Assembly (NCBI GenBank): GCA_003034855.1
Contig: PZKD01000049.1
Location: 1-64,000, forward strand
Reading direction: 5' to 3'
Origin: an archaeon SCG-AAA382B04
Lineage (GTDB): Archaea; Halobacteriota; Methanonatronarchaeia; Methanonatronarchaeales; Methanonatronarchaeaceae
Length of the DNA: 64,000 nucleotides
The notes below the pieces were generated by a model that was given only the letters and a program-made list of their open reading frames with translations, had not been told where the DNA came from and made no database searches. Shown piece after piece: positions 1 to 64,000 of the stretch (position 1 is its first letter; each line of letters starts with the position of its first letter). The position numbers were made by a program, and so were the translations under genes.

Positions 1-906
<906 letters not shown>

Positions 907-972
907 AGTTTGTTCAAAATAAGATTAGGTAAAAAGGAACATAATTTTTGTTATTGAAACTTGATTTAAAAA

Positions 973-1414
973 TAATTATAAAGTTGGAAGCAGAAAACTC
1001 GTGTCCTTTTAGAGCACTAGATGAATGCTTAAGGAACACTTAAGTTATTTTGGGAACTATTTAGGAGTAACTGGCAGTTGGTTGGGAGTCTGCCTCTATC
1101 AAAAAGCAATCCCACGCCCTTTTTTGGGGAAATGGGCTAAATGCCTCTAGGACCAGCATCGAGAGGTGCATGGGTAAGCCCGAAGTAAATGTAGGGTGTA
1201 GTGGTAGCGTGGAGCTACTGGGGAGAATAAGGGAGCCACTGCGTAGCTAATATATGGGTTTTTATGCCCTAATCCAGCCTTCTCCCGGAGCAATAGTTCC
1301 CTGTTGATTGGGTGTATGAGACAAGCCCGATGGAAAGACAAACTCCTCTTTGGATAAGGTCCGCAGGGAAGCTCACTCCCTTCAGGGAGTGGGTCACTTC
1401 ACCAACCTATGTCT
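973..1414. other. Non-coding structured stretch between cdc48 and larC
   Basis: No coding potential is seen between 907 and 1455. On the plus strand a TATA-like box (TTATAAAG, 976-983) would start a transcript near 1003. GGTTGG (1080-1085) can close with CCAACC (1402-1407), and GGCAG/CTGCC and GTAGC/GCTAC hairpins lie inside. The 3' side ends in a strong palindrome listed separately. Read on the minus strand, the same region starts with that palindrome and shares ATACACC and AGCTCCACGCT, in the same order, with the omega-RNA candidate at 57.8-58.1 kb. It may be a free-standing RNA gene or a remnant of an IscB/TnpB-type element. SRP or RNase P hallmark motifs were not found. Strand is undecided. 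Confidence 0.45.
1366..1408 (-). repeat. Transposon-end-like palindrome, copy a
   Basis: On the minus strand the order is GTGAAGTGACC, then a 7-bp stem CACTCCC/GGGAGTG with a UGAA loop, then GCTTCC. GAAG/CTTC can extend the stem. The pattern (GTGAAGTG or GTCAACTACC, hairpin, CTTC) recurs at 57750, 57804 and 21257. It resembles the subterminal hairpins of IS200/IS605-superfamily elements as generally known. No transposase gene is left here. Confidence 0.5.
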
Positions 1415-1455
1415 TTAATTAGTTATTTAGAAAACTCCAAAATCGGTGTTATCAG

Positions 1456-2634
1456 ATGAATATTGCCGTTTTTAATCCAAAATCTGGAGCTTCAGGAGAC
1501 ATGGTTCTTGGTTGTTTAATAGGAGTGGTTGGAGAAGAAAAAATCCTAGATAGACTCCTAGGTTTTGTTAATCAAGTTGCCAATGTAGAGGTAGAGGTTG
1601 AAGAAACTAAGAGGAATGACATAACCCTAACTGATCTGGATGTTTGTGTAGAAGAAGATGCTTCTCTTGGTTTTTCTGAGATTAAGCAACTTATTAATGA
1701 TTCTGACTTAGAGAGAGATGTTAAAAAACAAAGCATCGAGGTATTTGAGGTTCTGAGAGATGCTGAAGAAAACATCCATGGCGAAGAAGCTAAATTTCAC
1801 GAGGTGGGAAGAGCTGATGCTTTAGTGGATATAGTTGGTTCTGTATTAGTTTTTAATGAGCTAGATGTTGAAAAGGTTTATTCAACAACTATAAACACTG
1901 GAGGTGGTTTTGTAGATACGGCTCATGGTTCTTTACCAGTTCCTACTCCTGCTACTGAAGAAATATTGAAAAATAGCAATTTGAATTGGAGAGGTGGACC
2001 AGTTGATAGTGAGTTGTTAACTCCTACTGGAGCAGCATTATTATCTTATTTTGTGGATGAAAGCGTTATCTATTTTCCAAACATCGTTAGTTACGAAGTT
2101 AGCAGAGCTTGTGGGGATAGAGAACTTGATTTACCTAATTATTTGTCTCTAATTATTGGTGAAGAAAAAAACAGGTTCAACTCAGACGAAATCTGTGTCA
2201 TTGAAACAAATGTCGATGATGTGGATGGAGAAATAATTGGTTATTTAAAAGAAAGATTGATGAAGAAAGGTGCTCTTGATGTTTCAGTTGTTTCAGTTGA
2301 CATGAAGAAGAATAGAAGCGGTTATTTGGTTAAAGTCTTATCGAGAGATGAAGACATGGAGAAATTATCTGAAATCTTGGTCAAAGAACTTGGAACACTG
2401 GGAGTTAGAGTAATTCCAAACATACATAGATTCATTGCTAAAAGAGACAAAGTCACCGTTAAAGTATTTGGCCATAAAATAGATGTAAAAATCGGTTACC
2501 TAGGTGAAGGAGACATCTTTGATGTTTCCGCTGAATATAAAGATTGCAAGACTGTTGCTATGGAAAAAAACATTCCTCTCAAGGAAGTGAGAAAAAAGGC
2601 TGAGCAAGTTGCTAGGGAGGTTGCCATTGACTAA
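1456..2634 (+). CDS. larC: Nickel-pincer cofactor biosynthesis protein LarC (DUF111)
   Basis: LarC is the CTP-dependent cyclometallase that inserts nickel into the pincer nucleotide cofactor of lactate racemase and related enzymes. The 392-residue protein has the family landmarks in order: N-terminal SGASGDM (about 10-16), FHEVGRADALVDI (about 113-125), GGGFVDTAHG, LLTPTGAALL and ETNVDDVDGE. In lactobacilli larC is split and needs a programmed frameshift; here it is one continuous frame of normal length. No larB, larE or lactate racemase gene lies nearby, so the client enzyme is unknown. It overlaps radB by 8 nt and is probably co-transcribed with it. Confidence 0.93.
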   Translation: MNIAVFNPKSGASGDMVLGCLIGVVGEEKILDRLLGFVNQVANVEVEVEETKRNDITLTDLDVCVEEDASLGFSEIKQLINDSDLERDVKKQSIEVFEVLRDAEENIHGEEAKFHEVGRADALVDIVGSVLVFNELDVEKVYSTTINTGGGFVDTAHGSLPVPTPATEEILKNSNLNWRGGPVDSELLTPTGAALLSYFVDESVIYFPNIVSYEVSRACGDRELDLPNYLSLIIGEEKNRFNSDEICVIETNVDDVDGEIIGYLKERLMKKGALDVSVVSVDMKKNRSGYLVKVLSRDEDMEKLSEILVKELGTLGVRVIPNIHRFIAKRDKVTVKVFGHKIDVKIGYLGEGDIFDVSAEYKDCKTVAMEKNIPLKEVRKKAEQVAREVAID

Positions 2635-3298
2635 GGTTTTTTCAACTGGTTCAAAGAACCTAGATAACTTACTAAACAATGGTTACATGAGTGGTGAGGC
2701 AACTCATTTCTATGGTGAAAGTGGAAGTGGTAAAACAGGTATAGCTCTTCAATCCGCTATTGAATGTGTTAAAGAAGGTTTTTTGTGCATATACATCTCC
2801 TCAGAGAGATTTTCTTCAGAGAGACTGAAACAACTAATGGGCTACAACACACAAATTGGTTCTGATATACTTGTCTTCAAAACAAGAACTTTTGACGAGC
2901 AAACTAGGGCTATTAATAAAATTCCCCAAAAAATTGAGGATGAAGAAAAAGAATTGGGATTGGTTGTTGTTGATGGCTTAACTTCTTTTTATGCCCCGAG
3001 CTCTTTCGAGAAGGAAGAGAGAATTAGGCACAAAAAAGAATTAGCTAATCAATTAGTTTTCTTATTGGGAAATGCAAGGAAAAGAGGTTTTTCGCTCCTA
3101 TTTCTTAACCAAGTTTACAGAGATATTGATACAGATGAATTGAAACCACGGGGAGGGCGTTTAGTAATGGATATTTGTTCTAATAATGTTGAATTAAAAA
3201 AAACTAAAGGAAGTAAGAGATTAGCTATTCTTCGAAAACCAAACTTTGATCCAATTGATTCAACTCCGTTAACCATAAAAGAGGAGGGAATTCTTTAG
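2627..3298 (+). CDS. radB: DNA repair and recombination protein RadB
   Basis: RadB is the euryarchaeal RecA/RadA paralogue that modulates RadA in homologous recombination. The protein is essentially one ATPase core of about 223 residues with Walker A GESGSGKT near the N terminus and the Walker B segment LGLVVVDG in the middle. It lacks the N-terminal helix-hairpin-helix of RadA, as expected for RadB. I chose the TTG at 2627 because GGGAGG (2615-2620) sits 6 nt upstream; an upstream TTG at 2609 lacks such a site. The gene overlaps larC by 8 nt and its 3' end overlaps the convergent rnhB by 4 nt. Confidence 0.92.
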
Positions 3299-3921
3299 GA
3301 GTTTTTTAGGTTCTTTTTTCTAACGAAGTAGGGTAGGTTTTCTCTTTCGTAGTTGTTTAAGAATTCCCGAGTTCTTCTATCGCTTCCGTTTCCACTTCCA
3401 AACACATCGCCATGGATGTTTCTCAGTCTATCGAATTCTCTTCTTTGGTAATGTTTTGCTACTATTGCCGCTGCACAAACTATGTTCCATTTTTTTTCGG
3501 CTCCATGGGAGATTTTTAGTTTTATTTCTTTGCTTTGACCATTCAATCCATCCTCTATTTTGTCCCTTAGCATCCCAGATTTGGGATAATAACAATCTAG
3601 ATAAAGGTAGTCCGGAGAAACAGAATTTAACAAGGAAATTATTGCTTTGTCCTGGATTCTTTGAGGTGTAATCCCTTTTTTATCTAGGCTTTCGAGTTCA
3701 GCTGGAGATATAACTATTACTCCTGTATCGGCTATTTTAGAAATCTTTTTTTCTTCTTCCCTGATTATACTTCTGTTTGATTTTTTGGGGTCTTGTAGTT
3801 TGAGAGAATCTATTTTATCTAATTCTTGTGAAGTTGCTTTAACATAACCAATAATCAGGGGACCTACTACTTCACCCACACCTACCTCATCAATTCCGAG
3901 AATCGTGTTTTCCAAACTCAT
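3295..3921 (-). CDS. rnhB: Ribonuclease HII-like protein with atypical motifs
   Basis: RNase HII/HIII-family nucleases cut RNA embedded in DNA. The 208-residue protein has the family frame: [14 protein letters not shown] at 9-22, LQDPKK (usually L.DSK), YLYLDC with the third acidic residue, CAAAIVAK and [10 protein letters not shown]. Two positions differ from textbook RNase HII. The GRG motif after DE reads GVG, closer to the G-T/K-G of RNase HIII, and AKxTRDRE reads AKHYQRRE, so the aspartate normally counted as the fourth metal ligand appears to be arginine. It is probably the cell's RNase H2, but catalysis may be altered. Its 3' end meets radB. Confidence 0.85.
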
Positions 3922-3973
3922 ATACTTAGGTTTGTATTATCTTTTTCTCTAAGAGATATTAAATTTTTAGATT

Positions 3974-4975
3974 TTAGGATAAGTTTTTTTCACCAACTAG
4001 GTTTGTTAATCCAGCTTCTTTTGCGTATCTTAGTGCTCTTTGTTTTTCTTGTTTTGTGAGTTGTCTATCTATCTGGGGATTGTTTCTTGCCTTGTACGTG
4101 GGTCTGTATTGGAACATGAGGTTTAATCTGGTTTCTTTTCCCAGTTCTTCAGCCACCCATTCTAATATGGGTTTCGTGCAGCAATCTAGGTGGTTTGGTA
4201 TTACTAGGTGACGAATCAATATGTCTGCTTGTTGGTTGGCTAGTTTGAAGTTTCTTTTTATTGTTTCTAAGTAGTCTGTTATTTCTGAGTGTTGTTTTGC
4301 GCATTGATTGTTTCCGTATTTGAAATCTCCGAGGTAGAGGTCGATGGTTCCTCCGAGTAATTTCATTGCTTTTTTCGACATATACATGTTGGAATTCCAG
4401 ATTATTGGTATGTTGGCTTCTAGGGTGTTGAGGGTTTTTAGTATTGTATGTAGGTGGGGTGTTGGTTCTCCTCCTACGAAGTTCACGTTTTTTGAGCCTT
4501 CTAGTTTTTTTCTTACTATTTTTTCGGCTAAATCATTGGGCAATGCTGGTGTTCCCTTGGTTGGTGAGGTTGAGATAGGTGAATTTTGGCAATATTCGCA
4601 TTTTAGTGTGCATCCTGTGAAGAATATTGTGTGTGATGGTGTTAGTTCTGGTTCTTCTCCGTGGTGTATGAATTCGTCATCGTATCTTGAAACTGCTGTA
4701 ACTCCACAAAAACCGGTTTGTTTTTGTTTTCTATTGACTCTGCACCTGTTTTCACAAAACACACAGTCTTTTATTACTTCATCAGCTATTTTGGTTTTTA
4801 GATCAAGAGGGTTTTGATTTCCTTGATCATCTAATTCTTTTTGTTCATGTTTTTTCCATAATTCTTCTAAAGAAGCGTTTTCAGGTGTTTTTGTTGTTTT
4901 ATTTTTTGTTTTAAGAAAATTTGGTTCTTTTTCTTCTTTTAAAACTGAAAAATAGTGTTCTAATCCTTCTTTCAA
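3974..4975 (-). CDS. PflX-like radical SAM protein (COG1313 type)
   Basis: A 333-residue radical SAM enzyme similar to pyruvate-formate-lyase-activating proteins. It has a Cys-rich lead-in CVFCENRC (about 71-78) with GFCG, then HHGEEPELTPS, the [4Fe-4S]/SAM motif CTLKCEYCQN (about 122-131) and GGEPTPH. The first 70 residues are Lys/Glu-rich and look disordered. This arrangement matches the PflX group, whose substrate is unknown. No pyruvate formate-lyase gene lies beside it. Its start overlaps the stop of tldE (4972-4975), so it is the last gene of a tldD-tldE-pflX run. Confidence 0.85.
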   Translation of the reverse strand: MKEGLEHYFSVLKEEKEPNFLKTKNKTTKTPENASLEELWKKHEQKELDDQGNQNPLDLKTKIADEVIKDCVFCENRCRVNRKQKQTGFCGVTAVSRYDDEFIHHGEEPELTPSHTIFFTGCTLKCEYCQNSPISTSPTKGTPALPNDLAEKIVRKKLEGSKNVNFVGGEPTPHLHTILKTLNTLEANIPIIWNSNMYMSKKAMKLLGGTIDLYLGDFKYGNNQCAKQHSEITDYLETIKRNFKLANQQADILIRHLVIPNHLDCCTKPILEWVAEELGKETRLNLMFQYRPTYKARNNPQIDRQLTKQEKQRALRYAKEAGLTNLVGEKNLS

Positions 4976-6273
4976 TTTGATATCCTCGCTTTTGTTTTTA
5001 CTGAAGGAGTTATTATAGAACCAATTTGTCTCGTGTCTTTACCAATTTCCTGTATGTTTTGTATTAATTCATATATGTTCCCAGAGATCATTGATTGGGA
5101 TATTGGTTGTTTTTGTGCTTCTTTTATTTCATAACCATTTTTTATTCCCACTGAAAAGTCGCCAGTTATTTTATTAGCTGTATGAGCTCCTAATATTGAC
5201 CTTATCACTATATCCCCATCTTGTATTATTTTTTCAGTGTCTTTTCGTGGTTTTATCATGAAATTAGCGGGACTTATGGAGGGGGTGTTTGTTATTGAAG
5301 ATCTTATTGCATTTCCAGTGCTCTCTACACCCTCTCTTTGAGATGTTTTCAGGTTATGAAATATATTTTTTAACACTCCATCTTCGACTATCTCATTTTT
5401 TTGTGAAGGAACCGCTTCATCATCAAATTTTCGAGCTCCTAATCCACCTTTTTTAGTTGCATCATCTACGATTTTAAGAAATTGAGGCGCAATTTTTTGA
5501 CCCACCAATTCACCTGCTTTGGATCGCCCCTTTTGTATTTCTTCTGCGCTTAGTGAGGGAATTAATGTTGTCATTAGTAGAGATGAAGCTGCAATTGGCT
5601 CTAGAACAATGTTTTTTTCACCTTTAGATGGTTTTTTAGGATCTAATGAGTTTTTAGAAACTTCTTTTGCCTCTTTTCCTATTTTTTCAATGTCAAAATT
5701 ATTTAAAGAACGTTTTGATTGAAAATTAACTGCTGATGCTGTATCTTCTTTTGACCTGGCTATTGCTTCTACCTCGCCTGATATAATTGTGGATTCAGAT
5801 CTAACCCTTATGTTAGAGGAGTTCATTACTTCCTTCTTCATTATAGTAGTTGAAACTGAACCAGATGCAGGTTGAACATATTCATCTTTCGTTGCTGAGA
5901 TTAATCTTTTTGCCTTCTCCACCAAGGATTCCGGTGATGATTTTTCGATTTTTTCGTCAAAAACTCCATCTACATCGGGATAGTCTCTATAACTTGGGAA
6001 ACCGTTTAGTTCTAGGTTGTTGATTTTAGATTGAGAAATAGCTGATTCTATTGTTTTATCTATTTTTTCGGTTCTGTTTGTGCTCGCGAAACCGACTTTT
6101 TTATTTACTATTACTCTAATTCCTATTCCTTCATTTTGGTTGGTTTTACTATATTTTATTTTGTCTTTTTCTATTTCGACCTCTTGACTCTTTGATTCTT
6201 GATAATAAACTTCTGCTTCATCGGCTCCCTTTTTTTCGCATTTTTTGACTACTTTTTTTGGTTCAAAAATCAC
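4972..6273 (-). CDS. tldE: TldE/PmbA-like subunit of TldD/TldE peptidase
   Basis: TldE (PmbA) is the non-catalytic partner of TldD in the heterodimeric metalloprotease that degrades unfolded peptides and, in bacteria, matures microcin B17 and CcdA. The 433-residue protein has the usual N-terminal alpha/beta region, with GIGIRVIVNKKVGFAST near residues 50-66, and the C-terminal beta-rich half with FSVGIKNGYEI. It has no HExxxH motif, as expected for this subunit. The ATG lies inside the end of tldD (11-nt overlap), indicating translational coupling. Full family length. Confidence 0.92.
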   Translation of the reverse strand: MIFEPKKVVKKCEKKGADEAEVYYQESKSQEVEIEKDKIKYSKTNQNEGIGIRVIVNKKVGFASTNRTEKIDKTIESAISQSKINNLELNGFPSYRDYPDVDGVFDEKIEKSSPESLVEKAKRLISATKDEYVQPASGSVSTTIMKKEVMNSSNIRVRSESTIISGEVEAIARSKEDTASAVNFQSKRSLNNFDIEKIGKEAKEVSKNSLDPKKPSKGEKNIVLEPIAASSLLMTTLIPSLSAEEIQKGRSKAGELVGQKIAPQFLKIVDDATKKGGLGARKFDDEAVPSQKNEIVEDGVLKNIFHNLKTSQREGVESTGNAIRSSITNTPSISPANFMIKPRKDTEKIIQDGDIVIRSILGAHTANKITGDFSVGIKNGYEIKEAQKQPISQSMISGNIYELIQNIQEIGKDTRQIGSIITPSVKTKARISN

Positions 6274-7599
6274 TTTCTCCTCCTACTAGTGCATTAGATA
6301 TTTTTGTGTATGGTGCTCCATCGGCAACAGGAACCATTTGCCCGCCCTTACCACATCTTCCTGGATAGAATGATTTTGTTTCACTTAGTTTCTCGATGTT
6401 TTTTAATACATTAAGTGTGTTTCCTGTTAATGAGACATCTTTGATGTGTTTTTGTATTTCTCCATTTTCTATTAGGTATCCTTCCTCTGCGTTAAATTGA
6501 AATTCTCCTTCGGCTGTAGAAACTTGTCCTCCTCTTGAACCTTTTAATAACACACCATGATCTATTTCTTCTACTAATTCTTCTCGCTTGTGTTCACCTT
6601 CTTCGAGGTATGTGTTGCTCATTCTGACAAGAGGATTGTTGGATGAGGACTGGCTTCTGAAGTTAGGTGTTACTGGTGTGTTGGTTTTGGGTGCACTTTC
6701 TCTAGAGTTTAAGTAATTTTTAATTCCCCATCTTTGACTATGGTTGTTGGTTCTGATTCGACTCCTTCCCAATCAAACGGGTAATAACCAAATAATCCTT
6801 TTCTTGATGGATCGTCTTTTATTGTCACTATTTCGTTGCCTATTTTTTGACCTACTTTGTCCTTTAGTATTGAGTTGTTCATTGATACTAAATCTCCTTC
6901 GGCTGCGTGTCCTACAGCTTCGTGGATGAAGACACCTGCTAGTTCTGGGTCAAGGATTGTGGATAATTTACCTGATGGAGGTGTGTGGGCATCTAGAAGT
7001 GATTTTGCTCTTTCACCTAATTTGGTTGATTTTTCTAAGAAATTGTTTTCTTCAAATATTTCATAGCCTTTGGTTCCGTAAACTCTTTCTTGAGCTGATT
7101 GGAGTTCGCTACCTTCTTTTGCCACTGCTTTTGCGGATGCTCCTGTTCTTGTTAATCTGTATTTGCTGTCTGAGCCCTGTGAGTTTTTGTAATGAAATTT
7201 TGTTTTTATGTCGGAATAAGAGAATTTTGTATTTGTTATTGAGGGGTTTTGTGTTTTTTCTTTAGCTTCTTTTAGTAATTCTATTTTTTGTTGAGGCGAT
7301 ATTTTGGAGGGATCTATCTTGGTTTCTTGGTCTATTTCTTGGTTTAGGGGATTTATTTGTGCTAATTTGGTTTTATTTTTGCTTTGATTAATTTTCGCTT
7401 GCTTGGTAGCTTTTTTTATTGTTTCATCTTCGTTTTGAGAGGCTGATGAAGCGAATCCCCAGTTTCCGTTTACAAGTGCTCTTGCAAATATTCCTCTACC
7501 TTGGTGTGTTTTTGCCTCTTCTATTTGGTCATTTTCTAAATTAATTGAGGTTGAATTTGTTTTTATTTCAATTGTTTCGTAAAAACTAGGTTGGGGCAA
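6263..7599 (-). pseudogene. tldD: TldD peptidase, split by a -1 frameshift
   Basis: TldD is the zinc-protease subunit of TldD/TldE. The first frame (7599 down to about 6717) has the catalytic HEAVGHAAEGD and ends at EGVESEPTTIVKDGELK. The second frame (about 6721 to 6263) continues as NYLNSRESA, then PLVRMSNTY and the conserved ending CGKGGQMVPVADGAP. Joining them across an A5 run (plus-strand T5 at 6717-6721) by adding one A restores a normal-length TldD. Both halves are otherwise intact, and tldE downstream is open. It could be a recent mutation, a recoding/slippage site or a sequencing error. Neither half alone is a known stand-alone protein. Confidence 0.88.
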
Positions 7600-7611
7600 T
7601 TTTTTCCTCTT

Positions 7612-9531
7612 TTATTGGGGGGTTGGGTTATCTCCTAGTGCTTTCTTTTGTTCTTTCTCTATTCTTGTTGGAGCTATTTTTTGAAGTTTCTTAAGGAATT
7701 CGTCTTTTCTTTCCCCGGCTAAAGCTATTTCTAATACTTCTTTTATGTTTTTTACTGGGTTTATTTCTATTTTTTCTTTGTATTCGTCTTCTATTAATAT
7801 GTCGTCTTCATTTGCTTTTGGAATTATCACTTTATTCAGACCTGCTTCGGCAGCTGCTTCTATTTTTGCGGTTACTCCACCAACTGGTAAAACTTTGCCT
7901 CTAACGCTTAGTGAACCAGTCATTGCTAGGTTTTGTTTTATTTCTATGTCTTCTAGTGCGCTTATAACTGCTGATGCTACGCTTATGGAGGCGCTGTCCC
8001 CTTCTACACCTTCGTATGTGCCTACAAATTGTATGTGAACATCATGATCTGACATGTCTTTTCCACTGAACTTTTTGATTAAGGCTGAGACATTTTGAAC
8101 TGCTTCTTGAGCTATCTCTTGAAGTCTACCTGTGGCTATTACCTTTCCTTCTTCTTTAGATTGTGCTGGTGTTACTTCTGCCACAATTGGTAACACTATT
8201 CCTGAGTCTTCTCCCATCACTGCGAGGCCATTTACTCTCCCTACCTTCTTTCCCTCATTAGCGAACATTCGGTAGTCTTTTCTTTTTTCAATATATTTGT
8301 CTGCGACTTGTTGTTCTAGAGATCTTGAAACCTTTTTAGCTTCTAGTACATCCTTCTTTTCAACAATTTCTTTTCCTCTTGCTCTTGCTACATCTCCCGC
8401 TACCCTTATGAGGCCTCCTAGTTCTCTTATTTTTAAGGTGAGTTTTCCTTTTCGACCTGATCTTCTTCTAGCTTCCTTTATTATCTCTCTTGCTGCTTCT
8501 CTGTTGAAGTGAGGTATTTTTCCATCTTTCGTGACTTCTTGAGCTATAACTCTCACAAGTTTTCTTCTGTTTTCTGGTTTATCTTCCATTGTGTCTTTTA
8601 CGTAGACTTCGTATCCATATCCTCTTATTCTATCTCTCAGTGCCGGATGCATTCCTTTTAAGGCGTCTAGATTACCTGCTGCCACCATAACGAAATCTGT
8701 TGGAACGGGTTTTGTGTTTACCATGGCACCGCTACTTCTCTCGGATTGTCCTTTAATCGAAAATCTTCCTTCCTGCATTGCTGAAAGGAGTTGTTGTTGG
8801 CTTTCAATTCTTAGTGTGTTTATTTCATCTATGAATAGGACACCTTTGTTCGATTTATGAATTGCTCCAGGTTCCACTCTTTCGTGGGCTGGTGTTCCTA
8901 GTCCTCCTGATTGGAATGGGTCGTGTCTTACGTCACCTAAAAGTGCTCCTGAATGGGAACCAGTTGCATCTACGAATGGTGCGTGATCTCTTCCTTCATT
9001 GTTTATTAAGAGCTTTGGAGTCTGGTTTCCATTTTGAGGGTTGACGTATTTTGCAGCAAAGAAAACTACTGCTGCTGCTATAACTGATAAGAATAATCCT
9101 GAAGGGTTTGAAGATCTTAGGTATGTTCCTAATCCAAAAGCTAATATTCCAAAAACTATTAATAAGAGAATTGCATTTCTTGTTCTTGATTTTTTTTCGG
9201 CTTTTTCTTTGTGTGAATCTACTATTTGTTTACCTTTTCCAGCTGGAACTACTCTAATATCCGGGTTGTTTTCATCTTCTGGATTTGGATAAACTAATAC
9301 GTCTTGTAGTTGTTCACTGGGCAAAAGCTCTGACATAGCTCTAGCTAGCATTGATTTACCAGTTCCAGGTGGACCAAGCATCATCACATGTCGTTTTTGC
9401 TTAGCCGCTTTTTGAACCACTTCCACTGCGTGGTCTTGTCCTATGACCTGGTCGATTAATTTGTCTGGAACTTCTATTTCTTCTGTTGTTTCGAATTCCA
9501 ATCCACCGAAGATTTCCTCTTCTACACTCAT
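7612..9531 (-). CDS. lonB: Archaeal membrane-anchored Lon protease (LonB)
   Basis: LonB is the ATP-dependent protease of archaea, anchored in the membrane with its active sites in the cytoplasm. The 639-residue protein has Walker A GPPGTGKS (about 53-60). Two hydrophobic segments (about 119-138 and 148-166) are inserted in the AAA domain, followed by GVLFIDEIN (Walker B) and a C-terminal protease domain. That domain carries the serine in GDSASIS and the lysine in GGVTAKIEAAAEAG, the Lon Ser-Lys dyad. Length and architecture match the family. It lies 12 nt upstream of tldD, so the two proteolytic systems may be co-expressed. An A/T-rich TATA-like stretch (about 9553-9575) precedes it. Confidence 0.96.
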   Translation of the reverse strand: MSVEEEIFGGLEFETTEEIEVPDKLIDQVIGQDHAVEVVQKAAKQKRHVMMLGPPGTGKSMLARAMSELLPSEQLQDVLVYPNPEDENNPDIRVVPAGKGKQIVDSHKEKAEKKSRTRNAILLLIVFGILAFGLGTYLRSSNPSGLFLSVIAAAVVFFAAKYVNPQNGNQTPKLLINNEGRDHAPFVDATGSHSGALLGDVRHDPFQSGGLGTPAHERVEPGAIHKSNKGVLFIDEINTLRIESQQQLLSAMQEGRFSIKGQSERSSGAMVNTKPVPTDFVMVAAGNLDALKGMHPALRDRIRGYGYEVYVKDTMEDKPENRRKLVRVIAQEVTKDGKIPHFNREAAREIIKEARRRSGRKGKLTLKIRELGGLIRVAGDVARARGKEIVEKKDVLEAKKVSRSLEQQVADKYIEKRKDYRMFANEGKKVGRVNGLAVMGEDSGIVLPIVAEVTPAQSKEEGKVIATGRLQEIAQEAVQNVSALIKKFSGKDMSDHDVHIQFVGTYEGVEGDSASISVASAVISALEDIEIKQNLAMTGSLSVRGKVLPVGGVTAKIEAAAEAGLNKVIIPKANEDDILIEDEYKEKIEINPVKNIKEVLEIALAGERKDEFLKKLQKIAPTRIEKEQKKALGDNPTPQ

Positions 9532-9569
9532 TACAGATCACAAAGAAAAGTTTAAGAATATTTATCTAT

Positions 9570-10163
9570 TTATACACATAAACCTAACCCCAATATCGGG
9601 TGGAGTAAACTCCCTTTGAAACCAGCTTCTATTAACTGTCTAACGGATGTGCTAGCTATCGCTACAATTATTGCTATTATTGCCATCTTTAGTCCCAGAT
9701 ACAATATGTTTCTTCCAGAAACTTGTGCCATCGCAAATCCCAAGAAGAATGCTAATAAAGAGGTTAACCCAATCGATAAGAAAATTGCTTGTCCTGTTCC
9801 TAAAAAGAAATAAGGAACAACCGGAACAAGAGCTCCAAATATGGTTGCTACTCCATCTATGAAGCCTCTCGATCGAACTTTTTTGCTCTGCATCTCATGT
9901 ATTATTGTGTCTCTTAAAGTATCCTTAAGCATTGCATCCTCTATTTCGCTTAAATCACCCAACATCTCGGTTTTTTCTGCTGAAACAGCTGCAAACATGT
10001 TTGAAAAACCATTAGCAATTCCTCCACTCATCCCTGCAGCTATTATTATTTCTGGTGAAGCGTTTACAGCTCCTATAACTATTCCAAGAGTCGAAAGTGA
10101 GCCATCTATAGCTCCTCTTGTAATTGGATGCAGGTATTCCTTAATTTGTTCTAATAAACTCAT
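9570..10163 (-). CDS. VIT1/CCC1-family membrane protein (TIGR00267-like)
   Basis: A membrane protein of about 197 residues related to the VIT1/CCC1 iron/manganese transporters. The N-terminal half carries RGAIDGSLSTLGIVIGA, the equivalent of the family's GxxDG motif in TM1, then GGIANGFSN, a cytosolic acidic helical stretch (EKTEMLGDLSEIED) and three more hydrophobic segments towards the C terminus. This suggests cation transport, but the substrate is not shown by the sequence. I prefer the ATG at 10163 to a TTG at 10169; neither has a clear ribosome site, so the mRNA may be leaderless. Confidence 0.8.
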   Translation of the reverse strand: MSLLEQIKEYLHPITRGAIDGSLSTLGIVIGAVNASPEIIIAAGMSGGIANGFSNMFAAVSAEKTEMLGDLSEIEDAMLKDTLRDTIIHEMQSKKVRSRGFIDGVATIFGALVPVVPYFFLGTGQAIFLSIGLTSLLAFFLGFAMAQVSGRNILYLGLKMAIIAIIVAIASTSVRQLIEAGFKGSLLHPILGLGLCV

Positions 10164-10249
10164 TTTCAAAGTAATTTAAGAATATTTTTTAATTTTACAA
10201 AAAACCAACTCAAATCTTTGAACAAAATTGGTTTATTTTAACCTTATTG

Positions 10250-11323
10250 TTATATCACTAATGATTCTAAAAGGTGGTGCATTCCATCATTTTTGTATGT
10301 TTTTCTTTGGAGATTTGCACCAGTTTCTCCTTTAATAGGCTCTATATCTTTATCAGTTAGCCCTGTCTTTTGAATTAATTTTTCCAATAAGTCTTTTACC
10401 GTTATCTTTTGATTTTCTAAGACAAAATCTGCTTTTTTTCCATATCTTAGAGCTTGCCATTTGTTTTGGATTAATCTCTCTTGTTTTAGCCGAGTGTTTT
10501 CTTTTCCTCTATCATATTGTTTATTAAGGTAGTCTATGGTTCCATAAATCAATTTTAAGAGGGAATATGTTTTTGTTATTTTGTTTTGGGAGTCTGGGGC
10601 TCTAACTTCTAATGTGCCATATTTGTTGTTAATCCTGACATCCCACCATATTTCTCTAGGTTTCTCGATTAAGTTGTTATTTAATAGTTGTTGAATATAT
10701 CCAACATATTCATTGATGTTTTTATGAAAAGAGGGAATTCCTGTGTTGGGTAGGTTTTCAAAAATGAGTGCTCTAGCACTTTGTAGACCAGTATCTCTCT
10801 CTTGCCAGAATGGGGAGTTGGCGCTTAGAGCTAAAAATAGAGGTAGGTATCTCCGGATTTCGTTGGCTATCCACAGAGCTTTTTGTCTGTCCCCCATTCC
10901 CACATGTATGTGGAGGCCTGCCGTCGTGTTTCTTTTTTGAGGAAATTGTATTCTTTTGAGTTGACGTTTGTAATCTTGTTTCTTTGAATGCTCGTAGATT
11001 CTCCAATTCATGTTTGGATGCAATCCAGCGCCAATTATTTTATAATCAAATTTTTTTGCGTGTTGTTTTAGGAGTTTTCTTTTTTGTTTTATCTCTTTTT
11101 TTGTCTCTTTGATTGTTTTTGATTTGTTTACCCATGTTTCTATGACAAAATCGAATAATTCAACTCCTAAATTGTTCTCTAATTTTTTTGGAAGTGTTTT
11201 GAAAAATTCTTTTGGGTCTTCGATGGGTGAAAAATTTTTTTTATCGACTAAATAGAACTCTTCTTCTACCCCTATCTCTCCATATGGCTTAAATAAGAAA
11301 GAGGGAAGTAAGTCATGATTCAT
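10250..11323 (-). CDS. GCS2-family glutamate-cysteine ligase / carboxylate-amine ligase
   Basis: A 357-residue protein of the glutamine-synthetase-fold GCS2 family. The start has the diagnostic GVEEEFYLVD (about 18-27), then AGLHPNMNW, TTAGLHIHVGM (metal/ATP-binding region, about 133-143), QSARALIFENLPNTGIP and WWDVRINNKYGTLEVRAPD. Family members ligate glutamate to cysteine (gamma-glutamylcysteine is the main thiol of haloarchaea) or to other amines, so thiol synthesis is plausible but not proven. The gene follows thrC at 5 nt and is probably in the same transcript. Confidence 0.83.
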   Translation of the reverse strand: MNHDLLPSFLFKPYGEIGVEEEFYLVDKKNFSPIEDPKEFFKTLPKKLENNLGVELFDFVIETWVNKSKTIKETKKEIKQKRKLLKQHAKKFDYKIIGAGLHPNMNWRIYEHSKKQDYKRQLKRIQFPQKRNTTAGLHIHVGMGDRQKALWIANEIRRYLPLFLALSANSPFWQERDTGLQSARALIFENLPNTGIPSFHKNINEYVGYIQQLLNNNLIEKPREIWWDVRINNKYGTLEVRAPDSQNKITKTYSLLKLIYGTIDYLNKQYDRGKENTRLKQERLIQNKWQALRYGKKADFVLENQKITVKDLLEKLIQKTGLTDKDIEPIKGETGANLQRKTYKNDGMHHLLESLVI

Positions 11324-11328
11324 ATTTT

Positions 11329-12537
11329 TTAGTCGATTATTTCTTTTATTTTTTCGAAATTAGGTTTAACTTCTATTGGTGGTTCTAGTATGTCAATTAT
11401 TTCTTGGGGATCTTTCAATAAGTGACCAGTTGTTACACAAACTACTTTTTCATCGCTATCTACTCTTCCTTGCTCTATTAATTTCTTTAGTCCGGCTACT
11501 GATGATGCACTAGCGGGTTCCACTCCTATTCCTTCTAGTCTTGCTAGTTTTTTCTGAGCTTCTATTATTTCTTCATCACTAACTGATTCGGCTGATCCAT
11601 TTGTTTGGTAAACTGCTTCTAGAGCTTTTGGCCCATTAATTGGGTTACCAATTCTTATTGCTGTAGCAATTGTTTCAGGATCTTTTTCTGGTGTTATTTT
11701 ATCTTTATTGTTTTTAACCGCCTCTACAAATGGTTTTGAGCCCTCTGATTGTATTCCAGTCATTGTTGGAGGTTTTTCAATTATACCTGCTCTCTCCCAT
11801 TCTGCCATTCCTTTATATATTGCTGTAACATTACCTGCGTTACCAACTGGTAATACAAACCTATCAGGTGTTTCCCAACCTAATTGTTCTACGGCTTCAA
11901 AACCAATCGTTTTCTGGCCTTCTAATCTAAATGGATTAATTGAATTGAGTAAATAGATATCTAATTTGTTAGCTGCTTCCTGAACTAATTCTAAGGCGCG
12001 ATCGAAGTTATCTTTAATAGCAATTACCTTAGCCCCATGCATAAGAGCCTGTGCTACTTTTCCCATAGCAACTTTTCCAGCTGGTAATAAAACAACAGAA
12101 CCTATTCCAGCTTTTGCACCAAAAATTGAAAGAGCAGCTGAAGTGTTTCCAGTTGAAGCACATCCTACCTTATCTAACCCAAGTTCCATAGCCTTAGAAA
12201 CACCAACTGTCATACCTCTATCCTTAAAACTCCCTGTTGGATTATCGCCCTCATGTTTGATGTATAATTCGTCTATACCAACCCACTCAGCTAATTTAGG
12301 TGCCTCATAGAGCGGTGTTGCTCCCTCACTTATACTAACTCTCTTATCACATGGTAAGAAAGGCCTATATTTCCAAACACCTAACTCCTTGGTTTTCAAT
12401 AAGTCAAAATCAAGTTTTTCTCTTATCTCTTCGTCTGAATATGTAACTTCAAGAAGAGAGTTACATTTATCGCATCTGTATATTATTTCATCTGAAGAAT
12501 ATTCCTCTCCACATTCAAAACATTGTACCTTGGGCAT
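11329..12537 (-). CDS. thrC: Threonine synthase
   Basis: A PLP enzyme converting O-phosphohomoserine to threonine. The 402-residue protein starts with a four-cysteine zinc ribbon (CFECGEEY...CDKC, 5-27), typical of archaeal class II threonine synthases. The PLP lysine is in NPTGSFKDRGM (about 100-110), followed by STGNTSAALS and the phosphate loop PVGNAGN. Full length. It is transcribed divergently from tbp; the 94-nt gap contains back-to-back TATA-like boxes (CTTATAAAGG and TTTATAAATA). The GCS2 ligase gene follows. Confidence 0.95.
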   Translation of the reverse strand: MPKVQCFECGEEYSSDEIIYRCDKCNSLLEVTYSDEEIREKLDFDLLKTKELGVWKYRPFLPCDKRVSISEGATPLYEAPKLAEWVGIDELYIKHEGDNPTGSFKDRGMTVGVSKAMELGLDKVGCASTGNTSAALSIFGAKAGIGSVVLLPAGKVAMGKVAQALMHGAKVIAIKDNFDRALELVQEAANKLDIYLLNSINPFRLEGQKTIGFEAVEQLGWETPDRFVLPVGNAGNVTAIYKGMAEWERAGIIEKPPTMTGIQSEGSKPFVEAVKNNKDKITPEKDPETIATAIRIGNPINGPKALEAVYQTNGSAESVSDEEIIEAQKKLARLEGIGVEPASASSVAGLKKLIEQGRVDSDEKVVCVTTGHLLKDPQEIIDILEPPIEVKPNFEKIKEIID

Positions 12538-12580
12538 TAAACTATGGATTTTTTTCCTTTATCTTAACAATTTGGTATCC

Positions 12581-12600
12581 CTTATAAAGGTTTATAAATA
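12581..12600. promoter_or_regulatory. Divergent TATA boxes between thrC and tbp
   Basis: TTTATAAATA (12591-12600) lies about 32 nt before the tbp ATG, predicting a leader of about 6-10 nt. CTTATAAAGG just before it reads as a TATA box in both directions and can serve thrC. The box beside tbp would allow TBP autoregulation; that is an inference from position. Confidence 0.6.
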
Positions 12601-12631
12601 TGTACCCTTAAAAAAATAAAGAGGGTTATTT

Positions 12632-13180
12632 ATGGCCAATCAAATTAAAATAGAAAATGTTGTTGCGTCTGCTTCTTTTGACCAAGACTTGGACCTCGAG
12701 AGGATATATAATAAATTTGATAACGCCGAATACAACCAGGAGAAATTTCCTGGAGTAGTTTATAGATTAACCGATCCCAAAACTGCTGCTCTAATATTTT
12801 CCTCAGGAAAACTGGTTTGCACTGGAGCGAAGAATGTTGATGATGTAGAAATAGCTGTTGATAAAGTCATAGAAAAGCTTAGAGGAGCTGGTGTTGAGAT
12901 AGAAGAGAAACCAGAGACCATTGTTCAAAACATAGTTGCCTCAGCAGATCTAGATCATCCATTGAATTTAAATCAAATAGCAATTGGATTTGGACTTGAA
13001 AGCGTGGAATACGAACCAGAACAATTCCCTGGATTAGTCTACAGATTAGATGAACCAAATGTAGTGCTACTCTTATTTGGAAGTGGAAAAATAGTTTGTA
13101 CAGGTGGGAGAGAACCCGAAGATTGTGAAAAAGGAGTTGAACGAGTTAAAAAAGATCTAGAAGACCTAGGGCTTTTATAG
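12632..13180 (+). CDS. tbp: TATA-box-binding protein
   Basis: General transcription factor TBP, which binds the archaeal TATA box and recruits TFB and RNA polymerase. The 182 residues are two direct repeats of about 90 residues: IENVVASASFD...FPGVVYRL...GKLVCTGAK and VQNIVASADLD...FPGLVYRL...GKIVCTGGR. These are the saddle halves of the family. Length is normal for archaeal TBP, with the short acidic tail missing. Its 3' end overlaps the convergent alaS stop by 6 nt. Confidence 0.98.
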   Translation: MANQIKIENVVASASFDQDLDLERIYNKFDNAEYNQEKFPGVVYRLTDPKTAALIFSSGKLVCTGAKNVDDVEIAVDKVIEKLRGAGVEIEEKPETIVQNIVASADLDHPLNLNQIAIGFGLESVEYEPEQFPGLVYRLDEPNVVLLLFGSGKIVCTGGREPEDCEKGVERVKKDLEDLGLL

Positions 13181-15919
13181 GTGTATTAGGTCTTCAAAAT
13201 TATTTACTGCATTTTTTATTTCTTTTTTATTTAATTTTCCTTGAGCTGTTTTTTTCGACCCCCCGCCACCACCATCGTATTTTTTAGTTAATTCTTGAAC
13301 TAGCTCTCTAGCGTTTATGTTGTCTTCAATAGCTTTTTTTCCAGTGGAAACTATGAATTCTCCTTCTTCATTAGCTAAGAAAGCGATAGTTTCCTCTTTC
13401 TTAATTTCTTCCTGCATGGCTCTAAGATCACTCATGTCACTCTCTTCTATTAATTCAGAAATAACACTAAATCCATCTATCTCTTTTTTCTGATCCTCTA
13501 ATTGGTTCTTTTTTAAAGAAGCTAATTCTTCTTTAAGTTGTTCAATTTGTTTTCCCCTTTCCTTCCATTCATTGAAGAATCTTTGAGCTGTCCTTGGTAA
13601 CTCACTAATAGAGACCGAAAATATTTCTGAAGTTTCATTGAGTAATTCTTCTCTTTGATGCATACTATTGACTGCTGATTTCCCTGTAGTGAAATTAATT
13701 CTTATAACACCATCCTGAATGCTCTCAGTTCCCAAAACCTTTATTGGCCCTATCTCTCCTGTTTTACTCACATGTGTTCCTCCACATGCCTGAACATTCC
13801 AATTATTCACTTCCACTACTCGAATCTTTTTTCCTCTTGGAGCGCCTCCTTGGTATAGCTCAAATCCATGTTTTTCCTGAGCTTTGTTTCTATTCACCCA
13901 TTGTTTTTTGACTTCTTTGTTATCCATAACCAACTGGTTGGCTTTCCATTCTATCTCTTTTAGTTCTTCTTCTGAAATGTTTTCGTAATGAGTGATATCT
14001 AGTCTGGCTTTTTCTTCACTTAGTTCAGAACCAGTTTGCCATACATGGTTTCCTAAAACTCTTTCACTTGCTCCTAATATCAAGTGAGTTGCTGTATGAT
14101 GTCTTTTATGTTCGTTTCTTCTTTCTTCCTCAATCCTTCCCTCAACAACATCTCCTTTACTTACATCCTCAGCACTTTCTAATTCGTGAATAACAACTCC
14201 CTGATAGCTTTGGACATCAATTACATCATGGACTCCATCATCGGTTACTAATTTTCCTCTATCAGCTGGTTGGCCTCCTCCCTCTGGATAAAAGAGTGTT
14301 TGATCTAAAACTATTTTTTTATTAAATTTTTCTAACACAACTGATTCAAAATTAAAGTCTTCTGGCTGACTATAGAATAATAAATCTGTCTTAGGAAGTC
14401 CCTTAATTTCTTCAGGAGGCTTTTCTTCCTCTTTTTCTTCAGGTGACTCATGTCTCTTAGCAACCTTTGAATAAAAGTCATCAGGTATTTGTGTTTCCAC
14501 TCCAAATGTTTGAGCAACTTCTTGAGTTGTTTCAGGGGGAATGCCATGTGTATCGTATAAATCCATAACCACATTTTGGGGTAGTGGAGCATCCTTTTCC
14601 TTATACTCTCTGGCTTTTTCTTTAACCAATCTATGTCCTTTTTCCAAGGTTTTTTGGTATTTTTGTTCTTCTAAATCTAGTATATTCTCTATAGTGTCTT
14701 CTTTTTCTTTAAATCTAGGATAATCATCTCTTAGATCTTCTAAATGTAATGAAACTACATCAAATAACGATTCATTTATATCTAACGAATTCATCAACCG
14801 TATAGCTCTTCTTATTACCAATCGAGCTAAATACCCAGCTTTGACATTCGATGGAACTATCCCATCACCTAACATAAATGAAATTGTCCTTGTGTGATCA
14901 GCCAAGGCATAAATTTCTTCTAATGGCTCCATTTTTTGTTTTAACTCTTCCACAGAAATATCCATCTTTTGAGCAACTTTTTCTCTTAATTCATGTAAGT
15001 TTGATTTAGTGTCAACATCCATGTAACCAGCTAACTTAGCATGCTCAATCAACAACTCTTCATAATTAGAATCTTCTATCTTTTTACCTAAATTAGCCAT
15101 TTGTCTCAATTGACTAACTATGTCACCAAATATAGCGTCATAAATTGTTTCAGATCCCTTTGAAGCCCAAACAAACCTCTCTAAGCCATATCCTGTATCA
15201 ACTATCTGTCTATCCATCTTTTTGTAGGTTTTTCCTTTTACTTCATACTCACCAGATTCGGATTCCTCCATATTCATGAAGACCAAGGTAGCTAATTCTA
15301 GTCCTCTTACTAAAACCTCAAAAGCTGGGCCAGCGTTTCCTCCACCTGCCCACGGATTCTCTTTATAAACTATTTCCTCCTCTGGAACCCCAAGTTCTGT
15401 TAAAAGTTCTTGACACAGTTCTACAGTTTTATCTTTCCAATAAACATGATTTTCTTCTGAATTAAAAGCATGATGAGCCATCATTTCAAAACTAATTAGA
15501 TGTCTCCCACTCTTCCCTACTGAATCTATGTCATCTAATCGGATGCATGGTTGAGAAATCGTTAAGGGATTTGCAGGGGGCTCGACTTCACCACTCGTAA
15601 CATGAGGTTGAAAATCAGCTATTGAAGCAATTGTGAGAAAAATATCTCCTCTCCACCTAGCTATTACGGGATATCTATGTAATCTTTCATGCCTTCTTTC
15701 TTCAAAAAAATTCAAGAATTGTTCCCGCATCTCTGTCAGGTCAAATTCCTCTTGAATTGGCGGGTTCTTAATGAATGAATATTCTTCACAAGGTGGATCT
15801 CCACATACCTCTCTATCTTCATCTAAGGTCCAAAAATGAGCGCCACACTCTCCACATTTTTTTCTTATAAACCCTTGATTTTTTAAGTAATCAAGTTGGT
15901 ATTCTTCACTTAATGACAT
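13175..15919 (-). CDS. alaS: Alanyl-tRNA synthetase
   Basis: Charges tRNA-Ala. The 914-residue protein has the archaeal N-terminal zinc-binding patch (CGECGAHF...CGDPPC, 22-39), the class II core (TSGEVEPPANPLTISQPCIR; GGGNAGPAFEVLVRG), and the editing domain with HHTATHLILGA and CGGTHVSKTGEIG. A C-terminal DHHA1-type domain follows, with the glycine run DGGGGGSKKTAQGK. Length is as expected for archaea. The start at 15919 has no better alternative. A stand-alone editing relative, AlaX, lies at 60.6-61.3 kb. Confidence 0.97.
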   Translation of the reverse strand: MSLSEEYQLDYLKNQGFIRKKCGECGAHFWTLDEDREVCGDPPCEEYSFIKNPPIQEEFDLTEMREQFLNFFEERRHERLHRYPVIARWRGDIFLTIASIADFQPHVTSGEVEPPANPLTISQPCIRLDDIDSVGKSGRHLISFEMMAHHAFNSEENHVYWKDKTVELCQELLTELGVPEEEIVYKENPWAGGGNAGPAFEVLVRGLELATLVFMNMEESESGEYEVKGKTYKKMDRQIVDTGYGLERFVWASKGSETIYDAIFGDIVSQLRQMANLGKKIEDSNYEELLIEHAKLAGYMDVDTKSNLHELREKVAQKMDISVEELKQKMEPLEEIYALADHTRTISFMLGDGIVPSNVKAGYLARLVIRRAIRLMNSLDINESLFDVVSLHLEDLRDDYPRFKEKEDTIENILDLEEQKYQKTLEKGHRLVKEKAREYKEKDAPLPQNVVMDLYDTHGIPPETTQEVAQTFGVETQIPDDFYSKVAKRHESPEEKEEEKPPEEIKGLPKTDLLFYSQPEDFNFESVVLEKFNKKIVLDQTLFYPEGGGQPADRGKLVTDDGVHDVIDVQSYQGVVIHELESAEDVSKGDVVEGRIEEERRNEHKRHHTATHLILGASERVLGNHVWQTGSELSEEKARLDITHYENISEEELKEIEWKANQLVMDNKEVKKQWVNRNKAQEKHGFELYQGGAPRGKKIRVVEVNNWNVQACGGTHVSKTGEIGPIKVLGTESIQDGVIRINFTTGKSAVNSMHQREELLNETSEIFSVSISELPRTAQRFFNEWKERGKQIEQLKEELASLKKNQLEDQKKEIDGFSVISELIEESDMSDLRAMQEEIKKEETIAFLANEEGEFIVSTGKKAIEDNINARELVQELTKKYDGGGGGSKKTAQGKLNKKEIKNAVNNFEDLIHL

Positions 15920-15981
15920 TTTTAAGCAATTGATGTCTTTTTCATGGTTTTTCTAATAAATTAATTGGTGTTTTTGGCTTT

Positions 15982-17178
15982 TTAGTAGTCATATTCAGCT
16001 CTTTCTCCCCATCTCTCCAAGGCTTTTGCTAGTGCTCGGTGGTTTTTAGAATATTCTTCTAGAGAGATATCTTCCTTCCAAGCTATTATCGCTTGTTTCA
16101 TGGCTTTAGCACCTTCTCTAGTTCCGTCGGGATGACCATGAATGCCTCCACCAGCTTGAATCACACTGTTTTTTCCATAGTAATTGAGGTTTTTGGCAAC
16201 TAAGCCAGGGTGAATCCCTCCTGATGCAACAGGAAGAGCTGGTTTGTGATTAAACCATTCATCTCTTAATGCTCTTTTAGATTTAGTTATCTCTTTTTTC
16301 TCTCCATGCATTTTTCCATGATAACTCCCAGTGTGAAGTTGTGAACCTCCTGCTAATCTAACTAGTTTTGAAACAGGAACCATTGATATTCCATGTTTTC
16401 TTTTTCTTGTAAATGCAGCATGCATTGCCCTATGAACATGTACTGGTAAATCAACTGCCTCTGAAACTGCTTTAAGAGTGGAAAATCCAGAGGTTATTAC
16501 ATCAACCATCACCATGTTTCCACCGCTTTCTTCTACTAATTTTGCTCTCTCAACAGCCTCTTTGTTATCGGCTGTAACATTACAGGCGTATAGTGTCTCA
16601 TGACCAGTTTCTTCCTTAGCTTTATCCAGTTCCTCCATAACTTCACTTATCCTGTCTTCTATGAGATTGAATTCTTGACTAGTAAGAGTTTCATCATCTT
16701 TAACTAAATCAACTCCTCCCATCGCTGCTTCATATGCAACTTTAGCTGTTTTCTTAGGGGGTAATCCAACTTTTGGTTTTATTATAGTTCCAAAAAGCGG
16801 TCTATTTTCTGCACCTACAATTTTTTTGATGTCATTTATTCCATACCTTGGTCCAGGAAAGCTTTTAGCGATTTCTTCAGAAAAAGATATGTCTTTTAAT
16901 CTAACATTTTTTAAGGAAGATAATCCAAACAAGTTTCCTGCAACTACACTCAATATTTGGGGAATATTATTTTCTTCAAACAATTCATCTGGAAATTCAA
17001 CTACTACCAAATTATTTTCCTCATCCACTGAAGAGACTTTAGCAGTTAAATACTCGATGTCGTTGGGCTTTGTTTCTACTTCTGTCCACGTTCCAGTAGA
17101 TTCTTCTAACCCAATTGTTTCTCCTGCCTTTTCCAAAGACATATCACTTTCCACATAATACTCACAATTCAAACCCAT
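15982..17178 (-). CDS. rbcL: Ribulose-1,5-bisphosphate carboxylase, archaeal form III
   Basis: Form III RuBisCO fixes CO2 onto ribulose-1,5-bisphosphate made from nucleoside monophosphates, giving two 3-phosphoglycerates. All main active-site elements are visible in the 398-residue protein: ESTGTWT (about 25-31), the catalytic lysine in IIKPKVGL, the carbamylated lysine in [20 protein letters not shown], the loop-6 lysine in [17 protein letters not shown] and [12 protein letters not shown]. It is shorter at the N terminus than bacterial enzymes. It directly abuts ribose-1,5-bisphosphate isomerase (start 1 nt after that stop), which makes its substrate. AMP phosphorylase, the first enzyme of this pathway, is not in the window. 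Confidence 0.96.
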
Positions 17179-18096
17179 CTATAACACATCCTGAAGACCT
17201 AGCCCAAATTCTTCTTTCAGAACATGATAAGCCATATGAGGAGAAATCAGCCCTATCTCTGTACAAATATTATCAACATATCGAGGAGGAGTGAAATCAA
17301 AAGCTGGATTCCTAATTTCCACATCATCTGGTTTATTTTCCCAAACTTCTTCTTCATCTCTTTCTTCTATTTCAATTAACTCGCCCAAAACGGTGGATGG
17401 AGAAAATTTGTAGGTTTCTGCAGCCACATAAAAATCAACTCTGGCCTCTTTTGCAACTAACGCTATCTGTGAAGTTCCGATTTTGTTTGCTACTGCCCCA
17501 TTAGCCCCTATGGCATCTGCTCCAACAACCACCAAATCCATTTCATTCATAAAGAACCTAGCAGCAGAATCAACTATCTGTGTAACCGAAATACCTTCAT
17601 TTACAAGGTCTTGTGCTGTTATCCTTCCCTGATATCTGGGTCTTGCTTCAGTAGAAAAAACCTCAAATTCTTTTCCCTCATCCTTAGCTGACTTAAATAT
17701 TGATAAAGCTGCTTCAGAATTACAATGAGTTAGAACCTTATCTCCATCCTTAATCCTTTTAGACCCTATCTCTCCAATCTTTTGCTTAGCAACTTTTGAT
17801 TTCTCAATAAACTCATCTGAATTTTGTATTGCCAGCTCTCGGAATTCTTCAACCGATCCAGTTTCCTTCAAGCCATTGAAAACTTTCCTTATTGCATTTG
17901 GTAATGAAACAGCGGTTGGCCTCGACTTCAATAACCTATCAGCGGAATCCCCTAACTCTGAAATGGCATCCTCAACTGAATTGGCTTCTAATTTCTTTGA
18001 TTTTTGTTTCAATGCCTCTGCCGTTGCTCTAGCAATATCACTTGCGCCTCGAATCTCCATTTTTTCTATTTTTTCGACAGTTTTTTCTACCTTCAT
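17179..18096 (-). CDS. Ribose-1,5-bisphosphate isomerase
   Basis: An eIF2B-alpha-like isomerase converting ribose-1,5-bisphosphate to ribulose-1,5-bisphosphate in the archaeal AMP pathway. The 305-residue protein has the eIF2B/MtnA-type signatures RGASDIARATAEAL (about 16-29), RPTAVSLPNAIRK, THCNSEAALS, EARPRYQGR and DLVVVGADAIGANGAVANKIGTSQIA. The C-terminal NPAFDFTPPRYVDNICTE motif marks the R15P-isomerase/eIF2B group. Immediate adjacency to form III RuBisCO makes the R15P role much more likely than a translation or methionine-salvage role. Confidence 0.94.
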   Translation of the reverse strand: MKVEKTVEKIEKMEIRGASDIARATAEALKQKSKKLEANSVEDAISELGDSADRLLKSRPTAVSLPNAIRKVFNGLKETGSVEEFRELAIQNSDEFIEKSKVAKQKIGEIGSKRIKDGDKVLTHCNSEAALSIFKSAKDEGKEFEVFSTEARPRYQGRITAQDLVNEGISVTQIVDSAARFFMNEMDLVVVGADAIGANGAVANKIGTSQIALVAKEARVDFYVAAETYKFSPSTVLGELIEIEERDEEEVWENKPDDVEIRNPAFDFTPPRYVDNICTEIGLISPHMAYHVLKEEFGLGLQDVL

Positions 18097-18142
18097 CCAT
18101 ATACTTTTAAGTCACCATTTGGTATAATTTTAGTGAACCCTA

Positions 18143-19513
18143 ATGAATCAAAAAATAGCGATTATTACGACCTCAACTGATGTAGCTAGTGAGAACATAG
18201 AAAATGAGCTTAAATCAAAATTAAACTTGGAAGAAAAGACCTATAATGGCCTAAATAATCCTTACTACTTAAATGATAACTTCTTATTATATGAATCTAA
18301 TAAAAAGCAATTAAACCTAAATAATATAGATAGAGTAATATCTAAAATCTTTGATGTGGATTTAATTGTCTTTCCCTCAAGGCATAGTAGTGAAAAAAGA
18401 AACCAAAAAACATTTTCTGTTCATACTCCTGGAAACCCAGGAGAAGAAGCGCTTTACGGAGGAAATAAATTTAGTTTATCGATGTCAGCTCCTTTTGCGA
18501 TGAAAAAAGCACTAAAATCTCTAGAGAGGTATAGTAAAGAACTAGCTCCTGAATTTGAAGTGACTCTCGAATGCACTCACCATGGTCCTTCCGAGATCAA
18601 TATTCCATGCTTTTTCATTGAAATTGGAAGTTCTAAAAAAGAATGGAAAAACAAGGATGCTGGAAAAGTAGTAGCGGAATCAATTATAGATTTAAAAGAT
18701 TTAGAAAGAGAAGATAGTGCCGCAATTAGTTTAGGAGGAGGACATTATTCTCCAAGACAAACTCGTTTGTTATTTGAGACAGAAACATATTTAGGCCACA
18801 TTATTCCTGATTACCAGTTAGAGAACCTTGATATTATTAAAAAAGCTTTAGAAAAAACATTGAATTCTAAATTTATCCATCTTTGTAGGGAAAAAACAAA
18901 AAAAGAAGAATTTAGGGAGAAAATTAATAAAATAGATTATCCGAGTTATCGCGAAAAACATATAAGAGCATTAGATCCTATTCCTTTCAGTTTGTGGAAA
19001 AAAATCCATGAAATTGAAAAAGATTGCACACCCTTCTATTTTGGAAAGAAACAACAAGAGTTCAGTCATGAGGTTATAGATAAAAAATTTATGGATTATG
19101 TAGAAAAAATAGATAGGAAAAAACTAATTGAGTCCATTAAGGAACATGAATTAGTTCACTATAGATATCAAAACGGAGAAATTTCCAATAACTTGTTATT
19201 TCCAGTAGAGGGCCTGCAAAAGAACAAAATATCTTTTATCAACTCGTGTATAGACATTATAAAACAAAAAAGAAATGCATATGTCTCTAAAGGAGAGAAA
19301 GTTTTTTTAATTGAAATTGAAGAAAAAAGGTTCAACCCAGGGAAAGCAAAAAAATTGGGGTTAACTGAAAAGCAATTTGGCGAACTAACTAGTGGTCAAG
19401 AGATAGAGATCGCCGGAAATACTATTACCCCTGCGATGGTACACAATATAATTAAAAAGAAATTTGAAGTTAATTATCTTCCAATTAATAAAAAAGAAGT
19501 AATAAGAATATGA
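18143..19513 (+). CDS. dtdA: D-aminoacyl-tRNA deacylase, archaeal DtdA type
   Basis: Removes D-amino acids mischarged onto tRNA. The 456-residue protein shows the DtdA/GEK1 landmarks: [10 protein letters not shown] (about 77-86), [35 protein letters not shown] and [11 protein letters not shown] second metal-type patch is [12 protein letters not shown]. The C-terminal half is Lys-rich with an additional helical domain, giving the longer euryarchaeal form. It starts a plus-strand run with ftsZ 17 nt downstream. The 46-nt region upstream is shared with the divergent R15P isomerase gene. Confidence 0.93.
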
Positions 19514-19529
19514 CAAAAAATGGGGTTTT

Positions 19530-20666
19530 ATGATGAAATCAGTTGTAGAAGAAGCATTAGATAGAGCTGAAGACCAAAATAACTCTTCTGACCCAGATGA
19601 CTCAGTTAGACCGATTAAATCACCAGAAGTTGAAAAAGACAATGAAGAGATAAAAGAAGTTATGCAGGAATTAGGAACAACGATAAGAGTTGTTGGAGTA
19701 GGTGGAGGAGGATCAAACACTATTAGCCGAATAAATGAAACAGGAATTAAAGGTGCTGAACTAATAGCTGTCAACACCGATGCCCAACACCTATTAAATA
19801 CTGATTCACATAGAAAGATCTTAATCGGAAAAAACAAAACCAAGGGCTTAGGAGCAGGTAGCCTTCCCAAAATTGGACAAGAAGCTGCTGAAGAAAGTAA
19901 AAAAGAATTAGAACAAGCTCTAGACGGATCAGACATGGTTTTTGTAACTTGTGGTCTTGGAGGCGGAACAGGAACAGGAGCAGCTCCCATAATAGCTGAG
20001 ACAGCTAAAAACCAAGGCGCATTAACAATTGCGGTTGTAACATTACCATTTAGCGTTGAAGGAAAAATTAGACAAAAAAATGCAAAAGCTGGTTTGAAAA
20101 AACTCCGAAATGTAGCAGACACTGTGATAGTTATACCAAACGACAAATTAATCGAAACAGTTCCCCGATTACCATTACAAAAAGCGTTCAAAGTTGCTGA
20201 CGAAGTATTAATGAGAGCAGTAAAAGGAATAACCGAACTAATTACACAACCTGGCCTAGTTAACCTAGATTTCGCTGATGTAAGAACAATAATGGAAGGT
20301 GGTGGAGTAGCAATGATAGGAGTAGGAGAAGCAGAAGGAGACGAAAGAGCACAAGAAGCAGTTCACAAAAGCCTAAAAAGTCCATTATTAGATGTAGACG
20401 TCAGTGGGGCAGATGCCGCATTGGTTAATGTAACAGGTGGACCTGATATAAGCATATCAGAATCAGAAGGTGTAGTAAAAGAAGTTCACGACAGAATAAG
20501 CGAAGATTCAAGAATAATCTGGGGAGCACAAGTTGAAGAAGACCTAGAAGACACTGTAAGAGTTCTACTTGTCGTAACAGGTGTTGAATCACCACAAATT
20601 CTAGGTAGTACAGAAGAAGCAGAAAGAGAAGAAATGGAAGAACACGGAATCGATTACGTAGGATAA
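19530..20666 (+). CDS. ftsZ: Cell-division GTPase FtsZ
   Basis: The tubulin homologue that forms the cytokinetic ring. The 378-residue protein has an acidic, probably disordered N-terminal tail of about 45 residues. The GTPase core follows: [12 protein letters not shown], the tubulin signature [10 protein letters not shown] (about 149-158), [13 protein letters not shown] and the T7 loop [12 protein letters not shown] short acidic C-terminal tail ends GIDYVG. There are two neighbouring ATGs (19530 and 19533). The downstream secE starts 17 nt later, a gene order common in euryarchaea (ftsZ-secE-spt5-ribosomal stalk). Confidence 0.97.
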
Positions 20667-20682
20667 ATCAGTAGGTGAGAGA

Positions 20683-21222
20683 TTGTCAGCGAAAAGAGGA
20701 AAAACAGATAAATTACAGGATAAGCTTAACGAATATATAAGAGTTCTTAAGTTAGCTAAAAAGCCAGGCAAGGATGAATATCTAAAAGTTGCAAAAATCT
20801 CAGCCATAGGTATACTCCTAATAGGTTCAATTGGTTTCTTCATCTACCTCGGAATGGGGGTTTTACCACAAACAATGGCAGGGATAGGAAAAGGAGAGCT
20901 TTCAGCAACATTTGTTAACGAATTAAACACCTCCAAATCAACACAAGAACTTACTCTAAGAATAAACAACACCGATGAAGAATCCTCAACAGGCCAAGTA
21001 CACATACAACTAACACCAGTTCTCTGCTCAGTGGAAAAAACAAACATCAATGTCTCATCAATAGATCCAGGATCGTCTAAAAACATAACAATAAAAGTCA
21101 CAGACATCGAAGAAACATCTAATGTACAAGCCAATATTTGGGCAGAAAATGTAGCCTCCCATGATTCATTAACAACTAGTCTACCACTATCAGCAAAACA
21201 AGAAAGAGCACAAACAATCTAG
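20683..21222 (+). CDS. secE: SecE/Sec61-gamma with a long C-terminal extracellular extension
   Basis: SecE is the single-span clamp subunit of the SecYE-beta translocon. Residues 10-60 match archaeal SecE: an amphipathic N-terminal helix (LQDKLNEYIRVLKLAKKPGKDEYLKVAK, given here only as landmark at 11-38) and one membrane segment (about 39-62). Ordinary archaeal SecE ends there at about 60 residues. This one continues for about 115 residues with alternating beta-like hydrophobic patterns and N-glycosylation sequons (NTS, NNT, NVS, NIT), suggesting an Ig/CARDB-like domain outside the cell. The TTG start has GGTGA 6-7 nt upstream. Position between ftsZ and spt5 confirms SecE. Confidence 0.9.
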   Translation: MSAKRGKTDKLQDKLNEYIRVLKLAKKPGKDEYLKVAKISAIGILLIGSIGFFIYLGMGVLPQTMAGIGKGELSATFVNELNTSKSTQELTLRINNTDEESSTGQVHIQLTPVLCSVEKTNINVSSIDPGSSKNITIKVTDIEETSNVQANIWAENVASHDSLTTSLPLSAKQERAQTI

Positions 21223-21256
21223 AACAAAACTAGAGAATTCGTTCTAAACCCAACCA

Positions 21257-21312
21257 TTTGTCAACTACCTCTCCCTAATCAAAGATTTGAGGACGGGGTC
21301 TTCTCAACCACT
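21257..21312 (+). repeat. Transposon-end-like palindrome, copy d
   Basis: GTCAACTACCTCTCCCTAA, a TCAAA/TTTGA hairpin, then GAGGACGGGGTCTTCTCAAC. The first 18 bases differ at one position from GTCAACTACCCCTCCCTAA at 57.8 kb, and GTCTTCTCAAC also recurs there (57788-57797). It may be a solo element end; it could secondarily act as the terminator of the ftsZ-secE transcript. Confidence 0.5.
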
Positions 21313-21325
21313 ATAAAATAAAAAA

Positions 21326-21412
21326 TTTTATAAACCCTTCGGAAAAATTAAAAACGCCATTTTACCACTCCTACTTTCTTTCGAGTGGTTAATCCAAATT
21401 TAATTTGGAGGG
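21326..21412 (+). promoter_or_regulatory. Promoter and hairpin leader of the spt5-ribosomal stalk operon
   Basis: A TATA box (TTTTATAAAC, 21326-21335) predicts a start near 21357-21360 and a leader of about 60 nt. The leader holds two hairpins. One is ACCACTC/GAGTGGT (21364-21389). The other is the palindrome CCAAATT-t-AATTTGG (21394-21408), whose last two bases are the first two of the GGAGGG ribosome site (21407-21412). Pairing would partly hide the site, so translational control is possible. Confidence 0.55.
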
Positions 21413-21419
21413 CTTAATT

Positions 21420-21917
21420 TTGGCTATTGATGAAGAAGAGAAAGAGGAAGAAGAATCGAAGATATTTGCATTAAAAACTACAGCTAATCAAGAGAGAGCA
21501 GTTGCTGATATGGTTTATCAAACCGCAAAAAGAGAGAAGATGGATATAAGAGCTGTATTAGCTCCTGATTCATTAAGAGGATATGTATTGGTAGAAACAC
21601 CTAGATCAGATATCTTGTTACAAGCTGAAGATAAAATCCCTCATTCAAAGGGAATTGTAGAAGGAGAAACATCCTTTGATGAAGTTGAACATTTCCTAAC
21701 ACCTAAACCAGCTGTTTCAGGAATATCTGAAGGAGATATTGTAGAACTAATAGCAGGACCATTTAAGGGAGAAAAAGCTAGAGTTAAAAGAATTGACGAA
21801 ACTAAAGAAGAAATAGTTTTAGAGCTTTTTGAAGCAATGGTTCCAATCCCAGTTACAGTTCAAGGAGATCACGTAAGAGTATTAGATCAAAAAGAACAAG
21901 AAGAGGTTGAAGAATAA
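21420..21917 (+). CDS. spt5: Transcription elongation factor Spt5 (NusG family)
   Basis: Spt5 closes the RNA-polymerase clamp with Spt4 and raises processivity. The 165-residue protein has an acidic start, the NGN domain ([19 protein letters not shown] at about 16-34) and a C-terminal KOW domain ([21 protein letters not shown]). The TTG at 21420 is preferred over 21405 because GGAGGG (21407-21412) lies about 8 nt upstream. It heads the stalk operon; its stop overlaps the L11 start (ATAATGG). Confidence 0.95.
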
Positions 21918-22363
21918 TGGAAGAAATAAACGCACTAGTAGAAGGTGGGGATGCTAGCCCTGGACCACCTCTAGGTCCAAAACTTGGTCCATTAGGCATT
22001 AATATTCAAAATGTTATTAATGAAATAAACCAAAAAACTAGTGATTTCGAGGGAATGGAAGTTCCAGTAACAATAAAAGTCAATGAAGAAACCGACAAAT
22101 TCGAAGTTGAGGTAGGTAAACCTCCTACATCAGCTTTAATTAAACAAGAAGCAGAAGTCGAGTTGGGGAGTGGAAAACCAGGAGAAGAATTTGTTGGCAA
22201 TCTTTCCAAAGACAAATTACAAAAAATCGCAAACATGAAGGAAACTGATTTATTAGGTAAAAACGAAGAAAAGAGAATGAAAGAAATAGCCGGAGCATGT
22301 GTATCAATGGGCATAACAATAGACGGGAAAAACCCGCGAGAATATTTAAAAACACTAGACTAA
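21917..22363 (+). CDS. rpl11: Ribosomal protein L11 (uL11)
   Basis: Large-subunit protein at the base of the GTPase-associated stalk, binding 23S rRNA and translation factors. The 148-residue protein contains [20 protein letters not shown] (11-30), [16 protein letters not shown] and the C-terminal RNA-binding domain ending [21 protein letters not shown]. Length is normal. It overlaps the spt5 stop by one base and is followed 11 nt later by L1. Confidence 0.98.
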
Positions 22364-22374
22364 GGTGGCTAAGA

Positions 22375-23016
22375 ATGCTTGAACAAGAAGATATCCAGAA
22401 AAAAGTAGAAGAAATTCTAGAGGAAAGTCCCGAACGAAACTTTACAGAAAGCATAGATTTAGCTATAAATCTAAAAAACATCGATCTCTCTGATCCAAAT
22501 AACCGGATAGACGAAGAAATAGTTTTACCTAATGGTATTGGAAAAGGAGTTAAGGTTTGCGTTGTTGCAAGTGGAGATATGGCTGTTAAAGCAGAGGATA
22601 CCGCTGACGAAGTTATGTCAGAGGAAGAACTCGAAGAATTAGAAGAGGATAAATCAGAAGCTAGGAAAATGGCAAAAGAATATGATTTTTTCTTAGCTGA
22701 ATCCCCTTTGATGCCTAAGATTGGTAGGGTACTTGGACCTATATTAGGTCCACGAGGAAAAATGCCTAATCCTGTTCAACCTGGAGAAGAAATAGAGCCA
22801 AAGATTAAAAAATTAAAGAACACTATTCAATTGAGATCCGGAGAGCGAAAAACATTCCACTCAGAAGTTGGCTCGCTTAGACTGGGAGAAGAAGAGATAT
22901 CAGAAAATATAAGAACTATCTTGAGAAGACTTGATAGAAGACTGCCTATGGGTAGGCAAAATATTCATTCAATTTATGTAAAAACAACAATGGGCCCATC
23001 CAAGGAGTTGGTTTAA
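22375..23016 (+). CDS. rpl1: Ribosomal protein L1 (uL1)
   Basis: L1 stalk protein of the large subunit, controlling exit of deacylated tRNA; in methanogens it also represses its own mRNA. The ATG at 22375 behind GGTGG (22364-22368) gives 213 residues, normal for archaeal L1, whereas the open frame further upstream overlaps L11. Visible landmarks are [15 protein letters not shown], the second-domain [21 protein letters not shown] and a C-terminal TTMGPSKEL. No obvious copy of an L1-binding site was identified by eye. Confidence 0.97.
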
Positions 23017-23017
23017 A

Positions 23018-23884
23018 ATGAGCAGTGCAAAAAATGTTGCCCAATGGAAAAAAGATAGAGTTTCACAAATTGCTTCTAAAATTAATGAGAACGAGGTTAT
23101 AGCGATAGTTGATATAGAAGGAATTCCTGCAAAACAACTTCAACAAATGAGAAGTGATTTAAGAGGTAATTCAGAACTCTTAGTAAGTAGAAACACATTA
23201 TTGAAGATTTCTTTAGAACAATCCAATAAAGAAGGAATAGATAAGTTAGAAGATTATGTTGAGGGGCAAGCTGGTTTATTATTAACCAATGATAATCCAT
23301 TTAGGCTCTACAATGTATTAGAAGAAAATAAAACAAAGGCTCCAGCTTCAGCGGGAGATATAGCTCCTCAAGATATTGTTATTGAAAAGGGTTCAACTTC
23401 ACTTAAACCGGGTCCTGTTTTAGGAGATCTCCAAAAAGCGGGTATTCCTGCTGCCATAGATGGTGGAGATGTCGTTATACAAGAAACTGAAGTAGTTAAA
23501 GAAGAAGGTGAAGAAATAGATTCATTACTTGCAAATATGCTTAAAAAACTTGATATTAAGCCAATTGAAGTAGGTCTTAGGTTAAAAGCAGTATTGGAAG
23601 AAACTACCTTATTCGAACCCGATGACTTAAAAATCGATACAGAAGAGTATGTTTCAAATATTCAGAAAGCATTTTCCGATGCATTCAGCTTAAGTGTAGA
23701 AGCCACTTATCCAACAAAAGAAAACATTACAACCATATTGAAGAATGCAAGCATAGATTCTGTTAGCTTAGGCGAGCAAGCAAATGTATATGAACCTGAG
23801 ATAGTGAAAAAATTAATCGCAATGTCAGATAAACAAGCTAATTCCCTTTCTTCAAATTTAGATGATTTTGAAGCAAAAACCTAA
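23018..23884 (+). CDS. rpl10: Ribosomal protein L10 (uL10/P0), short form without acidic tail
   Basis: Base of the ribosomal stalk, carrying the L12 dimers. The 288 residues include the rRNA-binding N-terminal domain (AIVDIEGIPAKQLQQMR), the archaeal inserted domain (TSLKPGPVLGDLQKAGIPAAI) and the helical L12-binding spine. Archaeal P0 proteins usually end in an acidic hinge plus a GLGALF-type peptide, and are commonly about 330-350 residues. Here the frame stops at NLDDFEAKT, directly after the helical spine, and that tail is absent. The neighbouring L12 keeps it. Confidence 0.95.
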   Translation: MSSAKNVAQWKKDRVSQIASKINENEVIAIVDIEGIPAKQLQQMRSDLRGNSELLVSRNTLLKISLEQSNKEGIDKLEDYVEGQAGLLLTNDNPFRLYNVLEENKTKAPASAGDIAPQDIVIEKGSTSLKPGPVLGDLQKAGIPAAIDGGDVVIQETEVVKEEGEEIDSLLANMLKKLDIKPIEVGLRLKAVLEETTLFEPDDLKIDTEEYVSNIQKAFSDAFSLSVEATYPTKENITTILKNASIDSVSLGEQANVYEPEIVKKLIAMSDKQANSLSSNLDDFEAKT

Positions 23885-23903
23885 TAATTGGAGGTGTTAG
23901 ATT

Positions 23904-24230
23904 ATGGAATATATATATGCAGCTATGTTACTTCACTCTGCCGATAAAGAGGTAACAGAAAATTCGGTAACAGACGTATTAGATTCAGCAGACGTTGATG
24001 TTGAACAATCAAGAGTAAAAGCACTAGTAGCAGCTCTAGAAGATGTTGATATTGAAGAAGCTATAGAAAGTGCTCAGATGGCGCCAGCAGCTCCAGCAAC
24101 TGAAACAGAAGTATCAGAAGAAGCTAGTGAAGAAACAGAAGAAGAAGCAGGAGAAGAAGAGGAAGAAGAAGAGGAAGAAGAAGCTGAAGAAGCAGCTGCC
24201 GAAGGTTTAGGAGCTCTATTTGACGAGTAA
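23904..24230 (+). CDS. rpl12: Ribosomal protein L12 (P1/P2-type stalk protein)
   Basis: Archaeal stalk protein that recruits translational GTPases. The 108 residues comprise the helical dimerisation domain starting [19 protein letters not shown], an Ala-rich hinge, a run of glutamates (about 75-97) and the conserved factor-binding end [17 protein letters not shown] lies 8-9 nt before the ATG. It is the last gene of the operon and is followed by T-rich sequence. Confidence 0.98.
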
Positions 24231-24320
24231 AAGCCTAAATCACTCTCCTCTCTTTTCAATTATTCTTATTTAAAATATCACTTATTTTGTTTTTTACTAT
24301 TGTTTTTTTAGGAAGGCAAA
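24231..24320 (+). terminator. T-rich terminator region after L12
   Basis: Several plus-strand T runs (TTTTGTTTTTTACTATTGTTTTTTTAGG, split over 24289-24313) follow the stalk operon before the PH-domain gene. This is typical of archaeal oligo-T termination; there is no strong hairpin. Confidence 0.45.
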
Positions 24321-24344
24321 CTAAATTTTTATTGTGGATCAGTT

Positions 24345-25211
24345 ATGCCTTCAAAAATAGATGATGAGAGGATAATCAAAAAAATTAAACCACATCCCTT
24401 TTCTTTTGGGAAACTTTATCTCATATTTATTTACATATCAGCTATTGGTGTTTTTCATATACTTTTTAAAGAAAATCTTGTTTCATTTTTCCAAGGATTA
24501 CCCTTGGTATCTGTTTTTTCTTCACAAATACCCTTAGTGACATGGTGGCTTTTGTTGATTATTCCTGGGGTGGTTGTTGCTTTATTGAGAATAAGTTGGA
24601 AATGGTTATTACTCTTCGTAGGAATAGCGGCTTCATTAACCGGTTTTAGGTTTTATCTAGGAGTAGATTTTGGGGGAATGAATCTTGCTCTTATAGGAAT
24701 TGGTTTAATAGGGTTAGCGCTCTCTGATGTGTATAGGATATCTCATAAATTTTATATTACTAATTATAGGTTGATTACTGAAATTGGTTTTTTGAAAAAT
24801 GAAAAGAGAACTCTTCTTTATAGCAAGATCAATGATTTGGTGTTTCAAAAACCTCCTTTGGGCAAAATATTCAATTTCGGCACAATAATCCCAATAACCG
24901 GATCAGGTTTTGGATTGGGTGAAGACTTTTCTATGGCTGGTGCAGGAGTAGGAGGATCAGCAGAAGAAGGTAAGGCTAGTGTTGGAGGTGGAATTGGTTT
25001 TGGAGGAGGAAAGACTATTCAAAACCCAAGAGCTAGATCACCATATGTTTTATTTGGGGTGACGAATCCACAAGATCTTTATGATGAAATAATCGGATAC
25101 ATGCACTCTATGGAAGAAGGTCATCATTTACAAAAGATATCTAATGATATAGAGGAATTACTGGCTAAAGGAGAGGATGAATCTGAAATTCAAGGCTCTG
25201 AAGATAATTAG
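24345..25211 (+). CDS. Bacterial-PH-domain (DUF304-like) membrane protein
   Basis: A 288-residue membrane protein. The N-terminal half has four hydrophobic segments (about residues 22-45, 60-80, 82-100, 105-125). The bacterial PH-like domain follows, starting HKFYITNYRLITEIGFLKNEKRTLLYSKINDLV and continuing GTIIPITGSGFG. A Gly-rich insert (about 205-230) interrupts that domain. Function is unknown; proteins of this type are thought to be membrane-associated adaptors. It overlaps the ubiA start by 35 nt, so the two may be co-translated. Confidence 0.75.
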   Translation: MPSKIDDERIIKKIKPHPFSFGKLYLIFIYISAIGVFHILFKENLVSFFQGLPLVSVFSSQIPLVTWWLLLIIPGVVVALLRISWKWLLLFVGIAASLTGFRFYLGVDFGGMNLALIGIGLIGLALSDVYRISHKFYITNYRLITEIGFLKNEKRTLLYSKINDLVFQKPPLGKIFNFGTIIPITGSGFGLGEDFSMAGAGVGGSAEEGKASVGGGIGFGGGKTIQNPRARSPYVLFGVTNPQDLYDEIIGYMHSMEEGHHLQKISNDIEELLAKGEDESEIQGSEDN

Positions 25212-26028
25212 GCCTCTAAATTGCTTAATGGCTAGTTTAGCTGTTTTTATTGGAATAACTTTGGCGAGTAATTTCTTTTCAATGGACCTATCTTTTTATA
25301 ACTCAATAATAGCTTTGTTTGTAGCTTTCTTTATTACTGGAGCAGGTAATACAATTAATGATTACTATGATTACAAAATCGATAGCTATAACGCCCCTAA
25401 TAGACCAATCCCTAGTGGAATTATCAAAAGAAAAGAAGCGTTTTTATTGTCTATTACCTTGTTTTTAGTGGGAATATCTTTGTCTTATTTTATTAACTGG
25501 TTTTGTTTCTCCTTAGCTCTATTTAATTCATTGATTTTGTTCTTTTATGCTAGGAACCTGAAAGGTGTTCCCTTATCAGGAAATGTGTCTGTTTCTTACC
25601 TTGTTGGTTCAACATTTTTGTTTGGAGCTCTTGTGGTAAGTGAAGTAAAGGTTACATTGGTTTTGTTTTTATTAGCCACACTTTCGACATTGGGTAGAGA
25701 AATTGCTAAGGATCTAGAAGATGTCGAGGGAGATAAAGAAAAAGTAAAGACTATTGCAACTGAGTATGGAGAGAAAATTTCAGCAAATATAGCTTCTTTT
25801 TCTACCTTACTAGCAGTTTTATTAAGCCCTATTCCTTTTATATTAGGTTATTTAGGCATAATTTATTTATTAATTGTTTTAGTAGCGGATTCGTTATTTA
25901 TTTTCGGAATTAAGGAGTTACTGATAAATAAAAATCAAGAATCAGCTCATTATTTCCAAAAAATATCTAAGTATGCTATGTTGATTTCTCTTGTTTCTTT
26001 TCTAGTAGGTAGTTTTGGCTTCACCTGA
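25177..26028 (+). CDS. ubiA: UbiA prenyltransferase, probable digeranylgeranylglyceryl phosphate synthase
   Basis: Probably adds the second geranylgeranyl chain in archaeal membrane-lipid synthesis. The 283-residue polytopic protein has about eight hydrophobic segments. The first Asp-rich motif is NDYYDYKIDSYNAPNRPIPSG (about 62-82, shown as two parts NDYYDYKID and NRPIPSG) and the second is KDLEDVEGDKE (about 178-188). Other UbiA members make menaquinone or heme, but the NRPIPSG form and the archaeal setting favour DGGGP synthase. It overlaps the upstream PH-domain gene. Confidence 0.85.
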   Translation: MNLKFKALKIIRPLNCLMASLAVFIGITLASNFFSMDLSFYNSIIALFVAFFITGAGNTINDYYDYKIDSYNAPNRPIPSGIIKRKEAFLLSITLFLVGISLSYFINWFCFSLALFNSLILFFYARNLKGVPLSGNVSVSYLVGSTFLFGALVVSEVKVTLVLFLLATLSTLGREIAKDLEDVEGDKEKVKTIATEYGEKISANIASFSTLLAVLLSPIPFILGYLGIIYLLIVLVADSLFIFGIKELLINKNQESAHYFQKISKYAMLISLVSFLVGSFGFT

Positions 26029-26045
26029 TACACAAGGTTAATTAC

Positions 26046-26080
26046 TAAAAAATATTTATTATTACCTGCTTTTTTGGAGG
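26046..26080 (+). promoter_or_regulatory. TATA box and ribosome site of the FBP aldolase/phosphatase gene
   Basis: AAAAATATTTATTATT (about 26047-26062) is a TATA-like stretch 25-40 nt before the ATG at 26087. GGAGG (about 26074-26079) precedes the start by about 8 nt. Confidence 0.5.
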
Positions 26081-26086
26081 ATCAAA

Positions 26087-27169
26087 ATGACGACAATTAG
26101 TATTATTAAAGCAGATGTTGGAAGTTTGCCAGGACATGTAAGTGCCCCTAATCATCTAATTAATGAGGTCGAAAAAGTTCTCGAAGAAGGAATGGAAGAA
26201 TCCACTATAATTGACTATCATGTGGCTTCATGTGGAGATGACATTGATTTAATAATGTCACATGACAATGGAGAAGGCGAGAGTGAGGTTCATGAACTAG
26301 CTTGGGACGCATTTCAGCAAGCAACAGATAAAGCTGAAGAATTATCCCTATATGGAGCTGGGCAAGATATTTTATCTGAAGCTTTTTCTGGAAATGTTAA
26401 AGGACTAGGACCGGGTTCAGCAGAAATGGAGTTTGAAGAAAGAGAAAGTGAGCCATTTGTAGCTTTCTTATGTGATAAAACTTCACCTAGTGCATTTAAC
26501 TATCCTCTATACAAAATGTTCGCTGATCCCTCAAACACCGCTGGATTAGTTCTTGACCCAAGTTTACATGAAGGATTTGATTTTGAAGTACTCGATTATT
26601 ATGAAGGAGAAACAGCCAATCTCTCATGTCCAGATGAAATTTATGACTTACTAGCTCTAATAGGAGAAACCTCAAAATACACTATCCAAAAGGTGTTTAA
26701 AAAAGATGGATCTCCTGCAGCAGCAATTTCAACAGAAAAACTCAATCTAATAGCAGGAGAATATGTGGGTAAAGACGACCCAGTGGCAATCGTTAGATGC
26801 CAATCCGGATATCCCGCTGTAGGAGAAGCACTTGAAGCATTTTCATTCCCACATCTGGTGCCTGGATGGATGAGAGGATCACACAACGGTCCTCTAATGC
26901 CTGTTAGCGAAGAAAATGCTACCCCTTCCCGATTTGATGGACCACCAAGAGTTGTTGCTTTAGGTTTCCAACTAAACGATGGAGAACTCATAGGGCCCAA
27001 AGACCTATTTGATGATCCCGCCTTTGATAGGACAAGAGAAAAAGCACAAAATGCTGCAGAATACATGAGGCGTCATGGCACATTCCAACCACATCTACTC
27101 AGAGAAGACGACCTAGAATACACTACTTTACCTGAAGTATTAGAAAAACTCGATGATCGGTTTAGTTAA
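26087..27169 (+). CDS. fbp: Fructose-1,6-bisphosphate aldolase/phosphatase (class V FBPase)
   Basis: The bifunctional gluconeogenic enzyme of archaea makes fructose 1,6-bisphosphate from triose phosphates and dephosphorylates it to fructose 6-phosphate. The 360-residue protein begins ISIIKADVGSLPGH, and carries CGDDIDLIMSH, GPGSAEMEFEER (magnesium ligands), DKTSPSAFNYPLY and a C-terminal RFDGPPRVVALGFQ. All regions of the family are present at normal length. Together with RuBisCO at 16-17 kb it gives a route from 3-phosphoglycerate to hexose. Confidence 0.96.
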   Translation: MTTISIIKADVGSLPGHVSAPNHLINEVEKVLEEGMEESTIIDYHVASCGDDIDLIMSHDNGEGESEVHELAWDAFQQATDKAEELSLYGAGQDILSEAFSGNVKGLGPGSAEMEFEERESEPFVAFLCDKTSPSAFNYPLYKMFADPSNTAGLVLDPSLHEGFDFEVLDYYEGETANLSCPDEIYDLLALIGETSKYTIQKVFKKDGSPAAAISTEKLNLIAGEYVGKDDPVAIVRCQSGYPAVGEALEAFSFPHLVPGWMRGSHNGPLMPVSEENATPSRFDGPPRVVALGFQLNDGELIGPKDLFDDPAFDRTREKAQNAAEYMRRHGTFQPHLLREDDLEYTTLPEVLEKLDDRFS

Positions 27170-27187
27170 TGAGGTCTCTTTATTTAG

Positions 27188-28216
27188 ATGTTTGAAAGCA
27201 ACGAATTAGTCAAGAAAACTAAAGAATTAGTTAAAATCCCTTCCTGGGAAGATGAAAAGGAAGCTAGTAAGTATGTCTGTGACTTAGTTGATGGTGAGAT
27301 AGACGAAATAGGAAACGTATTTGCTTCAAAGGGTGAAGGAGAAAAAGAAATAGCTTTCATATCTCACTTAGACACTGTCCCTCCTTCCAATGAGTTAGAG
27401 GTCTACACTGAAAACAGCAGGATCTTTGGCCGCGGCGCTGCAGACATGAAGGGATCTTTAATAGCTATGGCTTTAGCTTTCAATAAAGCAAGTCCAAACC
27501 AAAAACTAACATTTGCTTCTTTTGTTGGTGAAGAAACCGATGCAAGAGGAGTTAAACATGCGGTAAAAAATGGTTTCAGTCCTGATTATTCAATAATAGG
27601 AGAGGGAACTGCAAACTACTCACAAAAAGATAAATTGGATGTTTGTGTGGCGCATAGAGGTAGAAAAGAGGTTGAAATAGAGACTAAGGGAGTTAGCTCT
27701 CATGCCTCACAACCCGAATTTGGTGAAAACGCGATTCTCGAAATGTTTGATGTAATAAAGAAGATTCAAAACACAGAACCACCTAAAGAAGAAGTTTTTG
27801 GGGAAGAAATGAAAGCTGGTTCTTGTATAACTCAGATAGAAAGTGAAGGAGCTACCAATGTAGTTCCAGATAAATGCCAAATTACAATGGATGTTAGAAC
27901 TATCCCTAACAAAAATTATGACTTAGAGTTTGGTGACAAACACCGCATTGTTACTGATGTTCTTCCTATGAAAACAAAAAATGAAGAATTAATAAAGGCT
28001 TTGGAAAGAAGTGTTGAAAAAGAAACTGGCTATTCCCCAAACAGAATAATCAAGCCTCAAGCCACTGATGCTGGATTCTTGGCGGAAAATGGTTCAGACA
28101 CAATAATCTTAGGCCCAAGCGAGCCCACAGAACCGCACTCTAATAATGAATCCGTAAGTATTGACATATTAGAAGACACCTACAATGTCTTCTTGGATTT
28201 AGCCAACAATTTTTAG
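27188..28216 (+). CDS. M20-family metallohydrolase (ArgE/DapE/LysK-like)
   Basis: A two-metal amidohydrolase of the M20 peptidase family. The 342-residue protein has the metal ligands in order: HLDTVPP (about 58-64), GRGAADMKGS (about 78-87), the catalytic GEETDARG, GEGT, and EPHSNNESV near the C terminus. AHRGRKEVEIETKGVSSHAS marks the dimerisation-domain boundary. Such enzymes include acetylornithine deacetylase, succinyl-diaminopimelate desuccinylase and LysW-lysine hydrolase. dapA/dapB occur at 33-34.6 kb, but no direct link to them is visible, so the substrate is open. Confidence 0.85.
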   Translation: MFESNELVKKTKELVKIPSWEDEKEASKYVCDLVDGEIDEIGNVFASKGEGEKEIAFISHLDTVPPSNELEVYTENSRIFGRGAADMKGSLIAMALAFNKASPNQKLTFASFVGEETDARGVKHAVKNGFSPDYSIIGEGTANYSQKDKLDVCVAHRGRKEVEIETKGVSSHASQPEFGENAILEMFDVIKKIQNTEPPKEEVFGEEMKAGSCITQIESEGATNVVPDKCQITMDVRTIPNKNYDLEFGDKHRIVTDVLPMKTKNEELIKALERSVEKETGYSPNRIIKPQATDAGFLAENGSDTIILGPSEPTEPHSNNESVSIDILEDTYNVFLDLANNF

Positions 28217-30465
28217 TTGAAATTCACTAATCTTGCACCTGCTGTTACTATTTGGCCAAAAGAAATCCCACCATCACCAAGTGGTAATTTATTATTAATC
28301 AATAACTCCAAACCATTTTCTCCTAATTTTTTTTCAATCTCCTCAACAATCATGCTATTATTAGCAACTCCTCCACTCACTCCAACTTTTTTTATCTGGT
28401 TTTGCTCAGCTGCCTCAATCGCAATCTCTGATAGTCCCTCAGAAATCTTTTGTTGAGCAGTAGCAGCTATATCTTGCTCTTTCTCTTTCTCTGATAACTC
28501 TAAGAGTTTAATTATCAAATCCCTTGTATCTAAGAATTTTTTTTCATCTTTTTTGTGGTATTTTAGATCTATATCTAGGGGTTCTCCTTTTCTCGCAACC
28601 TTCTCCAACTTCATAGCAGGTTCACCTTCATATGTTCTTTTCTGACAAACATCTAATAGTGCTGAAACCGCATCAAGAAATCTACCGGTACTGCTTGTTT
28701 GAAACACATTTATCGATTCATCGAGTTGTTTTAGTATGTTATCTATTTCTTGCTTTCCATAGGGAAACCTATAATTTTCTAATAGATCTTTTAGTCCATC
28801 CATTGGATAAAGAATACCAGCCAACATCCTCGGTGGATACTTGGTAGCTAAATCCCCTCCAGGCATCTCTTGATAACTCAATCCACCAATTTTTTTACTA
28901 CTCCCTCTATCTGAAACTAATACTTCTCCCCCCCAAATCTTCCCATCGGATCCATAACCAACTCCATCCATCCCTATCCCAATTATCTTTTGATCCAAAT
29001 TTTTTTCTCCAAGAATAGAAGCCATATGTGCGTGGTGGTGTTGAACCCTGATTGGACCTCCTAGCTCCTCAGCATACTTAGTTGTTTTAAACTGAGGATG
29101 TAAATCACACACTATGTTTTCAGGTTGCTTAATTCCTGTTATATTAAGTAAATGATCTATTGATTTCTTCAAATACCTAAATGTTTCAGGACCATTTACA
29201 TCCCCAATGTATTGAGAAATATAGCAATTATTTTGACTATATAGCGCTATTGTATTATCTAATTCTCCTCCAAGAGCTAAAATTGGTTCAGAATCAATTT
29301 TTAGGGAGACAGGAGAAGGAGCATACCCTCTTGACCTTCTTAAGAATTTGGTTTTTTCGCCCTGAACTCTAATAACTGAATCATCGCACCGTGAAACTAT
29401 TTGTCTATTATGCAGTAAAAAAGAATCAGCAATATCTCTTAATCCACTTTTTATCTTTTGGTTTTCAATGAACATCGGGGTTCCTGGAGGGTTAGCACTC
29501 GTCATTATCAAGGGTTCATCTATATGTTCAAAAAGTAGGTGATGAAGCCCTGAGTAGGGAAGCATAACTCCTATGGTATGTAATCCAGGAGAAATTTCTT
29601 TCGCTAAACTATAACTTGGTTTTTTCGTTAAAACCACTATCGGTTTCTTTATTGAATTTATTATTTCTTCTTCTTTTTTATTTAGATATGCAAAAGCCCT
29701 TACTTCTTCAATTGAAGGAGACATTATTGCAAATGGTTGATTTTCTCTACCTAGTCTTTCTCTTAGTTCTTCAACAGGTTTTGATTCCGTTTTACACGCT
29801 AAATGAGTTCCACCTGTCCCTTTTATCGCAACTATTTGGTTTTGTTCCAAGCGTTCAGCAGCTTCTTTTATTGGATCCTGAGTCTTTTGATTCGGTTCAA
29901 GGTAAACTCTAGGACCACATTTAGGACAAGCTATGGTCTGAGCATGATATCTCCTATCAAGTGGATCCTTGTATTCCTCCTTACATTCTTCACACATCTC
30001 AAATTCATTCATTGATGTGGTCTCTCGATCATAGGGAAGATTTTTTATAACGGTGAACCGAGGGCCACAATCTACGCATGATGTAGCCCAATAATTGTAA
30101 AATCTTGATTCTTTGTTCCTCATATCATCGAGACATTTCTCACACATAGCTGTATCAGGAGGAATTACTCCTGTTCCTTCCTTTGATCTCGATGATTGCT
30201 TTATTTCAAAACTTTCAAGATTTTTTTCCTCACTAAAATCAATTGATAATTCTTCTATCTCCGATAAAGGAGGATTATCTTGTTTTAATTTTTCAATAAA
30301 AACATCTATCTCCTTTTTTGGGCCTTCTAATACTATTTGAACTCCTGCACCTCCTAGATTCCTGACCCATCCATTTAGTTCCAATCTCGAAGCGATTCGA
30401 TATATGAATGGTCTAAAACCTACTCCTTGAACAATTCCATCAACTACTAGCTCAGCTCTTGTCAT
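28213..30465 (-). CDS. hypF: [NiFe]-hydrogenase maturation carbamoyltransferase HypF
   Basis: HypF makes the carbamoyl group that becomes the cyanide ligands of [NiFe] hydrogenases. The ATG at 30465 gives 750 residues and begins exactly at the acylphosphatase domain (DGIVQGVGFRPFIYR). Two zinc fingers follow (CEKCLDDM...CVDCGPRF; CEECKEEY...CPKCGP), then a YrdC-like domain (IKGTGGTHLAC), then the Kae1/TobZ-like domain with HHHAHMASILGE and GIGMDGVGYGSDG. Complete. It implies a [NiFe] hydrogenase elsewhere in the genome; no other hyp gene is nearby. Confidence 0.96.
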   Translation of the reverse strand: MTRAELVVDGIVQGVGFRPFIYRIASRLELNGWVRNLGGAGVQIVLEGPKKEIDVFIEKLKQDNPPLSEIEELSIDFSEEKNLESFEIKQSSRSKEGTGVIPPDTAMCEKCLDDMRNKESRFYNYWATSCVDCGPRFTVIKNLPYDRETTSMNEFEMCEECKEEYKDPLDRRYHAQTIACPKCGPRVYLEPNQKTQDPIKEAAERLEQNQIVAIKGTGGTHLACKTESKPVEELRERLGRENQPFAIMSPSIEEVRAFAYLNKKEEEIINSIKKPIVVLTKKPSYSLAKEISPGLHTIGVMLPYSGLHHLLFEHIDEPLIMTSANPPGTPMFIENQKIKSGLRDIADSFLLHNRQIVSRCDDSVIRVQGEKTKFLRRSRGYAPSPVSLKIDSEPILALGGELDNTIALYSQNNCYISQYIGDVNGPETFRYLKKSIDHLLNITGIKQPENIVCDLHPQFKTTKYAEELGGPIRVQHHHAHMASILGEKNLDQKIIGIGMDGVGYGSDGKIWGGEVLVSDRGSSKKIGGLSYQEMPGGDLATKYPPRMLAGILYPMDGLKDLLENYRFPYGKQEIDNILKQLDESINVFQTSSTGRFLDAVSALLDVCQKRTYEGEPAMKLEKVARKGEPLDIDLKYHKKDEKKFLDTRDLIIKLLELSEKEKEQDIAATAQQKISEGLSEIAIEAAEQNQIKKVGVSGGVANNSMIVEEIEKKLGENGLELLINNKLPLGDGGISFGQIVTAGARLVNFN

Positions 30466-30553
30466 GTAGCATTTTATTATGATGTCCAGAAATGTTAACT
30501 TTAATGCGAAAAGATTAATCAGGTTCCAGAAATATTTATAGATTGGTGTTTTT

Positions 30554-31057
30554 ATGGGTGACCGAACTAAAATTATCAATGATCCAGCTGACTTAGTTCC
30601 TTTGATTTATACTTTTAATGATGATAAAAATACTGAGATTTTCAGAAAACTAACAGAGGGAGAAATAACTGAGGAGTCGCTCAAAAAAGAATATGGGGAA
30701 GATGCTGAAAAGGTTTTGGAGTTACTCAAATCAATTGGATTAGTTAAATCAGATTGGAGTATGGGGTCGGATGGTCCAGTCAAAGAATACAAATCTTCTT
30801 ATTCCAAGTTCCGAGCGAATTTCGAATGTAATCTGGAAGACATCGTAGAAATTCTAAGAATATCCACTTGTGAAGGAACTATTGAAAATGGATTATTAGA
30901 CAATGGCAAAGAAGAAGTATTCAAAAAAGCGTGTGAAGAAGAAAAAACTATTTCTGAAATTTCCAAGGAAACCGGTATAAAAGAAGTTTTGGTTAGAGCA
31001 GTTGCAAAACGCTCAACTTCAATTTTCATTAAAGGAAATAAGATTAAAGTTAAATGA
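30554..31057 (+). CDS. Predicted winged-helix transcriptional regulator
   Basis: A 167-residue cytoplasmic protein with two likely helix-turn-helix regions. The N-terminal one is at about 20-60 (NTEIFRKLTEG, then LKKEYG...VLELLKSIGLV). The C-terminal one is at about 125-165 (EEEKTISEISKETGIKEVLVRAVAK). It resembles archaeal ArsR-type regulators in outline; I do not recognise a specific family. It is divergent from hypF (88 nt apart) and its stop overlaps the next regulator, with trm56 behind. A TATA-like AAATATTTATAG (about 30530-30541) lies very close to the ATG, so a downstream start or leaderless transcript is possible. Confidence 0.6.
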   Translation: MGDRTKIINDPADLVPLIYTFNDDKNTEIFRKLTEGEITEESLKKEYGEDAEKVLELLKSIGLVKSDWSMGSDGPVKEYKSSYSKFRANFECNLEDIVEILRISTCEGTIENGLLDNGKEEVFKKACEEEKTISEISKETGIKEVLVRAVAKRSTSIFIKGNKIKVK

Positions 31058-31806
31058 AGAACTCTCTTTTATCAAATAAGTTCTTGATTTTAATCGAAAT
31101 AGCTAGGGAGCAACCAAGAGCTAGGCAAGTAGATATAGCTGAAAAACTAGAGTTAACACCTCAAGCTATTTCTGATCATATAAAAGAACTAAAAGAGAAA
31201 GGGTATATAGAAAAGAGGTCAAGGAAGCTTAAAGTTACAAAAAAAGGTGTTCAATTAATAATTAATTCAATAGATCGACTTGAAGATTTAATAAGTGATG
31301 TTAAGACGAATGTATTAGATGAAGCGCCTTGTAAGGCTATTGCAACTGAAGATGTTTCTGAGAGGGAAAAAGTTAATTTATTTATGAAAAAGGGTGTTTT
31401 GAGAGTATCTCAATACGATTCAAGTAATCAAGCTGTTGGTTTGGCTACTGAAACAGCTGTTGAAAATGAAGAACTTGAAGTGAAAGATGTTTCAGGAATT
31501 ATTGACTTAAAAAAAGGGTCTGCTAAGATCTTGGTCGTCCCACCTCCAGAGAAGGGTGGTTCTTCGTCTATTCGAGACGTAGTTTTAAAAGAACATGACT
31601 ACGATCAGTTGTTCACCATAGGTACTGGAGCAATAGCATTTGCCAAGAAAAAAAGTATTGAACCTAATTTCTTATACGCTGAACCCCACTCAACGATTGA
31701 TACTCTCTTAAAGGGAATTAATTGTCTTATTATAATTGATAAGGAGAGAGAACAAGAATTGATTGAAAAATTAGAGGAAGAAAACATCAAATATGCTTAC
31801 CTATGA
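31054..31806 (+). CDS. Winged-helix regulator with C-terminal ligand-like domain
   Basis: A 250-residue protein. Residues 10-70 form a MarR/IclR-like winged helix (QVDIAEKLELTPQAISDHIKELKEKGYI, landmarks only). The C-terminal 180 residues look like an alpha/beta domain with KGSAKILVVPPPEKGGSS and TIGTGAIAFAKK, which could bind a small ligand. I cannot name the ligand or family. It overlaps the upstream regulator by 4 nt (ATGA) and trm56 by 4 nt, so this is one translation-coupled set. Confidence 0.6.
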   Translation: MKNSLLSNKFLILIEIAREQPRARQVDIAEKLELTPQAISDHIKELKEKGYIEKRSRKLKVTKKGVQLIINSIDRLEDLISDVKTNVLDEAPCKAIATEDVSEREKVNLFMKKGVLRVSQYDSSNQAVGLATETAVENEELEVKDVSGIIDLKKGSAKILVVPPPEKGGSSSIRDVVLKEHDYDQLFTIGTGAIAFAKKKSIEPNFLYAEPHSTIDTLLKGINCLIIIDKEREQELIEKLEEENIKYAYL

Positions 31807-32321
31807 AAGAAGTAAAGGTTCTTAGATTGGGTCATAGACCAAGTAGAGATAAAAGATTAACAACGCATGTTGGTTTAGTTGCTAGAGCTCTTGGTGCTGA
31901 TGGAATTATTTTAGACGAAAAAGATCCAAAGATAGAGAAGAGCATTATTGATGTTGCAGGCAGATTTGGTGGAGATTTTAGTTTTGGAGTGGAAGAAAAG
32001 TGGCGAAAACTCATAAAAAACTGGTCTGGGAAGACCATTCACCTGTCAATGTATGGTCAAAAAATTCAAGAATTAGAGAGCGAATTAAGAAAAATCACAG
32101 ATAGGTTATTGATTATTTTGGGTTCAGAAAAAGTGCCTGGAGAAGTGTATGAGATAGCTGATTACAATGTTGCCGTAACAAATCAGCCTCATTCCGAAGT
32201 TGCGGCCCTAGCTATCTTGCTAGACCGATTGTATGAGGGGAAAAAATTAGAAGAAGAGTTTGATGGGGAATTAAAAATAATTCCAAGTGAAGAAGATAAG
32301 ATTGTGAAAGAGAAAGATTGA
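31803..32321 (+). CDS. trm56: tRNA (cytidine(56)-2'-O)-methyltransferase Trm56
   Basis: An archaeal SPOUT-class enzyme that 2'-O-methylates C56 in the T loop of tRNAs. The 172-residue protein begins VKVLRLGHRPSRDKRLTTHV (3-22) and has VARALGADGI, HLSMYGQ and the SPOUT knot region IILGSEKVPGEVYEIADYNVAVTNQPHSEVAA (landmark residues G107-A135). Length is standard. It ends the regulator-regulator-trm56 run; tfe follows after 61 nt. Confidence 0.94.
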   Translation: MKEVKVLRLGHRPSRDKRLTTHVGLVARALGADGIILDEKDPKIEKSIIDVAGRFGGDFSFGVEEKWRKLIKNWSGKTIHLSMYGQKIQELESELRKITDRLLIILGSEKVPGEVYEIADYNVAVTNQPHSEVAALAILLDRLYEGKKLEEEFDGELKIIPSEEDKIVKEKD

Positions 32322-32382
32322 TTTTGTTTGAATTAAAAAAATAAGGGCTGAATGGAGTGTTCAAATTTGGTTGGTGTGTATT

Positions 32383-32901
32383 TTGAGTGAGAATGTAATA
32401 ATTGAGGATGAAGTAACCAAAGAGTTTATTTTAGAAATTGCTGGGGATGAAGCTCTTGATATTATTGAGCAATTAAAAGAAAAAGGAGAAACAACTGATG
32501 AAGATATTGCAGAAAATGTTGAATGTGACTTAAATAATGTTAGAAAAATACTCTACAAGTTGTATGATAATGGCTTAGCTGACTATTCTCGAAGTAGAGA
32601 TGAGAAATCGGGTTGGATAACCTATAGTTGGGAACTTACATTGGATAACATTGATTCTGTTCTAAAAGAAAGAAAGAAAGTCTATCTCGAGGAATTAGAA
32701 GAGAGACTTGAATATGAAGAAAACAATGTTTTTTATGTTTGCCCTGATGGCCATGAAAGACTCACATTTGAAGAAGCTTCTGAAGAACAATTTGAATGTC
32801 CTGAATGTGGAAAACAAATGGTTCACTATGACGATGATAGGGACATAAAAGAAATTAAAGAAACTATAGAAGAATTAAAAGAAGATCTAGAAAATTCATA
32901 G
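32383..32901 (+). CDS. tfe: Transcription initiation factor TFE (TFIIE-alpha homologue)
   Basis: TFE stimulates promoter opening together with TBP and TFB. The protein of about 172 residues has an N-terminal winged helix (ALDIIEQLKEKGETTDEDIAEN region) with the conserved WITYSWELTLDN at its end, an acidic coiled linker and a C-terminal zinc ribbon (CPDGHERL...CPECGKQM). I chose the TTG at 32383, which has GGTG about 7 nt upstream; an earlier TTG at 32371 lacks a site. The tail is Glu/Lys-rich. Single gene. Confidence 0.93.
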   Translation: MSENVIIEDEVTKEFILEIAGDEALDIIEQLKEKGETTDEDIAENVECDLNNVRKILYKLYDNGLADYSRSRDEKSGWITYSWELTLDNIDSVLKERKKVYLEELEERLEYEENNVFYVCPDGHERLTFEEASEEQFECPECGKQMVHYDDDRDIKEIKETIEELKEDLENS

Positions 32902-32937
32902 GCCTAATATCCAACAGAGTTGGGGTAACATAAGTTC

Positions 32938-33744
32938 TTACAATCCTAAGACATCTTTCATACCAAATATTCCCTCTTTTTGTTTTACAACGTATCCAGC
33001 TGATTTGAGCGCTCCATTTATGAATGGTTGTCTGTTTTGTGCTCGGTGAGTGATTTCTATTCTTTCTCCTGAATTATTTCCACTTAAATAAACAGTATGA
33101 TCACCAATTATGTCTCCAGCTCTAACTGCATGAATACCAATTTCACCTTGATCTCTGGGGCTTAATCCCTTTCTACCCATAACAAACTCTCCCTCACCTC
33201 TTACTTCTCTTATGATTTCTGCGGTTTTTTTGGCTGTTCCACTGGGTGCATCTTTTTTATTGTTATGATGGACCTCCACTATTTCTGCATCATAATCTAG
33301 GGTGTCTACAGCTTTTCTAACTAGTTCCCAAAAAACATTTATTCCAGTTGAATAGTTAGGGGAGATAACTGCTGAAATATTAGATCCTTTTATTGTTTCT
33401 TCCAATCTATTTTCTTGGGAATCATCAAATCCTGTTGTTCCAATAACCATATCCACATTTTTTTTAGCACAGATTTCTACAAAATTCAATGTGGCCTTGG
33501 GTACTGTAAAATCTATTAAAACATCTAAATTGGTTTTAGTTAACTCTTCCTCAAGTTTTTTTGAAGAGATTAATTCGACACCAACTTTCCCTAGACTCAA
33601 TAATTCTCCGATGTCTTTTCCAATTTTTTGTTGACCAGGAGCTTCAACAGCCATTTCTAAATCTAAATCTTCACTTTCTACTGTTGACTGAACTATATTT
33701 GATCCCATCCTTCCAAGAGCACCAGTAACCCCTACTTTTGTCAT
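32938..33744 (-). CDS. dapB: 4-Hydroxy-tetrahydrodipicolinate reductase
   Basis: Second step of the diaminopimelate route to lysine, NAD(P)H dependent. The 268-residue protein has the Rossmann motif [13 protein letters not shown] (4-16), the active-site [15 protein letters not shown] (about 153-167) and [13 protein letters not shown]. Its start overlaps the dapA stop by 4 nt (ATGA type), so it is coupled to dapA. Confidence 0.96.
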
Positions 33745-34619
33745 AAAAAACCGACCTTTTTCAATGTCTCTTTTAATTTTTTCCTATTCTCCTTGGACAT
33801 ATCGGCCATTGGAGATCTGAATGGTCCTGAAGGAAGGTCTAACATTCTGGCTGCAGTTTTAACTGGAATTGGATTGGTTTCTAAAAATAAATCTCTAAAT
33901 AAGGGAGATAAGTTATAGTGAAGGTTTCTTGCTTTCTCTAATTCGCCGTTGTTTAGGTAACTAACCATTTCACTAACTAATCCAGGAGCTATGTTGGCTG
34001 CTACTGAAACTACTCCATTTCCACCTAAAGACATTAGTTCGAAGGTTAAGCCATCATCGCCAGATAATACATTAAAATCATCTAGCGTTTCTTCCAATAT
34101 TCTTGAAACCTGATTTATGTCGCCACTTGCTTCTTTTACACCAATTATGTTTGAAACTTTAGATAACTCTGAGATTACATGTGGTTCCATATTTGTTCCT
34201 GTTCTTGATGGAACATTATACATCAAGATTGGTAATTCAGTTGAGTCTGCTATTTTTTTATAATGCTTTATTAGGCCTCTATCAGTAGGTTTGTTGTAAT
34301 AAGGTGTTATAACCATGGCACAGTCCACTCCTGCTTCTTCTGCATGTTTAGTTAGTTCTATAGCTTCTCTAGTTGAATTAGATCCAGTTCCTGCTACTAC
34401 GGGCACTCTATTATCAACGTGGTCAACTACTACTTCTGTCACTCTCTTATGTTCTTCGTATGAAAGAGTTGCCGACTCTCCTGTAGTGCCGTTTGGGACT
34501 ATTCCAGAAACATTGTTTTTTATTAAAAAATCTATGTTATTTCTTAATCCTTCCTCATCCAGTTCTTGGTTTTCTTTGAAAGGAGTTATTATTGCAGGAA
34601 ACACCCCTTCTAATTTCAT
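33741..34619 (-). CDS. dapA: 4-Hydroxy-tetrahydrodipicolinate synthase
   Basis: Condenses pyruvate with aspartate semialdehyde in lysine synthesis. The 292-residue TIM-barrel protein shows [11 protein letters not shown] (about 44-54), the catalytic tyrosine in MYNVPSRTG and the Schiff-base lysine in [10 protein letters not shown] (about 158-167), plus [11 protein letters not shown]. Complete. Several TATA-like AT stretches lie in the 163-nt gap between it and the upstream S17e gene. Confidence 0.97.
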
Positions 34620-34782
34620 CTAACTCACACCACATTTTATTTTTTTTATCTAAATGATAAGACTGATGATATTTAATCTTTTTTAGGTGTTCTAAAACCT
34701 TTTTTTAAATAAAAAATTGCTTCAGTGAGGAAAAATCAAGAATTATTTTTAAATAGCAAAAAAAGAGAGTGTTTTTCCCTTT

Positions 34783-34962
34783 TTAGCTTTCTTGAGAAGC
34801 TATAAAACCTGCAATTCTATTCCTTACTCTCTTACTACTAATGTCAGTTAACTCATCAACTTTTTCTTTGTTTTCCTCAAAATCTTCGCTAAATTTTTCT
34901 CCATGATATTCGATTAGTTTCTTTCCTATGTTTCTGATAAATGTTGGTCGACTTCTTCCCAA
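34783..34962 (-). CDS. rps17e: Small-subunit ribosomal protein S17e
   Basis: A short archaeal/eukaryotic 30S protein. Reading the minus strand from a TTG at 34962 gives 59 residues starting [16 protein letters not shown] and ending [17 protein letters not shown]. This matches the family pattern of (M)GRVRPTFIK and KKVRNRIAGYI at the expected length. GGTGA lies 4-5 nt before the TTG. The same rps17e-dapA neighbourhood occurs in other euryarchaea. Its short size and TTG start make it easy to miss. Confidence 0.93.
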
Positions 34963-35020
34963 TCTTTCACCGCCTTACTTTGTTCTGTCTTAATTTGTTA
35001 AAATTATTTCCCTCTGAGGT

Positions 35021-35323
35021 TTACTTTAGTTGTTTTTTTAGTTTTTTAATTATCTCCTGTTTATTTTTTCCATAAAGCGCTAATGTCTTCTTAGACGATT
35101 TTCTTCCTGATTTAACCCTAATATCATCTATAGGTATATCTAATTTCTCTGACAAAAAATTTTTTAGCTCCTGATTAGCTCTGTTTTGGCTTGCTTTCTC
35201 CTTTATGTCTATTTCAATTCTCTTACGCCATTTGTTGTATTTCTTGATTTTATTCTGGTTTTTATTAGTTGAAATAGATAAATCAATAAGAACTGGGTTT
35301 TGGTTTTTTATGGCATCCTTCAT
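35021..35323 (-). CDS. DUF167/UPF0235 (YggU-like) protein
   Basis: A 100-residue basic protein. The C-terminal 80 residues follow the DUF167 pattern: [33 protein letters not shown] (partial landmark) and [18 protein letters not shown]. The family is widespread and small, with no established role. Start and stop overlap by 4 nt with porB upstream on the same strand, so it is the last cistron of the por operon by position only. Confidence 0.82.
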
Positions 35324-36219
35324 TCTTCATCTAAATGGAATTTTTCTGCGTTAGAATCGGCTATCTCTTGTATTTCTTGTATTCTTTCTTCTCCACCTTC
35401 TTTCTTGAACAAATGTTTGAATCTTTTTTGTGGTTTTAGGTATTCTTCAACTGGTTTTCTGTCTTTTATTTTTTTGACGTCTTTTATTTCGCCCTCTTCT
35501 CGCTCATATAATACCCAGAGACCTGTTTCAACTGCTAATCGAGCAAGCTTTACTGTTATATCCCCTTCGTGACCCCATCCTGTTGGACAAGGTGTGTGGA
35601 TTTGGACATAAGTTGGTCCGTTTATTTCATTTGCTTTTTTAACTTTTTCTATTAGGTCATCTGGATATGCTACACTTGCTGATGCTACATAAGGAATGTT
35701 ATGGGCTGCTGCTATTTTTAGGGCATTTTTCTTTCTGTTTTCGTTTCCAAAGGACTCTTCTCCTGCTGGAGAAGTTGTTGTTGATGCATTCATAGGTGTA
35801 CTTCCGGATCTCTGGATTCCTGTGTTCATATATGCTTCATTGTCATAACATATGTAGGCTACATCGTGACCTCTTTCTAGCATACCGCTTAATGATCTCA
35901 TTCCTATGTCGACAGTTCCTCCATCTCCTCCCTGAGCTACTACGTTGATGTCTTGTTTTCCTTTAGCTCTTAGTGCTGCTTCAACTCCTCCTGCTACTGC
36001 TGCTGAGTTTTCGAATAATGAATGAAGCCATGGTATTTTCCATGAGCTTTGTGGGTATGGTGAAGATGTTACTTCTAAGCAACCTGTAGCACATGTGGCG
36101 ATAGAGTTGTCATCCACAGCTTTCATAGCTAATCTAGCTCCTAACGCCAGTCCGCATCCTCCACATGCCCTATGACCGGATGTGAATCTTTCTTTTTTTT
36201 CTAATCTAGTCATTGTCAT
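35320..36219 (-). CDS. porB: Pyruvate:ferredoxin oxidoreductase, beta subunit
   Basis: TPP- and [4Fe-4S]-binding subunit of POR, which interconverts pyruvate and acetyl-CoA plus CO2 using ferredoxin. The 299-residue protein has the cluster cysteines in [12 protein letters not shown] (16-27) and CATGCLEV, and the TPP site [16 protein letters not shown] with [10 protein letters not shown]. Complete. It overlaps porA by 14 nt. Confidence 0.96.
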
Positions 36220-37402
36220 AAACCTCTTTTAAGTCGATAAATTCTATTTCTTTTTTAACTCTACCATGTTCCTTTGCTTTTTCAGCTTTTTTAGCTATCT
36301 TCTTAACAGAGTCTTCTGGAACGTCACGTCCTCCTAATCCAACTATGAAATTCTTTGCTAGGGGATTAACATCGGATGAGTATAATTCATCTTTTAGTTC
36401 AGTGAATAATGCTCCTTTTTTTCCTATGCTAACATTTTTGTCTAATACTGCTATTACATCTGAGCCTTTTATTGCTTCTATTAGTTCTTGAGCAGGGGAT
36501 GGTCTGAATGCTCTTACTTTAATCGCTCCAATTTTTTTGCCTTCTTCTCTTAATGAATCAACTGTCTCTTTAACCACACCCATTATTGAGCCTAGTGAGA
36601 TTAAGACTATGTCTGCATCCTCTGTTCGGTATTCTTCTATTAATCCTCTCTGCTCTCGACCAAATTTGTCTGAGTATTCATCAAAAACTTGTTTTATAAC
36701 ATCTGTTGCATTATCCATCGCATCGAATTGTTGGTATCGGAATTCGGTGTAGTCTCTTGGAAATCCGACTGTTCCAAATGTTTCAGGGTTTTCAGGGTCA
36801 AGTTTGTGTTCTGGCTCGTATGGTGATAAGAAGTCTTGTATTTCTTCTCTTTCAGGAATTGAAACGGGTTCGTATGTGTGGGTGAGAATGTATCCATCCA
36901 TACACACCATGGTGGGAAGCATGACATCTTGATTTTCAGCTATCTCGTATGCTTGTATTGACATGTCAAGTGCTTCTTGGTTTGTTTCTGCATAAAGTTG
37001 TATCCATCCTGCGTCTCTCACCCCTATTGAGTCTGAGTGATCGTTCCATATGTTTATAGGTGCTCCTAGGGCACGGTTAGCTACTCCCATAACTATTGGT
37101 AATCTTAATCCTGATGCATTGTATAAAACCTCATTCATCAGGAGTAAGCCCTGACTACTTGTTGCTGTGTAAGTTCTTGCTCCTGTGGCGCTAGAACCCA
37201 CACATGAACTCATTGCTGAAAATTCGCTTTCCACTTTTACATATTCTGAGTCTAGTTCTCCATCGGCAACGAATTGACTCAGTTTTTCGACGATATGGGT
37301 TTGAGGAGTGATTGGGTATGCTGCTATTACTTCGGGGTCTGCACCTTTTATTGCATGTGCAACTGCATGAGAGCCTTCCATTACTTCTTCTTGGTTGCTC
37401 AT
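36206..37402 (-). CDS. porA: Pyruvate:ferredoxin oxidoreductase, alpha subunit
   Basis: Substrate-binding subunit of POR. The 398-residue protein has [30 protein letters not shown] near the N terminus (landmarks [13 protein letters not shown]), [29 protein letters not shown] (E63-L91), [11 protein letters not shown] and [12 protein letters not shown]. The C-terminal domain II/transketolase-like part ends in FIDLKEV. It is read between porD (12-nt gap) and porB (overlap), in the order C-D-A-B. Confidence 0.96.
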
Positions 37403-37414
37403 TCTTTTACCTCT

Positions 37415-37681
37415 TTATTTTTCTTCTAGTTCCATTTCTAATGCATCTACGGGGCATTCTTCTGCACATATTCCGCATCCCTTGCAGTAGTCTAGGTCTG
37501 TTCTAAAAATTGTGTCTCCTTCGTATTCTTCTTCAATTTTAGATGAATCGGGACAAAATTCCCAACACCTTTCGCATCCTATGCATTTATCTTTGTCTAA
37601 CACTGGGACATAAACACGCCATGAACCTGTTTTGTAGTTTTCAGTTGTCCCAGGTTTAGCTATTGAAGCAAAATTTGGCAT
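37415..37681 (-). CDS. porD: Pyruvate:ferredoxin oxidoreductase, delta subunit (2x[4Fe-4S] ferredoxin)
   Basis: An 88-residue ferredoxin-type subunit passing electrons from the beta-subunit cluster to ferredoxin. Two cluster motifs are visible: [12 protein letters not shown] (37-48) and [12 protein letters not shown] (69-80). The N-terminal [15 protein letters not shown] is typical of PorD. It follows porC by 2 nt. Confidence 0.95.
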
Positions 37682-37683
37682 TT

Positions 37684-38223
37684 TTATTCCTCCACTACTT
37701 TTTTAGCTTTTTTCATAACTTCAGCATTCTTTTCCCCTATTTTTCCAGGGAATCTTTTTTGAACTCTTCTTTGCATTGCTTCTAAACTTACTTCGCCTGT
37801 TGCTCCGGAAAAAGCACCTAATAATGCTGTGTTCATAATTGGTTTTCCTAAAATGTCTAGGGCTATTTCTGTTGCATCTATGGTTATTAAATCTGCTTGT
37901 GTTTCGATATCTACAGATTCTTTGTCTTCAGATGTGTTTACGATCATTAATCCATCATCTTGAATGCCTTCAGTAACGTCTACTGTGCCGAGTAGTGTTG
38001 GATCTTGTATTATGACATAGTTTGGAGTGTATATTTGGCTTCTTCTTCTTATTTTTTCTTCACTAAGTCTTGCAAATGCTTTAACTGGAGCTCCTCTTCT
38101 TTCGACACCAAAGGCAGGGAATGCTTGGGCTTGTAAACCATCTTCAAATGCTGATTCGGCTAGGAGTTCTGCAGCGGTTACAGAGCCTTGACCTCCTCTA
38201 CCATGTATTCTTATTTCTCTCAT
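37684..38223 (-). CDS. porC: Pyruvate:ferredoxin oxidoreductase, gamma subunit
   Basis: First gene of the por operon. The 179-residue protein shows the gamma-domain landmarks [19 protein letters not shown] (4-22), [23 protein letters not shown] and [14 protein letters not shown] promoter is expected in the A/T-rich 84-nt gap towards the DUF2070 gene (38224-38307), but no single box stands out. Confidence 0.95.
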
Positions 38224-38307
38224 TAGAACACCACTTTTTTGGTTTTTTATTATTAATCATGAAGGATTTAGTTTTCAAATATTAACTATCTTCTCACTTT
38301 AAATATG

Positions 38308-40074
38308 TTATGTGATCAAGATAGCTATTATAGAAAGAGCAAAAGCCGACAAAATAAAAGCAAAAGCCAGTCCTCCACCCATAGCTATGATTGCATTAGC
38401 GGTGCTCGCTAACTGGGCCGCCATATCTGAGCCAAAAACTTCTAAATCTTCCACCATTTCTGTCTCAACACCAACCTCTACTTCTTCCAGATCTCTCTCA
38501 GCTTTTTCATACAGCTCTTGTATGTTTTTAATAAGTTCTTTATGATCTATCTCTGCTCCAATAGGGTTTTCTCCATTTAAATTCACAACATGGTTATCTG
38601 AGGTCATTACCTCACCTTCGTCTATAGGTAATGCTTTTAAGATTTTTTCACGCAACCCTTTCTCGAGATTATTTCCATCCAAGAAAACATAATAGGTTTT
38701 TTTGCCATCTATCTCTAGTAATGCAACTCTTATACCAAGATTGCCAAATCCTTGCTCCCAACCCCATTCCACATCTTTTTTAGCAATACCTAGTTTTAAA
38801 TCATCCACCTCTTTTTCGCTTGCCTTATCACTTGTTTTTTCTGCAGCATCTATGATGTCGAAAGAGTGCTTACTACCTGGATAAATCCCTCCTGGTTCTT
38901 TCCAAGAACAATTATGTGCATCTATAAAAACTAAGTCGCCAGAACCCCTTACTCTAGAATTGAGCATAATAGAATAGCCTATTGGGAAGGCAATATCTTC
39001 GGTTGGATTAGGAGAAAGTGTTGATATTGCAACGATTCCTTCATCTAATTTTTGAGCAAGCATCTCGACATCCCCCACCTTTTCTCTTACTGGAATTCCT
39101 GCTCCAGCGAAATCCATGTCTTGAACACTTTCTATTACTGAATCAGTGATTTTATGGCTCTGTTCTGAGTTAACTAAATTGAAGTCATGTGTAGCTGCAC
39201 CATGAGCAATTAGAGCTGTGCAATCTAACTCTTCTTCTAGATCCTCTGCTAGGGCTTTTGGAAGGTTCCCTCCCCCCAATTCTCCAACTGGACCTGGATG
39301 TACTGAAGGAGAAACTATCACTGCCTTCACTCCCTCTTGGTTTTTAAACGCGATTGTGCCTACTGGGACTCTTACAAACTCACCAATTTCATCAAATATT
39401 GATTCCAATTCGTCTACTCCTTTATGTGAATAATTTACAAATCCTCTAACAAAATCTAAGCCGCTAATACCAAAAGATCTTCTTAAAGGCCTATCTAAGT
39501 AGATTATTATTAAGTAAAAGGCTGATATGAAGATAAAAGATGAGATTAGAAATTCAAAATAGAGAGCTGGTGTCTTATTAAATTGATATAAAAAAACAAT
39601 CGAGAATAGAGGTTGAACAGAAGCTCCTGGGATGTTGCCAATAAGTGTCTTTTTGGATAATGATAAAAGAACCATCATTCTTATAGCAAAAATTATTCCC
39701 AAAGACAACATTAAGGCGTCATAAGTTAATTCAGGACCAATTATTTGGGTCAAAGAACCTATTAGTGTTCCAAAACCAACAATAATTGAGGAAAGAGACG
39801 ATAATAGAGCTGATCTATCTATATTCAACTCTCCCCTGATTCTGTTAGTTATCCATGGAGTTAAGAAAACAGATATTACAGCTGGTGCTCCAATTAAAAT
39901 AAAACCTCTTATAGCTCCTTCATATATCCCTGAAAAGGTTGGAACGGTTCTAAAGCTAGCTGCTCCTACTAGAATTGAAAATAGAGCCGATACCCCAACC
40001 GATACCGGCCAATAGGGTGAATCAAATAGATACTTTGTTAGTGATTCTGCTCTTTGTGCATAATTGTCTTCCAT
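38308..40074 (-). CDS. DUF2070 family membrane protein
   Basis: A 588-residue archaeal membrane protein. The first 200 residues contain about six hydrophobic segments. A large soluble domain follows, with VSPSVHPGPVGELGGGNLPKAL (about 253-274; landmarks HPGP, GGGNLP), HGAATHDFNLVNSEQSH, FIDAHNC and DNHVVNLNGENP. A final hydrophobic hairpin anchors the C terminus. The His/Asp/Asn pattern looks like a metal-dependent hydrolase, but the family has no proven activity. It begins 3-4 nt before dph6 in gene order and may share a transcript with it. Confidence 0.82.
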   Translation of the reverse strand: MEDNYAQRAESLTKYLFDSPYWPVSVGVSALFSILVGAASFRTVPTFSGIYEGAIRGFILIGAPAVISVFLTPWITNRIRGELNIDRSALLSSLSSIIVGFGTLIGSLTQIIGPELTYDALMLSLGIIFAIRMMVLLSLSKKTLIGNIPGASVQPLFSIVFLYQFNKTPALYFEFLISSFIFISAFYLIIIYLDRPLRRSFGISGLDFVRGFVNYSHKGVDELESIFDEIGEFVRVPVGTIAFKNQEGVKAVIVSPSVHPGPVGELGGGNLPKALAEDLEEELDCTALIAHGAATHDFNLVNSEQSHKITDSVIESVQDMDFAGAGIPVREKVGDVEMLAQKLDEGIVAISTLSPNPTEDIAFPIGYSIMLNSRVRGSGDLVFIDAHNCSWKEPGGIYPGSKHSFDIIDAAEKTSDKASEKEVDDLKLGIAKKDVEWGWEQGFGNLGIRVALLEIDGKKTYYVFLDGNNLEKGLREKILKALPIDEGEVMTSDNHVVNLNGENPIGAEIDHKELIKNIQELYEKAERDLEEVEVGVETEMVEDLEVFGSDMAAQLASTANAIIAMGGGLAFAFILSAFALSIIAILIT

Positions 40075-40077
40075 TTA

Positions 40078-40773
40078 TCAAACACCATTTTGGGAGAGAG
40101 AAGCTTTTTTTATTCTGTATTCTCCTCTCATTTTGTTTTCATCATAAGTAAGTTCTGAATCTTCTATTTTTATTTTTTTATCAAAGATAGGAGCATCGAG
40201 CACAGTGGTTTCATATTCTCCACCTTCTCCAGCCAAGTTTATTTTATGTTTTTGTTTAATATCGATTAACCTTTCAAGCATTTCTTCATCAATTTTTTTG
40301 CCAAGAAAAGATTCATCAAGTCCTTCAGCTGAAACACTGGTTATAATTGATTCAAATCCCTCTTTAATTAGGTTTCTCATGTATTCTTCTATATCGACAT
40401 TCCAGAGAGGTGAATAGAGATTTAAACCAAGTTCCTTTGATATAGATTCTACCCTAGTTTTTTGATACTTGCTTTGAATAGCTCCAACTCCTAGTGTGTC
40501 AAACTCATATTTATTTTGTGCTTTTTCGAGAGCCTCTTTCAATTCCTCGGCTTCTTTATTTTTCTCTGATTCTGAGGGAGATTTAAAGATGTCTATATCC
40601 AATGATTTTGACATTAAAGAAGTTAATTTTATGTTTTTAGAGTGGTAGAGATAAGATCCTTCCTTCTTAGGTATCATAGAAACCAACACACTAGGGGTGT
40701 ATCCTTCCTCCATCGCTTTATATAACGAATACGTAGAATCTTTTCCTCCAGTAAACAAAGAAGCAATTTTCAT
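40078..40773 (-). CDS. dph6: Diphthine--ammonia ligase (Dph6-type ATP pyrophosphatase)
   Basis: Last step of diphthamide synthesis on elongation factor 2 by family assignment. The 231-residue protein begins with the PP-loop FTGGKDST (about 7-14) and contains GVGAIQSKYQKTRVESI, SPLWN and the conserved end motif GEGGEYETTVLDAP. I place the start at the ATG 40773, which overlaps the upstream kinase stop as TGATG; a TTG lies 3 nt earlier. Confidence 0.88.
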   Translation of the reverse strand: MKIASLFTGGKDSTYSLYKAMEEGYTPSVLVSMIPKKEGSYLYHSKNIKLTSLMSKSLDIDIFKSPSESEKNKEAEELKEALEKAQNKYEFDTLGVGAIQSKYQKTRVESISKELGLNLYSPLWNVDIEEYMRNLIKEGFESIITSVSAEGLDESFLGKKIDEEMLERLIDIKQKHKINLAGEGGEYETTVLDAPIFDKKIKIEDSELTYDENKMRGEYRIKKASLSQNGV

Positions 40774-41663
40774 CAATAGTTCTCCTCAAAATTTTCTTTA
40801 AATCTTTTTTTAGTTTGTTTTTGGTTAGGTAAGTTTGTCTGACAACCTATCTCTTCAACAACAAAGGAAGCAACTGTTGAGGCTATTTTTCCACATTTCT
40901 CTAAAGAATAGTCTTCAACATATGATTTCAAGAAACCTGCTCGGTAAGCATCTCCCGCTCCTGTAGGGTCACGTGCTTCTGTTTCGATAGCTGGTATCCT
41001 TGTTTTGTGGTTTTTGTGATAGATCGTGCTTCCTTCTTCATGTTTAGTGACCACTAATACCTCAACTTTCTTCTTTAATTGCTCTAAATTCCATGTGGTT
41101 TTGTTTTTTATTTTCTCTAATTCGTATTGGTTACAGAATAAAAAATCAGTAGAATTTATTACGGCTTTTAGTTGATCTGAAGAGTATACGGGTAAATCCT
41201 GTCCTGGATCAAATGAGGTTTTTTTAGCTTCTTCAACAACCTTTAGATTAAACTCTGGATCTGAGGGTGCCAAGTGAACTAATTCATATTGATCTATGTT
41301 GGTGGGTGGTTCCTTTTCAGAGAAACTTTCTGAAGCTCCCCAGTGAAAATATGTGATTTGGTTTTCTTCTTCATCGGTGTATATGAATGCATTGGCAGTT
41401 TTTTCTTGCACATATATTACAGATTCGAGGTTAACACCTATCTCTTGTAGGTGATTCTCGTATTCTGAATTTTCGAAATCTCTTCCGACTAAAGTTAATA
41501 AGGAAGGGTTTTTTTCTAATTTAGCAATAGCTGCAGCGACATTTGCTGCACCTCCTCCTCTAAATCTTTTATAATCCTTTATGAAAATAGACGAATTTTT
41601 TTCTGGGAAGTAGGGGACTTTGGAAATATGGTCATAGGCAGTGTGCCCGACCACAAGAATCAT
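40773..41663 (-). CDS. PfkB-family carbohydrate/nucleoside kinase
   Basis: A ribokinase-like kinase of 296 residues. Landmarks are VVGHTAYDHI at the start, the sugar-binding GGGAANVAAAIAKL (about 36-49), the N-x-x-E segment NQYELEKIKN and the PfkB signature 2 DPTGAGDAYRAGF (about 244-256) with the catalytic Asp. The substrate (ribose, nucleoside or a hexose) cannot be told. It lies between UPF0212 and dph6 with 0-1 nt spacing. Confidence 0.87.
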   Translation of the reverse strand: MILVVGHTAYDHISKVPYFPEKNSSIFIKDYKRFRGGGAANVAAAIAKLEKNPSLLTLVGRDFENSEYENHLQEIGVNLESVIYVQEKTANAFIYTDEEENQITYFHWGASESFSEKEPPTNIDQYELVHLAPSDPEFNLKVVEEAKKTSFDPGQDLPVYSSDQLKAVINSTDFLFCNQYELEKIKNKTTWNLEQLKKKVEVLVVTKHEEGSTIYHKNHKTRIPAIETEARDPTGAGDAYRAGFLKSYVEDYSLEKCGKIASTVASFVVEEIGCQTNLPNQKQTKKRFKENFEENY

Positions 41664-42047
41664 TCATTTATCCTCCTCTTCTTCTTCCTCTTCCTCCTGC
41701 TCTTCTTCTAGTTCTTCAACTTCTATTGCCTCTAGTGGAACATCCTTCAAAGCGTTACCTATACTGCTTTTAGCTATTTTGATTGCATGTTCTTCGTTTT
41801 CAGCGTTGAATACTTTTATTCCAAACAACAAGCCAACTAAAGCTGTATCAGCGGCTATGTATACGCTTTCAAAGGGTTGTTCACAAGCGGGACATAGGGT
41901 TGAACCTATATCTATCTCGACATATCCTAGTCCTGAATCGTTTAATTTCCTGCCTGCCTCACTTATAGCTACACTCATCGCGTCTTCGACACTTTCTACG
42001 TCTTTTACTGTCCAAGCTGCCTCAAGAGTTACATAATAATTTTCCAT
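41664..42047 (-). CDS. UPF0212 / DUF555 protein
   Basis: A 127-residue archaeal protein of unknown function. It starts [30 protein letters not shown] (landmarks YYVTLEAAW and DAMSVAI) and contains one CxxC (CPACEQPF, about 53-60), which could help bind zinc or a cluster. It ends with a run of about 20 glutamates and aspartates. First gene of the UPF0212-pfkB-dph6-DUF2070 block; a TATA-like AAATTTATC (about 42098-42106 on the opposite reading) lies upstream. Confidence 0.82.
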
Positions 42048-42138
42048 CTATACCACCAAGTTTGTCTCCTTTCTTAGAAAGCTACCATGGAGTAAGAAAT
42101 TTATCTGTTTTTGTTTCTTTTATCTTAATTCTAGTTCC

Positions 42139-43089
42139 CTAAATATTTACTTCTATTTCCCTACCTTTTTCTGGGTAAGGAATCCTTAGGTTAGTGAAGT
42201 CTCTTGGAACAACTGTATCTTCAAAAACTTCTTGAGCCTCATTTAATAAAGGATAAAAATTCTTGGAATATCTAGAGCTTAGGTGAAAAAGGGACAATAA
42301 TCTAACCTCAGCGTCTTTAGCTAACTCAGCTGCTTCTTTTGCCGTTGAATGTTTAGTTTTCTTTGCTCTCTCCTTTTCTTCTTCACTCAATGTTGCATCA
42401 TGAATTAACAAATCAGCTTTCCTAGCCCTTTGTTTAATTCTCTCTAGGGGTCGAGTATCCCCTGAATATACAAATTTTCTACCACGTCGTGGTGAACCTA
42501 ATACCTGTGATGGCTTTATCTCTTCACCCTCGGAGTTTTTAACCGAATCCCCATGTTGTAATCTACTAAACTTTGGACCTGGCTGTATACCTAACTCAAT
42601 GGCCTTTTCTCTATCAAACTTCCCAGGTCTTTCATCCTCTTCGAGAACATAGCTTAGTGCTTGGATGGACTTCCCATGATCCGCCTCGAGTACATCAATT
42701 GAATACCCCTCTTCCTTCAAGCAATCTCCATCACTAACTTCCTTTATCTTTAGATCAAATTTAGGAGAAGTTGCGCCTAAAGCAGCCATTTGTCGGGACA
42801 AACGTTTTATTCCAGGTGGTCCTATTATCGTAAGCGGTTTCTCCCTGTCCTGGAAAGCCATTGTTTGTATCAAACCCGGTATCCCCAAAAAATGGTCACC
42901 ATGAAAATGAGAAATCAATATTTTGTCAACTGCCATCCCTGTTCCAGCCTTCATCATTTGTCTCTGTGTGCCCTCTCCACAATCAAACAACAATAACTCC
43001 CCTTCTCTTTTCACCAAAATTGATGGTGGATTCCTTTCAACCGTTGGAGTTGCTCCTGCAGTTCCTAAAAAAGTTACTTCGAATGACAT
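42139..43089 (-). CDS. rnz: Ribonuclease Z (tRNA 3'-processing)
   Basis: A zinc endonuclease that cuts the 3' trailer of pre-tRNAs. The 316-residue protein has [15 protein letters not shown] (6-20), the metallo-beta-lactamase motif [12 protein letters not shown] (about 61-72), [16 protein letters not shown] (about 209-218), LIHDATL and HSTAKEAA, plus a final LFHLSSRY. All ligands are present and the length is normal. Confidence 0.96.
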
Positions 43090-43101
43090 ATTTTTTTGTA
43101 T

Positions 43102-44472
43102 CTAATTTGTTAGACTATGAATTGGTGAAGGAATTCTTCCATTCCTATCTACAAAATCTTTACACCCAAAATCACTCACCTTTATAATAGGGGACTCTCC
43201 TAACAACCCTCCAAACTCTACTATCCCCCCTGCTTCTGCCCCAGGAACTGGGATTAATCTAACTCCTATGCTTTTGTCATTAATAACTCCTATCGAACAT
43301 TCATCAGCTATTATACCACTGATAGTTTCTACTGATGTATCTCCAGGGATTGGAACCATATCGAGGCCTACTGAACATACAGAGGTCATTGCCTCAAGCT
43401 TTTCTATTGACATACTTTTATCTTTTACAGCATCCGCCATTCCTGCATCCTCAGTGACAGGGATGAAGCTTCCGCTTAAACCACCAATGTGTGATGTTGC
43501 CATTGCACCTCCTTTTTTAACCGAATCAGTTAGCATTGCAAGAGCAGCTGTTGATCCTGGAGCCCCACATCTCTCAACCCCCATCTCTTCTATAATCCTC
43601 GCTACCGAATCTCCTTCAGCAGGTGTTGGAGCTAGAGATAAATCTACGATATTGAATTGTGTTCCAATCTCTTGTGCAACTTCTCTTCCTATTAACTCAC
43701 CAGCCCTTGTTATCTTGAACGCAGTTCTTTTGATTTTTTCAGATAGCTCTCCAAAATCTGTTTCTTTTTGGTTTTCGATAACCGATTTAACTACTCCTGG
43801 ACCAGAAATCGCTACACTCAAAGAAGATTCAGCTTCTCCTGCACCATGCATTGCTCCTGGCATAAAGGGATTATCCAGAGGTGAATTTACAAATATGGCG
43901 AGTTTAGCACAACCTAAGCCATTTTGTTCTTTCGTCTCTTGTGCGGTTTGTTTTATTATCTCTCCGATCTGGTTTACGGCGTTCATATTAATTCCAGCTT
44001 TAGTTGTTGCCACATTTATTGCTGAACAAACTCTTTTGGTTGAACCAAGAGCTTTTGGTATGCTTTCTATCAATTTTTCGTCAGAATTAGTGATTCCTTT
44101 ATGAACAAAAGCAGAATATCCCCCAATAAAATCTACCCCTACTCTTTCGGCTACTTCATCCATCTTTTTTGCTACTCTTATTATCTCTTCTATGTCTCTA
44201 TCTTCATTTGGACCAATTACTTCAGATATTGGTGTAACTGAAATTCTTTTATTAACTATGGGTATTCCATATTTTTTCTCAATTTTTTCAGCTTTTTCTA
44301 CTAATTTATTGGATTCTTGGATTATTTTTGTCTCTATCTTTTCTAAAAAAGTGTCTAGGTCTGGATCACTACAACCCCTCAGATTTATGCCTAGGGTAAC
44401 TGTCCTTATATCCAAATTTTCTGTTGAAACCATCTTTAGAGTCTCTAAAATCTCATCAGAATCGTAGATCAA
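43102..44472 (-). CDS. PFL family protein (DUF711/UPF0210)
   Basis: A 456-residue protein related to the glycyl-radical fold but lacking a radical glycine motif. It has [25 protein letters not shown] near the start, [38 protein letters not shown] and [19 protein letters not shown] at the C terminus. The physiological role of the family is not established. It is almost always paired with the small ACT-domain protein found 3 nt upstream here, so the two presumably work together. Confidence 0.88.
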
Positions 44473-44475
44473 TTC

Positions 44476-44760
44476 CTACACCCTATGCATTTGTCTAAAT
44501 ATTTTTTCATATTGGACAGTTACTCTCACACCTTGATCTTCCCCAACTTCTTGTAATCCCTCTTTTATCTCCTCAAAATCTTTATTGGATTCACTTATAT
44601 CTGCAAATAGCAACATTGTAAAAAGTTCACGATCAACAGTTTGAGAGATGTCTAATATGTTCACGTCAAATTCTGCTAGCTTAGATGTTATAGCTGCCAC
44701 TATGCCTGGATGATCAGATCCCTCTACAGTGATTACTAAAACTTCTTCATCTTCTGCCAA
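44476..44760 (-). CDS. ACT-domain protein (UPF0237)
   Basis: A 94-residue single-ACT protein: [34 protein letters not shown] (landmarks GSDHPGIVA and NILDISQ) and [20 protein letters not shown] domains bind amino acids, and this family is linked to DUF711 proteins. The start is a TTG with AGGT about 10 nt upstream; that site lies at the 3' end of the structured RNA region (44769-45174), so the RNA may be its leader. Confidence 0.88.
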
Positions 44761-44768
44761 AATAATTA

Positions 44769-45174
44769 CCTGGTACTGAGAACCGTAACAAGCGGTAAGA
44801 AACCGTGTACGGTTGCTTCCGTTTATAGCCTCTCGCCCAAGTGGGCTTATAGGCTCCCTGTTGGGTTCTCTTCACACCTAAGGTAGGTGAACCGCTACCA
44901 GGAATTACAGTCTCCCCTCCAGCTGAACCATCTCCAACTGGACATAAACACCTTTCGGCTGAACCGATTGTTCTCGAGCTTTCCACCCCAAAAGAGGACT
45001 GGCACGAGTGCTTACGGTTCATCCCTTTACGGGAAGGAAGGTCTCTCATCAGCCCCCACAGGCTCCACGAATGCACCCGATGGCTGGGTACACTCTCCTT
45101 CTCCTCTTCTCCTTCCAAAGGTCCAAAGAGCAAGGTCTTTAGCCCACAGAGGTGTTCCGAGGAACCCTATCCTC
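44769..45174 (-). ncRNA. Structured RNA of about 406 nt, unidentified (gene or long leader)
   Basis: There is no protein-coding signal between trm-G10 and the ACT gene. On the minus strand a TATA box (CTTTAAATAG, 45204-45197) is followed 25 nt later by GAGGATAGGG, a standard start distance. The sequence is dense in perfect small hairpins: GTTCC/GGAAC, GCACTCGTGC, TCCCGTAAAGGGA, CGG-TTCA-CCG, CCAG/CTGG, CACCT/AGGTG, GCCC-ACTT-GGGC and AACCGTACACGGTT. A helix CCTGGTA/TACCAGG closes the last 130 nt. It is less AT-rich than its flanks. Hallmarks of SRP RNA (GGAAG.AGCA) and RNase P RNA (AGGAAAGTCC, ACAGAA) were not found. A leader controlling the ACT-DUF711 pair is the alternative. Confidence 0.6.
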
Positions 45175-45196
45175 ACTATTACTAACACCTCCTTAC

Positions 45197-45204
45197 TATT
45201 TAAA
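45197..45204 (-). promoter_or_regulatory. TATA box for the 45-kb structured RNA
   Basis: CTTTAAATAG overlaps the trm-G10 stop codon and lies 25 nt before the first hairpin of the RNA. Confidence 0.6.
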
Positions 45205-46198
45205 GTTCACTGCTTCTCCTCCTAATTACTCTAATTATTCTTGTTAAACTCCGATGAACCCTCACCTTATATCTTTCAATTTCATTTGTATCAACCTTTA
45301 AATCAACCCCTTCCTTTGGGGAAATGAAGCACAAGTATCCACCTTTTTTTAGGTTCCTCAGCGCTTCTCTAATCGTTTGATTATACAAATCGCTAATATC
45401 TCCATATACTGTTGATGAACGCCCATATGGTGGATCAGCTATTATTGCCTCAAAGCTATGAGGTTTAAATGGTGTTTTCCTCGAATCTGCTAGTATTAAG
45501 GAATTTTTTTTGTTTTTAGTTAATTTTTGGTTTTTCTTTGATCCTTTAAGCATCTTTAGGCTAGCATCAACTCCAACAGAACTTATATCCATATCATTTG
45601 CTTCGATTAGGAAGCTTCCAGTTCCAGAGAATACGTCAAGAATTGCCCCATCTCTTACTCTAGTTAAGTTAATGCAGGCTCTAGCTAATTCGGGTTTTAT
45701 TGCCCCTGGCTTGAAAAAAGGCCTCTTATGGGGTTTTCTCTTTCTATATTCTTTTCTGTTGATTTTAATTATTTGTTCACCAAAAACTAGGTTTTGATCT
45801 GTTAAAAACAATTTAAAAACTTTTTTAGGGTTCTCTAAATCAATCGGGCCTTTTATAATTGCTCCAATTCTTTCTTCAGCTTCTTTTGCGCTTATTTTTT
45901 TTAAATTATTTTTTATTCTTTTAGCTCTAACACAAAACTTTTTGTTCGAAGAAATGTTTTCTATATCCTTTAAAACATCATTTAATTTTTTAGCAGAAGT
46001 AATATGTTTCAAAACACTATGCGTATAACCAAGTCTTTTGAAAAAACTTTTTTCTAACTTATCGTTTGTTTTTATTATTAATAGATTAGTTAATTCCTCT
46101 CTAATTTTATATTCTACCTGATATGCTTCTATTAGAGCTTTCACTTCTGCTTTCGCTAGTTTTGGTTGTTCACCTGATAACTCAAATAGATATTCCAT
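45200..46198 (-). CDS. tRNA (guanine(10)-N2)-dimethyltransferase (Trm-G10 type)
   Basis: Methylates G10 of tRNA. The 332-residue protein has an N-terminal THUMP domain (about 1-150; starts YLFELSGEQPKLAKAEVKAL, contains CVRAKRI). A Rossmann methyltransferase follows with RKPHKRPFFKPGAIKPELARACINL, ILDVFSGTGSFLIEA (SAM site) and the N-methylating motif IIADPPYGRSS (about 257-267). Complete. Gene order is prs, DUF357, trm-G10, with 0-4 nt gaps. The downstream TATA for the RNA overlaps its stop. Confidence 0.93.
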   Translation of the reverse strand: MEYLFELSGEQPKLAKAEVKALIEAYQVEYKIREELTNLLIIKTNDKLEKSFFKRLGYTHSVLKHITSAKKLNDVLKDIENISSNKKFCVRAKRIKNNLKKISAKEAEERIGAIIKGPIDLENPKKVFKLFLTDQNLVFGEQIIKINRKEYRKRKPHKRPFFKPGAIKPELARACINLTRVRDGAILDVFSGTGSFLIEANDMDISSVGVDASLKMLKGSKKNQKLTKNKKNSLILADSRKTPFKPHSFEAIIADPPYGRSSTVYGDISDLYNQTIREALRNLKKGGYLCFISPKEGVDLKVDTNEIERYKVRVHRSLTRIIRVIRRRSSEL

Positions 46199-46200
46199 CC

Positions 46201-46440
46201 TTAATCAACATCTATGAACCCATAATCTCTTCCTATCTCAAACCATGCCCACGCCCAGATTATGCTTTCAAAGGCTCTAACATAGTCATCCTCTTCTCTA
46301 AAATGATAAGAATCTTCTAAATATGCCTTTATGTTTTCTACGAAATCCTCGCCATCTTGAATTTTAGGAGAAAATTTTGGTTCTTTCTTTTTGAGTTTTT
46401 TTTGCCATTTCTCTGTTTCTTGCTCTAATTCCTCCATCAT
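46201..46440 (-). CDS. DUF357 family small protein
   Basis: A 79-residue archaeal protein of unknown function: a Lys/Glu-rich helix, then AYLEDSYHFREEDDYVRAFESIIWAWAWFEIG (landmarks DSYHF and YVRAFESIIWAWAW) that fits DUF357. Its start overlaps the stop of prs (46437-46440). Small but clearly inside an operon. Confidence 0.82.
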   Translation of the reverse strand: MMEELEQETEKWQKKLKKKEPKFSPKIQDGEDFVENIKAYLEDSYHFREEDDYVRAFESIIWAWAWFEIGRDYGFIDVD

Positions 46441-47276
46441 AATTCCTCAACAATTGGGTTACAAACACTTATTGATGAAATTGATCTCTCAATTGTATCA
46501 GTTGCCATTATCTCATCTGCTCCCGCTAAGTATATGTTCTGAATTGCATTATTTGCAAAAACTGGATGAGTGACCACTACCTTTATCCTAGAGGGATCTT
46601 GTTTTTTAAGTAGCTCTATCGCATTTGACATTGTCCCTCCAGTTGAAACAATATCATCTACAACTACAACCTCCTTGCCCTCGACATCTAGATCTTTCTT
46701 CTCTATCTCAACATCATTTTCAGATTTCCTCTCCTTAACTAAGAAATCATATTCACAATCTAGTTGAATTGAAAGTGTTTCGGCATATTTTAGTGCTCCA
46801 TGATCAGGAGCAACTACAAATTGATTGTTTTTTTGTTCTATGTGATTGGAAATTTCTTTGAAAGCGGTTATATTTTTAAAATCCGCTGTTTCGAAATAGT
46901 CCCCAATTCCTTCATCATGAACATCGATTGTTAGAACCTCTTCAACTTCTTTATCTATTGTTCTTGCTATTGCTCTAGCACTAACTGCCTCACCTTCTTC
47001 AAATTTCTTGTCTTGTCTCGCATAACCAAAATATGGGATTACCGCTGTTATTCGGGCATTGTGTAATGCATCTAGCAATAATAATAGGTTAACATAACTA
47101 GAATCTGAATCTATGCTTTGAACTAATACAACATCTTCTTCTGTTTCTTCTTCGAGCTTAACGTATTGTTCTCCATCTGGAAACGTCTTGTAATCAACTG
47201 GTAAAATTTCTAAACCCATCTTTTTTGCAATCTTAGAACCTAAGTTTTGACTAGCTCTTCCACAGACAACTTTCAT
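46437..47276 (-). CDS. prs: Ribose-phosphate pyrophosphokinase
   Basis: Makes PRPP from ribose 5-phosphate and ATP. The 279-residue archaeal-type protein has FPDGEQYVKLEEE (about 33-45), YFGYARQDKKFEEGEAVSARAIA (about 88-110), IDVHDE, APDHGA and the PRPP loop VVVVDDIVSTGGTM (about 204-217). Complete. It heads the prs-DUF357-trmG10 run and is divergent from the SAM-hydrolase gene. Confidence 0.96.
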   Translation of the reverse strand: MKVVCGRASQNLGSKIAKKMGLEILPVDYKTFPDGEQYVKLEEETEEDVVLVQSIDSDSSYVNLLLLLDALHNARITAVIPYFGYARQDKKFEEGEAVSARAIARTIDKEVEEVLTIDVHDEGIGDYFETADFKNITAFKEISNHIEQKNNQFVVAPDHGALKYAETLSIQLDCEYDFLVKERKSENDVEIEKKDLDVEGKEVVVVDDIVSTGGTMSNAIELLKKQDPSRIKVVVTHPVFANNAIQNIYLAGADEIMATDTIERSISSISVCNPIVEEL

Positions 47277-47336
47277 TAAATCCCACCTGGTAATAAAAAA
47301 TATAGTTGTTTCTTATTTAAAATGGATTGATAATCA

Positions 47337-48107
47337 ATGATAGGGTTTTTATCTGATTTTGGTAGAGAGAACGGATATGTGGGATCGATGAAAGCGGTTG
47401 CGGGAAGTATTTGTGAAGATAGATTAATTGATATTTCCCATAAAACTAAAAAACATGATGTTAGGAGAGGCGCGTTTATTTTGTACAACACTTACCGATT
47501 TTTTCCATTTAAAAGTGTTTTTGTTTGCGTTGTTGATCCGGGAGTAGGAACAGAGAGGAGAGGAATTGCTATCGAAACAGAGGAATATGTTTTTGTTGGA
47601 CCTGATAATGGATTGATGTTCCCTGCTGCCAATGATTGTGGTGACTACAATGTTTTTGAATTATCAAATAAGGAATATATGTTGGAGGGTGTTTCTGAAA
47701 CATTTGATGGTCGAGATGTTTTTGCTCCAATAGGAGCACACATCGCTGATGGGGTGGAAATTGAAGATTTAGGTCCTCAAATAGAAGAAATAAAAGAACT
47801 GAACTTTGGTGATTGGAAATTTGAAAATGGCTCATTGAGAGGGGAAATTATTTTTATTGACTCTTTTGGTAACTTGGTAACCAATATCCCCTACAACAAA
47901 GTCAAAAATAGATTAGACTTTGGTGACAAAATTAGTTATAAAAGCGAGGAAATTCCTTTTTACCGATCTTATGGATGTGTGGATGAAAACAATTTAGTTT
48001 TAACTGTTGGTGGTCATGGAAACATTGAAATATCAGCCAACAAAGGAGATGCAGCTAAAATAACTGGGTTAAAGGAAAGAGATGGATTTATGTTGAAAAT
48101 TAATTAA
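47337..48107 (+). CDS. SAM hydroxide adenosyltransferase (DUF62 family)
   Basis: Hydrolyses S-adenosylmethionine to adenosine and methionine, by family assignment. The 256-residue protein has FLSDFGRENGYVGSMKA (4-20), ISHKTKKHDVRRGAF, VVDPGVGTERRGIAIE (about 65-80), VGPDNGL and FDGRDVFAPIGAHIA, followed by FIDSFGNLVTNI. These are the family's adenosine-binding and catalytic segments. A TATA-like CTTATTTAAAATGG lies about 20-25 nt before the ATG, suggesting a near-leaderless mRNA. nadM follows 22 nt later. Confidence 0.93.
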   Translation: MIGFLSDFGRENGYVGSMKAVAGSICEDRLIDISHKTKKHDVRRGAFILYNTYRFFPFKSVFVCVVDPGVGTERRGIAIETEEYVFVGPDNGLMFPAANDCGDYNVFELSNKEYMLEGVSETFDGRDVFAPIGAHIADGVEIEDLGPQIEEIKELNFGDWKFENGSLRGEIIFIDSFGNLVTNIPYNKVKNRLDFGDKISYKSEEIPFYRSYGCVDENNLVLTVGGHGNIEISANKGDAAKITGLKERDGFMLKIN

Positions 48108-48111
48108 TTAA

Positions 48112-48651
<540 letters not shown>

Positions 48652-48677
<26 letters not shown>

Positions 48678-49098
48678 TTTTTAAATCCTTTCCAAATTTG
48701 TATTCCCCAATTGAATCCTTTTTAACAACTCTATGACAAGGAATGATTATTGGAAAAGGATTCTTACTCAACGCCTGCCCCACTGTAATAGGTAAACAAT
48801 TCTTTTCCAACGAATTAGCTACTTCTTGGTAAGTCCGAACCTCCCCATAACCTATGGAATTTATCTTCTTGAACAATAGTTTTTGAAAATCTGTTAATTT
48901 GTCTTTATTTATCTCACACTTAATTTCCTTTAAGCCTCCATTTAAATAAGTTAATATTTGCTTTCCACAATCTGAACTAAATTGGTTTGTTTCTTTAGAA
49001 TTAGTTTTTTCTATTTCAACAAACTCAACGGATTCTTTAATACCTACCCTTATTGTATATTCTTTATAACTTCTAATATCAGTCTTCATTAGATCCAT
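48652..49098 (-). CDS. ogt: Methylated-DNA--protein-cysteine methyltransferase (Ogt)
   Basis: Suicidal repair protein removing alkyl groups from O6-alkylguanine. The 148-residue protein has GYGEVRTYQEVANSLE (wing/helix-turn-helix), VGQALSKNPFPIIIPCHRVVKKD with the acceptor cysteine in PCHRV (about 118-122), and a final GEYKFGKDLKKHLI. The N-terminal half is weakly conserved, as is usual. It is convergent with nadM, and its last residues lie in the tandem duplication. Confidence 0.92.
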
Positions 49099-49209
49099 CA
49101 GAAGTTCACTTTTGTTTTCAAAAAAGATTTACCTAGAAATGGTTTTTTATTAATCAATCAATTACATAAGAATAGTCAATTATATTGATCTATTCCTTGG
49201 AGGACTAAT

Positions 49210-50391
49210 TTGCCTAAAAAGAAAAACAAAGATGATTTTCCAAGAGGAGAAGATTCCAAAAAATTCGAACTTGGGCAATACTTCACTAAAAAAAGTGTAG
49301 TAGAAGAGATAGTTGATCTTGTGTCCGAATACCTAGATTACGATAAGGACATAGATATTTTAGAACCTAGTTTTGGAACAGGTAACTTTATTGAAGTTCT
49401 TAAAGACAGAGGATTTAAGAATATTGATGGTTGTGAAATTGACAAGTCATTGTTTAATGAATCCCTAGACCTTGGTTATTATGAAAAAGATTTCTTTGAA
49501 CTCCCCATGGAAAAAAAATATGATTTGATTATTGGAAACCCGCCATTTAGCAAATATAACTTAGAAAAAAGTTATTATAAACCCCAGGATTATATCTCTA
49601 GTTCTATTAATCCTAGTATTTATTTAAATCAAGAAGTATTAGGCAAAGATAAAATCAAAATTGAGAATGCATTTATTCTTAAGTCCATTAAACATTTAAA
49701 GGATAAAGATTCTTCTATTGGTTTTGTCTTACCAATCTCTTTTTTCATCAAAGATAAGAACAAAAAAGTGAAAAATAAGATTAAAAACAATTTTTCTACT
49801 ATCATCATCTATCAAAACAGTTCTTCTTGGTTTGATTATGATATACCATGTTGTTTTGTTATCCTAAGCAATTTAAGTTGTTTTAAAGAAGAAATTGTTT
49901 TATTATTTGAAGATGATGAAAAAAAACGAGAGGTGATTAATTTAGAGAGAATGCACGAGGAGATAATTCCCAAAACACATATCTTTAAAAAGGAATTCAA
50001 TGAAGAAGGAACTAAGCTAAAGGAATACCTAAAAGAAGAGAGCATTAATTATGAAAAATCTTATGAAGATAACACAATTTCGGCTTCTAATATCTTAGAA
50101 TACGATTCAATTCCCTCTAATGAAAAAGTTGAAGATTATAAACTAGCTGTTTGCAGAGTTGGAAATGCTAGCGTTGGTAGAGCGGGTTTAGTGAATATTG
50201 AAGAGGAGATTTTAAATGACATGTTTTATGTTTTCTCTTTTAAGAAAAAATATGCCAATAATAAAAAACTAAAAGAAAGGGTTTGTGAGCAAATTAATAA
50301 AAACCAGGATTACTTCAAAAATGTAACCATTAGAGTTGGTAGCAAATCTATTAAGAAAAAAGACATATTTGATTTCAAAATCGTAGAATAA
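49210..50391 (+). CDS. DNA N6-adenine methyltransferase, orphan
   Basis: A class I SAM-dependent methylase of 393 residues. FELGQYFTKKSVVEEIVDLV (18-37) is typical of Eco57I/type I-like gamma-class adenine methylases. DILEPSFGTGNFIEVL binds SAM and LIIGNPPFSKY (about 117-127) is the catalytic NPPF motif. The C-terminal half is Lys/Asn-rich and could be a target-recognition region. No restriction nuclease or specificity subunit is recognisable beside it. It has a TTG start with TTGGAGGAC 5-9 nt upstream. It is notably more AT-rich than its neighbours, which may point to transfer. Confidence 0.85.
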   Translation: MPKKKNKDDFPRGEDSKKFELGQYFTKKSVVEEIVDLVSEYLDYDKDIDILEPSFGTGNFIEVLKDRGFKNIDGCEIDKSLFNESLDLGYYEKDFFELPMEKKYDLIIGNPPFSKYNLEKSYYKPQDYISSSINPSIYLNQEVLGKDKIKIENAFILKSIKHLKDKDSSIGFVLPISFFIKDKNKKVKNKIKNNFSTIIIYQNSSSWFDYDIPCCFVILSNLSCFKEEIVLLFEDDEKKREVINLERMHEEIIPKTHIFKKEFNEEGTKLKEYLKEESINYEKSYEDNTISASNILEYDSIPSNEKVEDYKLAVCRVGNASVGRAGLVNIEEEILNDMFYVFSFKKKYANNKKLKERVCEQINKNQDYFKNVTIRVGSKSIKKKDIFDFKIVE

Positions 50392-50411
50392 AAACACTTC
50401 GTGTTTGGTTT
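50392..50411 (+). terminator. Hairpin plus T run after the methylase gene
   Basis: AAACAC-TTC-GTGTTT (50392-50406), one base after the methylase stop, is followed by GGTTTTT. It looks like a compact intrinsic-type terminator. Confidence 0.5.
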
Positions 50412-50413
50412 TT

Positions 50414-50722
50414 ATGATTAGAGAAATTGGAGAAAATGAGATTAGATTAGTCTTTGAAGCTAAGAATAAAGGTAAGCTCAGGTTCAAATCTAGGGAGGGG
50501 TCTTTAGGGTTTGGTGATAGTTTCGCAACTCGCTCAGAAGAATTCAATGAAGATGTATACTTAGAATGGCAAATTGGATACGACGTTCCTAAAAAGGATG
50601 TTGAAAGTGGAGAGAAAAAAACCAGTTTGGATGATGTTTATTTTTCCAATTCAAATGGAACCACGAAATGTCCTTTTGAATTTTCCGAAATTCTTGAAAA
50701 AATTATAAACCAAAAAATGTAG
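50414..50722 (+). CDS. Small protein of unknown function
   Basis: An open frame of 102 residues from an ATG at 50414: acidic, no membrane segment, no Cys pair (single Cys in TKCPFEF). It begins IREIGENEIRLVFEAKNKGKLRF, with a beta-strand-like start, and ends in a basic helix. I recognise no family. It sits between the adenine methylase and rtcA, directly after a terminator-like hairpin, and lacks a clear ribosome site. It could be a methylase partner, a leader cistron for rtcA or a remnant. Coding is likely from its clean size and position but not certain. Confidence 0.5.
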   Translation: MIREIGENEIRLVFEAKNKGKLRFKSREGSLGFGDSFATRSEEFNEDVYLEWQIGYDVPKKDVESGEKKTSLDDVYFSNSNGTTKCPFEFSEILEKIINQKM

Positions 50723-50735
50723 GTTGGTGAAGCAA

Positions 50736-51755
50736 ATGCTCGAGATTGATGGATCTTATGGTGAAGGAGGAGGTCAAATACTTAGATCTGCTCTTGGATT
50801 ATCTGGGTATACGGGAAAAAGCTTTAGGATGTTTAATGTTAGAGCTAATAGGTCTAATCCAGGGCTCTCACATCAACATTTAAAGTGCCTTGAAGCTGTA
50901 AAAACGCTTTTAGATGCTGAGGTAAAAGGCAATAGTCTTAGGTCCAAAGAAGTGGTTTTTAAGCCTAAAAAATTGGCAAAAAACGAATTAAGTATTGATA
51001 TAGGGACAGCGGGTAGTGTTACTCTTCTATTACAATCGCTTCTTCCGGTTATATTTAGGGCAGAAAATAAATTACACATCGAAGTTGAGGGAGGAACTGA
51101 TGTCAAGTGGTCTCCTCCTTTTGATTACTTCAAACACATCACTTGTTATTTTTTAGAAAAAATTGGAATCGAATGCGGTGTTAAGTTATTAAAGAGAGGG
51201 TATTATCCTAAGGGAGGGGGAAAAATTGTTTTTGAGGCTAGAAAAGTGTCTAAAAATCTTTTTTCCTTCACAAATAATCAAAAAATGAATCGAGTTAGGG
51301 GTGTGTCTTTCTCAAGTAACTTACCCTCACATGTTGCTGAAAGGCAGAGGAATTCAGCGAAAGAGGTTTTAGAAAAAAAATTGGATATCCAAGCAGACAT
51401 AGAAATCGAGAGGGATTCACGAGCTATTGGTAAGGGTAGTGGAATTGTTGTCTGGGCTGATTTAGGAGGAGGGCGTTTAGGGGCTAGTGCTTTAGGGGAG
51501 CCAGGTAAACCTGCAGAAGAAGTGGGCGAAGAAGCTGGAAATAAATTGATTGATCAGATAACAAAAAGTGGTTGTGTTGATAAATACATGATTGATCAAT
51601 TAATTCCTTTTTTAGGAATATTACGTGGTTCAGAAGTGCTTGGAACTGAGTTAACTAGTCATGCACAAACGAATTCCTGGATTGTTTCTAATTTCTTGGA
51701 CGTTAGTATTGATATAAATGAAGAAGATGATGGTACTGTGTTGATTAGTTCTTGA
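50736..51755 (+). CDS. rtcA: RNA 3'-terminal phosphate cyclase
   Basis: Converts RNA 3'-phosphate ends to 2',3'-cyclic phosphates with ATP. The ATG at 50736 (GGTGA at 50726-50730) gives 339 residues starting LEIDGSYGEGGGQILRSALG, the family signature. NVRANRSNPGLSHQHLKCLEAV, SIDIGTAGSVTLLLQ, the catalytic-domain RGYYPKGGG and a C-terminal LTSHAQTN with the nucleotidylated histidine follow. Complete. Its 3' end overlaps the convergent kptA by 11 nt. Confidence 0.95.
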   Translation: MLEIDGSYGEGGGQILRSALGLSGYTGKSFRMFNVRANRSNPGLSHQHLKCLEAVKTLLDAEVKGNSLRSKEVVFKPKKLAKNELSIDIGTAGSVTLLLQSLLPVIFRAENKLHIEVEGGTDVKWSPPFDYFKHITCYFLEKIGIECGVKLLKRGYYPKGGGKIVFEARKVSKNLFSFTNNQKMNRVRGVSFSSNLPSHVAERQRNSAKEVLEKKLDIQADIEIERDSRAIGKGSGIVVWADLGGGRLGASALGEPGKPAEEVGEEAGNKLIDQITKSGCVDKYMIDQLIPFLGILRGSEVLGTELTSHAQTNSWIVSNFLDVSIDINEEDDGTVLISS

Positions 51756-52374
51756 TTTCTAAGAATTCGGGAGGAATTTCTGGAGCTACCCATAGCGACT
51801 TTGCTGCTTTTCTTATATCGACATTTTCTTTATAGACATCTTTGGCTTTAACCACTATTAAAACTGGATTGTCTATTGAGGCCTGAGCAACTTCGAGGGC
51901 AGATTCAGATTCTTCACTAAGATGGACTTTGTTCTTATTCACTGGCTTCAGGCCTATTTCTTCTACTCTTCCAGCTTCTTCTTCACTGCTTCCGTAGTAT
52001 AGTTCCTCTGGTGGTTCTTTTTTAGGTAGATCTGGTGAGACATCTACTGTGTGTCCATATGTTGCTCTTATCTTATTATCTTCGATTTCGTATCTGCCTT
52101 TTTTGTCTGTTTCAACAAGTGCTATTAGGTCATCTTTTGTTAGCCAATCGTATCTACTTCTACTGCTTATAGCTTCCAATAATTGATCCAAGTCTGCCCA
52201 TCCGTTTTGGTCTAAATTTACTCCTATGTCCTTAGGAAAGTGTCTTAAAGCTCCTGAAACAATTTTTCCTAATGGCTTTAGTTTGTTATCAGGTATGATT
52301 AATTCTCCATCCTCACCACATTCACATGTTTCTCCTCTATAATATCCATGGGATTCACATTTCTTAACTGGCAT
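51745..52374 (-). CDS. kptA: RNA 2'-phosphotransferase (Tpt1/KptA)
   Basis: Removes an internal RNA 2'-phosphate, transferring it to NAD+. The 209-residue protein has an N-terminal zinc-ribbon-like patch (CESHGYYRGETCECG, 6-20). The KptA core follows: IVSGALRHFPKDIGVNLDQNGWADLDQLL (landmarks LRHFP and GWADLDQLL), IRATYGHTVDV (NAD-binding) and LYYGSSEEEAGRVEEIGLKP, ending KSLWVAPEIPPEFL. Archaea lack yeast-type tRNA splicing, so the substrate is unclear. It is convergent with rtcA. Confidence 0.93.
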   Translation of the reverse strand: MPVKKCESHGYYRGETCECGEDGELIIPDNKLKPLGKIVSGALRHFPKDIGVNLDQNGWADLDQLLEAISSRSRYDWLTKDDLIALVETDKKGRYEIEDNKIRATYGHTVDVSPDLPKKEPPEELYYGSSEEEAGRVEEIGLKPVNKNKVHLSEESESALEVAQASIDNPVLIVVKAKDVYKENVDIRKAAKSLWVAPEIPPEFLEIKN

Positions 52375-52462
52375 CCTTAGATAGAAGATTAAAGAAAAAT
52401 AAAAAATTTTCTCAAAACAACCATAAGAAATAAAGAAATTTAAAAAATATTAGTGCTGGAAA

Positions 52463-55279
52463 ATGACTAATGATTATTCCTTTCAGGATATTGAAGAGAA
52501 ATGGATTAAAAAATGGCAGAAAAATGATGTTTTTAATGTAAAAAAAGATCAAAGAGACTCTTATTTTGTTAACGTAGCATATCCTTATCCTAGCGGCTCA
52601 ATGCATGTGGGACATGGTCGAACTTACACCTTACCCGATATAGTTGCTAGATACAAAAGAATGGATGGTTACAACGTTTTATTTCCTATGGCATGGCATG
52701 TGACTGGAACACCTGTCATTGGTATCTCTAGAAGGATAAAAGAAGAGGATGAAGACACTCTCGATATATACAAGAATCTCTATGGTGTTCCTGAAGAAAA
52801 AATAGGGGACTTCAAGGATCCATTAGAGATTGTTAATTATTTTAGTGATGAATACAAGAAAGTGATGACTCGGTTGGGTTATTCAATTGATTGGGATAGA
52901 GAATTTAGAACTGTAGATGATGAATACAACTCCTTTATTGAATGGCAATATAGGAGGTTGAAAGATAAGGGTTTGATCAAAAAAGGAACACATCCTGTTA
53001 AGTATTGCCCTAATGATGAAAATGCTCTTGGAGATCATGACTTGTTGGAGGGTGAAGAAGCTGGAATAGAGGATTTCTTTTTAATCAAGTTTGAGTTAGA
53101 TAATGGAGACGTTTTACCTTGCGCCACTCTTAGACCTGAAACGGTTCTTGGTGTAACTAATTTATGGATTAAACCCTCTGGACAATATGTAAAAGTAGAT
53201 GTTGGGGAAGAAAGATGGATTGTTGCCAAAAAAGCAATTGCTAAATTAAGAGAACAGGGATGGATGGTTGAAGAAATAGAAGAAATCAAGGGAGAAGAAT
53301 TGATTGGTAAAGAGGCGGAAACCCCCAGATCTGAATCAGTTCCTATATTAGAAGCAGATTTTGTTGATCTTGATGTTGCAACTGGAGTTGTTATGTCTGT
53401 TCCAGCACATGCACCTTACGATTTGATTGCCCTAAAGGAGTTAGAGACAGATATTTTTCCTAAAAAAGTTATTGACTTAGAAGAATACGGAGATGTTCCT
53501 GCTCAAAAAATGCTCGAAAAATACAATGTTTCTAATCAAATTGATGATTCTTTAGAGGATGCTACTGAAGAATTATACAATAAAGAGTTCAATAATGGTT
53601 TTATTAGTAGTGGTTTCGAAGATTACAGTGGTTTAGATGTTAAATCAGCCAGAAAGCAGATAGGTGAAGATCTAGTTTCTTCGGATTTGGCTGAGAAGAT
53701 GTATGAGTTTGATCAAAAACCAGTTGTCTGTAGGTGTGGTGAGGATGCTGTTGTGAAAGTTCTAGAAGATCAATGGTTCTTAGACTATTCCGATCGATCT
53801 TGGAAACAAAAAACCCATGACGCTCTAAGAGATATAAATCTGATTCCATCCGACATTGAAAAAGATTTCGATCATGCTATTGACTGGCTTGAGGAATGGG
53901 CTTGTACTAGAAGAGTTGGTTTAGGAACTAATTTGCCTTGGGACAAAGAATGGATTATTGAACCTTTAAGCGATTCAACAATCTACATGTCTTATTATAC
54001 AATATCTAAGCTGCTTAAAGATGTTGATGGAGATTTAAAGGATGAATTATTTGATTATCTCTTCCTTGATAAAGGTGATGTCTCAGAAATAAGTGAAAAA
54101 ACTGGTATTGAAAAAACAAAGATAAAAGAGATGAAAGAAGAATTCGAGTATTGGTATCCATACGATTATCGTTTTTCAGCTAAGGATCTGATTCCCAATC
54201 ACCTCACTTTCCAATTATTCCATCATACTGCTTTGTTTGATGAAGAAAAATGGCCCCAAGGGATCTCAGTTCTAGGTATGGGATTGCTTGAAGGAGAAAA
54301 AATGTCTTCATCAAAAGGACACGTTGTTCTCTTGGAAAATGCTATTGAGAAGTATGGTTCTGATACAGTTCGTTTCTTTTTAGTGGAAAACGCTGAGCCA
54401 TGGCAAGATTTTGACTGGAGAGAAAATGACGTAAAATCCACTCAAAATAAATTAATGCACTTTTGGGATAATATTGAAAAATATCTTTCTTTTGAGGACT
54501 TCTCTAAAAATCTAGAGAAAATAGATTATTGGTTGTTAAGTAGATTTAATGAAAGAGTTAAAAAGACTAGAGAAAGCCTGGAGAATCATCAAACTAGAAA
54601 AGCTCTTCAAAATGCTTTTTATTTGTTTAGAAAAGACCTAGGTTGGTATAAAAAAAGAACAAACATAGATAGAGAAGGAGCTAAGTGGTGTTTAAATAAG
54701 GTTTCTAGGGAATGGATAAAGTTATTAGCTCCATTTATACCTTTTATTGCAGAAGAGGTTTGGTCAAAAATAGGTGATTCCTTTGTTTCAGAAGAAGCTT
54801 TCCCTAGAGTAGAATCAGAATACATTAATCGCAAAGTTGAATTCGAAGAAAACTTATTAAGAGAAGTTAGAGAAGATGTGAATGAAATAATTAACGTCAC
54901 AGACTCAACACCGGAAAAAATTTATTTATATACATCATCACAGTGGAAGGACGATTTAATTGGTTTAATAGCTCAAGAAGATGACTTTGATCAAGGTAAG
55001 CTGATGGGAGAGATTATGAAAAGGGATGAATTCAAAAAGCGAGGAGAGGAAGTTAATAGGATTTTAGATGATTTGATTGAAATTGTTCGGGAACACAACG
55101 AGTATATGGAGTATGCAAGTAGTGTCGATTTGGGTGAAGTTCTTGAGGGTGCTAGTGATTACCTAGAAAAAGAATTTGATTGTGACATAATTGTTACAAA
55201 CGAAAAGAACCCTGTTCATGATCCACAAAATAAATCAAAAAATGCCCTACCACTAAAACCAGCCATATACCTAGAATAG
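52463..55279 (+). CDS. leuS: Leucyl-tRNA synthetase
   Basis: Charges tRNA-Leu. The 938-residue archaeal/eukaryal-type protein has [20 protein letters not shown] with the HxGH motif (about 41-60), [18 protein letters not shown] in the editing domain, WALEE-like [16 protein letters not shown], and the KMSSS loop [10 protein letters not shown] (about 612-621). C-terminal anticodon and leucine-specific domains follow. The length is right and the start follows the operonless upstream gap. The box C/D RNA at 59.4 kb may target a tRNA-Leu anticodon. Confidence 0.97.
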
Positions 55280-55322
55280 AAACACACCTCTATCCAAAAG
55301 CTACCTAATTTGCCAAAAACCC

Positions 55323-55685
55323 CTACTCCTGCTTTGATTCCTCTAAAATTTCAGCTAAAGCATCTGTCACTTGTGGTCTATCACCAAAAGTCTCCAACAA
55401 CCTCACATCTTTACCTTCAATCTTCTCAAGTTCCCTAGGAATATCCTCATTATAATGTTTTCCCGGAGCTGTCAAAAAAGGTAAAACAAACACCTTATTC
55501 GAAGACATAGAAATAACTTTTTGACTAATATCTTTATCAAAAACACTCGCAACCTCAACCTCATCAATGCCTAAATCATAACCTCCAATTAATCTATCAG
55601 CATGTATCCGAGCTATTTCATTACTCTTCGAATCATTTCCTCCATGACTAACAATCAACAAACCCACACTCAATCCTCTCACCAA
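55323..55685 (-). CDS. cbiX: CbiX-type sirohydrochlorin cobalt/nickel chelatase (short form)
   Basis: A short class II chelatase that inserts cobalt (cobalamin pathway) or nickel (CfbA, coenzyme F430 of methanogens) into sirohydrochlorin. The 120-residue protein has LLIVSHGGNDSKSNEIARIHAD (landmark SHG) and VFVLPFLTAPGKHYNEDIPREL, with the second histidine in PGKHYNEDI. A homodimer would be needed. In a methanogen this would be CfbA; the window does not decide. It is a single gene, convergent with leuS. Confidence 0.85.
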   Translation of the reverse strand: MVRGLSVGLLIVSHGGNDSKSNEIARIHADRLIGGYDLGIDEVEVASVFDKDISQKVISMSSNKVFVLPFLTAPGKHYNEDIPRELEKIEGKDVRLLETFGDRPQVTDALAEILEESKQE

Positions 55686-55852
55686 TATAAGAAATTATTT
55701 ACCTTTCATTTAGAAATACTTATCCAAAAAATCCTCATCAAAGATTTTTTTTTTAAACAAACAAACCAGAATTGAAAACATTATAACCCACCAAATAGTC
55801 AAACCAAAAGAATACAAAAAATTACGTGTATGGAAAAATATTACATTACCTA

Positions 55853-55862
55853 GAAATATTTA
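55853..55862 (+). promoter_or_regulatory. TATA box of tRNA-Arg
   Basis: GAAATATTTA lies 15-24 nt upstream of the first tRNA base, so transcription should begin at or within a few bases of the mature 5' end. Confidence 0.55.
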
Positions 55863-55876
55863 CCTGTAGTAGTCCT

Positions 55877-55963
55877 GGGCCCGTAGCCTAGTGGACAGGG
55901 CACCAGCCTTCTAACTTCTTCGGAGAAAGCTGGTGATCGCGGGTTCAAATCCCGCCGGGTCCG
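55877..55963 (+). tRNA. tRNA-Arg(UCU) with a 14-nt intron
   Basis: Full cloverleaf: acceptor GGGCCCG/CGGGTCC with discriminator G, D stem GCCT/GGGC, anticodon stem CCAGC/GCTGG, T arm GCGGG-TTCAAAT-CCCGC, and a 5-nt variable loop. The loop CTTCTAA gives anticodon TCT at 55910-55912. A 14-nt insert (55914-55927, ACTTCTTCGGAGAA) lies between positions 37 and 38, the usual archaeal intron site; spliced length is 73 nt. CCA is not encoded. Confidence 0.96.
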
Positions 55964-56131
55964 TATTCGTTTGAGTTCTACATCAATCTACCTTTTATCT
56001 TTTTTACCAAAAAAGATTTTTTTATGTTCCTCTGTATGTTTGCTAAGGTTTTAGATTAAATTAAATTCTTTATTTAGGGTTTAAGGAAAGTTAAGTAAGT
56101 CATAAATAAAGGGTCCCACAAACTACTTATT

Positions 56132-57379
56132 ATGGATTTAAAATTCGCTTTGATCGATGATGATGGCATCAAAAAAATGGAGGGTGAGGCTGAAGCCACC
56201 TTACGAAAGAATAAGGTTCATTTTAAAACCAAAAAAGGAGAAACACTCGAATTTAAGTACAAAAACATGGAGGGTATCGAAGAAAAAGATCATAACTTAG
56301 ATATAGATTTTTTTAATAAAACTTCTCTTTCTCTCTCTAACCTTGGATATAAATTTAAAGGTTTTAGCGAACGACTTAGGGCAAAGAGGAATAAAAAAAT
56401 ACTTAAATTACTTTTAATGGAAGAAGGTTTCAAGGACCGTTTTGAGGGAGAATTTGGTTATATTGGTGTAGATAGGGAATTAAAGGGTGATGGTGAGTTT
56501 AGAATCTATGAAACTGGATTAGTAGTGATTCATAGTTCTGGAGAATTGTTTAGGATACCTTATGGTGATATAACTGAAGTAAATGAAGAAGAGTATACAA
56601 TTGAGATAAAAACAGGGATTGGTGAAAAATTAGATCTCAAAAAACTAGGTAGGGCACATAAAAAATTTATAGATGAGTTTAGAGAAGCTTTTTCTCAATT
56701 ATCAGAGAACATTCAGTCGGAACTAAGAGAGCTTTCTAAGTTATCTGATATCGATGCATATGAGTTATCGGAGATTTCGAAACTTATGAGAGATGGAAGA
56801 GCTGTTTCAGAGAGAGAAATAAAGGATTTATCAAGTAATTTATGGAGAGCTCTGATGAATTCACTTGATGATGTTGGTTTAGAATGGGAGTATAATTTCT
56901 TAACTTCTCTTTCTGAGGTTGATGAAACATCTATAGGTGTTAAACGTGGTCTGATGGGGGATCTCACAAAACAATATGTCTGGCTCTTGGTGCCTATTTT
57001 AAACACGGATAAAGAGAAGCTTGGAAATGCAGTTGTGATGGAAAGCTCATCCAATGGAACTGGTAAAGCAACCTATATCTTCAGAGCCATGGAAAAAAGT
57101 GTTTATGCTGAAACTGATAGTTTAAGTGAGTTAAAGAAAACGGCTCAAGAGTTTATTAAAAAAATGAATAGGGCAATGATGGACATCAATTTTCGAAGAG
57201 AACCTATCTATCTCAATGATGATAAACTTGAAAAAAAGAGGTATAGAAAATACAAATTTGCAGTTCAGAGAATGCCTTCACTTAGATTTTTGAGACAAAA
57301 TTATTTAGGAAGAGTCTTTCATAGGTCTAAAGACCAATGGAAGCAGGAAGTTGAAGATATTTTAGTAGAAGCGTGTTAG
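56132..57379 (+). CDS. Unknown protein with two predicted PH-like domains
   Basis: A 415-residue soluble protein with no family I recognise. Residues 1-95 and 103-195 look like two related beta-rich units. Each has a strand pair, then G-E-(T/L)-(L)EF/FRIPY followed by an acidic turn, two strands and a Leu/Phe-rich helix, as in PH/GRAM-like folds (inference). The middle (195-250) is helical and Leu/Ser-rich. The C-terminal 160 residues hold a mixed domain with WLLVPILNTDKEKLGNAVVM and end RSKDQWKQEVEDILVEAC. The small zinc-ribbon gene follows after 22 nt, suggesting a pair. It is preceded by the tRNA and an AT-rich gap with TATA-like TTTATTTAGG. Confidence 0.55.
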   Translation: MDLKFALIDDDGIKKMEGEAEATLRKNKVHFKTKKGETLEFKYKNMEGIEEKDHNLDIDFFNKTSLSLSNLGYKFKGFSERLRAKRNKKILKLLLMEEGFKDRFEGEFGYIGVDRELKGDGEFRIYETGLVVIHSSGELFRIPYGDITEVNEEEYTIEIKTGIGEKLDLKKLGRAHKKFIDEFREAFSQLSENIQSELRELSKLSDIDAYELSEISKLMRDGRAVSEREIKDLSSNLWRALMNSLDDVGLEWEYNFLTSLSEVDETSIGVKRGLMGDLTKQYVWLLVPILNTDKEKLGNAVVMESSSNGTGKATYIFRAMEKSVYAETDSLSELKKTAQEFIKKMNRAMMDINFRREPIYLNDDKLEKKRYRKYKFAVQRMPSLRFLRQNYLGRVFHRSKDQWKQEVEDILVEAC

Positions 57380-57401
57380 ATTTATGTTTGAGATGATCTA
57401 A

Positions 57402-57722
57402 ATGCCTGGATATAAGAAAACCTGTAAATATTGTGGAGAACTAATCCCTCCTGAATCCAATGTTTGTCCAAAATGTGAGAAGGTTGCGCCTCTAGACAGT
57501 TCTAGATGCCCTGAATGTAGAAATCCAATTGAAAAAGAATGGAATGTCTGCAGTAATTGCGGTCTTTCCTTAAGAATTGAATGCCCCTCCTGTGGTGAAG
57601 AAACTTTTTTCGGTAATTATTGCGAAAAATGCGATGAAAGATTGATTGTAGAATGTGAAGAATGTGGAGAGAAGCAACCTCCTTTAAGCGATGAATGTAG
57701 AAAATGCGGAGAATCCCTCTAG
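57402..57722 (+). CDS. Protein made of four tandem zinc ribbons
   Basis: A 106-residue protein with eight CxxC knuckles in four pairs: CKYC/CPKC, CPEC/CSNC, CPSC/CEKC and CEEC/CRKC, about 25 residues apart. No other domain is present. Such double-zinc-ribbon proteins usually act as binding modules, and no enzyme activity is suggested. It is transcribed 22 nt after the PH-like protein and lies just upstream of the IscB element. Confidence 0.75.
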   Translation: MPGYKKTCKYCGELIPPESNVCPKCEKVAPLDSSRCPECRNPIEKEWNVCSNCGLSLRIECPSCGEETFFGNYCEKCDERLIVECEECGEKQPPLSDECRKCGESL

Positions 57723-57749
57723 ATCAAAAAACTAGAAAATGAGAACACA

Positions 57750-57797
57750 GTGAAGTGCCCCATAACTAATCAAAAATTAGAAAGAGGTCTTCTCAAC
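57750..57797 (+). repeat. Transposon-end-like palindrome, copy b
   Basis: GTGAAGTGCCCC, CTAAT/ATTAG hairpin, then GGTCTTCTCAAC. It has the same layout as copy a at 1.4 kb (minus strand), with GTGAAGTG identical and GTCTTCTCAAC shared with copy d at 21.3 kb. It probably lies at or near the left end of the IscB element. Confidence 0.5.
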
Positions 57798-57803
57798 ATA
57801 TAA

Positions 57804-57853
57804 GGTCAACTACCCCTCCCTAACTCACTTTGTTCGTGAGGAAGGGGCTTGGT
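57804..57853 (+). repeat. Transposon-end-like palindrome, copy c
   Basis: GGTCAACTACCCCTCCCTAA, then CTCAC/GTGAG and CCCCT/AGGGG stems around a short loop, then GGGCTTGGTAGG. CTACC and GGTAG can add a further pairing. It is a near match to copy d at 21257. Confidence 0.55.
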
Positions 57854-58110
57854 AGGAGATTAGCCATATGCGATGTCACTCTAGGGAAGTGGCAAATGAA
57901 CTACGTTCGGGACTGAGTGTCTGACAATACACCTTGCGGGTGCCTCCCAAGCTCCACGCTCTGGAAAACATAGTGGACGACCTCACAGCGTCCTCTTTCC
58001 CAGGCTGTGCAACATCACTACGGTCTACGCCTGTCCCACCATTGGCGATGGAAACCTGACCCGCATCTACGCGGAGATGACCCTTACGGGTCGTAAAAAA
58101 TAGTTTGTGA
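57854..58110 (+). ncRNA. Probable IscB omega-RNA (HEARO-type) scaffold
   Basis: About 260 nt of structured, non-coding, less AT-rich sequence lies directly upstream of iscB, the place where IscB elements encode their omega RNA. Visible pieces include TGGTAGGAG, AAGCTCCACGCTCTGG, the hairpins CCGC-ATCTAC-GCGG and GACCC-TTAC-GGGTC (58079-58092), and ATAGTTTGTGAGAAAT before the iscB ATG. Omega RNAs guide IscB to DNA with a 5' guide taken from sequence flanking the left end; the guide is not identified here. The 5' boundary is uncertain and may include palindromes b and c. Confidence 0.7.
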
Positions 58111-58115
58111 GAAAT

Positions 58116-59379
58116 ATGAAGAAAGTATTCGTCCAAGACAAGAATGGAAAGCCATTGGACCCTACGAATCCTGCTAGAGCTAGAAAGCTCCTTGGACAAT
58201 GACAGGGCTAGGGTTGTAGAGAGACAGCCATTCACCATCAAAATCCTTGACAGGAAAAAAGGAGGATTCTTACACCAAAGACACAACTTTAGGAATCGAC
58301 GCTGGTTACTCAAAAATAGGGTTCTCAGCAGTCACAGATAACAAAGAACTTATCTCAGGAAAAATGGAATTAAGAAACGACATCTCAAAAAAACTTGATG
58401 AGAGAAAAAAGTATCGGAGACAAAGGAGACATAGAAACACCAGATACAGAGAACCCAGATTCGATAACAGAACGAAAGAAGAAGGAGGGGTGGTTAGCTC
58501 CTTCAATCAAACACAAAAAAAAAACACCCACATAAGGTTAGTGAAGAAAATCAAGAAATTATTGCCCATTGATGAAACAGTAGTAGAGGTTGCAAATTTC
58601 GACCAACAAAAGATGAAAAACCCAGAAATCTCAGGAGTAAAATACCAACAAGGAACCCTACAAGGATACAACGTCAAGAACTATTTATTAGAGAAGTTTG
58701 ATTACGAATGTGCTTACTGTAGTAAAAGTGATGTTCCTCTTGAAGTAGAGCACATAACTCCAAAATCAAGAGGAGGAAGTGACAGAGTTTCAAACTTAAC
58801 TATAAGTTGCGTAGACTGCAACCAAGAAAAAGGGCAAACAAACTGCAAAAGAGTTTGGGTATCCAAAGATACAAGAAAGAGCAGGAGAATCCTTGAAGGA
58901 AACAGCCTTTATGAACCAAATGCGGTGGAAAATAGTCAACGAACTAGGATGCAAACATACACTCGGACACATAACCAAGAAGAAAAGACTGGAAGAAGAA
59001 ATAGAAAAATCTCACATCAACGATGCTTTCGTGATTGCTGGCAGTGCTAAACAAGAAAGAAGCAAACAAGTGTTCAAGGTTGAACAAAGACAAAGAAACA
59101 ACAGATGCTTACAACTAAACAGAAGCGGTTACGGAAGAAGTGTGAGAAAAAAAAAGACATAATATTCAGTCAGGAGATTTAATAAAAAAAGAAAAAGATG
59201 GACAAACAAGAAAATCAAAAGGAGTTTTCACCTATGGTAGATATGTTCGAATTGATGATGGAGAAGAGGACTATTGGAAAACCGAAGAGATAGATGTTGT
59301 GAAGTATGGAAAAGGAATACAGGCTGAGTCAATTCATCACCCACCTAAAATCAAAAATTTAAGAAAGGTGCCTTCTTGA
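58116..59379 (+). pseudogene. iscB: IscB RNA-guided nuclease, broken by about seven frameshifts
   Basis: IscB is the IS200/IS605-linked ancestor of Cas9. Reading across frames gives the PLMP domain (PLDPTNPARARKLL, 58152-58193), RuvC-I ([14 protein letters not shown]), the Arg-rich bridge helix ([16 protein letters not shown]), WLAPSIKHK, RuvC-II (TVVEVANFD), HNH ([29 protein letters not shown]), AFMNQMRW, RuvC-III ([12 protein letters not shown]) and a C-terminal [10 protein letters not shown]...[11 protein letters not shown] part ending at 59379. Frame breaks lie near 58197, 58256, 58488, 58518, 58845, 58890 and 59150, several in A or G runs. No other stop interrupts the frames and all catalytic residues remain. 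No TnpA is nearby. Confidence 0.9.
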
Positions 59380-59404
59380 CCATGCAAGATAAAAGAATTA
59401 TTTT

Positions 59405-59467
59405 TTGGCGCGATGATGACCTTGGCCTGTCTGATTTGTGATGAGGATTTTGAGTGCTGAGCGCCAA
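59405..59467 (+). ncRNA. Box C/D guide RNA
   Basis: All four boxes are present in order: C ATGATGA (59413-59419), D' CTGA (59431-59434), C' GTGATGA (59438-59444) and D CTGA (59457-59460). They are framed by a terminal helix TTGGCGC/GCGCCAA. The D' guide is 59420-59430 and the D guide 59445-59456 (GGATTTTGAGTG). By the N+5 rule the D guide selects the wobble C of CUCAAAAUCC, which looks like the anticodon loop of tRNA-Leu(CAA). The D' target (ACAGGCCAAGG) is unknown. It would act with L7Ae, Nop5 and fibrillarin. Confidence 0.85.
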
Positions 59468-59496
59468 TTTAAACAATAAATGGGTTAAGACTAAAG

Positions 59497-60591
59497 ATGA
59501 AGAGAAGTGGAACTACGGATCTTCCTCTCCATGGTGGTTCATGTCCACCTTGGTTGTTCGATAAAATGGAGAGGTTGGTTGGAGAGATTAGTGAGTTAAT
59601 TATTTATGAATACTCACCTGAGGAATTTATTAAGAGGCTAGCTGATCCAGTTTTTTTTCAGTCACTGGGTTGTTTGGTTGGTTTTGATTGGCATTCTTCG
59701 GGGCTTTCAACTACTTTAACTGGTGCTTTGAAAGAAGCGCTGGATCCGGAGCTCCATGGAGTTGAGGTTGCTGGAGGGAAGGGATCTAGTTCTAGAAAAA
59801 CACCTCAGGAAATTAGAAAAAGTGATTTGCTCAGTTCTAGTGAAAAAACATTTTTTGTGGATGCTAGTAAGTTATCGGCTAAAGTAGACAATAATTGTGT
59901 TCAGGATTCGTTCAATCTTTATCATCACTGTTTTATTTTCTCTGAGAATGGTGATTGGATAGTTATTCAACAGGGTATGAATTCAGAAACAGCTAGGAGA
60001 TATCATTGGATTGGTGAGGAAGTTGAAGAATTTGTTGAGGAACCACATTTTGGGATTTGTTGTGATGTCAGAAAAGATACTCTCGATCTTACTTCAAAGA
60101 ATAGTGCAGAAACAAGACAAATTAGTTTGGATCTAGTGAATGATGATTCAAGTCATTTAAAGAAGTATTTATTGCCTGAAAAAACCCAATCTACATTAAG
60201 TAACTTCAATGATGCGCTAGAGCTGCCTAAAAGACATAGTATTCGTAAAATGGATTTCTCTAAACAGGTTCTAGATAATCTAGATAAAGCATATGAAAGA
60301 CAGCCAAAGGATTTTGAAGAACTTGTTTCAGTAGATGGAGTAGGTCCAAAGTCGATAAGGGCTCTTGCTTTAGTTAGTGATCTTGTTTTTGGAGCTGATT
60401 TAGCTACTGATGATCCTGCTACTTATAGTTTTGCTCATGGAGGAAAGGATGGTGTTCCTTATCCTGTTGATGAGGAAAAGTATGAAGAATCAATTAGTTT
60501 TTTAGGTAAAGCAATTTCTGAAGCCAAGATTGGTGAAGAAGACAAAAAAAGAGCACTTAAGAGATTGAAAAGTTATCTTAATCAAGAGTGA
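59497..60591 (+). CDS. DUF763 family protein
   Basis: A 364-residue protein of the DUF763 family, found in archaea and some bacteria with no defined role. It begins SGTTDLPLHGGSCPPWLFDKM (4-24) and contains GFDWHSSGLSTTLTGALKEAL, AGGKGSSSRKTP and WIVIQQGMN. A helix-hairpin-helix-like ELVSVDGVGPKSIRALALV near residues 282-300 suggests nucleic-acid contact. It ends with a SFAHGGKDGVPYPVDEEKY segment. Complete. The box C/D RNA lies 30 nt upstream and alaX is convergent with a 14-nt overlap. Confidence 0.88.
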   Translation: MKRSGTTDLPLHGGSCPPWLFDKMERLVGEISELIIYEYSPEEFIKRLADPVFFQSLGCLVGFDWHSSGLSTTLTGALKEALDPELHGVEVAGGKGSSSRKTPQEIRKSDLLSSSEKTFFVDASKLSAKVDNNCVQDSFNLYHHCFIFSENGDWIVIQQGMNSETARRYHWIGEEVEEFVEEPHFGICCDVRKDTLDLTSKNSAETRQISLDLVNDDSSHLKKYLLPEKTQSTLSNFNDALELPKRHSIRKMDFSKQVLDNLDKAYERQPKDFEELVSVDGVGPKSIRALALVSDLVFGADLATDDPATYSFAHGGKDGVPYPVDEEKYEESISFLGKAISEAKIGEEDKKRALKRLKSYLNQE

Positions 60592-61267
60592 ATTCAATTC
60601 TATTCCTGTCTTTTCCTTTGTTTATTGTTTGAGTTATTTTGAAATTCCCTATTTCTTCTGTATTTTTTACATGTGTGCCAGCGCAAGCAGTTTTGTCTAG
60701 GTTTTCTATTTCTATTATTCTTAGCTCTTTAATGGAATCAGGTAATAAGTCTATTCTGGTTCTTTTTGAGTCAAGTTCTTCTACCGCTCTTTCTCTCTGC
60801 ATTGTAAATATGTTAACGTCTCTAGCTTGTTGTATTATCTCATTAACCTCTTCTTCAATTTCTTCTTTTTTATTGAGTATGTCTTTATCGAAATCAATTC
60901 TTGCTCTATCAGAATACAATTGATTTCCCTTTGTTTTACCGCCATATTTTTCTAGGATTATTGCTGAGAGTATGTGTTGGGCCGTATGATATTTCATGTG
61001 AAGATATCTTTTTTCCCAATCTATTTCTCCATGAACACTTTGTCCTTCTTCTAAATTATTTTCCTCTAGAACGTGTTCTACAGTTTTTCCTTTTTTTCTA
61101 GCCTTTTCTACTCTTACACCATTTATTTGTCCAGTATCAGAGGGTTGTCCCCCTCCTTTTGGATAAAATGCAGTTCTATCTAATACAACCCGATCTTTTT
61201 TGGATTCTTTTACTTCTGCATCAAATTCCTTTTGATAGCAATCATTAAAATAGATCAATTCAGTCAT
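60578..61267 (-). CDS. alaX: Alanyl-tRNA editing protein AlaX
   Basis: Free-standing hydrolase that clears Ser/Gly mischarged onto tRNA-Ala. The 229-residue protein matches the AlaX-M type. FYPKGGGQPSDTG (about 34-46), the metal motif KYHTAQHILSAI (HxxxH, about 92-103) and CAGTHVKNTEEIGNF (CxxxH, about 195-209) are present. It overlaps the CDF transporter gene upstream by 8 nt. Confidence 0.94.
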   Translation of the reverse strand: MTELIYFNDCYQKEFDAEVKESKKDRVVLDRTAFYPKGGGQPSDTGQINGVRVEKARKKGKTVEHVLEENNLEEGQSVHGEIDWEKRYLHMKYHTAQHILSAIILEKYGGKTKGNQLYSDRARIDFDKDILNKKEEIEEEVNEIIQQARDVNIFTMQRERAVEELDSKRTRIDLLPDSIKELRIIEIENLDKTACAGTHVKNTEEIGNFKITQTINKGKDRNRIEFTLD

Positions 61268-62162
61268 TATTTGTTACCTCCTCCACTGGTTCTAGATGAA
61301 CATATGCTGTTGCAACTTCATTTAAAGATTCTATCTGGTTTTTTATTTCTTCTTCTAATTGATGAGCCTCAACTAGATCAAGTTCTTGAGTTACTTCTAT
61401 TTCTGTAGAAACACTCAATTTGGGCCCAACATAATGTGGTTCTATTTTGTAATTTTTAAATCCTCTTCTCTCTAATATTTTTTTTATTTTTTGTTTATCT
61501 TTTTTTGATGGTGATGAGCCAGTTAGGTATCCAATATTTCTTTTAGCTATTCCAAAACCAGTTTTAAATATCCATGTGGAAATAAGTAATCCAAATATGG
61601 GGTCTAATATGCTATAACCTAAATATGGTCCTATTATTCCAACTAATGCTGAGGATGAGGCGTATACGTCGGCTTTACTGTCTTTGGATATGCTTTCCAA
61701 TATTTGATTATCTTTCTCTTTTGCTTTTTTTCCACTATACCAATACATTAGATATTTAAGGGATATAGAGATGATTAATACAACAGCAAATAGAGTACTA
61801 GTTTCTACTGGCTTTTGGTAGAATATGGTTTCTATTCCATCTTTTACTATAATTATTCCAGTGAGTATTATTGATATGGATATTAGTAATGAAATGAAGG
61901 GCCTAAATCTTTCGTGACCATGTGGATGGCTTTCGTCTCTAGGTCGATAGGAGATGTAGATTCCTATTAGGACAAGTATTGAATAACCAAAGTCTGCTAG
62001 TGAATTAAAGGAATCCGATCTTAGTGAGACGCTTTTTTCCCAAATTGTTGGTGTAAATTTAATTGAGAATAAAAAGAAGTTTATAGCGGCAAAGATGGAT
62101 ATTAGGTAGATTAAGTTCTTTCGAGCAAAAAATAAATCGATGTCGAAGTCATTTGATTCCAT
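61260..62162 (-). CDS. Cation diffusion facilitator transporter
   Basis: A 300-residue CDF-family proton/metal antiporter with six membrane segments. Metal-site motifs are DSFNSLADFGYS (about 48-59) in TM2 and SKADVYASSSALVG in TM5, with the cytosolic HPHGHERF between TM2 and TM3. The C-terminal domain (about 205-300) is the typical ferredoxin-like regulatory fold. Zn, Mn or Fe could be the substrate. Start at 62162; AlaX follows with overlap. Confidence 0.9.
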   Translation of the reverse strand: MESNDFDIDLFFARKNLIYLISIFAAINFFLFSIKFTPTIWEKSVSLRSDSFNSLADFGYSILVLIGIYISYRPRDESHPHGHERFRPFISLLISISIILTGIIIVKDGIETIFYQKPVETSTLFAVVLIISISLKYLMYWYSGKKAKEKDNQILESISKDSKADVYASSSALVGIIGPYLGYSILDPIFGLLISTWIFKTGFGIAKRNIGYLTGSSPSKKDKQKIKKILERRGFKNYKIEPHYVGPKLSVSTEIEVTQELDLVEAHQLEEEIKNQIESLNEVATAYVHLEPVEEVTNND

Positions 62163-62192
62163 TTTCCTCTTCCCTGCATATCATTTACTAAA

Positions 62193-62576
62193 CTAGGCTA
62201 ATTCTAAGTTTATTGTTAAGACGCCATTTTTGTAATTATAACTAGCGTTTTTGTTTTTTATTTTTGCTGGTAATTCGATGGTGGTTGAGTATTTTTTTCG
62301 TGAAGATGGAGCATGGATATGGACCATTTTTGGATCTATTACTCCTACTTCGATGTCCTCTTGATTTGTGCCTGGTATTTCTGCTATTATTTTTATTTTT
62401 TCTTCTTTTTTGAATATATCTATAAATGGTTGTGTCTCTTCTTCGGTGTCTATCTCGTCCCAATCAGCTTCTTTAAGGGACTTTTTGTATCCTTCTTTAA
62501 ATTCTTCTTTGGCTAGGGTTACTTTTTTTCCTAAGTTATTTGCTATTTTAACTAATTGATTTGATAGCCAATTCAT
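62193..62576 (-). CDS. hsp20: Hsp20/alpha-crystallin family small heat-shock protein
   Basis: A 127-residue holdase-type chaperone. After an amphipathic N-terminal arm of about 45 residues comes the alpha-crystallin core: PFIDIFKKEEKIKIIAEIPGTNQEDIEV (landmarks IIAEIPG and EDIEV) and YNYKNGVLTINLE (the G-V-L motif). The C-terminal IXI oligomerisation motif is missing because the protein ends right after NLELA, so large oligomers may not form. Confidence 0.82.
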   Translation of the reverse strand: MNWLSNQLVKIANNLGKKVTLAKEEFKEGYKKSLKEADWDEIDTEEETQPFIDIFKKEEKIKIIAEIPGTNQEDIEVGVIDPKMVHIHAPSSRKKYSTTIELPAKIKNKNASYNYKNGVLTINLELA

Positions 62577-62602
62577 TTTTTGAGGTCATTTATTTTTTTT
62601 AA

Positions 62603-63154
62603 TTATTTTTTTCTTACGTAACTGATTTCTTTTTCATCAGGAATAGCGTCTTTTAGGTATTTATAGGCATTTCCATGTGGTGAGCCATTTAGTATTTTTT
62701 TAATGGCTTCTATGGTTGGTGAAACTCTTTCTGGTTTTCCTATTATTCCAATTGTTTTTCCATATATTGAGATATCAGTTTTTGATATTTCTTCTAGAAG
62801 TTTTCTTGATTTACCATTAGAGCCTATTACTCTTCCTTTTAATCTATGTATTGAGTCTTTTGTGTTTGCATATTCAGTTATTTTTATTAATTCAAAGGTC
62901 TCTCTCCTTTCTAATAATTTGAGGGCTTTTTGTGGGGTGAATCCTCTTCCAATGGCTTTTATGACCATCTTTACTTTCCAACCTAAAACTGGGTCTGCAT
63001 TTTTTCTATCTATTTCTATTCTACTATCTTTTGTATTTATAGATAAGTCTACTCCTGTTTTTTCTTCTATTTTTTGTTTTGTTTTGCCGTTTTCCCCTAT
63101 TACCACGGCTAATCTATCTTCTGGTACTTTCACATAATCAGTTTGGGATGTCAT
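62603..63154 (-). CDS. KH-domain RNA-binding protein (archaeal Dim2/Krr1-like)
   Basis: A 183-residue protein with two KH-type domains: VKVPEDRLAVVIGENGKTKQKIEEKTGV (landmark GENGKTK, about 20-26) and RLKGRVIGSNGKSRKLLEE (GSNGKSR, about 114-120). GFTPQKALKLL lies between them. Archaeal homologues resemble the eukaryal ribosome-assembly factor Dim2/Krr1, so rRNA binding or small-subunit maturation is likely. It directly follows aIF1A, and the cluster also contains tyrS. Confidence 0.87.
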   Translation of the reverse strand: MTSQTDYVKVPEDRLAVVIGENGKTKQKIEEKTGVDLSINTKDSRIEIDRKNADPVLGWKVKMVIKAIGRGFTPQKALKLLERRETFELIKITEYANTKDSIHRLKGRVIGSNGKSRKLLEEISKTDISIYGKTIGIIGKPERVSPTIEAIKKILNGSPHGNAYKYLKDAIPDEKEISYVRKK

Positions 63155-63164
63155 TTTTTATTTT

Positions 63165-63458
63165 TTATACTTCCAACATGTCATGTTCTTTTAGCCAGCG
63201 AACGTCCCATTGTTTATATCTCCATTTAATGTCTGCTTTTTCGTCTTGGAAGTCCCAAGGTTCAATTATCACTACATCGTCTTCTCTTATCCAATTTCTC
63301 TTTTGCATCTTTCCTGGAATCCTTGCTATTCTTTTTTCGCTGTCTTCACAGTATACTCTCACTCTGTTAGCGCCTAACATACTTATAACTCTTGCCATCA
63401 TTTCGTCCTTATCTGGCAATCTTGGTTTTCGGTTAGTATTTCCTTCATCTTCAGTCAG
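63165..63458 (-). CDS. eif1a: Translation initiation factor aIF1A, probable CTG start
   Basis: aIF1A binds the ribosomal A site during initiation. The core (MARVISMLGANRVRVYC, IARIPGKMQKRNWIREDDVVII, WDFQDEKADIKWRY) is a textbook match. The nearest standard start (TTG 63419) has no ribosome site and would remove the conserved RLPDKDEM lead-in residues. The frame continues upstream as LTEDEGNTNRKPR to a CTG at 63458, with AGAGGTG (63470-63464) 5 nt before it. No ATG, GTG or TTG lies in frame there. I annotate the CTG start, giving 97 residues. The site overlaps the tyrS stop. Confidence 0.8.
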   Translation of the reverse strand: MTEDEGNTNRKPRLPDKDEMMARVISMLGANRVRVYCEDSEKRIARIPGKMQKRNWIREDDVVIIEPWDFQDEKADIKWRYKQWDVRWLKEHDMLEV

Positions 63459-63468
63459 ATTAACACCT

Positions 63469-64000
63469 CTAAATTTTTTTTCTCGCAGGTTCTAGTATCT
63501 TGTTTAAATAATTAGATACAGATTTCTTTAAGTCTAATGGATGAAGTTCTTGTTTACTGAAATCTTTTTCTACTTCTTCAACTGTTTTATAACTTAGATT
63601 TCCTCCATATTCCTCTTTTCTTTCAATAGTGAATTCATCTATTCTAGGAAATATGTGGTATCTTAATATTTCTATTATGGGATTGTTCTCTATTTCTCCT
63701 TGAGGGCAATAGGCATCCATTATTTTTTGTTTCACTTCTTCTGAAGTATCTGAGAGATCAATCCAATTCTCTTTTGATGATGACATTTTTTCGCCATCTA
63801 AGCCTGTTAGTATTGGCATGTGAATGCTTATCTGTTTTTTGTAATCTAACGAGGGGAGGTTTTCTCTTGCCAACATATGGATTTTTCTTTGATCTATCCC
63901 TCCTACTGCTACATCTATACCTAGTTTTCCTATGTCCATTGTTTGCATTAATGGATACAGCATTTGACCAACTCTTGGGTTTTGTTTTCTTCTAGTCACT
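63469..64000 (-). CDS. tyrS: Tyrosyl-tRNA synthetase, C-terminal part (cut by window edge)
   Basis: The last 176 residues of an archaeal TyrRS, the class I enzyme charging tRNA-Tyr. NPRVGQMLYPLMQTMDI and VAVGGIDQRKIHMLARE form the tyrosine/AMP site, [15 protein letters not shown] is the KMSSS loop, and the C-terminal anticodon-binding helices end EPARKKI. The N-terminal half with the HIGH motif lies beyond base 64000. It is followed by aIF1A, whose ribosome site overlaps its stop. Confidence 0.95.
   Translation of the reverse strand, partial: VTRRKQNPRVGQMLYPLMQTMDIGKLGIDVAVGGIDQRKIHMLARENLPSLDYKKQISIHMPILTGLDGEKMSSSKENWIDLSDTSEEVKQKIMDAYCPQGEIENNPIIEILRYHIFPRIDEFTIERKEEYGGNLSYKTVEEVEKDFSKQELHPLDLKKSVSNYLNKILEPARKKI

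Follow-up and report, generated by a model that had tools for sequence, protein, structure and literature searches.

The gene pair and the structured stretch between its members

The window, that is, the whole 64-kb stretch of the SCG-AAA382B04 genome analysed here, carries an RNA methyltransferase gene upstream of an ACT-DUF711 gene group, and reading from the methyltransferase stop codon one meets a perfect Shine-Dalgarno sequence (AAGGAGGTG), the element described below and then the ACT gene (Table 1). The stretch 44769-45174 has a G+C content of 53%, against 36% for the 64-kb window, in line with the preliminary description of this DNA, which had noted a structured region richer in G+C than its surroundings. 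Its structured nature is likewise borne out: the minus strand is predicted to fold at -159 kcal/mol (z -3.2), a value reached by none of 100 dinucleotide shuffles, compared with a z of -2.3 for the plus strand. Most of this signal resides in the 3' 176 nt (z -4.1); the 5' 230 nt contribute little (z -2.0).

Two details of the earlier description hold in part. At least eight perfect hairpins had been counted; we find a modest excess for hairpins with arms of at least 4 bp (12 observed, 6.8 expected, P 0.01), but not a significant one for arms of at least 5 bp (4 observed, 2.1 expected, P 0.15). The 7-bp helix CCTGGTA/TACCAGG, reported as closing the whole stretch, does exist but encloses only its 3' third (44769-44902, 134 nt). 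Because of the folding energy and this closing helix, P1, the RNA strand of the element is probably, though not certainly, the minus strand (45174 to 44769). An open frame of 128 aa spans the element and gives no Pfam match; this, together with a 1-nt difference in length between the window copy and a second copy in the same genome, argues against a coding role. The data support a structured RNA, above all in the 3' domain, and the stretch is probably RNA-coding.

Table 1. Features at the methyltransferase-ACT junction, with positions in the window
Feature	Position	Strand	Basis or remark
THUMP/UPF0020 RNA methyltransferase gene (Trm-G10 type)	45200..46198	-	Pfam UPF0020 6.1e-23
TATA-like TTTAAATA, outside the element	45197..45204	-	overlaps upstream methyltransferase stop codon
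Perfect Shine-Dalgarno AAGGAGGTG	45186..45194	-	sequence; now ~425 nt from ACT start
GTAAT, left copy of possible 5-bp target duplication	45178..45182	-	chance ~0.03
Inserted element, candidate boundaries, ~408 nt	44770..45177	-	same gene pair without it in both class relatives searched
Variable 5' half, relative not found	44945..45177	-	family-genome comparison; weak fold
Conserved 3' module of the RNA	44769..44944	-	89% identical over 177 nt to C54:3266-3442, same genome
Closing helix P1, 5' strand CCTGGTA	44896..44902	-	pair probabilities 0.71-1.0
Core common with Ca. Methanohalarchaeum HMET1	44769..44877	-	79% over 114 nt
Most conserved hairpin (helix 4 of consensus)	44788..44826	-	17 pairs; 94% of cells paired, three copies
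Closing helix P1, 3' strand TACCAGG; provides AGGT ahead of ACT start	44769..44775	-	
GTAAT, right copy of possible 5-bp target duplication	44765..44769	-	chance ~0.03
ACT-domain gene, TTG start	44476..44760	-	Pfam ACT_6 2.2e-14

Copies in Methanonatronarchaeaceae and their neighbourhoods

Three copies of the family are known, two in this genome and one in Ca. Methanohalarchaeum thermophilum HMET1, which represents another genus of the same family, Methanonatronarchaeaceae; so far, the element has been seen in this family only. The second copy (contig C54) corresponds to the last 176 nt of the window copy, and the HMET1 copy (C2:381358-381471) to its last 109 nt. Homology ends at TACCAG(G) in all three, and P1 is conserved at each locus, as CCTGGTA/TACCAGG in the window, CTTGGTA/TACCAGG in the second copy and ATACTGG/CCAGTAT in HMET1, the outer pair being C-G in two copies and A-U in the third. 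The second copy has a marked fold on the RNA strand (z -4.2; complement -1.2), and the HMET1 copy folds no better than shuffled sequences (z -0.8). With three sequences only, the covariation values are reached by 105 of 500 shuffles, and the substitutions between the window and second copies fit the fold, which was taken from the window copy alone, no better than randomly placed ones.

A covariance model (R1) built from the three copies scores 129.9 bits for the window copy and 101.5 bits for the HMET1 copy, two of the sequences it was built from; in three genomes of the class and 393 genomes of the phylum it detected no copy beyond the known three. The phage and plasmid collections yielded nothing that convincingly matched the element, and in a loose-pattern scan of genome contigs the extended motif occurred, among the matches listed, in the HMET1 record only. 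Five viral-contig loci that emerged from a scan with a second motif were rejected by the covariance model. A 23-nt match at C45:103502 of this genome resembles a decayed copy, but apparently lies inside a coding gene and was taken as chance. The conservation is restricted to the 3' part of the RNA: identity between the two copies of this genome drops abruptly at 44944, from 89% to none, the 5' 230 nt of the window copy have no above-chance match in either genome of the family, and no relative of the second copy's 5' half was found either.

The neighbouring genes differ at all three loci. The second copy stands directly before hepT, apparently within a broken mntA gene, the order being a fragment resembling the start of mntA (Pfam E only 0.07), an RNase H-SWIM gene, the RNA and a possible mntA end in frame. 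This arrangement suggests that the copy disrupts mntA. As a separate observation, the hepT/mntA toxin-antitoxin pair in C54 2220-3490 may have lost its antitoxin partner. In HMET1, the copy is flanked by a radical-SAM gene on one side and, on the other, by the 3' end of a histidine kinase gene that it faces; an unrelated tnpB-less IS200/IS605-like repeat directly adjoins the copy. As to conservation in relatives, which the preliminary description had proposed to check, the 3' module is thus present in HMET1 (79% over 114 nt), but its position before the ACT gene is not kept.

Insertion between the methyltransferase and ACT-DUF711 genes

The class relatives searched were HMET1 and the third genome of the class; in both, the methyltransferase gene touches or overlaps ACT-DUF711 and no insert separates them. 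Since the gene pair is contiguous there, we interpret the element of the window as an insertion; the two relatives provide the empty site expected of a mobile element. The element now separates AAGGAGGTG from the ACT start, and to judge by its sequence AAGGAGGTG was probably the original ribosome site of the ACT gene; in HMET1, AAAAGGTG lies shortly before the ATG of the ACT gene. The 3' end of the element is set by the end of homology among the three copies, whereas a 5' end at 45177 would follow from the GTAAT repeat. The occurrence of GTAAT at both edges is no more than suggestive of a target-site duplication, and no such repeat flanks the second copy. Neither a transposase tied to the element ends nor a terminal inverted repeat was found, the transposition proteins compared being those of the TnpB loci only.

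The empty site also bears on the promoter. The element had been credited with a TATA box of its own, but TTTAAATA lies outside the inserted stretch, where it overlaps the methyltransferase stop codon, and HMET1 has TTTAAAAGG at the equivalent position, although the element is absent there. Given this overlap and the HMET1 counterpart, the element does not carry TTTAAATA as a promoter of its own.

The element looks like something that has moved rather than like a switch for the adjacent gene. We favour, with somewhat better than even confidence, the reading that it belongs to a small family of non-coding structured RNAs dispersed in Methanonatronarchaeaceae and was inserted here as one copy. 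We propose the following scenario, in which (i) the methyltransferase gene and the ACT-DUF711 genes were separated by the insertion of a copy of some 408 nt; (ii) the RNA would come from the minus strand, probably through transcription running on past the upstream gene or starting at a weak promoter nearby; (iii) the 3' domain (134 to 176 nt) would fold as a closed multi-branched unit and is kept, while the 5' half varies from copy to copy. The insertion relative to the class relatives, the two further copies, the common 3' end and the conserved closing helix are observed; both the production of the RNA and the spread of the family by mobility are inferred. A bolder version, a modular mobile archaeal RNA with a constant folded 3' domain and fixed end, exchangeable 5' halves and no protein of its own, perhaps using an RNA-level mechanism, is speculative and in our view rather improbable. 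If the RNA is made and its 5' half varies by design, the family could represent a new modular or mobile type of RNA; otherwise, it is a lineage-specific repeat. The inserted-copy reading would add a new structured-RNA family for a little-studied class of halophilic methanogens and one case of a conserved gene pair split by an insertion.

Alternative readings and known RNA families

The main rival is a free-standing gene for a trans-acting non-coding RNA of this lineage; it would have a paralogue elsewhere in the genome and would have changed place between genera without a mobile element. We regard this reading as a serious candidate, although we would not expect it to be correct. Such a gene would account for the conserved 3' domain, the low folding energy of two copies and the common closing helix, and it fits the failure to find transposon features. 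Its high G+C content would also be ordinary, as the SRP RNA gene (57%) and the RNase P RNA gene (46%) of this genome are similarly rich. On the other hand, the 5' halves of the two copies in the same genome are unmatched, no copy keeps its neighbours, a promoter within the element was not identified, and one copy apparently lies inside the broken mntA gene.

The likeness to RNase P RNA and SRP RNA is that of a large, G+C-rich structured archaeal RNA and goes no further. The element is unmatched by archaeal RNase P RNA (RF00373) and archaeal SRP RNA (RF01857) up to E 10, and the genome carries both elsewhere, at C53:8677-8972 (218.5 bits) and C43:18762-19078 (215.9 bits), respectively. The covariance-model search thus agrees with the first reading of this DNA, in which no signature of either RNA had been recognised. 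More broadly, no match of the element reached the gathering score in Rfam 15, including its group I and II introns, riboswitches and sotRNAs; only two hits appeared up to E 10, at 19.1 bits (cut-off 60) and 14.5 bits (cut-off 40.5), which is chance level. Elsewhere in the window, Rfam places a match to the Pyrococcus C/D box RNA family RF00095 at 59409-59463 (+; 48.4 bits, just over the cut-off of 45) and an 87-nt tRNA at 55877-55963 (+; 61.1 bits) that was missed by ARAGORN.

That the element is, as first suggested, a very long leader sensing an amino acid, here at the 5' end of the ACT-DUF711 mRNA, where it would control readthrough or translation, appears very unlikely. This reading has the location in its favour, which the element shares with amino-acid riboswitches and leaders: as originally described, 8 nt separate the element from the ACT start, which is a TTG at 44760, and the AGGT ahead of that start comes from the element. 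However, ACT-DUF711 occurs without the element in both class relatives, and elsewhere the same 3' domain precedes hepT or, in the HMET1 copy, faces a kinase gene from its 3' side; these locations of the second and third copies are unsuited to an ACT-specific leader. A riboswitch match above the cut-off was not found either.

About as unlikely, in our assessment, is a divergent omega-RNA or a tnpB-less IS200/IS605 repeat of the type abundant in both genomes. The element resembles IS200/IS605 omega-RNAs and their tnpB-less derivatives (haloarchaeal sotRNAs RF02656/RF02657, PMC12558985) as a dispersed structured RNA of a few hundred nucleotides in related archaea, such a repeat adjoins the HMET1 copy, and the word GTGGAGC is common to the element and the repeats. 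In contrast to them, it has no sequence or covariance match, no palindromic right end and no TnpB partner. It is matched neither by a profile HMM built from 45 repeat copies nor by a covariance model built from 32, the best overlap in an unfiltered covariance search (4.3 bits) does not exceed hits in neighbouring genes, the typical right end is not seen, and 30 TnpB loci show no similarity to it. In the flanks read of the second and HMET1 copies, there is no TnpB. Homology of the 5' half to the repeats, hinted at by short common words, was ruled out by the same profile HMM and covariance model. The element is not part of this repeat family.

The repeat itself is about 480 nt long and occurs dozens of times in HMET1 and several times in this genome, including a copy at window positions 1055-1402 (+). 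Its ends resemble those of IS200/IS605 elements, it lacks tnpB, and its core, which has no Rfam match in the five loci scanned, lies directly behind the TnpB gene at one TnpB locus (L256; 107 bits). Across 32 copies, covariation is strong (observed values reached by 0 of 500 shuffles, a result that related copies can produce). The most plausible interpretation of the repeat is a tnpB-less element whose core resembles an omega-RNA. HMET1 carries a very high load of TnpB, with 89 zinc-ribbon domain matches in a 2.1-Mb genome, some of which have internal stops or lie in short open frames.

What the first reader, a model, noticed from the sequence alone, without database searches (positions are those of the whole stretch)
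57750..59379. IscB/omega-RNA locus: guide scaffold upstream of a recently broken RNA-guided nuclease
The iscB reading can be restored end to end by about seven single-base shifts (near 58197, 58256, 58488, 58518, 58845, 58890, 59150). At least four lie in homopolymers (A6, G4, A10, A9). No nonsense codon disrupts the frames, and every RuvC, HNH and bridge-helix residue visible is conserved. Surrounding genes with similar A runs are intact, which argues against random sequencing error. This is either a very young pseudogene or an element kept for its RNA. IscB is known as the Cas9 ancestor guided by omega RNA; a scaffold-like RNA of about 260-300 nt sits in the canonical upstream position.
Basis: partly seen in the sequence, partly recalled or inferred. 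Interest (0 to 1): 0.75.

Follow-up and report, generated by a model that had tools for sequence, protein, structure and literature searches.

The report
Broken, still-multiplying archaeal IscB transposon
The window holds a jumping DNA element of a salt-loving archaeon whose Cas9-ancestor gene (iscB) was recently broken by real frameshifts and which nonetheless has a near-identical second copy elsewhere in the genome; it is mostly a known kind of thing, but it led to related elements that carry only the guide RNA.

Summary
Window 57805-59388 is a complete 1584-bp IS200/IS605-type IscB element: left end GTCAACTACC, an omega-RNA (HEARO) region, an iscB gene broken by about six frame changes with no nonsense codon, and a right end abutting ATAAA, the probable TAM and transposase target. 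The frameshifts are probably real: a second copy (C111) has other flanks, shares every indel and differs at five other bases. The genome keeps one intact 404-aa IscB (C89). Inactivation is young: against a truncated sister, the first 44 codons show four synonymous and no replacement changes. That this copy is kept for its RNA is not shown; its omega RNA has a private change in the probable nexus pseudoknot. The element sits on the end of an older ~55-bp mini-element, so its predicted guide is a transposon end. Beyond the finding, two genera of the family carry nine complete 392-506-bp elements holding only the omega RNA and a shared 3' extension; they keep the RNA fold, and the sister genus shows no intact IscB. 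The window element is a new member of a known kind; the RNA-only elements are the more interesting part.

The parts
57750..57804 (+). Older ~55-bp transposase-free mini-element (PATE-like) ending CTTCTCAACATATAAG; its last 16 nt (57789-57804) would be the guide of the omega RNA
   Evidence: 57750-57797 matches C1:106061-106107 at 85%, E 3e-7; same layout as mini-elements in G001 and at window 21260
57805..57850 (+). Left end of the element (GTCAACTACC, subterminal hairpin)
   Evidence: exact boundary against the C111 copy; the same end abuts unique flanks at 16 places in this genome and 29 in G001 versus 0-2 for the control pattern
57805..58105 (+). omega-RNA (HEARO) region
   Evidence: full-length sub-threshold HEARO match 57805-58060; aligns with 16 sister RNAs with conserved, partly covarying pairs
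58116..59345 (+). iscB pseudogene, about six frame changes, no in-frame nonsense codon
   Evidence: NCBIfam guided_IscB 251 bits; frameshift-aware alignment to C89 IscB
59330..59388 (+). Right end of the element (ending CTTCTTGACCATGCAAG)
   Evidence: shared right end at six loci with different flanks
59389..59393 (+). ATAAA: probable TAM and, read on the other strand (TTTAT), TnpA target
   Evidence: ATAAA follows every right end examined among iscB and RNA-only elements

Best explanation
A non-autonomous IS200/IS605-type IscB element. It carries transposase-recognised ends, an omega RNA and a recently inactivated iscB. It was moved by a Y1 transposase encoded elsewhere in the genome: it landed at the TTTAT next to an older mini-element here, and the already broken element occurs at at least one further site. 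The iscB product is dead in this copy. Any omega RNA made from it could act only through another IscB, the intact one at C89 being the obvious candidate, and would point at the element's own empty site (57789-57804 followed by ATAAA). Shown: homology, ends, boundaries, frameshifts, second copy, intact IscB, three Y1 transposases. Inferred: mobilisation in trans, transcription, guide length, TAM, use of the RNA by C89 IscB.
For: IscB families, and an intact 404-aa IscB at C89 with PDB IscB matches, best E 4e-52. Broken copy at C111 with unrelated flanks sharing all indels; further ends 97-100% alike at the ends of contigs C35, C52, C64. Three intact Y1 transposases, none in the element; the C89 tnpA-tnpB element has a homologous subterminal hairpin. 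Ends and ATAAA shared across the family. Young: 4 synonymous and 0 replacement changes in the first 44 codons against C1:19252; differences from C89 by codon position 98/60/210.
Against: The cognate transposase is not identified: the tnpA-tnpB element ends in GTTCAC with a TTAAC-type target, the IscB elements in GTTGAC with TTTAT. The two broken copies are identical over the first 1358 bp and all five differences lie in the last ~230 bp, so gene conversion or assembly of a repeat could have homogenised them. Further copies end at contig breaks and may be intact.
Confidence: 0.85

Rival explanations
1. The element is maintained for its omega RNA, which the C89 IscB uses in trans, so that the nuclease gene is free to decay.
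For: An intact IscB is present. RNA-only elements in two genera keep the omega-RNA fold: a structure derived from iscB-linked rows pairs in 91% of cells of RNA-only rows, 35-48% with partners slid. RNA cores of RNA-only elements in this genome group with iscB-linked ones (C70 with the window group, C1_144 with C89) although their 3' parts are 87% alike, suggesting core exchange.
Against: For the window copy nothing shows selection on the RNA; it alone reads GATGGA where the others keep GATGGG or a close variant in the probable pseudoknot strand, and it pairs at 88% versus about 92%. Window and C89 omega RNAs are only 74% alike. The sister genome keeps RNA-only elements without an intact IscB.
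Confidence: 0.15
2. The frameshifts are sequencing or assembly artefacts and iscB is intact.
For: Several of the sites lie in homopolymers; the two copies could share a collapsed consensus.
Against: Neighbouring genes with long homopolymers are open; at least two sites are not in long runs; both copies carry all of them while five real differences are resolved; iscB copies in G001 are broken too.
Confidence: 0.08
3. The broken reading frame is expressed by programmed frameshifting.
For: No nonsense codon interrupts the aligned frames; most shifts can be read as having the same sign.
Against: Six shifts without a common site; the truncated sister C1:19252 (at the first shift, the only one it covers) and the intact C89 gene need none.
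Confidence: 0.02

Closest known systems
IscB / OMEGA elements (e.g. OgeuIscB, TbaIscB; PDB 7xht, 9k30)
   Same: RuvC-I, bridge helix, RuvC-II, HNH, RuvC-III order; omega RNA upstream with the guide position outside the element; purine-rich motif on the 3' side of the target
   Different: Compact (404 aa in the intact relative), archaeal host, gene broken in this copy, no tnpA in the element
HEARO RNA (Rfam RF02033)
   Same: Full-length alignment beginning at the element boundary; two sister loci above the gathering score
   Different: The window copy is at 25.3 bits, far below the gathering score of 83; a divergent archaeal version
PATEs of Haloquadratum walsbyi (PMC3119063)
   Same: Transposase-free elements made of fused IS605-type ends, 52 bp in one case, presumably moved in trans, often nested
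   Different: Here the ends belong to an IscB family, and an intermediate class carries the omega RNA (392-506 bp)
IsrB (HNH-less IscB relative)
   Same: Present in the same genome at C1:4186, C45 and C52, with high-scoring HEARO RNAs
   Different: A separate lineage; the window protein retains HNH

Membership tests
IscB (RNA-guided endonuclease) | Family score over curated cut-off | tested here: met
   NF040563, 251.4 bits versus 175 for the longest open frame
IscB (RNA-guided endonuclease) | RuvC D/E/H/D, HNH histidine and arginine-rich bridge helix | tested here: met
   [28 protein letters not shown] and the bridge are seen in the frameshift-aware alignment
IscB (RNA-guided endonuclease) | PLMP motif | tested here: not met
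   window reads PLDP; intact C89 relative reads PLMP
IscB (RNA-guided endonuclease) | Intact reading frame (needed for activity, not for homology) | tested here: not met
   about six frame changes, shared by the C111 copy
HEARO / omega RNA | Match at or above Rfam gathering score | tested here: not met
   25.3 of 83 bits; two sister loci of this genome reach it
HEARO / omega RNA | Conserved structure with covariation among relatives | tested here: met
   9 of 44 consensus pairs with double changes over 17 sequences; transfer test
HEARO / omega RNA | Transcribed, with the guide read from the flank | not testable with these tools
   no transcriptome available
IS200/IS605-type element | Subterminal hairpins, precise ends, fixed target next to one end, no target duplication | tested here: met
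   flanks of C78 and C111 share only the ATAAA next to the right end
IS200/IS605-type element | Y1 transposase in the element (autonomous members) | tested here: not met
   three Y1 transposases lie elsewhere in the genome; the element is non-autonomous

The most novel reading that the evidence does not exclude
In this archaeal family IscB elements have given rise to a lineage of transposons whose only retained cargo is the omega RNA plus a conserved 3' extension. These RNA-only elements persist across genera, exchange their omega-RNA core with resident iscB elements, and use the host's remaining IscB in trans (or, in the sister genus without an intact IscB, have some other use for the RNA). 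The window copy would be a recent step on that path.
Probability: 0.2. Interest if true: 0.65.

Novelty: new member of a known kind. Interest (0 to 1): 0.4.

Why it matters
IscB is the ancestor of Cas9, and how guide RNA and nuclease come apart (from one unit to an RNA made in trans) is an open evolutionary question. This genome has the whole series side by side: intact iscB element, recently broken iscB element, omega-RNA-only elements, and end-only mini-elements. That makes it possible to test whether guide RNAs of dead elements are loaded by a living IscB.

Tried and rejected
Rfam at gathering thresholds finds no HEARO in the window. Single-sequence folding of 57750-58115 is not more stable than shuffles, z -0.95, so it neither supports nor denies a structure. 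A search of genome contigs with the broken frame found nothing; the C89 protein worked. The guide derived from a mini-element end suggested that the RNA could attack the family's own right ends: only four near-matches with TAM exist in the genome, with 2-3 mismatches, and mismatches in the TAM-proximal 14 bp abolish OgeuIscB cutting (PMC9640706), so I do not claim it. Private-change counts in the omega RNA do not separate the window copy from others. A cognate transposase by shared terminal letters was not found. The 3' hairpin of the RNA-only elements is only weakly more stable than shuffles.

Full report
Setting. The window is contig C78 of a 1.42-Mb, 132-contig archaeal genome (93% complete). 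Its only same-family relative held is G001; the length of G001's contig C2 (422,090) equals that of a record of Candidatus Methanohalarchaeum thermophilum fetched separately, so the host belongs to the family of that organism, in the Methanonatronarchaeia (inference). The proteins next to the element are ordinary archaeal genes.

The observation. Between 58116 and about 59345 lies an IscB gene in pieces. The longest frame (58247-59050) scores 251 bits against NCBIfam guided_IscB, above its cut-off of 175, and matches Pfam RRXRR and HNH. A frameshift-aware alignment to the 404-aa IscB of contig C89 runs end to end at 67% identity with six frame changes and no nonsense codon. For two of the six (near 58264 and 58515) the sign is ambiguous. 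The pair near 58484 and 58515 can be read as compensating and scrambles only a conserved stretch of about ten residues. The truncated sister copy at C1:19252 reads in frame where the window has its first frame change.

Real or artefact. The genome has a second copy at C111:21014-22603 with unrelated flanks. Over 1590 bases the two differ at five positions (59163, 59235, 59256, 59257, 59301), all transitions; every indel is shared. The window also contains 22 other runs of at least eight A/T or six G/C inside long open frames, so the assembly is not generally prone to homopolymer error. A caveat: the first 1358 bp are identical and all five differences are in the last ~230 bp, so gene conversion or repeat assembly could have homogenised the copies. 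More ends nearly identical to those of the window element stand at the ends of contigs C35, C52 and C64, so there are further, unassembled copies whose iscB state is unknown.

Age. In the first 44 codons the window and C1:19252 differ by four synonymous and no replacement changes plus the indel. Against C89, differences by codon position are 98/60/210, and synonymous sites are near saturation. The gene was therefore under selection until shortly before it broke. The breakage preceded the split of C78 and C111, unless conversion spread it.

Anatomy of the element. Comparing C78 with C111 sets the left boundary at GTCAACTACC (57805). The same sequence abuts unique flanks at 16 places in this genome and 29 in G001, against 0-2 for the reversed control pattern. 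Right ends of six loci end in CAAG followed by ATAAA and then diverge. The element is thus 57805-59388 (1584 bp) with ATAAA at 59389-59393. In the accepted IscB scheme the guide is the 5' segment of the omega RNA and the TAM lies beyond the target's other side (PMC9640706). Applied here, the guide would be about 57789-57804 and the TAM ATAAA. This is inference from anatomy; I recall ATAAA as a reported TAM of another IscB but did not test it.

The left flank. 57750-57797 matches C1:106061-106107 at 85%, E 3e-7, and has the layout of ~55-60-bp mini-elements seen in G001 and at window 21260. These correspond to the PATEs described in Haloquadratum, where IS605-type ends are fused without a core (PMC3119063). 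The IscB element therefore inserted at the ATAAA of an older mini-element, and its predicted guide is a transposon end. Four other genomic sites resemble guide plus ATAAA, none closer than two mismatches.

The omega RNA. The window match to HEARO is full length but weak (25.3 bits, gathering score 83). Sister loci in the same genome reach 86.9 and 86.8 bits (both IsrB-linked), and iscB-linked or RNA-only ones 27-55. An alignment of 17 omega-RNA regions from two genera gives 44 consensus pairs, 9 with double changes. The window copy has two private changes at otherwise near-invariant columns; most others have 0-4. One is in the strand GATGGG, by motif the partner of the nexus-pseudoknot loop CUCCC (my assignment); in OgeuIscB replacing that loop abolished activity (PMC9640706). 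So the RNA of this copy may already be weakened.

Trans partners. The genome has one intact IscB (C89, 404 aa, PLMP, all catalytic residues), related by sequence to solved IscB structures (TbaIscB, E 4e-52). It also has IsrB-type genes and three Y1 transposases. The tnpA-tnpB element at C89 has a subterminal hairpin homologous to the IscB right end, but its terminal and target letters differ, so which transposase moves the IscB elements is open.

RNA-only elements. Following the family led to nine complete elements of 392-506 bp in two genera: G000 C70, C1_144, C54, C67; G001 at C1:289k, 464k, 491k, 745k, 1679k. They start at GTCAAC, contain the omega-RNA region, lack iscB, share a 3' extension not found in the iscB elements (AACAAAGGG, TTTAAACC, hairpin), and end before ATAAA. 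A structure derived only from iscB-linked rows is kept in 91.0% of cells of the RNA-only rows (92.2% in its own rows; 35-48% with slid partners). Double-change cells exceed all but 1 of 500 shuffles, but the number of pairs with double changes does not stand out (89 of 500). In this genome the RNA cores of C70 and C1_144 group with the window lineage and with C89 respectively (support 0.98-1.0 and 0.90), although their 3' parts are 87% alike while their cores are 72% alike. That points to exchange of cores between RNA-only and iscB elements. G001 shows only broken IscB genes at 95% completeness. Whether these RNAs are functional is not shown; recent amplification and recombination could also keep the fold.

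Verdict. The interpretation as a young pseudogene is supported; retention for the RNA is possible but unproven for this copy. The element itself is a new member of a known kind. I could not find in the open-access library whether omega-RNA-only transposons of this type have been described (searches found none); from memory, omega-RNA loci without a neighbouring iscB were reported for bacteria, so I do not claim categorical novelty.

Noticed in passing
L098:285-747; L084:1033-1512(-); L159:94-487; L158:327-718(-); L149:104-554(-); L150:114-597(-); L151:68-573; L152:127-621(-); L153:64-565: Nine complete omega-RNA-only transposable elements with a shared 3' extension and no iscB, in two genera.
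   Followed up: partly
window 21260-21317: About 57-bp mini-element with the same ends (GTCAACTACC to ATAAA), shortly upstream of what looks by eye like a NusG/Spt5 - ribosomal L11 - L1 gene cluster.
   Followed up: partly
window 59409-59463: C/D box sRNA (snoPyro_CD, 48.4 bits) starting 16 bases after the ATAAA of the element, so the insertion displaced whatever lay upstream of it.
   Followed up: no
G001:C2:306989-307420 (L154): The best IscB gene of the sister genome is interrupted by another element with the same GTCAACTACC end; its ~430-bp content is not an omega RNA and is unidentified.
   Followed up: no
G000 C1:4186-4665(-), C45:392-856(-), C52:11978-12193(-), C56:105795-106259: IsrB-type (HNH-less) genes, with HEARO RNAs up to 86.9 bits; several are cut by contig ends.
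   Followed up: partly
window 59163-59301 versus L002: All five differences between the two broken copies lie in the last ~230 bp and most fall on third codon positions of the original frame, which suggests gene conversion of the rest.
   Followed up: no
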